35,012 bases of DNA from Pseudomonadota bacterium (GTDB lineage Bacteria > Pseudomonadota > Gammaproteobacteria > Steroidobacterales > Steroidobacteraceae): positions 1 through 35,012 of the forward strand of contig JAJYDK010000040.1 of NCBI GenBank assembly GCA_021777555.1, read 5' to 3'. The notes under the pieces were generated by a model. It was not told the origin of the DNA, ran no database searches, and saw only the letters and a list, made by a program, of their open reading frames with translations. Made by a program: the position numbers and the translations under genes. This document shows, one piece after another, positions 1-35,012 of this stretch. How positions within the stretch are numbered: the first letter of the stretch is position 1; every line of letters begins with the position of its first letter.

Positions 1-36
1 TGATAGCATCTGCGACCGCGCAGGCGCACCCAATGC

Positions 37-513
<477 letters not shown>

Positions 514-1602
514 ATGAACACTGTGACTCTTGAGCTCAACCGCGCAGGCCAGAGCCTGTGGCTCGACAACATCACGCGCGAGCTGCTGACGAGCGGCACG
601 CTCAATCGCTACATCGAGGACCTCTCGGTCACCGGACTCACCTCGAACCCGACGATCTTCGATCAGGCGATGAAACACGGTGGCGCCTATGACGAGGATC
701 TGCGCCGGCTCGCCACCGAAGGCCTCGCCGCCGAGGAGGCGTTCTTCGAAATCGCCTTGCAGGACCTGACGCGAGCGGCCGACCTGTTTCGCCCCGTTCA
801 CGAGCGCACCGACCGCTTCGACGGCTGGGTATCACTCGAGGTGTCACCTCACCTCGCGCGTGATGCACGCTCGACCCTCGCACAGGCGCGGCAGCTGCAC
901 GAGCGGGCCGCCCGACCCAATCTCTTCATCAAGATACCCGGCACCCGGGAAGGTCTGCCGGCGATCGAGGAGGCGATCTTCGCCGGCGTATCGGTCAACG
1001 TGACGCTGCTGTTCTCGCCCGAGCAGTACATTGCGGCCGCGGAAGCCTGGCTGCGCGGCATCGAGCGGCGCATCGAGGCGGGTCTGAATCCCAACGTCGC
1101 CTCCGTTGCATCTCTCTTCCTCAGCCGCTGGGATGTGGCGATCGCCGGCAAGGTGCCCGCGGCGCTCGTCAACCGGCTGGGTCTTGCCATCGGCCGCAGC
1201 GCCTATAAGGCGTATTGCGACCTGTTGACCTCTTCCCGCTGGCTGCGCGCCATGAACGCCGGCGCCCGGCCGCAGCGTCTGCTCTTCGCCAGCACCGGGA
1301 CCAAGGATCCAAAGGCCTCGGACGTGCTCTACGTGGAGGGACTCGTTGCGCCCCTCACCATCAACACCATGCCGGAGAACACGCTCAAGGCCTTCGCCGA
1401 TCATGGAGGCGTGGGGCGGGCGATCGACCCGGACGGCGGGGACAGCGATGCGGTGCTCGCGGAGTTCAGCAAGGCGGGTGTCGATCTGCCCGCGCTCGCC
1501 GCCAGGTTGCAGGAAGAGGGCGCCGCCGCCTTCGTCAAGTCCTGGGACGAACTGCTCGGCGGCATCGGCGCGAAAACCGCCGCGCTCAGGAAATCGGCGT
1601 AA
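514..1602 (+). CDS. tal: Transaldolase
   Basis: The 362-residue product is a cytosolic transaldolase of the non-oxidative pentose phosphate pathway. It moves a dihydroxyacetone unit from sedoheptulose 7-phosphate to glyceraldehyde 3-phosphate. The Schiff-base lysine is K140 in the motif LFIKIPGT. Other family signatures are SVTGLTSNPTIF (residues 38-49), VSVNVTLLFS and the late TINTMPENTL. The length of about 360 residues fits the longer transaldolase subfamily common in actinobacteria and several proteobacteria rather than the roughly 220-residue TalC/FSA type. The ATG at 514 has a weak GAGG upstream. The gene stands alone, convergent with the UrcA-like gene. The enzyme assignment is firm. 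Confidence 0.95.
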   Translation: MNTVTLELNRAGQSLWLDNITRELLTSGTLNRYIEDLSVTGLTSNPTIFDQAMKHGGAYDEDLRRLATEGLAAEEAFFEIALQDLTRAADLFRPVHERTDRFDGWVSLEVSPHLARDARSTLAQARQLHERAARPNLFIKIPGTREGLPAIEEAIFAGVSVNVTLLFSPEQYIAAAEAWLRGIERRIEAGLNPNVASVASLFLSRWDVAIAGKVPAALVNRLGLAIGRSAYKAYCDLLTSSRWLRAMNAGARPQRLLFASTGTKDPKASDVLYVEGLVAPLTINTMPENTLKAFADHGGVGRAIDPDGGDSDAVLAEFSKAGVDLPALAARLQEEGAAAFVKSWDELLGGIGAKTAALRKSA

Positions 1603-1611
1603 TCGGCGGGG

Positions 1612-1635
1612 GCGCGGGGCGCTCGCGCCCCGCGC
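1612..1635. terminator. GC-rich hairpin between convergent genes
   Basis: An 11-bp perfect inverted repeat, GCGCGGGGCGC (1612-1622) against GCGCCCCGCGC (1625-1635), lies ten bases after the transaldolase stop and 15 bases from the end of the convergent UrcA-like gene. It has no T-tract on either side, so it is a candidate bidirectional terminator or 3'-end stabiliser rather than a textbook intrinsic terminator. Confidence 0.5.
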
Positions 1636-1650
1636 ATCACCGGGCGAACC

Positions 1651-2058
1651 TTACTCCTCTTTCGCGCCGCTCTCGGCGGCGGCGAGCGCCTTGTCGACCT
1701 GCTCCTGGGCTGCGGAGATGGCAGCCCTCTCGCAGGTCGGCGCCTCGGGCTGCTCGAGGGGATAGAGCTCATCGAGCTGCTTGCAGGCGAGGCGGGCGGA
1801 CTCCTCGACCCGCCGCTTGAGCTCCGTCGCGCCCGCGTGGGTCTTCAGATCAAGATCCTCGTAACCCACCCATCGTGTCACGGAGACCTCCTCGGTCGGT
1901 ATCCCGCTGGCGGATGTCTCGATGACCTTCTTGCTGATCACCGAAGCTTCGACTTTGATCGTCGAGAGCTGATTGTCTGCGAGAGCTGCCGTGGCGGCGC
2001 ACAAGCCGATGCTGATCAGCGCGCAGCCGAGCGTGCGGGTGAGGCGCCGGGTATTCAT
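1651..2058 (-). CDS. UrcA-like secreted protein
   Basis: This 135-residue protein has an N-terminal signal peptide (basic MNTRRLTRT, hydrophobic core, probable cleavage after AALA at about residue 27). The mature part carries the pattern of the UrcA family: VGYEDLDL followed by a helix with G..EL..R...SARLAC, and two cysteines (C92, C109) that may form a disulfide. UrcA-family proteins are small periplasmic proteins of unknown function found in caulobacters, sphingomonads and some gammaproteobacteria. The start at 2058 is chosen because GAGGAG lies nine bases upstream and the signal peptide begins there. An upstream in-frame ATG at 2097 would add 13 residues before the signal peptide and is less likely. 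The family assignment rests on pattern recognition only. Confidence 0.75.
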   Translation of the reverse strand: MNTRRLTRTLGCALISIGLCAATAALADNQLSTIKVEASVISKKVIETSASGIPTEEVSVTRWVGYEDLDLKTHAGATELKRRVEESARLACKQLDELYPLEQPEAPTCERAAISAAQEQVDKALAAAESGAKEE

Positions 2059-2250
2059 CGTAGTGACTCCTCGATTCGGTTTGTGGAGGATTCTCAACCG
2101 TGTCCGATGGTAGGCCGGGCCGATGCGCCGTCCATACGCATATGGCGCACCGGTCCCCGGCTCTGCGGCGGACCCCTAGGTGATTCCACTGATTTGGCGC
2201 ATGAGCCTCGGGCATACGGTGTCGGGCAGGCCACTGCGGGTTTGGACTTC

Positions 2251-3891
2251 ATGTTTCGCACGCAACTCGTTGCCGGTGAGAGCCATCGGGGAGTGCCCGA
2301 TGTCATTTCAAGTCTCATGAATCCACGGGCCTATCCGCATCCGGCCGGGGCGGTCGAGCTCATCGAGACGCCCATCTCGTGGGTGCTGTTGGCGGGGGAG
2401 TTCGCGTACAAGATCAAGCGGCCGGTGCGCTATCCCTTCATCGACCTCAGATCGGGTGCGCGCCGCAGATTCCTCTGCGAGGAGGAGCTGCGTCTCAACA
2501 GACGATTCGCGCCGCAGCTGTACCTAGAGGTGTGTGATGTCGTGAGCGAGGCGGGCGAGTCCCGGATCCGCCTGAGCGGTGCCGATCCAGGCGGTGCCCA
2601 CGAGGGAGCGCTCGAGGCCGCCGTGCGCATGCGCCGATTCTCGAGGCGGGATGAGCTCGATCAGCTGCTCGCGACCCACCGCGTCGAGCCGCTCGAGCTC
2701 GAGATATTCGGCCGCAGCATCGCCGATGTGCACGCAGCGCTGCCCGCGGCGGAAGCGGACTCGCCCGCGGGCACCCCGAACGGCGTCAAGGCGCAGCTCA
2801 GCCGCAATCTCCTGGAATGCGCCGAGGCGGCGGGCGCGCTCGGCACCGCTGAGGAGGTGCTGGCGCTGCGCGAGGGGCTCGAGCGGCACATCTTCGCGGC
2901 CCTGCCGGACATCGCCTTGAGGAGGGAGCGCGGACGCGTCCGGGAGTGTCACGGTGACCTTCACAGCCGCAACATCGTGCGCCTGGAGCAGCGACTCATC
3001 GCCTTCGATTGTCTGGAGTACGAGCCGGCATTCCGCTGGATCGACGTGGCCGATGAGATCGCGTTTCTCGCGAGCGATCTCGCGTCACGTCATTTCGACC
3101 GTCATGCCCAGGCTTTTCTCAGGGGATACCTCGCGCAGAGCGGCGATTACCACGCCTGCCGGGTCATCAGGCTCTATGAGGCGCATCGCGCGCTCGTGCG
3201 CGCGAAGGTCGCGGCGCTGTCGGCGGCCGCTCTCCCGGAGGGCCCGGAGCGGGAGTCGGTCCGGCTGGAGCATCTGCGTCTGATCGCACACGCAACCGCC
3301 GCGCTGTCGCCCGGGAGTCCGGTCCTGCTCCTCATGTGCGGTGTGTCGGGTTCGGGCAAGACCTGGCTGGCCCGACTGCTCGCGGAGCACCTCTCGGCGC
3401 TGCACCTGAGGTCGGATGTCGAGCGCAAGAGGCGCGCGGGACTTCAGCCGCTGGCGGATTCCAACTCTGAGCTCGCCGCGGGGCTGTATTCGAGAGAGAT
3501 GAGCGAGCGGGTTTACGACGACCTGGCGCAGGCCGCACGCGATGGGCTGGCGGGCGGCTACAACGTCATCGTCGATGCCACGTTTCTGCGCCGCGATGAG
3601 CGGGCAAAGTTCGCCGAGCTGGGGGTCGCGTGCGCATCCTCCACCCATTTCGTCTGCTGTCAGGCGCCGCTGTCGGTGCTGCGCGCCCGGATTCTCGCGC
3701 GCTCGCGCGCCGGGCTCGATCCTTCGGAGGCCGACCTGGCCGTGCTCGACTGGCAGCGCGGGCACATCGAGCCATTCGGCTCGGAGGACCCGTTCGATGT
3801 CATCTACGTCGAGTCGGCCGATCCGGAGGCGCTCGAGAAGGTCGTACGTCGGACGCGGCAACGGCCGGGACATCATGTCCCGGCCGTCTGA
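2251..3891 (+). CDS. Fused aminoglycoside-phosphotransferase-like / P-loop kinase protein
   Basis: The product of about 546 residues joins two kinase-type domains. Residues 1-350 resemble the aminoglycoside phosphotransferase-like COG2187 domain: an early block ISWVLLAGEFAYKIKRPV, the catalytic loop CHGDLHSRN (HGD at 234-236) and a metal-binding aspartate in IAFDCLEYEP (D253). Residues about 358-546 form a P-loop kinase domain (COG0645-like) with Walker A GVSGSGKT at 364-371 and a following LRSDVERKR. This fusion is widespread in proteobacteria; its substrate is not known to me and antibiotic resistance should not be assumed. The start is uncertain: ATG 2251, GTG 2293 and ATG 2317 are all in frame and none has a strong ribosome binding site. 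The conserved region begins near residue 25, so all three would keep it. Confidence 0.8.
   Translation: MFRTQLVAGESHRGVPDVISSLMNPRAYPHPAGAVELIETPISWVLLAGEFAYKIKRPVRYPFIDLRSGARRRFLCEEELRLNRRFAPQLYLEVCDVVSEAGESRIRLSGADPGGAHEGALEAAVRMRRFSRRDELDQLLATHRVEPLELEIFGRSIADVHAALPAAEADSPAGTPNGVKAQLSRNLLECAEAAGALGTAEEVLALREGLERHIFAALPDIALRRERGRVRECHGDLHSRNIVRLEQRLIAFDCLEYEPAFRWIDVADEIAFLASDLASRHFDRHAQAFLRGYLAQSGDYHACRVIRLYEAHRALVRAKVAALSAAALPEGPERESVRLEHLRLIAHATAALSPGSPVLLLMCGVSGSGKTWLARLLAEHLSALHLRSDVERKRRAGLQPLADSNSELAAGLYSREMSERVYDDLAQAARDGLAGGYNVIVDATFLRRDERAKFAELGVACASSTHFVCCQAPLSVLRARILARSRAGLDPSEADLAVLDWQRGHIEPFGSEDPFDVIYVESADPEALEKVVRRTRQRPGHHVPAV
3861..3887. terminator. Hairpin at the 3' end of the kinase-fusion gene
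   Basis: A perfect 11-bp inverted repeat (ACGGCCGGGAC at 3861-3871, GTCCCGGCCGT at 3877-3887, loop ATCAT) overlaps the last codons and ends just before the stop codon of the kinase-fusion gene. The convergent Gly/Ala-rich gene ends 24 bases further on, so the element may serve both strands. No T-tract follows. Confidence 0.45.
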
Positions 3892-3910
3892 TTGGCTCGT
3901 CTCGAGGGCA

Positions 3911-4705
3911 TCAGTGCTGGATCGAGCCGCTCGCCGCGCCGCCGCCCTGGGCAGATGCGGAGGCGTTTGCCGCCGATCCCTGGGCCGCGGCGCCGTCGCC
4001 GAACCCGGTGGTGAGTCCGCCGCTCGCCCCTCCGGTGCCGTCAACGGGATGGGTCGTTGAGCGCACGGGAGGCGTGAGAGCTCCGGAGCCGCCCGTTGCG
4101 TTCGCGGAACCACCCGAGCGGGCATTGCCGTGAGCCGTGCCCTTGGCACCGCCTGACATCGAGCTCATGAGGCCGTTCATTGAGCCGGCGGGGCTGGCAT
4201 TGCCGGTCGCCTGACCCGCGGCACTCAAGGCGCCATTGACGGTACCCGTCGGGTGCAGACCACTCGCCGTGGAGGTGCCGGACTGGGCGGCTGCGGCACC
4301 CGTGGCTGCGGCATTGCCGGTCAGCGCACGGCCCGTGCCGGCCGTGGCGGCGCCTCCGGCTTCACCGGTGCCGATCACGGTGCCGGCTACGCTCCCGGCT
4401 CGGTGCGCGGCGCCCTGGGCCGCGGTCTGAGCAACGCCCTGTGCGGCGCTGCGGACTGTTCCCGCGGGGTTGCGCAGCCGCCGGATCCCTCCCATTTGAC
4501 CCGCAGCCGCGCCACTGAGGGTGCCGAACCCGCCGCCCTGGCCGGTGATCATCCCGCCGGGGCCGATCCCGCCGCCGAGCATCCCGCCGGCGGCTCCGCC
4601 CACGGCTCCCCCGAGGCCGCCGCCGAGCAGCTGGGCGTGCGCCGGCGCGGTAAAGGTCAACGCGGCGGCAATGGCGATACTCGCGAACAGATGGGGTTTG
4701 TGCAT
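3911..4705 (-). CDS. Gly/Ala-rich secreted protein of unknown function
   Basis: This 264-residue protein begins with a clear Sec signal peptide (MHKPHLFASIAIAAALTFTAPAHA, cleavage before QLL). The rest is low-complexity sequence dominated by Gly, Ala, Ser and Thr. A glycine-rich block follows the signal (GGGLGGAVGGAAGGMLGGG), and a short basic patch IRRLRNP lies near residue 75. No catalytic motif, transmembrane segment or cysteine is present after the signal. It is probably a periplasmic or extracellular disordered protein; no function is recognised. The start is supported by GGAGAA upstream. A candidate ECF-type promoter lies 49 bases upstream (4754-4781) and matches the one in front of the nearby sigma factor gene, suggesting it belongs to that regulon. 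Such low-complexity composition can appear by chance on GC-rich DNA, but signal peptide, ribosome site and promoter together support a real gene. Confidence 0.7.
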   Translation of the reverse strand: MHKPHLFASIAIAAALTFTAPAHAQLLGGGLGGAVGGAAGGMLGGGIGPGGMITGQGGGFGTLSGAAAGQMGGIRRLRNPAGTVRSAAQGVAQTAAQGAAHRAGSVAGTVIGTGEAGGAATAGTGRALTGNAAATGAAAAQSGTSTASGLHPTGTVNGALSAAGQATGNASPAGSMNGLMSSMSGGAKGTAHGNARSGGSANATGGSGALTPPVRSTTHPVDGTGGASGGLTTGFGDGAAAQGSAANASASAQGGGAASGSIQH

Positions 4706-4753
4706 GATCGTTCTCCGTTTGGGGCGGCGGTCGATCCGCGCCCTTCAGGGAGA

Positions 4754-4781
4754 ACTACGTGCGAGAGGTCGGGATTCTTCC
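4754..4781 (-). promoter_or_regulatory. Candidate ECF-sigma promoter of the Gly/Ala-rich protein gene
   Basis: Read on the minus strand, GGAAGA (4781-4776) is followed after 16 bases by CGTAGT (4759-4754). The GGAA -35 and CGT -10 elements with a 16-base spacer are typical of ECF sigma factor promoters. The predicted start site leaves a leader of about 40 bases containing GGAGAA before the ATG at 4705. The same -35 hexamer and spacing occur in front of the ECF sigma gene at 6187-6214. Confidence 0.5.
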
Positions 4782-4805
4782 CGAGCGCGTCGAAATTTCT
4801 TTGAC

Positions 4806-6146
4806 CTACCGCGAGGCGGTGATGGTGCGCCCGGTATGGGCCGGCAGATGGGCGGCCACCAGGCCGAAGCCGTACACCGTGTTGCGGCCGGCGGTCCCGA
4901 GATGAATGGCTCGGTGCATGAGGTCCTCGAGCGCTGCGCGCGCGGCCTTTGGATCCGGCCGGCGCAGCCGCCGCGCCAGAAGTCCCGCCACCAGGGGCGC
5001 GGCGAACGAAGTCCCCCGGACCGCCGAGAGGCCGCTTGGGATGCTCGCCGCCTCGATGTCGGCGCCCGGAGCGGCGAACATCACCTGCGGTCCGCGTTCG
5101 GCCTCGAACAGCACCCGGCGGTGCTCGTCCACCGCGGTGACACCGATGACACCGGGATAGGCCGCCGGATAGAGCGGCGGGGCGGCCGGGCCGTCATTGC
5201 CGACGGCGGCCACGATCAGCGCGCCCCGCGCGAGGACGCGATCCACCACCTGTTGCATCAGGGCATTCGGTGGCCCGACCAGGCTCACGTTGATGACCGG
5301 AACGCCGTGCTGCGCGAGCCAGGCGAATGCCGTGGCGATCGCATCCACCGCCCCGCCGGTCGGCTTGCCGCAATACACATCGGCGGCGTACAACACCGCG
5401 CCCGGATCGGCGCCCGCGAAGCGACCGTCCCGGCCGATCATGAGCGAGGCGACCGCCGTGCCATGGGCGCTCGGCACCGGGGCGCCGCCGCAACCCTGTT
5501 GGTGAATGACTTGTTGCCGAAACACGGATTGTCCGGTGTCGATGCCGCCGTCGATGAGTCCCAGCGCCGCCCGCGGTGCGCTCGCAAGGTCTGCCGTCGC
5601 GGCAGCCGGTGCGGTGGCGGGTGTTCCCCGCCGGGGTCCCTCCGGCTCGAGGAGCGCGCCGCTGTCGGTATAGATGTGGTTGTAATCGTAGGTGCCCGTG
5701 GGATCGAGCCTGCGCAGCTCTTGCAGCGCGCGTGAGGTGGATACTCCACGCGGTGCACGGAGCACGATGAGTCGCAGCCCCAGGGCCTCGAGCGACCTCA
5801 CCCGCACGACGGAGAAACCCGCGGTGCTCGCGCGAGCGAGCGCCCCATCGGTGGGGGAGAGCGCGAGCACTTCGCCGCGGACCACCGGATTGCCCTGGGG
5901 ATCGGCCGCGATGAGACGCGGATAGCGGTGCAGCAGGCCGAGGACGTCGAGCTTGCGGGCCTCCTCGAGGCGGCGCAGGCGCCGATGCAGAGTGTTCGTG
6001 AGCGGGGGAAGAGTCTGCCGGAGCCCCGGGAGGCCGAGCCCGGGGAGTCTGCCCGGCAACAGCGAGCCCGCCGGTCCCCCCGGGAGCGCAATCTGCGCGC
6101 CGGCTGCCGGAACGAGCAGCAGGGTGATCAGCCATGCCCGCAACAT
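4806..6146 (-). CDS. Secreted S8 family serine peptidase (subtilase)
   Basis: The 446-residue product has a signal peptide (MLRAWLITLLLVPAAGA) and an N-terminal region of about 180 residues that may act as a propeptide. A subtilisin-like domain follows. The catalytic triad is visible: D199 in LGLIDGGIDTG, H228 in SAHGTAVASLMIG and S380 in GTSFAAPLVAG, with oxyanion-hole asparagine N317 in AAVGNDGP. It should therefore be an active exported protease. It lies divergent from the ECF sigma/anti-sigma pair, with only 74 bases between the start codons, which suggests a functional link, although no ECF-type promoter is visible on its own side. The protein ends soon after the catalytic domain, with no obvious autotransporter or anchor domain. 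Confidence 0.92.
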   Translation of the reverse strand: MLRAWLITLLLVPAAGAQIALPGGPAGSLLPGRLPGLGLPGLRQTLPPLTNTLHRRLRRLEEARKLDVLGLLHRYPRLIAADPQGNPVVRGEVLALSPTDGALARASTAGFSVVRVRSLEALGLRLIVLRAPRGVSTSRALQELRRLDPTGTYDYNHIYTDSGALLEPEGPRRGTPATAPAAATADLASAPRAALGLIDGGIDTGQSVFRQQVIHQQGCGGAPVPSAHGTAVASLMIGRDGRFAGADPGAVLYAADVYCGKPTGGAVDAIATAFAWLAQHGVPVINVSLVGPPNALMQQVVDRVLARGALIVAAVGNDGPAAPPLYPAAYPGVIGVTAVDEHRRVLFEAERGPQVMFAAPGADIEAASIPSGLSAVRGTSFAAPLVAGLLARRLRRPDPKAARAALEDLMHRAIHLGTAGRNTVYGFGLVAAHLPAHTGRTITASR

Positions 6147-6186
6147 TCGGGCACTGTAGCACTGGATTTTGGATCTGCGCGCGGAT

Positions 6187-6214
6187 GGAAGAAAATGGCC
6201 CTCCCGCTCGTCTT
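6187..6214 (+). promoter_or_regulatory. Candidate autoregulatory ECF promoter
   Basis: GGAAGA (6187-6192), a 16-base spacer and CGTCTT (6209-6214) match the general ECF promoter pattern (GGAA, 16-17 bases, CGTC). The predicted transcription start falls at about 6220, right at the sigma factor start codon. The transcript would then be nearly leaderless, or translation would begin at the in-frame ATG at 6230. ECF sigma factors commonly drive their own operons, so this is the expected place for such a site. Confidence 0.55.
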
Positions 6215-6220
6215 ACGTAG

Positions 6221-6736
6221 ATGACAGGCATGGGCCCAGCGATCGAGGACCTTCGTGATCGGATCATCGACATCCTGCCGCGCCTGCGGCGATTCGCGCG
6301 CTCCCTGGCGCGAGACCCGCACGATGCGGATGACCTGGTGCAAATCACGGTGGAGCGGGCCCTTGCCCACGCCGATCAGCTGCACCCGGACTCGCGGCTC
6401 GCCAGCTGGCTGTTCGGCATCCTGCGCAACGCCTGGATCGATGAGGTCCGCAGCCGCCACAGGCGAGAGCCCCTGCACGCGCCCGAAGCGCTTGCCGAGC
6501 ACGTCGGCGATCCCGCGGCGGGCTCCCAAGCGGAGCTGCTTTGTGTGCAGGATGCGCTTGCGCGACTGCCGGAGGAGCAACGTCTTGCCGTCAGCCTCGT
6601 GCTCATCGAGGGGCTCTCGTACAAAGAGGCGGCTCATGTCATGAACGTGCCCATCGGAACGCTGACCAGCCGTCTCGCGCGCGGCCGCGACGCACTGCAG
6701 GAGATGCTGGCCGATACCTCGGAGACATCCCGATGA
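6221..6736 (+). CDS. ECF-type RNA polymerase sigma factor
   Basis: The 171-residue protein has the two-domain layout of ECF sigma factors. Region 2 spans about residues 15-85 and includes the core-binding pattern DPHDADDLVQ, TVERALAH and ASWLFGILRNAWIDEVRSR. Region 4 covers about residues 105-165 with ALARLPEEQRLAVSLVLIEGLSYKEAAHVM and the helix-turn-helix VPIGTLTSRLARGRDAL. It directs RNA polymerase to stress-type promoters. Its stop codon overlaps the start of the anti-sigma gene by four bases (ATGA), so the two are translationally coupled. An ECF-type promoter sits directly upstream, suggesting autoregulation. ATG 6221 or ATG 6230 may be the start; no clear ribosome site distinguishes them. 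Confidence 0.92.
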   Translation: MTGMGPAIEDLRDRIIDILPRLRRFARSLARDPHDADDLVQITVERALAHADQLHPDSRLASWLFGILRNAWIDEVRSRHRREPLHAPEALAEHVGDPAAGSQAELLCVQDALARLPEEQRLAVSLVLIEGLSYKEAAHVMNVPIGTLTSRLARGRDALQEMLADTSETSR

Positions 6737-7479
6737 GCTTCTCCGAAGAGGTGCTGATGGCCTATGCCGACCACGAGCTGGATGAGAAGACCCGGGCCGC
6801 CGTCGAGGCCGCCATGGCGAGCGATCCTGAGCTCGCACGTCGCGTTGCGCATCACCAGAGGTTGCGCGCGCGGCTGCGGTCCGCCTTCGAGCCGGTGATC
6901 GAGGAGCCGGTGCCGGCCCGCCTGCTCGAGGCTGCCCGCAACGCACCGGCGGCGTCTGGCGCCCCAAGAGGGAGCAATGTCGTTCCGCTGCCGCGCCGGG
7001 GTGCGCCAGAGCGGTCATTGCCGCGCTGGGCCGCGCTTGCGGCGAGTCTCGTAGTCGGAGCTCTCGGCGGATGGCTCGCCTTTCGCCTCGTTGGCTCCGG
7101 ACCGATCACGATGCGCAACGGCCACATGGAGGCGCGCGGCCTGTTGGCGGCTGCCCTCACGCATCAGCTTGCCTCCGGCCAGAGCGCCGCGCAACCGGTA
7201 CGGATCGGGGTCAGTTTCCGATCGAAGTCCGGTGAGTACTGCCGGACCTTCTCGATGCGTGCGCCCGCGGTGGCCGGCCTAGCCTGTCATGCGGCGAAGG
7301 GTTGGCGGCTGCAGGTGTTGACGGGGGCAGAGGAGGAGGGCGCCGCCACGGGAGGCTATCGCCCGGCGGCATCGTCGGTGCCTGCGCCCGTGGTGACCGC
7401 CGTCAACGCGGAGATCGCCGGGGAGCCATTGGATGCCAGCGCCGAGGCCGCGGCCCGCCGCCGGGGCTGGAAGCCCTGA
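6733..7479 (+). CDS. Membrane-anchored anti-sigma factor
   Basis: The 248-residue product is the partner of the preceding sigma factor, judged from the ATGA overlap and its architecture. An N-terminal cytoplasmic helical segment (residues 1-70, with LMAYADHELDEKTRAAVEAAM and PELARRV) resembles the anti-sigma domain of putative transmembrane regulators of the COG5662 type. One transmembrane helix lies at about residues 98-120 (LPRWAALAASLVVGALGGWLAFRLV). A periplasmic domain of about 125 residues with two cysteines follows (EYCRTF and GLACHA), which could form a disulfide and act in sensing. There is no HxxxCxxC zinc anti-sigma motif, so this is not a ZAS-type redox sensor. The signal it responds to is unknown. 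Confidence 0.85.
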   Translation: MSFSEEVLMAYADHELDEKTRAAVEAAMASDPELARRVAHHQRLRARLRSAFEPVIEEPVPARLLEAARNAPAASGAPRGSNVVPLPRRGAPERSLPRWAALAASLVVGALGGWLAFRLVGSGPITMRNGHMEARGLLAAALTHQLASGQSAAQPVRIGVSFRSKSGEYCRTFSMRAPAVAGLACHAAKGWRLQVLTGAEEEGAATGGYRPAASSVPAPVVTAVNAEIAGEPLDASAEAAARRRGWKP

Positions 7480-7506
7480 TCGCCTCGGGCCACGAGAGGT
7501 GGTGTC

Positions 7507-7528
7507 GGGACCGGCCGCTGCCGGCCCC
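7507..7528. terminator. Hairpin between anti-sigma and pirin genes
   Basis: GGGACCGGC (7507-7515) and GCCGGCCCC (7520-7528) form a nearly perfect GC-rich stem around the loop CGCT, in the gap between two convergent genes. There is no T-tract, so it is only a possible shared terminator. Confidence 0.35.
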
Positions 7529-7538
7529 GGCGCGTGAG

Positions 7539-8408
7539 CTAGAACTTTCCGCTCTGAAAGTCCTCGAACGCCTGCATCAGCTCCTCGCGGGTGTTCATGA
7601 CGAACGGTCCGTATTTCGCCACGGGCTCACGCAATGGCCGTCCGGCCACCAGGATGGCGCGGGCGGGCTGTGCCGTTCCTTCCTTGCCTGACGGGGCGCC
7701 TTCCAGACACACGGTGTCGCCCTCGGTGAGCACCGCGAGCTGGTGCGTATCGAGGGGGGCCGCTGCCTCGCCCACCCGCACGGCGCCCTCGTAGACATAG
7801 ACGAAAGCCGCGTGTCCGGCGGGCAGGGTGTGAGAGAACCGCACGCCCGGGGCAAGCTCGATGTCGAGGTAGGTCGGATCGGTGGCGGGCTGCGCGATGC
7901 GCCCGGCGATACCCGACACCTGACCGGCGATCACCTTGATGCGCGCGCCCTCGACGCTCACCGAGGGAATCTTCTCCGGCCCGAATTCCTGGTAGCGTGG
8001 CGCGGTCATCTTGTCCCGGGCGGGCAGATTGATCCACAGCTGAAATCCGCGCATGCGGCCTTCCTGCTGCTCGGGCATCTCGGAATGCACGATGCCGCGG
8101 CCGGCGGTCATCCACTGCACGCTCCCCGGCACGAGCACCCCCTCGTGGCCGTGGTTGTCGCGATGACGCATCCGTCCATCGAGCATGTAGGTGACCGTCT
8201 CGAAACCCCGGTGAGGATGGTCCGGAAAGCCTGCGATGTAGTCGCCCGGATTGTCGGTGCCGAACTCATCCAACATCAGGAAGGGATCGAGGTCGGTGAG
8301 CTGCGGCTGGCCGATCACGCGCGTGAGCTTGACGCCGGCCCCATCGGAGGTCGGCATGCCGCGCACGATCCGGGCGATGGAGCGTGTGGATGGTGTAGGG
8401 ATACTCAT
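7539..8408 (-). CDS. Pirin family protein (possible quercetin 2,3-dioxygenase)
   Basis: The 289-residue bicupin belongs to the pirin family. The metal ligands are present as H64 and H66 (FPDHPHRGFETVTY), H108 and E110 (GRGIVHSEM), in the same spacing as human pirin. The C-terminal cupin ends with LREPVAKYGPFVMNTREE, the usual pirin tail. Bacterial pirins such as YhaK have been shown to open the ring of quercetin in vitro; the physiological substrate here is unknown. The gene lies 39 bases after azoR on the same strand, probably in one operon, next to an HxlR regulator. This context suggests a role in handling quinones, flavonoids or other electrophiles. GGAGG lies just upstream of the ATG. 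Confidence 0.92.
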   Translation of the reverse strand: MSIPTPSTRSIARIVRGMPTSDGAGVKLTRVIGQPQLTDLDPFLMLDEFGTDNPGDYIAGFPDHPHRGFETVTYMLDGRMRHRDNHGHEGVLVPGSVQWMTAGRGIVHSEMPEQQEGRMRGFQLWINLPARDKMTAPRYQEFGPEKIPSVSVEGARIKVIAGQVSGIAGRIAQPATDPTYLDIELAPGVRFSHTLPAGHAAFVYVYEGAVRVGEAAAPLDTHQLAVLTEGDTVCLEGAPSGKEGTAQPARAILVAGRPLREPVAKYGPFVMNTREELMQAFEDFQSGKF

Positions 8409-8447
8409 GGGACCTCCAATGGGGGTGGGATGGATCGACCCGCCGGT

Positions 8448-9056
8448 TCAGGCGGCGAGCCGGGCTGCCTCGGCCGTCGCGGCGGCGAGCGCCTTGTGCC
8501 GCTGGTCGGGGCTGATGTTGAGCCCCTCGGCGCGCACGAAGGTGAGGTCGGTGATGCCGAGGAAGCCGAAGATACCGCGCAGGTAGCTCTCCTGGTGATC
8601 GAGGAAGGCCGCGGCGGAATCCGGACCGTAGAAACCTCCCCGGGAGGAGGCCACGATCACCTTCTTGCCAGCGGCGAGGCCCTCGGGGCCCTTCTCCGTG
8701 TAGCGGAAGGTCTTGCCGGCCACCACCACCCGATCGATCCAGGCCTTCAGCTGCGAAGAGACGGAGAAGTTGTACATCGGGGCGCCGATGACGATGATGT
8801 CCGCCGACAGGAAGTCCTCGAGCGCCTGACCGCCGCGCGCGAGGTCCTCGATCAGCGCGGAGGACTCGGGGGTGGCGCCTTGGGTGGCTGCGAGGTGGGC
8901 CCCGGTCAGGTGCCCGATGGGCTCGGCGCCCAGGTCGGTGTAGCGCACCGAGAGCTCCGGATGGGCCTCGCGAAGGCGCTGGACGATGGCCGCGCTCACT
9001 TGGCGGCTGACGGAATTCTGGCCGAGAATACTGGCGTCGATGTGCAGGAGTTTCAT
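8448..9056 (-). CDS. azoR: FMN-dependent NADH-azoreductase (quinone reductase)
   Basis: The 202-residue flavodoxin-like protein matches AzoR/AcpD in length and motifs: [19 protein letters not shown] at the N-terminus (FMN phosphate site), API(V)[24 protein letters not shown] sequence at about 90-110, and SSRGGFYG near residue 137. The enzyme is a homodimeric FMN flavoprotein that reduces quinones and azo compounds with NADH, protecting against thiol-reactive quinones. It is the first gene of an azoR-pirin operon and is divergently transcribed from the HxlR regulator, with 81 bases between the start codons. GAGGA lies before the ATG at 9056. Confidence 0.93.
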
Positions 9057-9081
9057 GGTGGTCCTCGGTGTGGTATAAAAC

Positions 9082-9105
9082 GGTTACCGAGGCTAAGTAT
9101 GTAAG
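9082..9105. promoter_or_regulatory. Candidate operator in the azoR/hxlR divergent promoter
   Basis: The divergent gap contains GGTTAC (9082-9087) and, 13 bases on, GTAAG (9101-9105), an interrupted inverted repeat. It overlaps TAAGTATGTAAGT (direct TAAGT copies at 9094-9098 and 9102-9106) and a small dyad CGGTTACCG (9081-9089). HxlR-family regulators bind short dyads with GTA/TAC half-sites in the promoter between themselves and their targets. A TATAAA stretch lies just to the left at 9074-9079. The exact limits of any binding site are a guess. Confidence 0.4.
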
Positions 9106-9137
9106 TCTTGCCGGCGAGAACACAAGAAGGCACAGCG

Positions 9138-9608
9138 ATGCGACCGAGTGAAACCGATGTAACCCATGGGGGGCATTCGCTTCCGAGCGCGGAGTGCCCC
9201 AAGATCAGCCAGGTGTTGGCGCGGATCGGCGAGAAGTGGAGCGTGCTCATCATCATCATGCTCTCCGAGCGGTCGCGCCGTTTCTCGGAGCTCAAGCGCG
9301 CCATCGGCGGCATTTCCCAGCGCATGCTGACGCTGTGCCTGCGTGGACTCGAGCGCGACGGCCTGGTGAAGCGCACGGTGTTTCCCGTCGTCCCGCCCCG
9401 GGTCGAGTACGAGTTGACGCCGCTCGGGCAATCGCTGCGCGAGCCGGTCACTCAGCTCGCGATGTGGGCGCAGGGCCACATCGCCGAGCTCGACGCGGCG
9501 CGCCAGGCGTTCGATCGGCGCGAGGCGATCGAGCGGGAAAAGGCCGAGAAGGCTCCAGAGTGGGCGGGCGGCCGTGAGGTTGGAATGATGAGCATCCGCA
9601 GGCGCTAG
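9138..9608 (+). CDS. HxlR family transcriptional regulator
   Basis: The 156-residue protein carries the HxlR winged-helix domain: CPKISQVLARIGEKWSVLIIIML, RRFSELKRAIGGISQRMLTLCLRGLERDGLVKR and the wing VPPRVEYELTPLGQSLREPV. A charged C-terminal tail of about 40 residues follows. The single conserved cysteine near the start of the domain (C in SAECPKIS) is the residue used for quinone or electrophile sensing in regulators such as YodB and HypR. Together with the divergent azoR-pirin operon this suggests an electrophile-responsive repressor. The ATG at 9138 is preferred because AAGAAGG lies upstream; a TTG at 9108 would add ten residues. It is convergent with the his operon. Confidence 0.88.
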   Translation: MRPSETDVTHGGHSLPSAECPKISQVLARIGEKWSVLIIIMLSERSRRFSELKRAIGGISQRMLTLCLRGLERDGLVKRTVFPVVPPRVEYELTPLGQSLREPVTQLAMWAQGHIAELDAARQAFDRREAIEREKAEKAPEWAGGREVGMMSIRRR

Positions 9609-9633
9609 CCCCGAGGGGGCGGCGCGGGCGCAC

Positions 9634-10287
9634 TCAGCCCTTGTGGGCGTGTCGGGAGGCGAGCTCCTCGGCCACCTTGGCGAGCGACAGGCCCCGGCTT
9701 TTCAACAGCAGCAACAGGTGGTAGAGGAGATCGGCCGACTCGGCGAGGACCTTCTCGTCCCCCTCGACAACCGCCGCAAGCGCCACTTCCAGGCCTTCCT
9801 CGCCCACCTTCTGCGCCATTCTCCTTACGCCCTGCGCGTAGAGCCGGGCCGTGTAGCTGCCCTCCGGACGCTCGGCGATCCGCTGCTCGATCACCGATTC
9901 GAGCTCCCCGAGAAACGCCAGACGATCGGCCACCGGGCGCTCGTTCCCGAAGCACGTGGCCGTGCCCAGGTGGCACACCGGACCCCGAGGCCGCGCCGTG
10001 ACGAGCAGCGCATCGCGATCGCAGTCGGCGCGGACCGAGACCAGCTCGAGCGTGTTGCCGGAGGTCTCGCCCTTTTCCCACAATCGTTGCCGGCTGCGGC
10101 TGAAGAAGACGACCCGGCCGCGGGAGAGCGTCTCGCACAGCGCCTCGCGATTCATGTACCCGAGCATCAGCACCGCGCCGTCCAGGTCCTGCACGATGGC
10201 GGGCAGGAGTCCATCGGTCTTCTCGAAATCGAGGCTCTCGAGGTCCGCCGCGGTGAGCGGCCTGCCGAGGGGGTGCATCTGAGTCAC
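9634..10287 (-). CDS. hisIE: Bifunctional phosphoribosyl-AMP cyclohydrolase / phosphoribosyl-ATP pyrophosphatase
   Basis: The 217-residue product carries out histidine steps 2 and 3. The HisI domain (about 1-115) has [18 protein letters not shown], the metal-site motif DCDRD at 88-92, and cysteines C105 and C112. The HisE domain (about 120-217) has the pyrophosphatase signature [14 protein letters not shown]. The gene is last in the his operon. Its GTG start (10287) overlaps the hisF stop by four bases (GTGA) and is preceded by GAGGTG five bases upstream; an ATG at 10278 is the alternative. The fused arrangement is usual in gammaproteobacteria. No clear terminator follows before the convergent hxlR gene. 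Confidence 0.95.
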
Positions 10288-11051
10288 AATCGCACCTCGA
10301 TGCCCGCTGAGCGCAGTTCGCGCTTCAGTTCCGGGATGGTGATCGCGCCCGAGTGAAACACGCTGGCCGCGAGCGCGGCATCGGCGCCGGCCTCGGCGAA
10401 CACTGCCGCGAAATGGGACATCTCGCCCGCCCCGCCCGAGGCGACGAGGGGCACCTGACAGACGCGGCGCACCGCGTGCAGCTGCTCGATATCATAACCC
10501 CGGCGGACCCCGTCGCTGCCCATGCAGTTGAGCACGATCTCGCCCGCGCCACGCTGCTGCGCTTCGCGCACCCACTCGAGCACATCGCGTCCCGACTCGC
10601 GCGTGCGCTGCGGGTCGCCGGTGAACTGGAAGGCGCGGTATCCCTGCCCGGTGAGGCGGCTGTCGATCCCGACCACCACGCATTGCGAGCCGAAACGGCG
10701 GCTGAGCGCATCGATGAGGCCGGGGTCGGCGAGCGCGGGGGAGTTGACCGAGATCTTCTCCGCGCCGGCGTTGAGCACCGCCTCGGCGTCGGCCACGGAA
10801 CGAATGCCGCCCGCGACGCAGAACGGAATGTCGAGCACTCGGGCGACGCGCTGCACCCAGCGGCGATCGACGGATCGCCCTTCGGGACTCGCCGTGATGT
10901 CATAGAACACGAGCTCGTCGGCGCCTTCGTCGCGATAACGCGAGGCGAGCTCCATGATGTCGCCCACGACCCGATGATCGCGGAAGCGCACGCCCTTGAC
11001 GACCTGACCGTCGCGGACGTCTAGGCAGGGGATGACGCGTCGGGCAAGAAT
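10284..11051 (-). CDS. hisF: Imidazole glycerol phosphate synthase cyclase subunit, probable AUU start
   Basis: The product of about 255 residues is the (beta/alpha)8 cyclase that uses ammonia from HisH to make imidazole glycerol phosphate and AICAR. No ATG, GTG or TTG lies near the expected N-terminus. The first in-frame ATG is about 33 codons inside and would remove beta-strand 1. The codon at 11051-11049 is ATT, eight bases after a perfect GAGGAG. Starting there gives [12 protein letters not shown], and the two catalytic aspartates fall at D11 and D130, exactly the standard HisF numbering. The start lies inside hisA (31-base overlap), so coupling with hisA is likely. The stop overlaps the hisIE start. 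Function is certain; the AUU start is an inference, and a sequence error remains possible. Confidence 0.93.
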
Positions 11052-11773
11052 GGTCGTAGCTCCTCGGGGGTGATGCGCTGCTCGAGCAGGGCCTTGCCAC
11101 TGACCGCGGCGGCGAGCCCGACCTGGGCCAGCGCCTGGAGGTCGGCGGCATCGCGCACGCCGCCCGAGGCCTGCCAGGCGATGCCCGGACAGCGCGTAAC
11201 GGCGGCGCTGTAGAGTTCCAGGTTCGGGCCGGCGAGCGCCCCGTCGCGCGCGATGTCCGTGCACAGCACGTGCCGGACGCTCCCCTGCGGATAGAGCGCG
11301 AGCACCTCCCACAGGCTCTTCGCCGCCTCTTCCCGCCAGCCTCGGGTGCGCACCTGGGGCACACCTTGGGCATCGAGCCGCACATCGAGGGCGAGACAGA
11401 TGCGCTCGGCGCCGAAATGAGCGAGCCACCGGAGGACCTCGTGCGGCCGTTCCACCGCCGCGCTGCCGATGACGACTCGCCCCACGCCCAGGCAGAGCAG
11501 CTCCTCGATCGTGTCGGCGCAGCGGATGCCGCCCCCGACCTGCAAGTGTATGCCGCTCTCGGCCGCGAGGGAGGCGATGACCTTCCGGTTGGCGGGCGCG
11601 CCCTCGCGCGCGCCATCGAGATCGACGACGTGCAGCCACCGGGCGCCGAAGGATCGGTAGCGCAGGAGCAGCTCGGCCGGCTCGTAGTCGTAGCGCGTCT
11701 CGGCGTCGAAGTCGCCCTGGAACAGGCGCACGCAACGGCCCTGGCGCAGATCGATGGCGGGAATGAGCAGCAT
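11021..11773 (-). CDS. hisA: ProFAR isomerase (HisA)
   Basis: The 250-residue (beta/alpha)8 enzyme isomerises ProFAR to PRFAR in histidine synthesis. Catalytic D8 ([10 protein letters not shown]), D130 and the TDIARDG motif (T172, D177) are present, as are the two phosphate-binding loops LQVGGGIR and ASGGVRD. No good ribosome binding site is visible before ATG 11773. The hisH stop lies 16 bases upstream, so translation may depend on coupling to hisH. Its 3' end overlaps hisF by 31 bases. Confidence 0.95.
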
Positions 11774-11789
11774 GAGTGGGTTGAAGAGG

Positions 11790-12380
11790 CTAAAGGGTGA
11801 GAAAGTTGCCGAGCAGCCGCGCGCCGCCCGCGGCCGAGCGCTCGGGATGGAACTGCACGCCCCAGAAGTTGCCCCGCCGCACCACCGCCGAGAGTGTCCC
11901 GCCGTAATCCACGGTCGCCACCGTCAGCTCGCCCGCCGGCACCGCGTAGCCGTGTACGAAGTAGAAATACGCGTCGGGCTCGAGCCCGGCGAGCAGCGGG
12001 TCGGCGCGCGAGGGGTCGAGCTGGTTCCAGCCCATGTGCGGCACGGGGCGTCCCGGGGCGGCACTGAGTCTCTGCACTTCACCGGGAAGGACGCCGAGGC
12101 ACTCGGTCGCGCCTTCCGCCGAGCGCTCGAAGAGGAGTTGCATCCCGAGGCAGATGCCGAGCACCGGCTGGGTGAGCGATGGCAGAAGGCGGGCGAGCCC
12201 GCCGCGGTGCAGCCGCTCCATGGCATCGGCCGCGCAGCCGACCCCCGGCAGCACCACGCGGGGTGCGGCAGCGATTTCCTGCGCATCCGCGCTCACGCGC
12301 GTCTTTGCGCCCAGGCGCTCGAAGGCGTATTGGAGGGAGGCGAGGTTGGCGCCGCCGCTGTCGATGATGACCGCTTCCAC
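11790..12380 (-). CDS. hisH: Imidazole glycerol phosphate synthase glutaminase subunit
   Basis: The 196-residue class I glutamine amidotransferase supplies ammonia to HisF. The triad is C77 (GICLGMQLLF), H178 and E180 (VQFHPERS), the same residue numbers as in the E. coli protein. The start is GTG 12380, whose first base is the last base of the hisB stop (TAGTG), with AAGGG about nine bases upstream. The frame stays open further upstream, but that part is out-of-frame hisB sequence. Length and start agree with the family. Confidence 0.95.
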   Translation of the reverse strand: MEAVIIDSGGANLASLQYAFERLGAKTRVSADAQEIAAAPRVVLPGVGCAADAMERLHRGGLARLLPSLTQPVLGICLGMQLLFERSAEGATECLGVLPGEVQRLSAAPGRPVPHMGWNQLDPSRADPLLAGLEPDAYFYFVHGYAVPAGELTVATVDYGGTLSAVVRRGNFWGVQFHPERSAAGGARLLGNFLTL

Positions 12381-13453
12381 TACAGCACGCCCTTGGTGCT
12401 CGGCAGCTCGTCGCCTTCGCGACGAAACGCCTGGCGCAGCGCGCGGCCGACCCCCTTGAAACATCCCTCGATCATGTGGTGGCTGTTCTCGCCGGTGACA
12501 CTGACATGGAGCGCGGCCCCGAGCGAGTCGGCGAGGGAGCGGAAGAAATGCGGCACCAGCTCGGTCGGCAGGCCGCCCACGGCCTCGCGGTTGAATTGCC
12601 CGGAAAAGCGGCTGTGTGCGCGGCCCGAAAGATCGATGGCCACCTGCGCGAGCGCCTCATCCATCGGCAGGAGGAAGCCGTAGCGGGCGATGCCGACTTT
12701 CGTGCCGAGCGCGCGCCTGAGCGCCTCCCCGAGCGCGAGCGCACAGTCTTCCACGGTATGGTGCTCATCGATCTGAAGGTCGCCCCGGCAGGAGAGCTCG
12801 AGGGCGAAGCCGCCGTGGCGCGCGAGCTGCTCGAGCATGTGGTCGAAGAACCCGATGCCGGTGGCGATGCTCACCGGCCCGCTCGAATCGAGATCGACAC
12901 GCGCCTCGATGTCGGTTTCCTTCGTACGGCGCCTCACTTGGGCGCGGCGCGCGGTCAGCGTTTGCACGATGGCCGCCCAGGTCTCATCGCTCGAGCCCTC
13001 GCGGCGCACGCGCAGGCCCTGCACGCCGAGATTCCTGGCGAACTCGAGGTCGGTGTCCCGGTCCCCGATGACCGCGCTCGCCGCCAGGTTCACCGCGTTC
13101 GCATCGAGGTACTCGCGCACCAGAGCCGTTCCGGGCTTGCGGCATTCGCAGCCCTCACCCGCGGTGTGCGGGCAGACGAACACCGCGTCGAATTCGATGC
13201 CCTGTGAGCCGAACGCCTCGAGGATGAACTGCTGCGGCGTCTCGAAATTCTGGTGCGGAAAGGCCGGGGTGCCCAACCCGTCCTGGTTCGTGACCATGAC
13301 GAGCCGGTAGCCGTGGCGCCTCAAGGTGGCGAGCGCGGCGAACACGCCGGGCATGAATCGCACCTTCTCGAGCGCATCGACCTGGTGGTCGGAGGGCTCC
13401 TCGACGAGCGTGCCGTCGCGATCGACGAAGAGGATGGCCGGGAGCGGGCTCAT
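12380..13453 (-). CDS. hisB: Bifunctional histidinol-phosphatase / imidazoleglycerol-phosphate dehydratase
   Basis: The 357-residue protein combines two histidine enzymes. Residues 1-160 form a HAD phosphatase with the nucleophile motif DRDGT (D11, D13), MVTNQDG and the zinc-loop cysteines in CPHTAGEGCECRKP. Residues about 165-357 form the dehydratase with GIGFFDHMLEQLARHGG, DEHHTVEDC and GENSHHMIEGCFK, whose histidines bind the metals. The ATG at 13453 is preferred: it overlaps the hisC stop as ATGA and has GAGG seven bases before it; an ATG at 13459 would add two residues. The fused form is typical of gammaproteobacteria. Confidence 0.95.
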   Translation of the reverse strand: MSPLPAILFVDRDGTLVEEPSDHQVDALEKVRFMPGVFAALATLRRHGYRLVMVTNQDGLGTPAFPHQNFETPQQFILEAFGSQGIEFDAVFVCPHTAGEGCECRKPGTALVREYLDANAVNLAASAVIGDRDTDLEFARNLGVQGLRVRREGSSDETWAAIVQTLTARRAQVRRRTKETDIEARVDLDSSGPVSIATGIGFFDHMLEQLARHGGFALELSCRGDLQIDEHHTVEDCALALGEALRRALGTKVGIARYGFLLPMDEALAQVAIDLSGRAHSRFSGQFNREAVGGLPTELVPHFFRSLADSLGAALHVSVTGENSHHMIEGCFKGVGRALRQAFRREGDELPSTKGVL

Positions 13454-14505
13454 GCCCATGCCTCGAGGAGCCGGGTGTTCTGTTCAGGGGTTCCCACGGT
13501 GATGCGCAGGGCCGCACCGAGCCCGGGATATGCGCGGGCGTCGCGTACCAACAGTCCCGCCTCGCAGCCGAGCGCGAGCGCGGCGCCCGCGTCTTCGAAC
13601 TCCGCGAGGATGAAGTTGGCATCGCTCGGCCAGAACCGCGTGATGCGCTTCAGGGCGGGCAGGGCCGCCATCAGGCGCGCGCGCTCGGCGAGCAGCGTCG
13701 CGAGCTGCTGCTCGCCCGCGCCGAGCGCCTCGGGTGTCAGCCGGGCAAGGACCGCATCGAGCGTCAGGGTCGGGACAGCGTAGGGTGGGATGATCTTGCG
13801 CAGCAGCCGGATGACCTGCGGCGCCGCGAGCAGCGTTCCGCAGCGCGCCCCGGCGAGGCCATAGGCCTTCGAGAGCGTGCGCAGCACGGCGAGATTCTCC
13901 AGCTCCCCGAGGTGACGGGCGAGACTCGGCCGGTCGGCGAACTCGAGATACGCCTCATCGACCACCACGAGGGCGCGGCCGGCGAGCGCGCGGGCGATGC
14001 GCAGCATGGACCGCTCATCGAGCAGGTTTCCGGTCGGGTTGTTGGGGGAGCAGAGGAAGAGGAGCTTGGTCTCGGGAGTGCACCGCTCGAGCACTTGCGC
14101 CTCATCGAGCGCGAACCCGCGCTCCATCGAGAGGGGCACCGGGAGCACCTGTGCCCCCTGGATACGCGCCGACACCGAGTACATGCCGAAGGTCGGCGGG
14201 CAGACGAGCACCGCATCCTCTCCGGCGCGGCAGAACGCACGGCACAGAAGATCGATGGCCTCATCGCTTCCCCGGCCTACCAGCACCGATTCGGGCGCGA
14301 CGCCGTAGAGTTGCGCCAGCCGCTCGAGCAGCACCCGCGGCTGCGGCTCCGGATAGCGATTGACCCCGTTGCGGGGCTCCCCGCCGAGCGGGCTCCAGGG
14401 CAGCTCGTTGGCGTGCAGCCGCTCGAGCTCCGGGCGCCAGGCGGCGTGCTCATACACTTTGAGCGCGACGATCTCAGGCCGCGCCAGCGCTTCCACCCAG
14501 CTCAT
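13450..14505 (-). CDS. hisC: Histidinol-phosphate aminotransferase
   Basis: The 351-residue fold-type I PLP enzyme converts imidazole-acetol phosphate and glutamate to histidinol phosphate and 2-oxoglutarate. The PLP lysine is K213 in RTLSKAYGLAGARCG. The substrate and cofactor signatures CSPNNPTGN (152-160), VVDEAYLEF and the early NELPWSP are present. It overlaps hisD upstream and hisB downstream by four bases each (ATGA). Confidence 0.95.
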   Translation of the reverse strand: MSWVEALARPEIVALKVYEHAAWRPELERLHANELPWSPLGGEPRNGVNRYPEPQPRVLLERLAQLYGVAPESVLVGRGSDEAIDLLCRAFCRAGEDAVLVCPPTFGMYSVSARIQGAQVLPVPLSMERGFALDEAQVLERCTPETKLLFLCSPNNPTGNLLDERSMLRIARALAGRALVVVDEAYLEFADRPSLARHLGELENLAVLRTLSKAYGLAGARCGTLLAAPQVIRLLRKIIPPYAVPTLTLDAVLARLTPEALGAGEQQLATLLAERARLMAALPALKRITRFWPSDANFILAEFEDAGAALALGCEAGLLVRDARAYPGLGAALRITVGTPEQNTRLLEAWA

Positions 14506-15839
14506 GAGGCCCCCTCAGCGGCGTGCGGTGGCGCGCCGAGCGCATCGAGTCGACGGGTCACGGCGGCGGCGTGCGCGTCGAGCCCCTCGAGGCGCGCGAG
14601 CGTCACGGCCGTGGGGCCGAGTCCGAGCAGGCCGGCGGGCGTGAGTTCCTGGACGGTGATGCGCTTGAGGTAATCGAGCACCGAAAGGCCGCTGTAGGCG
14701 CGGGCATAGCCGTAGGTCGGCAGCACGTGGTTGGTGCCGGAGCAGTAATCGCCCATCGGCTCCGGGGACCAGGCGCCGAGGAACACCGAGCCGGCGTTGA
14801 CGATCTTCGCGAGGAGGGCTCGCGGCTCGCGCACCTCGAGGATCAGGTGCTCGGCGGCGTACTCGTTGGCCACCTCGGCGGCGCTGTCGAGGTTGGCGAC
14901 TACGAGGCAGCGGCTCGAGGCGAGGGACTTCTCCAGGATTGCGCGGCGCGAGAGGCCGCCGAGCTGCGCATCGATCGCGGCGCTCACCGCCTCGGCGAGC
15001 CCCGGGCTGTCCGTGACCAGGATGGCCTGTGCGTTCACATCGTGCTCGGCCTGGGCGAGCAGATCGGCGGCCACGAACTCCGCGCGCGCGCTGGCATCGG
15101 CGATGACCATGACTTCGGAGGGGCCGGCGGGCATGTCGCAGGCGGCTCCCTGCGGATCACCCGCCGCGGCCTGTTTGGCGGCGGTCACCCAGGCGTTGCC
15201 GGGTCCGAAGATCTTGTCGACCTTGGGGATGCTCGCGGTGCCGTAGGCGAGGGCGGCAATCGCCTGCGCGCCACCGACCTTGAACACCGACTCGATGCCG
15301 CACAGCTGCGCGGCCACCAACACCGCCGGGTTGGCCTCGCCGCGACGATCCGGCGGCGTGCAGAGGATGCGGCGCGGGCAGGCGGCGATGAGCGCCGGCA
15401 CGGCCAGCATCACGACGGCCGAGGGAAGGGGCGCGGATCCGGCGGGCACGTAGAGTCCGACGGCCCCGATCGGGCGGAAGATCCGCTCGCACCGCACTCC
15501 GGGGCTGGTCTCGAGGCCGAGCGGCTCGAGCGGCTGGGCGCGATGAAACCGCTCGACATGATCGATGGCCCGCTCGATCGCCGCCACCTGTTCGGAACTC
15601 AGCGCCTCGCGTGCCCGTGCGAATTCCCGGGCGGTGACCGCCAGGGATTCGACATCCACACCGTCAAAGCGCAGTGTGTAGGCTCTGAGCGCCGCATCAC
15701 CGGCAGCGCGCACGTTCGCGATGATCTCGCGCACCACCCCCTCGATGTCCGCCCGCACCTGCTGCACGGGCCGCTCGAGCGCCGAGCGGCGCTCAGGGGC
15801 GCAGAGCGAGTCCCACTCGAGGATGCGCATACGGCTCAC
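14502..15839 (-). CDS. hisD: Histidinol dehydrogenase
   Basis: The product of about 445 residues catalyses the last two steps, histidinol to histidine, with NAD and zinc. Signatures include YVPAGSAPLPS, FGPGNAWVTAAKQ, DMPAGPSEVMVIAD, the zinc-site QAEHD and the catalytic pair E330-H331 in NEYAAEHLIL. Two starts are possible. GTG 15839 overlaps the hisG stop as GTGA, like other junctions here, and has GAGAAG eight bases upstream. ATG 15830 lies three codons further in, with a poorer site. Confidence 0.94.
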   Translation of the reverse strand: MSRMRILEWDSLCAPERRSALERPVQQVRADIEGVVREIIANVRAAGDAALRAYTLRFDGVDVESLAVTAREFARAREALSSEQVAAIERAIDHVERFHRAQPLEPLGLETSPGVRCERIFRPIGAVGLYVPAGSAPLPSAVVMLAVPALIAACPRRILCTPPDRRGEANPAVLVAAQLCGIESVFKVGGAQAIAALAYGTASIPKVDKIFGPGNAWVTAAKQAAAGDPQGAACDMPAGPSEVMVIADASARAEFVAADLLAQAEHDVNAQAILVTDSPGLAEAVSAAIDAQLGGLSRRAILEKSLASSRCLVVANLDSAAEVANEYAAEHLILEVREPRALLAKIVNAGSVFLGAWSPEPMGDYCSGTNHVLPTYGYARAYSGLSVLDYLKRITVQELTPAGLLGLGPTAVTLARLEGLDAHAAAVTRRLDALGAPPHAAEGAS

Positions 15840-16732
15840 GCGAGCATCTTCTCGACGGGCAACACCAGCAGCGCGCTGGCGCCGGCCTTCTTCAGGCTCT
15901 CGAGCGTCTCCCAGAACACGTTCTCGCGGCACACCGCGTGGACGGCCACTTTGTCGGGGAAGCCCTCGAGCGGGATGATGGTGGGGGACTCGCTCCCGGG
16001 CAGGAGCTTGCGGATCTGGGGCAGGGCGTCCCGCGGAGCGTGCAGCATGATGTATTTGCTTTCACGCACCTGTTGCACGCCATCGATGCGCATCAACAGC
16101 CGCTCGACCCACTCGTCCTTCAGAGGCTCCAGCGCGAGCGGCGTGCGGATGAGCACCGCGTGGCTCTCGAGAACGGTCTCGACCTCGCGCAGATGATTCG
16201 CCTGCAGCGTCGAGCCGGTCGAGACCAGGTCGCAGATGAGGTCCGCTCTGCCCAAGCGGGGGGCGATCTCCACCGCGCCCGAGAGCGTGACGATCTCCGC
16301 CTCGATGTCGCGCTCGCGCAGGTAGTTCTCGAGAAGGAAGGGATAGGTCGTGGCGATGCGCCGGCCGCGCAGGCTCTCGGCCCCTGAGAACGAGGTGCCT
16401 TGCGGCACCGCGAGCGAGAGGCGGCAGCGGCCGAAATCGAGCTTGCGCACCTGCTGGAAGCGCACCGGGTGGCCGCGTGCGGCGAGCTCCAGGCGCTTCT
16501 CCTCGAGCACGTTCAGGCCGACGAGCCCGAGGTCGCAGACATCCTCCTGCACGAGGTCGGGGATGTCGTCATCGCGCACGAACAGGACATCGAGGGGCAT
16601 GTTCTCCCCGTAGGCCATCAGCTGATCCTTGCCGCGGGAAATCTTCAGGCCGCAGCGTGCGAGCAGATCGAGCGAGGGGTCGGTGAGACGCCCGGACTTC
16701 TGGATGGCGAGCTTCAATCTGAGTTCATCCAT
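15836..16732 (-). CDS. hisG: ATP phosphoribosyltransferase, long form
   Basis: The 298-residue enzyme catalyses the committed step, condensing ATP and PRPP. It is the long, self-regulated form: catalytic domains at about 1-220 (AIQKSGRL, VGLNVLEE, the PRPP loop region DLICDLVSTGSTLQAN) and a C-terminal ACT-like domain at about 225-298 that binds histidine for feedback inhibition. A HisZ subunit is therefore not required. ATG 16732 has GGAGG nine bases upstream and overlaps the end of the upstream regulator gene by eight bases. Confidence 0.95.
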   Translation of the reverse strand: MDELRLKLAIQKSGRLTDPSLDLLARCGLKISRGKDQLMAYGENMPLDVLFVRDDDIPDLVQEDVCDLGLVGLNVLEEKRLELAARGHPVRFQQVRKLDFGRCRLSLAVPQGTSFSGAESLRGRRIATTYPFLLENYLRERDIEAEIVTLSGAVEIAPRLGRADLICDLVSTGSTLQANHLREVETVLESHAVLIRTPLALEPLKDEWVERLLMRIDGVQQVRESKYIMLHAPRDALPQIRKLLPGSESPTIIPLEGFPDKVAVHAVCRENVFWETLESLKKAGASALLVLPVEKMLA

Positions 16733-17048
16733 GGCGGGGTGCCTCCTTGCCGAGACGCTGGGCCACCAGGCCGTAACCGCCGTTGCCGGCGGCGAGAAAG
16801 CGGGCGACCCGTCCGATGGTCGTGACGCTGACGCCGGTGAGGGCGTGGATCTCGCGGTAGGGCGTTCCCTTGCCGAGGTAATCGACGACCGCCCAGCGAT
16901 CCGCCATGGCCTGAAGCTCGGCCGGCGTGCACAGGTCGCGAAAAAAGGCGCGGACTTCTTCCGCATCCCGCAGGGCGGCGATGGCGGTATAGAGGTTGCG
17001 CTCCGCGAGCGCCTCCTGACGGGGCGTGAGACTGCGATGGGTCTTCAT
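16725..17048 (-). CDS. TrpR-family (YerC/YecD-type) regulator heading the his operon
   Basis: The 107-residue protein resembles YerC/YecD proteins of the Trp-repressor superfamily: a helical N-terminal dimerisation part (RNLYTAIAALRDAEEVRAFFRDLCTPAEL), then a helix-turn-helix in MADRWAVVDYLGKGTPYREIHALTGVSVTTIGRVARFL. It is the first gene of the his operon and overlaps hisG. As I recall, comparative genomics has described HisR repressors of this family controlling his genes in some bacteria; the position here agrees with that role. A dyad operator lies 12 bases before its start codon, suggesting autorepression of the whole operon. No good ribosome binding site is seen, so the message may be nearly leaderless. 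Confidence 0.85.
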   Translation of the reverse strand: MKTHRSLTPRQEALAERNLYTAIAALRDAEEVRAFFRDLCTPAELQAMADRWAVVDYLGKGTPYREIHALTGVSVTTIGRVARFLAAGNGGYGLVAQRLGKEAPRHG

Positions 17049-17059
17049 GATATGCCAGT

Positions 17060-17077
17060 GTACTAGTGCGCTATCAC
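17060..17077. promoter_or_regulatory. Candidate HisR/TrpR-type operator
   Basis: The 18-base element GTACTAGTGCGCTATCAC has the dyad GTNNTAGNGCNCTANNAC. Its two CTAG/CTAT cores are eight bases apart, the same spacing as the paired CTAG cores in the E. coli trp operator. It sits 12 bases upstream of the TrpR-like gene that starts the his operon, where it would block transcription. It is a single site seen once in the window, so the match is suggestive only. Confidence 0.5.
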
Positions 17078-17151
17078 ATTAGCAGAGTGTCGCGGCCGCC
17101 GCCACCCCCATCGGGGCAGCGCGTACCGCCGCGGCGGCGCGCGGCACCCGC

Positions 17152-17181
17152 TTGACCGCCTGCCCGGGCGCCGCCTAGACT
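17152..17181 (+). promoter_or_regulatory. Promoter of the SAM riboswitch-metXB transcript
   Basis: TTGACC (17152-17157) and TAGACT (17176-17181), 18 bases apart, form a good sigma-70 type promoter. Transcription would start near 17188, immediately before the first paired base of the riboswitch at 17190, which supports both assignments. Confidence 0.65.
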
Positions 17182-17189
17182 AGGCCGCA

Positions 17190-17313
17190 CTCATCGAGAC
17201 CGGCTGAGGGATAGGCCCTTAGACGCCGGGGCAACCGCCAGGCCCAACCAGCCTGTAAAGGTGCCAACTCCTGCGATTCGATCGCCTTCCGGGCGGTCGG
17301 GTCGACAGATGAG
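17190..17313 (+). ncRNA. SAM-I (S-box) riboswitch
   Basis: The leader has the conserved S-box core in order: P1 strand CTCATC (17190-17195) followed by GAGA; GAGGGATAGGCCCTTAGA; the invariant GCAACC (17231-17236); AAGGTGCCAACTCCTGC (17258-17274); a P4 hairpin; and the closing P1 strand GATGAG (17308-17313). These blocks make up the S-adenosylmethionine-binding aptamer. It precedes metX-metB, a methionine pathway operon, the classic target. Binding of SAM should lower expression of the operon. Confidence 0.93.
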
Positions 17314-17361
17314 CGATACGCGAAGCTCCGTCCACTGCCGTGGCGGGGATGGTCGCGGCAA

Positions 17362-17422
17362 CCCGCCAGTCCTGGCGGGCGCTCCGCAGGGGTTCTCGGT
17401 GTCAACGAGAGGAATGCGGAGC
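17362..17422 (+). promoter_or_regulatory. Riboswitch expression platform with RBS-sequestering hairpin
   Basis: Two hairpins follow the aptamer. CCCGCCA (17362-17368) pairs with TGGCGGG (17373-17379). Then GCTCCGCA (17381-17388) pairs with TGCGGAGC (17415-17422), enclosing a second stem TTCTCG/CGAGAG. The 3' arm contains GGAG, six bases before the metX ATG at 17428, so this stem would hide the ribosome binding site. No T-tract follows, which favours translational control over termination. A second GCTCCG copy at 17325-17330, just after P1, could pair with the same CGGAGC and act as an alternative partner. Confidence 0.55.
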
Positions 17423-17427
17423 CATCC

Positions 17428-18459
17428 ATGAATGCCATAGCGCAAGCCCCGGTCACACCGGGATTTGAGGCGTATCCGCTGCCCGGATCGGCGTGCGAGG
17501 GCACGTTCGATATTCCCGGAGAGTTTGCGCTGCATCACGGTGGGACGCTTACCGCGGTGCGCGTGGGCTGGCGGATGGTGGGGCCCGAGCATGCCCCCGT
17601 CGTGTGCGCGTTGGGAGGCATCTCGGCCAGCCGCCGGGTCTGCCTGACCGAGAAGCCCCGTGAGAGCTGGTGGCAGGAAGTGGCCGGTCCCGGGCGGCCG
17701 CTCGACACCGAGCGGTTCCGGGTGCTGTCGTTCGATTTTCTCGGCGGCAGCGGCGAGACTTCGGGGCCTGCGCCGGGGGAGACCTTTCCGAGCGTCTCCA
17801 CCTACGATCAGGCCGAGGTGCTGCTCAGATTGATCGATCACCTCGGGGTGCGCTCGCTGCGCGCCATTGCCGGGGGCTCGTACGGGGGCATGGTGGCGCT
17901 CGCTTTCGCCGAGCGCTACCCGGAGCGGGTCGCTCGGCTGATCGTGTTGTGCGCCACCGATCGGCCCCATCCCCTCGGCACCGCGTGGCGCTCTGTGCAG
18001 CGCGACATCGTGCGCCTCGGCATCGAGAGCGGCCGGGCTCGCGAGGCCCTGGCGCTCGCCCGGGCGCTCGCCATGTCGACCTACCGCACGGGCGAGGAAT
18101 TCCAGGCGCGATTCGAGGGACTGCCCGTGCTCGATGAGGGTCGCTTCCGTCTTCCCGTCGAGCGCTATCTGCACGCGCGGGGCGAGGACTACGCGCTGCG
18201 CAATCGGCCCGAGGCCTTTCTCTGTCTTTCCGAATCGATCGACCTGCACCGGGTCGATGCGGCCCGCATCTGCGTGCCGACGGCCGCGGTGGCGGTGCGC
18301 GAGGACATGCTGGTGCCGCTGACGGATGTGCGCGGCATGGTCGCCCGGCTGCATTCGGCGAGACTGCACGAGATCTCCTCGATCTACGGCCACGACGCCT
18401 TCCTCAAAGAATCCCAACAGCTGCACGGCGTGTTCGCCGCGGCGCTGGACAGTCATTGA
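17428..18459 (+). CDS. metX: Homoserine O-acyltransferase, MetX type
   Basis: The 343-residue alpha/beta-hydrolase-fold enzyme activates homoserine for methionine synthesis. The triad is S151 (AGGSYGGM, the nucleophile elbow), D293 (VREDMLVP) and H322 (IYGHDAF). It is shorter than the usual 370-380 residues, and the oxyanion region reads ALGGISASRRV rather than the usual MetX sequence. The next gene encodes cystathionine gamma-synthase, whose best-known substrate is O-succinylhomoserine, so a homoserine O-succinyltransferase of the MetX fold is plausible. Sequence alone does not settle acetyl versus succinyl. It is controlled by the SAM-I riboswitch upstream; GGAG lies before the ATG. Confidence 0.87.
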   Translation: MNAIAQAPVTPGFEAYPLPGSACEGTFDIPGEFALHHGGTLTAVRVGWRMVGPEHAPVVCALGGISASRRVCLTEKPRESWWQEVAGPGRPLDTERFRVLSFDFLGGSGETSGPAPGETFPSVSTYDQAEVLLRLIDHLGVRSLRAIAGGSYGGMVALAFAERYPERVARLIVLCATDRPHPLGTAWRSVQRDIVRLGIESGRAREALALARALAMSTYRTGEEFQARFEGLPVLDEGRFRLPVERYLHARGEDYALRNRPEAFLCLSESIDLHRVDAARICVPTAAVAVREDMLVPLTDVRGMVARLHSARLHEISSIYGHDAFLKESQQLHGVFAAALDSH

Positions 18460-18467
18460 AAGGTCCC

Positions 18468-19643
18468 ATGAGTCAGCCCAAACATCACGCTTCCCAGATC
18501 ACCCAGACCGTGCGCGCCGGCCTCGAGTCCGATGAGGTCACCGGCGCCGTCGTGCCGCCGATCCACCTCACCTCGACGTTCGCGTTCCGAGGCTTCGGCG
18601 AGAAGCGCAAGTACGATTACACCCGCTCGGGAAACCCGACACGCGACCTGTTGGGCGCGGCGCTTGCGCAACTCGAGGGCGGCGCGGGCGCGGTGGTCAC
18701 CGCGACCGGCATGGCGGCGATCACCGTCGCGGGTTACCTGGTGCCGGCCGGCGCGCGCATCGTGGCCCCGCACGACTGCTACGGGGGAACGTACCGGCTG
18801 TTCGATGCCTGGCGGCGTCGCGGCGAGCGGCAGGTGGATTTCGTGAACTTCGGCGACCTGGCCGCGGTCCGGGCGGCGCTCTCTGCCCCCGCGGCGCTGC
18901 TGTGGATCGAGACCCCGAGCAACCCGCTGCTGCGCATCACGGACATCGAGCAGTTCGCGGCGCTCGGGCATGGCGCGGGCGCCAAGGTGGTGGTCGACAA
19001 CACCTTTCTCTCGCCCGCCTGGCAGCAGCCGCTGTCACTTGGCGCGGACCTGGTCGTGCATTCGACGACCAAGTATCTGAACGGCCACAGCGATGTGGTC
19101 GGAGGGGCAGTCGTGGCGCGTGATGCGGCGACGCACCAGGAGCTCGCATGGTGGGCCAACTGTCTCGGTCTCACCGGCTCGCCGTTCGACAGCTTCCTGA
19201 CGCTGCGCGGACTGCGCACCCTGCACGCGAGGCTCGAGCATCACGGCCGCAACGCACAGGCGCTCGCCGAGTGGCTCGCCACGCAGCCGGGGGTGGCCCG
19301 GGTCTACTATCCGGGCCTCCCAGGCCATCCGGGCCACGAGGTGGCGCGGCGTCAGCAACGCGGCTTCGGCGCGATCGTCACGCTCGAGCTCGAGGGCGGC
19401 CACGAAACGGTGCGCGCCTTTACCGCGGGACTGGAATATTTCTCGCTGGCCGAGTCCCTGGGCGGCGTCGAGAGCCTGGTGGCGCACCCGGCCACCATGA
19501 CCCATGCGGCGATGGAGCCGGCGGCCCGGGAGAAGGCGGGACTCACGGACGGTCTCATCCGGTTGTCGGTGGGGATCGAGGCGCTCGAGGATCTGCGAGC
19601 CGATCTCGCGGCGGGACTGGAGCGAGCGGTGCGCGCCGCGTAG
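18468..19643 (+). CDS. metB: Cystathionine gamma-synthase
   Basis: The 391-residue Cys/Met-metabolism PLP enzyme joins acyl-homoserine to cysteine, forming cystathionine. The PLP lysine is K202 in VVHSTTKYLNGHSDVVGG. YTRSGNPTRDLL, the aromatic stacking position in CYGGTYRLF, and ETPSNPLLRITDI are present, as is SLAESLGGVESLVAHPATMTHA near the C-terminus. ATG 18468 is preceded by AAAGG and lies eight bases after the metX stop, so the two form an operon under the same riboswitch. An O-acetylhomoserine sulfhydrylase or cystathionine lyase cannot be excluded, because these subfamilies are close, but the length and context favour MetB. Confidence 0.88.
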   Translation: MSQPKHHASQITQTVRAGLESDEVTGAVVPPIHLTSTFAFRGFGEKRKYDYTRSGNPTRDLLGAALAQLEGGAGAVVTATGMAAITVAGYLVPAGARIVAPHDCYGGTYRLFDAWRRRGERQVDFVNFGDLAAVRAALSAPAALLWIETPSNPLLRITDIEQFAALGHGAGAKVVVDNTFLSPAWQQPLSLGADLVVHSTTKYLNGHSDVVGGAVVARDAATHQELAWWANCLGLTGSPFDSFLTLRGLRTLHARLEHHGRNAQALAEWLATQPGVARVYYPGLPGHPGHEVARRQQRGFGAIVTLELEGGHETVRAFTAGLEYFSLAESLGGVESLVAHPATMTHAAMEPAAREKAGLTDGLIRLSVGIEALEDLRADLAAGLERAVRAA

Positions 19644-19679
19644 GAAGGCGACCGATGAGCGGATCTGTCCGGGCGTTGC

Positions 19680-19695
19680 AGCCCGAGGTCGGGCT
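19680..19695. terminator. Small hairpin between convergent metB and leuB
   Basis: AGCCCG (19680-19685) and CGGGCT (19690-19695) form a 6-bp stem with loop AGGT in the gap between the convergent metB and leuB genes. No T-tract is present. It is a weak candidate for a shared transcription end. Confidence 0.3.
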
Positions 19696-20753
19696 CAGAG
19701 CTTCGCCAGCACGGCCTCGCCGAACTCCCTCGTCGAGAGTGCGCGCGTGCCCTGGGCTGCGATGTCGGGTGTGCGCGCGCCCTGCTCGAGGACCGCGGAG
19801 ACCGCGCGCTCGAGGGCTGCCGCTTCGCCCTCGAGCCCGAGCGAATGGCGCAGCAGCAGCGCGGCGCTGAGGATCGTCCCGCAGGGATTCGCGATGCCTT
19901 TGCCCGCGATGTCCGGGGCCGAGCCGTGGATGGGCTCGTACAGGCCCCGAGTGCCCTCGCCGAGGGATGCGGAAGGCAACAGCCCGAGTGAGCCTGCGAG
20001 CATGGAGGCCTCATCCGTCAGGATGTCGCCGAACATGTTCTCGGTGACCAGGACATCGAAATCGCGAGGCCGGCGGATGAGATGCATGGCTGCGGAGTCG
20101 ACCAGCATGTGCTCGAGCGAGACGTCCGGAAACTGCGCGCGCATGACTCGAGTGGTGACTTCGCGCCACAGACGCGAGGTCTCGAGCACGTTGGATTTGT
20201 CTATGGAAACGAGCTTGCTGCGGCGTTTCTGCGCCAGTCGCGCCGCGGACCGCACGATGCGCTCGATTTCCTGCACGGTGTAGGTGCAGACATCGGTGGC
20301 GGAGAGCGCATCGCGACGCTTTTCACCGAAGTAGATCCCTCCGGTCAGCTCGCGAACGAACATCAGGTCCACGCCCTCGAGCACCTCCGGCTTGAGGGTC
20401 GAGGCGCCGAGCAGGGCAGGGTGGACCTTGACGGGTCTCAAGTTCGCGTACACGCCGAGCGCGCTGCGCAAGGCGAGGAGCCCCTGCTCGGGGCGCACCT
20501 TGGCCGTAGGCGCCGACCACTTCGGGCCGCCGATCGCCCCGAGCAGCACCGCATCGGCCGCGCGACAGGCGTGGAGTGTCTCATCGGGCAGCGGGTTGCC
20601 CGTGAGGTCGATGGCGGCGCCGCCGAAGGGCAGCTCGGTGAGCGTGAGTTGGTGCCCGTGGCGCTCGGCGAGGACGCGCAGGCACCGCAGGCCCTCGGCG
20701 ATGACTTCGGGCCCGATGCCATCCCCGGGCAGTACGGCGATCGTCGCTTTCAT
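19695..20753 (-). CDS. leuB: 3-Isopropylmalate dehydrogenase
   Basis: The 352-residue enzyme oxidatively decarboxylates 3-isopropylmalate with NAD in leucine synthesis. The family motifs are [11 protein letters not shown] at the N-terminus, the catalytic tyrosine in [11 protein letters not shown], the catalytic lysine in IDKSNVL, the metal-binding [17 protein letters not shown], and the cofactor motif [12 protein letters not shown]. It is the last gene of the ilvC operon and overlaps leuD by four bases (ATGA). Confidence 0.96.
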
Positions 20754-21328
20754 CGGATCCCGACTCGTGCCTCGTAGGCGGTGATCTCGGCCTCACGGCC
20801 GAGGAGGAACCCGAGCTCATCGACCCCGTTGATCAGGCAGTAGCGCGCGAACGGCTCGAGCGGGAAGTGCGCCTCGCCGGCTGGATGGCGCAGCGTGGCG
20901 GTCTCGAGGTCGATGCTCACCTCTGCGCCCGGGTGCTCGAGCAGCCAGCGATGCGTGGCCGGATCGACGATGACCGGCACCAGGCCGTTCTTCAGCGAGT
21001 TGCTGCGGAAGATGTCGGCGATCTGAGTGCTCACCACGGCGCGAAAGCCGTAGTCGGTGAGCGCCCAGGGCGCGTGCTCGCGCGAGGACCCGCAGCCGAA
21101 ATTATTGCCCGCGACCAGGATGGCGCAGCCCTCGGCCGCCGGGCGGTTCAGCGCGAAGTCCGGCCTCGGTGTGCCGTCCGGCCCGTAGCGCCAGTCGGCG
21201 AACAGGTGTTGGCCGAGTCCCTCGCGCGTGGTGGTGGTGAGAAAGCGCGCCGGGATGATCTGGTCGGTGTCGACGTCGCTCACGGGGAGCACCGCGGTGC
21301 GTGAGCGCAGGGTACGAATCGGTTCCAT
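20750..21328 (-). CDS. leuD: 3-Isopropylmalate dehydratase small subunit
   Basis: The 192-residue swivel-domain subunit pairs with LeuC to isomerise 2- to 3-isopropylmalate. The motifs [13 protein letters not shown] and [17 protein letters not shown] are present. The length fits the roughly 200-residue bacterial form. The ATG shares one base with the leuC stop (TAATG), and the stop overlaps leuB, so the three are tightly coupled. Confidence 0.96.
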
Positions 21329-22734
21329 TACATCAGCTCCCTGGGGTCGGTGACACGGCCGCGCACCGCGCAGGCCGCGGCGGTGAGGGGACTCGCGAGG
21401 AGCGTGCGCGCGCCCACACCCTGCCGGCCCTCGAAGTTGCGGTTGCTGGTGCTCACGGCGTAGTGGCCCTTGGCCACGAGGTCACCGTTCATGCCCAAGC
21501 ACATCGAGCAGCCCGACTCGCGCCACTCGGCGCCCGCCTCGAGGAATACCCGGTCGAGCCCTTCGGCTTCGGCCTCGCGCTTGACCTGCTGAGAACCGGG
21601 GACCACCAGCATCTGGACACCGGAGGCGACCTTGCGGCCGCGCAGGAGCGAGGCCGCGAGGCGCAGGTCCGAGAGCCGCCCATTGGTGCAGCTGCCGACG
21701 AACACGACGTTCACGGGATGCTCCTTGATCGGCTGGCCGGGAGAGAAGCCCATGTAGGCGAGGGACTTCTCGAACACCGGGTCGCCGGGCCGCTCCGGGA
21801 TCGCGCCCCCGATCGGGATCACCATGCCGGGATTGGTGCCGTAGGTGACCATGGGCTCGAGCGTCGAGGCGTCGATGTCGATTTCCTGATCGAAACGTGC
21901 CCCCGGGTCGGTGGGCAGCGCCCGCCAGCGCTCGAGGGCGCGCTCCCAGTCCTCGCCCCGGGGCGCGCGGGGGCGGCCCGACAGGTAGGCGAAGGTGGTC
22001 TCGTCCGGGGCGATCATGCCGGCGCGCGCGCCGGCCTCGATCGACATGTTGCACACCGTCATGCGCCCGTCCATGTCGAGGGCGCGGATGGTCTCACCGC
22101 GGTACTCGATGACATGGCCCGTGCCGCCGCTCACTCCGATGCGGCCGATGATGGCGAGAATGAGATCCTTGGCGCTGACACCGGCGGGCAACTGGCCCTT
22201 GACGTTGATGGCGAACGTGCGCGGCTTGCGCTGCAGCAGGCACTGCGTGGCGAGCACGTGTCCCACCTCTGTGGTGCCGATGCCGAAGGCGAGCGCGCCG
22301 AGGGCTCCATGGGTGCTCGTGTGGCTGTCGCCGCAGACCACCGTCTTGCCCGGTTGGGTGAGCCCGAGCTCCGGCCCGATGATGTGCACGATGCCGCGCC
22401 GGTCGTTGCGCAGATCGAGGAGCTCCACGCCGAATGCGGCGCAGTTCACCTCGAGCTCGCGCACCTGGCGGGCCGCGGCCTCGATCGCGATCGGCGCCCC
22501 GCCGAAGACCTGCTCGGTGCGCGTCGGCGTCGAGTGATCCATGGTCGCGAACGTCAACTGCGGCCGGCGGACCTTCAGCGCCCGCTGTCGCAGCACCGTG
22601 AAGGCCTGCGGGGAGGTGACTTCGTGGATGAGGTGCAGGTCGATGTAGAGCACGGCTGGCGTATCGGCCGTCTCGGGGGTCACCTCGTGTGCCCGCCAGA
22701 CCTTCTCGAAGAGAGTTTGTGCAATTGTGCTCAT
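21328..22734 (-). CDS. leuC: 3-Isopropylmalate dehydratase large subunit
   Basis: The 468-residue aconitase-family subunit carries the [4Fe-4S] cluster. The three cysteine ligands are in [13 protein letters not shown] and the pair in [35 protein letters not shown] and [10 protein letters not shown] are further signatures. The ATG at 22734 overlaps the ilvE stop by one base (TGATG) and gives the standard length; the longer open frame upstream is out-of-frame ilvE. Confidence 0.96.
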
Positions 22735-23696
22735 CAGCCTGCCGCCGCCACCGGCGCCTTGGTATTCATGTCGATGTGATCCAGCCAGCCCCACTTGTCG
22801 GGCGTCTCGCCGCTGAAGAGGCCGAAGAAGGCCTTCTGGAGCGATTCGGTGATGGGGCCGCGGCGACCCAGGCCCACCGTCAGCCGGTCCACCGAGCGGA
22901 TGGGGGTGATCTCGACCGCGGTGCCCGTGAAGAAAGCCTCGTCCGCGATGTACAGCAGCTCGCGGGGAATGGCGCACTCGCGCACCGGGATGCCCCGTTC
23001 GCGCGCGAGGCGCATCACGGTGTCGCGGGTGATGCCCCCCAGCACGGAGTGGGCGAGCGCCGGGGTGAGGAGCTCTCCGTCCTTCACGAGGAACAGGTTC
23101 TCGCCCGAGCCCTCACTCAAGGTCCCGTCGGGGGCGAGGCCGATGCCCTCATCGAACCCCAGGCGCCGGGCCTCGGCGCCGATCAACTGGCTCGAAAGAT
23201 AGTTGCCGCCGGCCTTGGCGAGCGCCGGCAGGGTGTTCGGGGCGGGGCGGTTCCAGGAGGAGATGCAGGCATCGACCCCCTGGGCCTCGCTCTCGTGCCC
23301 GAGATACTTGCCCCACTCCCACGCGGCCACCGCCACCTCCGTCGGAGGATCGTTCTTGGGTGACACGCCGATTTCGCCGTAGCCGCGAAAGGCCACCGGG
23401 CGGATGTAGGCGCCGCGGGTGAGCGCGTTGGCGCTGACCACCTGCCGGCACGCCTCGTTCATCTGCTCGGCGCTGAAGGGCAGCGTCATGCGGTAGATCT
23501 TGGCCGAGTCGAGGAGCCGGCGCGTGTGCTCGCGCAGGCGAAAAATCGCCACTCCCCGGGCAGTCTCGTACGCGCGCACACCCTCGAAGACCGATGAGCC
23601 GTAATGCAGCGCGTGCGACAACACGTGAACCGTGGCGCTCTCCCACGGGACGAGCGCGCCGTTGAACCAGATGAACCGGGTGGCCGGTATGGGCAT
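22734..23696 (-). CDS. ilvE: Branched-chain amino acid aminotransferase
   Basis: The 320-residue fold-type IV PLP transaminase makes Leu, Ile and Val from their keto acids. The PLP lysine is K161 in [13 protein letters not shown]. The substrate-pocket sequence [15 protein letters not shown] and the later [10 protein letters not shown] and [12 protein letters not shown] are typical. GGAGGA lies a few bases before ATG 23696. It sits between leuA and leuC, an arrangement different from the E. coli loci, and places the shared last step of the pathway under the same attenuator. Confidence 0.95.
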
Positions 23697-23729
23697 GAAG
23701 ATCCTCCGTTGCCGCCTCTACGAGCGGCC

Positions 23730-25307
23730 TCAGATCGCCTTGGCCGCGCTCTGGGCGTCCGCGCGCTCCTCGCGCGAGCGGCCGCCCGAGGCTGCCAGCT
23801 CGATGCGGTTGATCACCTCGAGGAACGCCCTGGTGCTCGATTCCACGATGTTGGTGCTGACACTGGAGCCCCGGTACGTGCGTTGATTGTACTCGACGGT
23901 CACCAGCGCCTCGCCCTGTGCATCCTCGCCCTCCGTGACGGCGCGCACCTCGAATTTGCGCAGCATCACCCCGATGCCCGTCGCCCCTTCGATCGCCTTG
24001 AAGGACGCATCGACCGGGCCATCGCCCTCGGCGGTGCGCTCGACGAGTCGGCCGTCCGTGTGCCGCAGGCGCACTTTCGCGGTGGCCGCCCCATCGCTCC
24101 CGGTGTGCGTCTCGAGCTCGAGCAGCATCCACGGACCGGCGGCCGAGCCCTCGACGCGCATCACCAGGGCCTCGATGTCGCCGTCGAAGAGCTCCTTCTT
24201 CTTGTCCGCCAGCGCCTTGAATTCCTCGAACACCTGGTTGAGCTCGGCCTCTTCCAGCTCGAAGCCGAGCGCGCGAACACGATCGCGGAAGGCATGCCGG
24301 CCGCTGTGCTTGCCGAGGATCAGGTGGCTGCGTGAGAGCCCCACGTCCTCCGGACGCATGATCTCGTAGGTCGAGTAGTGGCGCAGGATGCCATGTTGAT
24401 GGATGCCGGCCTCGTGAGCGAAGGCGTTCTCGCCCACCACCGCCTTGTTGCGCGGCACCGGCATCCCGGTGATGCTCGAGACCAGGCGGGAGGTCGGATA
24501 GAGGCGGGTGGTCTGGATCCCGGTGCTGACGTTGAAGAACGCTGCGCGCGTCTTGAGCGCCATCACCACTTCCTCGAGCGAGCAGTTGCCCGCCCGCTCG
24601 CCGATGCCGTTGATGGTGCACTCGATCTGCCGGGCGCCCGCCACCACCGCCGTCAGGCTGTTGGCCACCGCCATGCCGAGATCATCGTGACAGTGCACCG
24701 AGAGGCGGATCCGCTCGATGCCGCGCACGTTCTTGCGCAGATACCGGAAGAGCTCGGCGAACTCATCGGGCACGGTGTAGCCGACGGTGTCGGGGATGTT
24801 GACCGTGCCGGCGCCGGCCTCGATGGCCGCCTCGACCACCTGCGCCAGGAACTCGAGCTCGGTGCGCGAGGCGTCCTCGGGTGAGAACTCGACGTCATCG
24901 CAGAGTTCCCGGGCGCGCCGCACGCCCTCCACGGCCGTGCGCAGGATCTCCTCCTCGGCCATGTTGAGCTTGTACTGGCGGTGGATGGCGCTGGTGGCGA
25001 GAAACACGTGGACACGCCGGCGGGGCGCATCGGAGAGGGCGCGCGCGGCGAGCTCGATGTCCTCGCGGTTGCAGCGCGCCAACCCACAGATGACCGGGCC
25101 CTCGACCTCGCGCGCCACCGCCTGCACGCTGTCCCAGTCCCCCTTGGAGGCGGCCGGGAAGCCGGCCTCGATCACATCGACGCCGAGGTCGGCAAGCGCC
25201 CGGGCCACGCGCAGCTTTTCCGGGCGCGTCATGCTGCACCCCGGGGCTTGCTCCCCATCGCGCAGCGTGGTGTCGAAGATCAGTACTTGCTCAGGATCTG
25301 CAGCCAT
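23730..25307 (-). CDS. leuA: 2-Isopropylmalate synthase
   Basis: The 525-residue enzyme condenses acetyl-CoA with 2-oxoisovalerate, the first step specific to leucine. The TIM-barrel catalytic part has [16 protein letters not shown] at the N-terminus, the metal-binding histidines in [14 protein letters not shown], and [16 protein letters not shown]. The C-terminal part (about 390-525) is the LeuA regulatory domain with [21 protein letters not shown], which normally binds leucine for feedback inhibition. ATG 25307 is chosen because GAGGAG lies eight bases upstream; an in-frame GTG at 25316 sits too close to it. The gene is 32 bases after ilvC. Confidence 0.96.
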
Positions 25308-25339
25308 GGGAGTCACTCCTCGCGCCCGGGGCGATGCGC

Positions 25340-26335
<996 letters not shown>

Positions 26336-26426
26336 CTCGAATACTCCCGATCGGACACGAGGCCCGGATGTCATGTCAAAGGCACACCAGCCGAACGGGC
26401 GAGGCCCTGTTCAGCCCATTACAAAC

Positions 26427-26465
26427 AAAAACCCCGCAGCGGCTCTGGGCCGGTGCGGGGTTTTT
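26427..26465 (-). terminator. Attenuator terminator of the ilvC-leu operon
   Basis: A perfect 12-base inverted repeat (26427-26438 and 26454-26465) forms the stem CCCCGCA/TGCGGGG flanked by A5 and T5. On the minus strand it is followed by TTTTTGTTTG, a full intrinsic terminator 92 bases before the ilvC start. A terminator directly in front of a biosynthetic operon, after a short leader reading frame, is the hallmark of transcription attenuation. Its 5' arm can instead pair with an upstream leader segment at 26514-26524. It could also terminate transcription on the plus strand. Confidence 0.85.
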
Positions 26466-26496
26466 GGTGTCTTCTCTCGCCTCTGCCTGAGTGTCC

Positions 26497-26616
26497 TCAG
26501 GCGATCGCGAGGGCCCCGCACCGGCTGCCCGCAAGGAGCAGCAGTCCACTAAGAAGTACCGGCTCGAGCACAACTGCCGTTCCCGGCGAGCGGGTCGCCC
26601 CTGGGGGAATCGGCAT
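26497..26616 (-). CDS. Leader peptide of the ilvC-leu operon attenuator
   Basis: A 39-codon reading frame (ATG 26616, TGA ends at 26497) lies between a candidate promoter and the attenuator terminator. Residues 14-28 read AVVLEPVLLSGLLLL: 11 of these 15 codons are valine or leucine, including four leucine codons in a row. This is the pattern of ilv and leu leader peptides, where ribosome stalling senses charged tRNA. No strong ribosome binding site precedes the ATG. In-frame GTG codons at 26634 and at residue 16 are alternative starts that keep the leucine run. The stop lies 32 bases before the terminator stem. It was recognised from codon content and position, not from similarity. Confidence 0.8.
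   Translation of the reverse strand: MPIPPGATRSPGTAVVLEPVLLSGLLLLAGSRCGALAIA
26514..26524 (-). promoter_or_regulatory. Antiterminator segment in the leader
   Basis: On the minus strand the leader contains CCGGTGCGGGG, an 11-base perfect complement of CCCCGCACCGG (26460-26450), which includes the 5' arm of the terminator. Pairing of the two would disrupt the terminator. A segment further upstream, CCCGCTCGCCGG (26594-26583, leader codons 8-12), can partly pair with the same 26514-26524 stretch. This provides the third alternative expected in classic attenuation (1:2, 2:3, 3:4). Confidence 0.7.
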
Positions 26617-26680
26617 GTCGAGTGCGGGTACCACGGGCTTCGGTGCAGGACTGGGGTAAAAGGTGAAGAGGATGGGGTGG

Positions 26681-26710
26681 ATGTCAGCACAACCGTCGCC
26701 GTGTTGTCAA
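26681..26710 (-). promoter_or_regulatory. Candidate promoter of the ilvC-leu leader
   Basis: A consensus -35 TTGACA (26710-26705, minus strand) is followed after 18 bases by TGACAT (26686-26681), a weak -10. Transcription would begin near 26674, about 58 bases before the leader peptide start. The -35 is convincing; the -10 is not. Confidence 0.4.
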
Positions 26711-26789
26711 TTGGCGCTCCGGCGTTTCCGGCAATGGCGCGCGGCGGCCGTTCTGGCGGGGTGAGGGCGGCCCGCGCTATGCTCGGATC

Positions 26790-28181
26790 GTGCCACACGA
26801 GATGTTATTGAGCGCCGACCCGGGGGACAGTGTCCCCCTGTGGATCCTCACCGAAGGGGAGTTCCCCGGATGGCTCGCGACTCAGAGTCCCGCCGTCACC
26901 GGGTGGGTGCGCGCGCACGGGTTCCAGGCCGAGCGGCACCGGGTGCTGACGCTGCCGGGCGAGGGGGGCATTGGCGGGGCCGTGCTCGGCCTCGGGCCCC
27001 TGGCGGAGGCCGCGCAGCTGACTCCCTGGCATGCTGCGGGACTCACCGAGCGGCTGCCCGCCATGGCCTGGCATCTGGCGAGGCCGCTGCCGCCGCCTGC
27101 GGCCACACACTTCGTGCTGGGGTGGCTCCTCGGGGGCTATCGCATGAGCCGCTATCGACTGGCGGCCGCGGAGGGTGCGAGGGCGGCGCTCATTCCCCCG
27201 CAAGGGGCGGACCTGCGCTACGCGGTCGCCGCGGCTCGCGCGACGGCGCTCGCGCGCGATCTCATCAACACACCCGCCAACGACATGGGGCCCGAGGAGC
27301 TGGCGGACGCCGCGCTCGATCTCGCCCGCGAGCGCGAGGCCCGCTGCCAGGTGCTCATGGGCGGGGAGCTTGCGGGCTTTCCGCTGCTGCGGGCGGTCGG
27401 TGCGGCCAGTCCCCGCGCCCCCCGGCTCATCGACCTGCGATGGGGCGAGCGGGATGCGCCGCGCGTCACCCTGGTGGGCAAGGGCGTCTGCTTCGACACC
27501 GGCGGCCTCGATCTGAAGCCCGCAGCGGCCATGCTTCTGATGAAAAAGGACATGGGCGGAGCGGCCTGCGCCCTGGGGCTCGCGGACCTGCTGATGCGGC
27601 TCGAGGCGCCCGTGCAGCTGCGCGTGCTGATCCCCGCCGTGGAAAATGCCCTGGGGGGCGCCGCCTACCGACCGGGGGACGTGCTGCGCTCGCGCAAAGG
27701 GTTGACGGTGGAGGTCGGCAATACCGACGCCGAGGGAAGGCTGGTCCTGGCTGATGCGCTCGCGGCGGCCGAGGAGGAGCGCCCGGACCTGCTCATCGAT
27801 CTGGCGACCTTGACGGGCGCGGCGCGCACGGCGCTCGGGCCGGAGCTGCCCGCCGTGTACTCGAACCGGCCGGAGCTCACCGAGACACTGCGACGCGTCG
27901 GTGAGCAGGAGGCCGATCCGGTCTGGCCGCTGCCGCTGTGGCCGGGCTACGAGGACGAGCTCAGCAGCAAGATCGCCGATCTCGGCAACGTGGCCCCGAC
28001 GCCTTTCGCGGGCTCGATCATCGCGGCCCTCTTTCTGAAGCGCTTCGTCGGAGCCTCCACCGACTGGATCCACCTCGACCTGTACGCCTGGAACGCCAAG
28101 GACCGGCCAGGGCGCCCGGTGGGAGCCGAGGCGCAGTGCGTGCGCAGCCTCTACCGGCTGCTCAGGGCGCGGTATCCGTAA
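26790..28181 (+). CDS. M17 leucyl aminopeptidase family protein
   Basis: The 463-residue cytosolic metallopeptidase removes N-terminal residues from peptides. The active-site residues of family M17 are present: K231 and D236 ([15 protein letters not shown]), K243, D254 (MKKDMGGAA), and D313, E315 and R317 in the signature NTDAEGRL. The N-terminal domain is shorter and more divergent than in E. coli PepA (503 residues), closer to the shorter M17 proteins often annotated as leucyl aminopeptidase family. The start is uncertain between GTG 26790 and ATG 26802. It is divergent from the ilvC operon leader and may share its control region; a link between peptide-derived leucine and the attenuator is only speculation. 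Confidence 0.92.
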
Positions 28182-28311
28182 CGGATTGTCATCATTCCGT
28201 AACACTCGGCCCCTAAATATTCGCTCCTTAAATAGAGAGGCCGCCTCGAGAGGCGGGCGGGTGTATGGATTTTCCCTCGACCGGCGTCAGACTACCGGTA
28301 TAGATACCACC

Positions 28312-30033
28312 GTGACCCACAAGCAGACCCAAAATCAGATCGATCCGCGCCCGTACTCGCGACAGGTGGTGGATGGAGTGACGCGTGCGCCGGCGCGGGC
28401 GATGCTGCGCGCGGTGGGCTTCAAGGACGCGGATTTCGCCAAGCCGCAGATCGGCATCGCCTCGACCTGGGCGAATCTCACCCCCTGCAACATGCACATC
28501 GCGGAGCTGGCGCGCGAGGCGGCCGCGGGCGCCGATGCGGCGGGCGGCAAGAGCGTGTTGTTCAACACGATCACGGTCTCCGACGGCATCTCCATGGGCT
28601 CCCCGGGCATGCGCTACTCGCTGGTCTCGCGCGAGGTGATCGCCGATTCCATCGAGACCGTGGTCGGGGCGGAAGGGTTCGACGGCTTCGTGGCGATCGG
28701 CGGCTGCGACAAGAACATGCCCGGCTGCGCCATGGCCATTGCCCGTCTCGACCGCCCCGCGGTCTTTGTCTACGGCGGCACCATCCGCCCCGGGGCGCAG
28801 CGGCGCGACATCGTCACGGTCTTCGAGGCCGTTGGCGCGCGCGCGGCCGGCACGATCTCCGATGAGCGCCTCGCGGAGGTGGAGCGCACCGCCATCCCCG
28901 GCCCCGGAAGCTGCGGGGGCATGTATACGGCCAATACGATGGCCTCGGCGATCGAGGCGCTCGGGCTCTCGCTCCCGGGCAGCTCGGCGCAGGATGCCGT
29001 GAGCGCCGAGAAGCGCGCCGACTGCCTGCGCGCCGGCGAGGCTGTGGTGAAACTGCTCTCGCAAGGCATCCGGCCGCGCGACATCCTCACGCGCAAGGCG
29101 TTCGAGAACGCCATCACCGTCGTGATCGCACTTGGGGGCTCGACCAATGCCGTGTTGCATCTGCTCGCCATCGCCAACGATGCGCGGATAAAGCTCACGC
29201 TCGATGATTTCACCCGCATTGGACGCAAAGTCCCGGTGCTTGCCGACCTCAGGCCGAGTGGCCGCTACCTGATGAGCGAACTCGTCGCCATCGGCGGCAT
29301 CCAGCCTTTGATGAAGATGCTGCTCGATGGGGGACTGCTGCACGGGCAGTGCCTGACGGTCACCGGTGGCACGCTGGCGGAGAATCTCGCCGGCGCCGGC
29401 GCATACCCGCAGGGCCAGGACATCGTCCTGCCGCTCTCGCGTCCCCTCAAGGCCGAGAGCCATCTGGTCGTGCTCCATGGGAATGTGGCGCCCGAGGGCG
29501 CCGTCGCCAAGATCACTGGCAAGGAAGGAGAGACCTTCACGGGCAGGGCGCGCGTATTCGAAGGCGAAGAGCGCGCGACGGAGGCGATCCTCGCGGGCCG
29601 CGTTCGCGCCGGGGATGTGGTCGTGATCCGCAACGAGGGGCCGAAGGGGGGGCCGGGGATGCGCGAGATGCTTAGCCCCACCGGCGCGATCATCGGCCGC
29701 GGGCTCGGGGACAAGGTGGCCCTGATCACCGACGGACGATTCTCGGGCGGCAGTCATGGGTTCGTGGTGGGCCATATCGCCCCTGAGGCGGCGGTGGGTG
29801 GGCCCATCGGGCTGCTGCGCAATGGCGACCGCATCACCATTGATGCGCTGAAGCGACAGATCGAGGTCGACCTCCCCGCGTCCGAGCTGCGGCGCCGCCG
29901 CGCCGCCTGGAAGCCGCGCAGACCCGCCGTGCGTGGCGTGCTCGCAAAATATGCTCAGCTGGTGAGCAGCGCCTCGACGGGAGCGGTAACTACCGGCTCC
30001 GGTGAGATGCCGTCCCGGTCGAGGCCACGATAG
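28312..30033 (+). CDS. ilvD: Dihydroxy-acid dehydratase
   Basis: The 573-residue iron-sulfur enzyme dehydrates dihydroxy acids to the keto acids of valine and isoleucine. Cluster cysteines lie in TPCNMH (C59), [10 protein letters not shown] (C132) and [14 protein letters not shown], the pattern of the 2Fe-2S-type enzymes of about 560-575 residues. The C-terminal [16 protein letters not shown] is diagnostic. GTG 28312 is chosen because the family sequence starts a few residues later; an in-frame GTG at 28261 after GAGGCGGGCGG would add 17 residues. The 130-base gap after the aminopeptidase holds a 6-bp hairpin (28241-28256) and the dyad GGTAT/ATACC (28297-28308) just before the start. It completes the pathway served by the nearby ilvC operon. 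Confidence 0.95.
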
Positions 30034-30401
30034 ATTTCCCGGGATTACCGTATAGCGTCATGGGCATTGGACGGGAGCGTCAGACAGTTGTCAGCGGGCA
30101 AGGTAGCGGTTACAGTTCGGCCCCGCATCTTGCGATGCACATGGCGTGCGCCTCAGGCTCTGAGCCCTCGGGTCGCCGTGAGACCGTATCAGTTAGGGGG
30201 TTTGAGCCATACGCGCGCCAGCCCGAGGAGGGCCGCGGCGCGCGTCCTGAATGTCATGAATTGTCGGACGGCCAACGCCGCCGGCCAGATCGGGTCCGGA
30301 TTGGACCGCTTGCGGGCAAGTGGAAAGACCGCTACCTTGCACAGCTTCCGTTTTGATCCGGTGTTTTCGGACAGGTCACAGCGACGCTTCAGCAATCACA
30401 T
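30034..30401. other. Intergenic region before the tonB operon
   Basis: This 368-base gap contains two overlapping short open frames with no ribosome site and no recognisable product, which I do not call. A possible promoter for tonB is TTGCGG (30310-30315), 17 bases, TACCTT (30333-30338). A small dyad CTCAG/CTGAG with a 3-base spacer lies near 30152. No iron-box (Fur) sequence or terminator with a T-tract is seen. Confidence 0.4.
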
Positions 30402-31034
30402 ATGAGCGCATACGTACACGATACCCAGTTTTTCACGCGCCGCACGATAGTGTTCTTCGCCATCGTCGCAGCGCATGTCGCCCTCATCTGGGCGCTCGCT
30501 ACGGGGTTGGCTCAAAAGGTCGTCCAGCTCGCCGCGCCGCCGATCAAGACGACGATCGTGCAGCAGCATACGAAGCACATCAAGCCGCCGCCGCCGCCGC
30601 CGCCGCAGCTGCAGCACCAGCAGGTGCAGATCCCGCCGCCGGTGATCCAGATCAACGTGCCGGCCGCCTCGCAGACCCACGCCATCACCGTGACCAAACA
30701 CGTCGTGCAGGCCCGTCCCGCTCCGCCGGTGCACTACACCTACTCGCCGCCGGCCGCGGGCTCGGATTTCCCCGCGACGCAGTCCTACTATCCGCAGGCG
30801 TCCCAACGCCTGGGCGAGGAGGGCACGGCGTACGTCAACATCTGCATCGGCCCGCAGGGCACCGTGACGCGCGAGCCGACCATTGCGAAGTCCTCGGGCA
30901 GCCCGCGGCTCGATCGCGCCGCCATCCGCTATGCGCGCGCCACCTCGGGTCACTGGATTCCCGAGAAGCGCAATGGACAGCCGGTCCCCGTGTGCACCCA
31001 GCTGCCGATCAAGTTCCAGCTCAACGACTTTTGA
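30402..31034 (+). CDS. tonB: Energy transducer TonB
   Basis: The 210-residue inner-membrane protein couples the ExbB-ExbD motor to outer-membrane receptors. It has one N-terminal transmembrane helix (about 14-36, RRTIVFFAIVAAHVALIWAL, with the conserved histidine in AAHVALIWA), a proline-rich spacer (KPPPPPPP near 61 and further PPP runs) and a C-terminal TonB domain (about 130-205) with YYPQASQRLGEEGTAYVNICIGPQG. Two cysteines in that domain (NICIG and PVCTQ) could form a periplasmic disulfide. A (CCG) run encodes the proline stretch. It opens the operon with exbB, two exbD genes and a TPR protein. No clear ribosome site is seen before ATG 30402. Confidence 0.9.
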   Translation: MSAYVHDTQFFTRRTIVFFAIVAAHVALIWALATGLAQKVVQLAAPPIKTTIVQQHTKHIKPPPPPPPQLQHQQVQIPPPVIQINVPAASQTHAITVTKHVVQARPAPPVHYTYSPPAAGSDFPATQSYYPQASQRLGEEGTAYVNICIGPQGTVTREPTIAKSSGSPRLDRAAIRYARATSGHWIPEKRNGQPVPVCTQLPIKFQLNDF

Positions 31035-31113
31035 TTTTCATTGATGCTCTCGAGTCCTTACCCTTTCGACGCCGCTTCGTCCAACGCGGTTATTTTGTGA
31101 TCTGAGGAAATCT

Positions 31114-31863
31114 ATGGCCACCCAAAACGTCGCAACCGTCAGCAATCCCTACGGCATGGCCGGCACGTGGGAACACGGCGGTTTCGTTATTCAGTTCGTA
31201 ATGGTCCTGCTGTTGTTCATGTCCTTGGTCTCGTGGTACGTCATCTTCACGAAGCTGTGGGACCAGCGCAAACTCCGCCAGGCGGCTCGCCAGGCCGAGA
31301 AGCAGTTCTGGGCCGCTCCATCGATCAAGGAGGGCGTCGAGAAGCTCAAGAAGGGTAATGAGTTCCGCATGATCGCCGAAGACGGCCTGCGTGCGGTGTC
31401 CCACCACGACGGGCGTCTGACCGATCGCATCGATCTGCACGAGTGGATCACCATGTCGCTGCAGCGCTCGGTCGACCAGGTCAACAGCACCCTGACCAAG
31501 GGCCTCGGCCTGCTCGCGACGGTCGGCTCCTCGGCGCCGTTCGTCGGTCTGTTCGGCACGGTGTGGGGCGTGATGAACGCGCTGATCGCGATCGGCCTCG
31601 CCGGCCAGGCCAGCATCGGCAAGGTGGCAGGCCCCGTCGGTGGCGCGCTGATCACCACCGCGCTCGGTCTGTTCGCCGCGGTGCCCGCGGTGTGGGGCTA
31701 CAACTGGCTGCTCGGCCGCAACAAGAACCTGCAGGATGCGCTGCGCAATTTCGCGAGCGATCTGCACGCCTACCTGGTGAGCGGCGCCCGGGTCGAGAGC
31801 CCCGGCAGCGCGGGCGGTGCGCGTCCGGCGGCTGCGCCGGCCGCGGCTGCGACCCGCAAGTAA
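31114..31863 (+). CDS. exbB: ExbB/TolQ-family proton channel protein
   Basis: The 249-residue membrane protein has the ExbB/TolQ/MotA layout. One transmembrane helix lies near 28-48 (FVIQFVMVLLLFMSLVSWYVIF), then comes a cytoplasmic loop, and then two helices at about 130-155 and 175-195, with the family core TLTKGLGLLATVGSSAPFVGLFGTVWGVMNAL and GPVGGALITTALGLFAAVPAVWGYN. The C-terminal tail is Ala/Pro-rich. It forms the pentameric stator with ExbD that energises TonB. GAGGAA precedes the ATG. The gene lies 79 bases after tonB. Confidence 0.92.
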   Translation: MATQNVATVSNPYGMAGTWEHGGFVIQFVMVLLLFMSLVSWYVIFTKLWDQRKLRQAARQAEKQFWAAPSIKEGVEKLKKGNEFRMIAEDGLRAVSHHDGRLTDRIDLHEWITMSLQRSVDQVNSTLTKGLGLLATVGSSAPFVGLFGTVWGVMNALIAIGLAGQASIGKVAGPVGGALITTALGLFAAVPAVWGYNWLLGRNKNLQDALRNFASDLHAYLVSGARVESPGSAGGARPAAAPAAAATRK

Positions 31864-31870
31864 AGGCGTT

Positions 31871-31940
31871 CCCGGCGAGCTGACTGTCGCCGGGCAATCG
31901 CGTTGGAGCCACGGGCCCGCGCATGACGCGCGGGCCCCGT
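31871..31940 (+). other. Tandem hairpins between exbB and exbD1
   Basis: Two strong stems follow the exbB stop: CCCGGCGA (31871-31878) with TCGCCGGG (31887-31894), and ACGGGCCCGCGC (31911-31922) with GCGCGGGCCCCGT (31928-31940, one bulge). Neither has a T-tract, so they probably stabilise the upstream message or thin transcription towards the exbD genes rather than end it. Confidence 0.5.
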
Positions 31941-32013
31941 GAGCCTGGCACCAGGGCTGGTGGTAGGGCGGCCTGTGTGCCGCATGAAGCTGAGAGCTAA
32001 GGAGCTTTCGAAC

Positions 32014-32463
<450 letters not shown>

Positions 32464-32508
32464 ACCACTCAATTTCGAGCGAATGCGCGTTCGAGGAGTC
32501 CTGAATCC

Positions 32509-32925
32509 ATGAGTATGAGTATGGGGTCCGGCTCCGGACCCATGGTAGACATCAACACGACGCCGTTGATCGACGTGATGCTCGTGCTGCTCGTGACTCT
32601 GATCATCACACTGCCCAAGCTGACGCACTCGACGAAGCTGGATCTGCCGCAGGGCAATCCGCCGCCGCCGCCCGTTCAGCCCGAGGTCATCAATCTCGGC
32701 ATAGACTTCGACGGTACGATCACCTGGAACGGAACCGTGGTGCCGAACATGCAGACGCTCGATGGCTACTTCGCCAGCGAGACGGACAAGAATCCGCAGC
32801 CGGAGATTCACCTGAATCCCGACGGCATGGCCAAGTACGGTGTCGTCGCGAAGGTGCTCGCGGACGCGCAGCGCAACCGCATGACCAAGATCGGCTTCGT
32901 CAACACCTCCGAGTTCTCGCAGTAG
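32509..32925 (+). CDS. ExbD/TolR-family protein, second copy
   Basis: The 138-residue protein is a second, divergent ExbD. Its transmembrane helix carries D22 (INTTPLIDVMLVLLVTLIITLP), and its periplasmic part has a proline run (NPPPPPVQP) and the usual end KYGVVAKVLADAQRNRMTKIGFV. It shares the N-terminal helix with the first copy but differs through the periplasmic domain. Xanthomonas TonB loci also have two exbD genes, where the second can be dispensable for iron uptake. GAGGAG lies nine bases before the ATG; the gene is 45 bases after the first exbD. Confidence 0.9.
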   Translation: MSMSMGSGSGPMVDINTTPLIDVMLVLLVTLIITLPKLTHSTKLDLPQGNPPPPPVQPEVINLGIDFDGTITWNGTVVPNMQTLDGYFASETDKNPQPEIHLNPDGMAKYGVVAKVLADAQRNRMTKIGFVNTSEFSQ

Positions 32926-32950
32926 CGGGCCGGAGCCACCCAACTCATCT

Positions 32951-34222
32951 ATGAATGTAGCAATGCGAGACAGTCTCATGAAGCTCAAAAGCCCTCTGGT
33001 GCCCGCGCTGGCGCTCAGCGCCGCGCTGGTGGGTGTCGGGTTCTTCGCTGCGGTGCCGGCCCGGGCGGCGCCTCCGCAGAAGTTGGATCGCGCCGTGGGG
33101 TTGAAGCTGCAGGCGGCCCAGAAGGACATCCAGAAGGGGAATTTCGCCGCGGCCGAGACCGCGCTCGATCAGGCCTCGGCGCTGCCGAAGCAGACGCCGT
33201 ACTCCAGGCATGTCGCGACGCAGCTCTACGTCTTCGCCTACGAGAAGACCCATGACTACGTGAAGCTCGCGCCGAAACTCGAGGAGCTGCGCAGTGATGC
33301 CTACGCCACACCGGCGGAGCAGGCGCAGTACACCACCGCCCTGGCGCAGATCTACTATCAGCTGAAGAACTATCCGAAGGCCATTCAGTTCGGCACGATC
33401 GCGATCCAGAAGGGCTGGGCGGATCCGCAGATGCCGACCCTCGTCGGCCAGGCCTACTACCTCAGCAACAACTGGAGGGGCACCGTCCAGTACGAGGGCG
33501 GCCTGATCAAGTCCGCGATCAGCAAGGGGCAGAAGCCGACCAAGCAGGCGCTGCAGCTGGTGCAGAGCGCCTGTCAGCACCTGAATGACCAGAACTGCCT
33601 GCTCAATGCGATCGAGCAGCTGGTGGTCTACTACCCGCAGCCCCAGTACTGGCAGTACCTCATCTACAAGACCATGCAGTCGGTCAAGAGTGACTCGAAC
33701 CTGCTGCAGACCTACCGCCTGGCGTTCAACGTCGGGGTGATGCAGCAGCCGCACGAGTTCACCAACTACGCGGAGCTTGCGATCGAGGCCAACGATCCCG
33801 GTGAGGCCGAGCAGGTGCTCAACAAGGCGCTGCAGGCCAATGTGTACACCGATCCGCATGCCCGTGCGAAGGCCGAGCGTATCCTGGGAGATGCCAAGCG
33901 CAAGGCCTCGAAGGACCTCGCGGGCGGCCTCGCCTCGACCGCCGCTGCGGCGGCGAGGCAGTCCTCGGGACAGTCGGACGTGAACGTGGGTCTCGCCTAC
34001 TTCGGCTATCAGCAGTACGACAAGGCGGTGACGGAGTTGACGCAGGGCCTGTCCAAGGGTCACCTCAAGAACCCCGCCGAGGCGAACCTGCTGCTCGGTA
34101 TCGCGCAGCTGAAGTCGGGCAACAAGGCCGCCGCGCTCAAAGCCTTCGGGGCGGTGCAGGGTGATCCGACCTTGCAGCGTCTCGCGTCGCTGTGGAGCCT
34201 GCAGGCGAAGTCCGCGGCCTGA
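32951..34222 (+). CDS. Secreted TPR-repeat protein of the TonB cluster
   Basis: The product has up to 423 residues. A signal peptide starts at MKLKSPLVPALALSAALVGVG and ends near ARAAPP, so the true start may be ATG 32978 rather than 32951. The remainder is helical, with tetratricopeptide-like units: GNFAAAETALDQASAL, QIYYQLKNYPKAIQFGTIAI, EANDPGEAEQVLNKALQA, GLAYFGYQQYDKAVTELTQGL and AEANLLLGIAQLKSGNKAAALKAFGAV. Such proteins sit beside exbD genes in several gammaproteobacteria and have been annotated as putative TonB-system components. A periplasmic scaffold between TonB/ExbD and receptors is plausible but unproven. Confidence 0.82.
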   Translation: MNVAMRDSLMKLKSPLVPALALSAALVGVGFFAAVPARAAPPQKLDRAVGLKLQAAQKDIQKGNFAAAETALDQASALPKQTPYSRHVATQLYVFAYEKTHDYVKLAPKLEELRSDAYATPAEQAQYTTALAQIYYQLKNYPKAIQFGTIAIQKGWADPQMPTLVGQAYYLSNNWRGTVQYEGGLIKSAISKGQKPTKQALQLVQSACQHLNDQNCLLNAIEQLVVYYPQPQYWQYLIYKTMQSVKSDSNLLQTYRLAFNVGVMQQPHEFTNYAELAIEANDPGEAEQVLNKALQANVYTDPHARAKAERILGDAKRKASKDLAGGLASTAAAAARQSSGQSDVNVGLAYFGYQQYDKAVTELTQGLSKGHLKNPAEANLLLGIAQLKSGNKAAALKAFGAVQGDPTLQRLASLWSLQAKSAA

Positions 34223-34259
34223 GCGCGGGCACTCGCACCTACCTCAAGGAGATCGAGCC

Positions 34260-34742
34260 ATGGCCATCCAAGCCGGTGAGCGCATGCCCTCGGGCGTGCT
34301 GAAGACCATGACCCCGGAGGGTCCGAGAGACATCGCGACCGAGGAGCTCTTCAAGGGCAAGAAGGTGGTGCTGTTCTCGGTTCCGGGAGCCTTTACGCCG
34401 ACCTGCGATGCCAAGCATCTGCCGGGGTTCGTGCAGTTGGCCGATCAGCTGCGGGCCAAGGGCGTGGACACGATTGCCTGCGTGGCGGTGAATGACGTGT
34501 TCGTCATGAATGCCTGGGGCAAGGCCTCGGGAGTGGGCGAGAAGGTCCTGATGCTCTCCGACGGCAACGGTGATTATGTGAAGGCGCTCGGCCTGGAGTT
34601 GGATGCGCGCGGGTTCGGCATGGGCCTGCGCGGACAGCGGTTTGCGCTGGTGGTCGACAACGGCGTCGTCAAGCACGCCAATGTCGAGGCGCCGGGGCAG
34701 TTCAAGGTGTCCGCCGCGGAGCACGTGCTCGCGCAGCTCTGA
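34260..34742 (+). CDS. Peroxiredoxin (Prx5/type II)
   Basis: The 160-residue thiol peroxidase reduces hydrogen peroxide and alkyl hydroperoxides. The peroxidatic cysteine is C49 in [17 protein letters not shown] second cysteine, C74 (TIACVAVND), lies at the spacing seen in type II peroxiredoxins, where it may act in resolution or regeneration by glutaredoxin or glutathione. No fused glutaredoxin domain is present. ATG 34260 has AAGGAG eight bases upstream. The gene follows the TPR gene by 37 bases and has its own terminator downstream; whether it belongs to the TonB operon is unclear. Confidence 0.92.
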
Positions 34743-34766
34743 GCCGTCGAAGGATCGAGGAAAGCG

Positions 34767-34800
34767 GAAGGCCCGCTGGACGAGAGTTCAGCGGGCCTTC
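34767..34800. terminator. Terminator between peroxiredoxin and etfA
   Basis: GAAGGCCCGCTG (34767-34778) and CAGCGGGCCTTC (34789-34800) form a perfect 12-bp stem, followed by TTCGTTC on the plus strand. It lies 24 bases after the peroxiredoxin stop and 18 bases from the end of the convergent etfA gene, so it probably ends both transcripts. Confidence 0.75.
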
Positions 34801-34817
34801 TTCGTTCCTGCACCCCC

Positions 34818-35012
34818 TCAGCTCAGGAGCTTCTCGATTTCCGGGACGATCTCAAAGAGATCTCCGACGAGCCCGATGTCGGCGACCTCGAAGATCGGGG
34901 CTTCGGGGTCTTTGTTGATGGCGACGATGGTGCGGGCGTCCTTGATGCCGGTGAGGTGCTGGATGGCCCCTGAGATGCCGATGGCCATGTAGAGCTCGGG
35001 GGCGATGATCTT
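34818..35012 (-). CDS. etfA: Electron transfer flavoprotein alpha subunit (C-terminal part)
   Basis: The window ends inside this gene. The 64 visible residues start [20 protein letters not shown] and include [18 protein letters not shown] and [16 protein letters not shown] before the stop. These are the FAD-binding C-terminal motifs of EtfA. With EtfB it passes electrons from acyl-CoA and other dehydrogenases to ETF:quinone oxidoreductase. The N-terminus lies beyond position 35012. Confidence 0.93.

Follow-up and report, generated by a model that had tools for sequence, protein, structure and literature searches.

The ilvC-leuA-ilvE-leuCDB operon of the Steroidobacteraceae-like bacterium studied here is, in our view, very probably controlled by ribosome-mediated transcription attenuation, with charged leucyl-tRNA as the signal sensed first and valyl-tRNA as the second. 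The operon lies on the minus strand of the analysed stretch of DNA (35,012 nucleotides; hereafter the window), and the genes 3' of the leader were assigned via NCBIfam as ilvC, leuA, ilvE, leuC, leuD and leuB, reaching down to position 19695. The leader contains a short open reading frame with a run of Val and Leu codons, an antiterminator strand embedded in that frame (segment 2), and an intrinsic terminator whose 5' arm harbors the complementary segment 3 (Table 1). The conservation of these parts, their spacing, and the covariation found for a local hairpin (P1) and, across distant clades, for the 2:3 pairing bear out the core of the sequence-only reading, which had proposed a leader peptide, 2:3 and 3:4 pairings, and Leu/Val control of the ilvC-leu operon.

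Table 1. Features of the ilvC leader region and their positions in the window.
Feature	Position	Strand	Basis
-35-like element, TTGACA	26705..26710	-	conserved, 32/33 loci
Extended -10-like element, TGC TGACAT	26681..26689	-	conserved; predicted start near 26673
Leader ORF, GTG start, 45 codons, MVPALDMPIPPGATRSPGTAVVLEPVLLSGLLLLAGSRCGALAIA	26497..26634	-	ORF list and conservation
Control codons (Val, Leu), VVLEPVLLSGLLLL	26533..26574	-	codon conservation
P1 5' arm, GCTGCTC, within the last Leu codons	26536..26542	-	covarying hairpin
P1 3' arm, GGGCAGC, adjoins the antiterminator strand	26524..26530	-	covarying hairpin
Antiterminator strand (segment 2), GCCGGTGCGGGG, in leader codons S-R-C-G	26514..26525	-	complementarity
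Leader stop codon, TGA	26497..26499	-	position conserved
Segment 3, CCCCGCACCGGC, common to antiterminator and terminator	26449..26460	-	invariant, 33/33
Intrinsic terminator (3:4), 12-bp perfect stem plus 4 bp plus U-tract, -26.3 kcal/mol	26427..26465	-	inverted repeat, 99.6% of cells paired
ilvC, first gene of the presumed controlled operon	25340..26335	-	NCBIfam

The relatives used for comparison came from two sources. An ilvC gene is present in 54 of 60 genomes of the window's own group (its own genome included), and the best 30 loci from that search were numbered L001 to L030, L001 being the window itself. Named contigs, some of them labelled Steroidobacteraceae or Steroidobacter, contributed the best 80 of 579 confirmed ilvC places. 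An ilvC identity of at least 70% defines 58 loci (L001-L058), which include eight exact duplicates and hence comprise 50 distinct loci. Our detailed counts refer to 33 distinct, related loci, namely the own-group set of 30 plus L034, L043 and L048, which were chosen from the named contigs for their recognisable leader; the remaining 17 divergent loci and the eight duplicates were excluded from these counts. The antiterminator strand of L017 was positioned by hand.

The sequence-only reading had suggested that the ilvC upstream regions of relatives be aligned, and the Leu-rich leader and the complementarity are retained in all 33 loci examined in this way: the Leu-rich frame, the antiterminator strand and the terminator are found together in 30/30 own-group loci (window included) and in the three picked ones. 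Among the 17 excluded divergent loci, a BCAA leader followed by a terminator is visible in eight (L039, L040, L041, L047, L050, L053, L054, L057), doubtful in L036, L046 and L058, and unconvincing in L037, L038, L044, L049, L051 and L055. In four of the latter (L044, L049, L051, L055) the inner part of the terminator 5' of ilvC is different and a BCAA leader is not clear; these loci may have lost their leader or acquired another in its place.

A class-wide search with a covariance model built from the 33 leaders gave matches at E ≤ 0.01 in 23 of 274 genomes, one of them the window's own. The 28 loci then examined (L111-L138), each roughly 3 kb long, also take in the matches within the own genome; ilvC occurs among them, besides the window's own L111/L112, only in L116/L138 (a single place), L117 and L120. 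The other matches are probably plain GC-rich terminators, and the covariance model therefore gives no measure of how widely the family is spread. Within the window's own genome, the model found the leader-terminator element as a single copy; the remaining matches were the same terminator on the opposite strand and two hits at E values of 0.16 and 0.48.

With the CGG codon of the antiterminator strand taken as position 0, the leader frame has no stop between -75 and the shared stop codon in 33/33 loci, and the other two frames contain nine stops each, all loci pooled. The stop codon itself sits at +24 in 33/33 loci (30/30 for the own-group loci), and the gap runs of the aligned leaders are all multiples of three in 31/33, L019 and L022 being the exceptions. 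The 39-codon frame described in the sequence-only reading, which opens with ATG 26616 and closes with the TGA at 26499-26497, does exist in the window, but we rejected its start codon, which is not the conserved one: ATG 26616 is absent in, for example, L011, L013 and L014, whereas a GTG or ATG aligned with position 26634 is retained. An in-frame GTG/ATG is present between -93 and -114 in 31/33 loci; its counterpart in the window, GTG 26634, yields a predicted leader peptide of 45 codons. By eye, there is no clear Shine-Dalgarno sequence 5' of GTG 26634.

The distribution of the control codons within this frame is sharply bounded. Leu, Ile or Val is encoded at codons -15, -12, -9, -6, -3, 0, +3 and +6 in 33, 28, 1, 2, 1, 0, 0 and 0 of the 33 loci, respectively, so that the Leu run ends 12 or 15 nt ahead of the antiterminator strand. 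An open reading frame with a run of codons for the amino acids of the pathway is thus seen in every one of the 33 loci, and its translation is predicted. The scarcity of Ile codons that had been remarked upon is not typical of the family; the Ser codon in the LLSGLLLL stretch of the window is replaced by Ile in 16/33 loci. Codons for Leu, Ile or Val return 3' of the antiterminator strand (in 12, 22, 4 and 12 of 33 loci at +9, +12, +15 and +18), which speaks against attenuation, since a ribosome stalled there would mask segment 2.

The terminator consists of a perfect 12-bp inverted repeat, AAAAACCCCGCA (26465-26454) and TGCGGGGTTTTT (26438-26427), followed by a U-tract, just as the sequence-only reading had described it except that it lies 91 nt rather than 92 nt in front of the ilvC ATG at 26335. 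Its stem extends past one C-C mismatch through the pairing of CGGC with GCCG (26452-26449/26443-26440). The helix is mostly invariant among the 33 loci, a terminator-like hairpin occurs in 53 of the 58 loci scanned, and CCCCGCACCGG is found no more than 350 nt 5' of ilvC in 51/58 loci, corresponding to 43/50 distinct ones. An intrinsic terminator therefore separates the leader from the first structural gene. A simple scanner did not list the minus-strand terminator at 26465-26427, probably because its rules require a contiguous stem and a loop of 3-8.

Segment 2 is a perfect complement of segment 3 within the 5' arm of the terminator. The complementarity noticed earlier is hence real, although it spans 12 nt and not 11; a Watson-Crick complement of that length arose in only 3/5000 dinucleotide shuffles of the leader. 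The 248-nt leader as a whole folds at -123 kcal/mol, better than 200/200 shuffles (z -5.8). Since the two helices share segment 3, antiterminator and terminator are mutually exclusive. In the 33 loci, 88.6% of the cells of the 2:3 helix are paired, and the helix is nearly invariant; there is no covariation within this set, where near-invariance makes the alignment uninformative on the point. Evidence from covariation comes instead from 21 loci of distant clades, hand-picked because the end of the leader and a terminator could be seen in them, whose native 2:3 duplexes have a mean energy of -20.9 kcal/mol as compared with -19.1 kcal/mol for mixtures; 17/20000 permutations were as good. The best cases are L117, which pairs CGAGGTGCGGGG with CCCCGCACCTCG, and L064 and L099, which pair GGGAGCGG with CCGCTCCC. 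Exceptions exist: of 20 mixtures each, 20, 15 and 20 outdo the native 2:3 duplex in L067, L068 and L076, respectively. A polymerase-pause consensus just 3' of segment 2 is unsupported, a G at +1 being present in 10/33 rows as judged by eye.

A promoter-like site precedes the leader. In 32/33 loci, TTGACA is separated by 18 nt (17 nt in L028) from TGN plus TNNNAT, the -10 match being taken as the best of four spacings; L017 has none. This spacing predicts a transcription start near 26673. A promoter and terminator scanner with stricter rules reported no promoter at the leader, and it is conservation that marks the site as a candidate.

From these elements we infer the following course of events, from promoter and start site through translation and kinetics to the response to leucine and valine. 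Transcription would begin near 26673, and a ribosome would initiate at GTG 26634 and trail the RNA polymerase. With leucine and valine in plentiful supply, the ribosome would pass the control codons, cover segment 2 and halt at the stop codon, where it would still mask the GGGG of segment 2; segment 3 would then pair with segment 4, the terminator would form, and the transcript would end at about 26427. When leucine (or valine) is short, the ribosome would stall within the run, open P1 and leave segment 2 free, and segment 3, upon its emergence, would pair with segment 2 before segment 4 exists, allowing the polymerase to read into ilvC.

Modelling of the ribosome position is consistent with a kinetic choice between the two helices. 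We assumed a front edge of 11, 12 or 15 nt and a trailing footprint of 15 nt. For the window, one of six loci modelled along the frame, a 12-nt front edge gives a predicted 2:3 pairing of 0.99-1.0 for stalls up to codon -12 (the codon in the A site), of 0.67 at codon -9, and of about 0 beyond. Across the 33 loci, a stall at codon -12 leads to a mean predicted 2:3 pairing of 0.98 with an 11- or 12-nt edge and of 0.64 with a 15-nt edge. The drop-off in Leu/Ile/Val codons thus coincides with the point at which a 12-nt front edge begins to touch segment 2. The sequence-only reading had worried that only stalls at the earlier Val/Leu codons might free the antiterminator strand; the modelled stall at the last Leu codon leaves segment 2 free with an 11-12-nt edge, and this concern consequently falls away. 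In the model, a ribosome resting at the stop codon covers the GGGG of segment 2 with its 15-nt trailing footprint. A Leu run that ends approximately one ribosome front edge before segment 2, combined with a stop at +24, furnishes precise predictions that reporter constructs could address cheaply.

The fold with a ribosome footprint, which the sequence-only reading had likewise proposed, also shows that the full-length RNA still prefers the terminator: at equilibrium it is favoured in 33/33 loci without a ribosome and in 32/33 with a ribosome at codon -12. The 2:3 helix must therefore form before segment 4 has been made, and the device would be a kinetic switch. Attenuation has been portrayed as a race between ribosome and polymerase in the excerpt of PMC1183508. 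In the absence of a ribosome, and at the moment when segment 3 has emerged, a 2:3 pairing of at least 0.5 is predicted in 26/33 loci, the window included; it is 0.12 or less in L023, L026, L028, L029 and L043.

As an upstream arm able to pair partly with segment 2, the sequence-only reading had named CCCGCTCGCCGG (26594-26583), which is indeed present in the window. Exact copies occur in just two of the 50 distinct loci, the window and L002, and L003 has it with one mismatch; we rejected it as segment 1. The hairpin that does find support is the local P1, which overlaps segment 2 by two bases in the window. Both sides have changed in five of its seven pairs, and 82.3% of its cells are paired. 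Its native halves beat chimeras in 14 representatives, where 5, 7, 1 and 0 of 20000 permutations did as well at four cut points, and with 22 cores 0/20000 permutations reach the native folding. In single genomes under synonymous recoding the signal of P1 is weak (9/33 loci at or below 0.05, median 0.17). P1 is the part of "segment 1" that has support in the window, and it may act as a 1:2-type or a polymerase-pausing hairpin.

A more conventional possibility, to which we assign a modest but appreciable probability, is a four-segment attenuator of the trp/his type, in which a 1:2 protector (26650-26641 or 26594-26583) would sequester the whole of segment 2 without a ribosome. In the window, segment 2 finds its best partner on the upstream side in the 5'-UTR stretch TCCTGCACCG (26650-26641), at about -21.6 to -21.8 kcal/mol; 2/100 shuffles reach this energy, and the pairing is part of the minimum free energy structure. 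In addition, nine of the 33 loci (L020, L023-L029, L043) form a subgroup in which the main predicted partner of segment 2 keeps a constant position, a C-rich sequence between -31 and -17 that falls just 5' of the Leu run or inside it, and six of these nine are not, or nearly not, among the 26 loci predicted to form the untranslated 2:3 helix. Classical 1:2 pairing may hence operate in this subgroup, as far as the folding model indicates. Outside of it, however, the predicted partner varies from genome to genome, and over the 33 loci a long-range upstream partner does not exceed shuffles (median fraction 0.24; 5/33 at or below 0.05). The 26594-26583 segment pairs with segment 2 more weakly in the window (-19.5 kcal/mol) and is unconserved. 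Taken as a whole, a covarying P1 adjoins segment 2, and a partner for the entire strand is consistent only in the subgroup.

We deem it rather unlikely that the ribosome resting at the stop codon at +24 is itself the protector, with no conserved RNA protector in most members of the family. The prediction of an untranslated 2:3 helix in the 26 loci mentioned above favours this variant, whereas the equilibrium preference for the terminator in 33/33 loci and the existence of a subgroup with a likely protector argue against generalising it. If it were true, an untranslated leader should read through; the trp and his leaders behave the other way round, terminating more when their translation is lost.

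Explanations that dispense with attenuation altogether fare far worse. It is highly improbable that the terminator is an ordinary insulating one and the Val/Leu-rich frame a by-product of GC-rich sequence: spurious Leu-rich frames are common in GC-rich DNA, and the stem of this terminator, having A- and T-tracts, could act both ways, but the neighbouring gene at 26790 (plus strand; leucyl-aminopeptidase-like) is divergent from the ilvC operon, so that there is nothing upstream to terminate and the terminator at 26465-26427 serves the leader only, and the frame, the end of the Leu run and the stop position are conserved, with gap runs in multiples of three in 31/33 loci. We give equally little credence to a ligand-binding riboswitch, a T-box or a protein-controlled leader with an incidental open reading frame, for despite the strong overall structure and the strong conservation of segments 2 and 3, the leader matches no Rfam family at its gathering score (the best sub-threshold match is Thr_leader, with 22.8 versus 55 bits), and conservation falls in the codons and helices that attenuation explains.

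The preferred reading, ribosome-mediated attenuation, can be compared with known systems. According to the part of PMC6123439 considered here, repression of BCAA genes in Gram-negative bacteria proceeds primarily via attenuation, with putative leaders across species, for which it cites Vitreschak et al. (2004). The leader of the window would be a further case of leader-peptide attenuation, and its layout resembles that of the E. coli leu leader (leuL, b0075; leuABCD; NC_000913.3). In the E. coli leader, MTHIVRFIGLLLLNASSLRGRRVSGIQH, four consecutive Leu codons follow IG; the corresponding residues are GLLLL in the window and IGLLLL in many relatives, and in both leaders a strand complementary to the 5' arm of the terminator then follows within the coding sequence (in E. 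coli, GCGCGG as the best duplex, taken without a shuffle control). The E. coli terminator, AAACCCGCGCC..GCGCGGGTTT, possesses a U-tract, and the order of the parts is the same. The two leaders differ in detail. The E. coli attenuator controls leuABCD, whereas the operon in the window starts with ilvC; the Leu codons are CUA in E. coli and CUG, CUC or CUU in the window; and Val belongs to the control run in the window, unlike in E. coli. Counted from the first base of the final Leu codon of the run, the antiterminator strand is 17 nt away in E. coli and 12 nt away in the window, and from the end of the strand to the stop codon there are 25 and 14 nt, respectively. E. coli has the shorter complement, at -12.6 versus -30.4 kcal/mol in the window. 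The RF00512 Leu_leader model scores 14.9 bits on the leader stretch, below its gathering score of 50.

The enterobacterial ilvGMEDA and ilvBN attenuators likewise place a BCAA-rich leader peptide before BCAA genes; of the 32 residues in these leaders, 15 and 11 are BCAAs (as given in the excerpt of PMC6123439), whereas the peptide of the window contains mostly Leu and some Val. The ilvB leaders of the actinobacterial genera Corynebacterium, Mycobacterium and Streptomyces share with the window a terminator and a short Ile/Val/Leu open reading frame ahead of an ilv operon, but there the reading frame and the terminator hairpin overlap, and in S. coelicolor changing the codons was without effect (so far as the excerpt of PMC1262725 reports). 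The leader of the window, unlike these, has a clear antiterminator strand within the coding sequence and a terminator past the stop codon. None of the papers among the matches listed concerns an ilvC leader in the Steroidobacteraceae; the survey with the closest bearing on the subject, that of Vitreschak et al. (FEMS Microbiol Lett 234:357, 2004), may describe relatives.

Leucine-type attenuation would thus stand ahead of an operon beginning with ilvC in Steroidobacteraceae-like bacteria, and look-alikes are found 5' of ilvC in other gammaproteobacterial and in two alphaproteobacterial genomes. The alphaproteobacterial leaders (L064, Sphingosinicella terrae; L099, Oceanicaulis) lie within about 130 nt 5' of ilvC and have BCAA-rich ends; the sequence of their antiterminator pair is unlike that of the window, the layout alike. 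At the same distance from ilvC, six loci from Woeseiaceae, Chromatiales and other gammaproteobacteria (L067, L071, L076, L079, L082, L089) encode a peptide with an LLLLGRQSG-like sequence that ends at the stop codon. A shorter GCGGGT overlapping this stop could pair with the terminator arm in these six leaders, a pairing that is not better than in shuffles.

Two further observations concern the window and its genome. The ilvB gene (G000:C28:69012, L139; acetolactate synthase large subunit) sits elsewhere in the genome, and inspection by eye of the 500 bases 5' of it showed no leader with a BCAA run. The window also contains a SAM riboswitch (RF00162, 74.2 bits) at 17188-17315 on the plus strand, about 110 nt 5' of a metX-like homoserine O-succinyltransferase gene at 17428.
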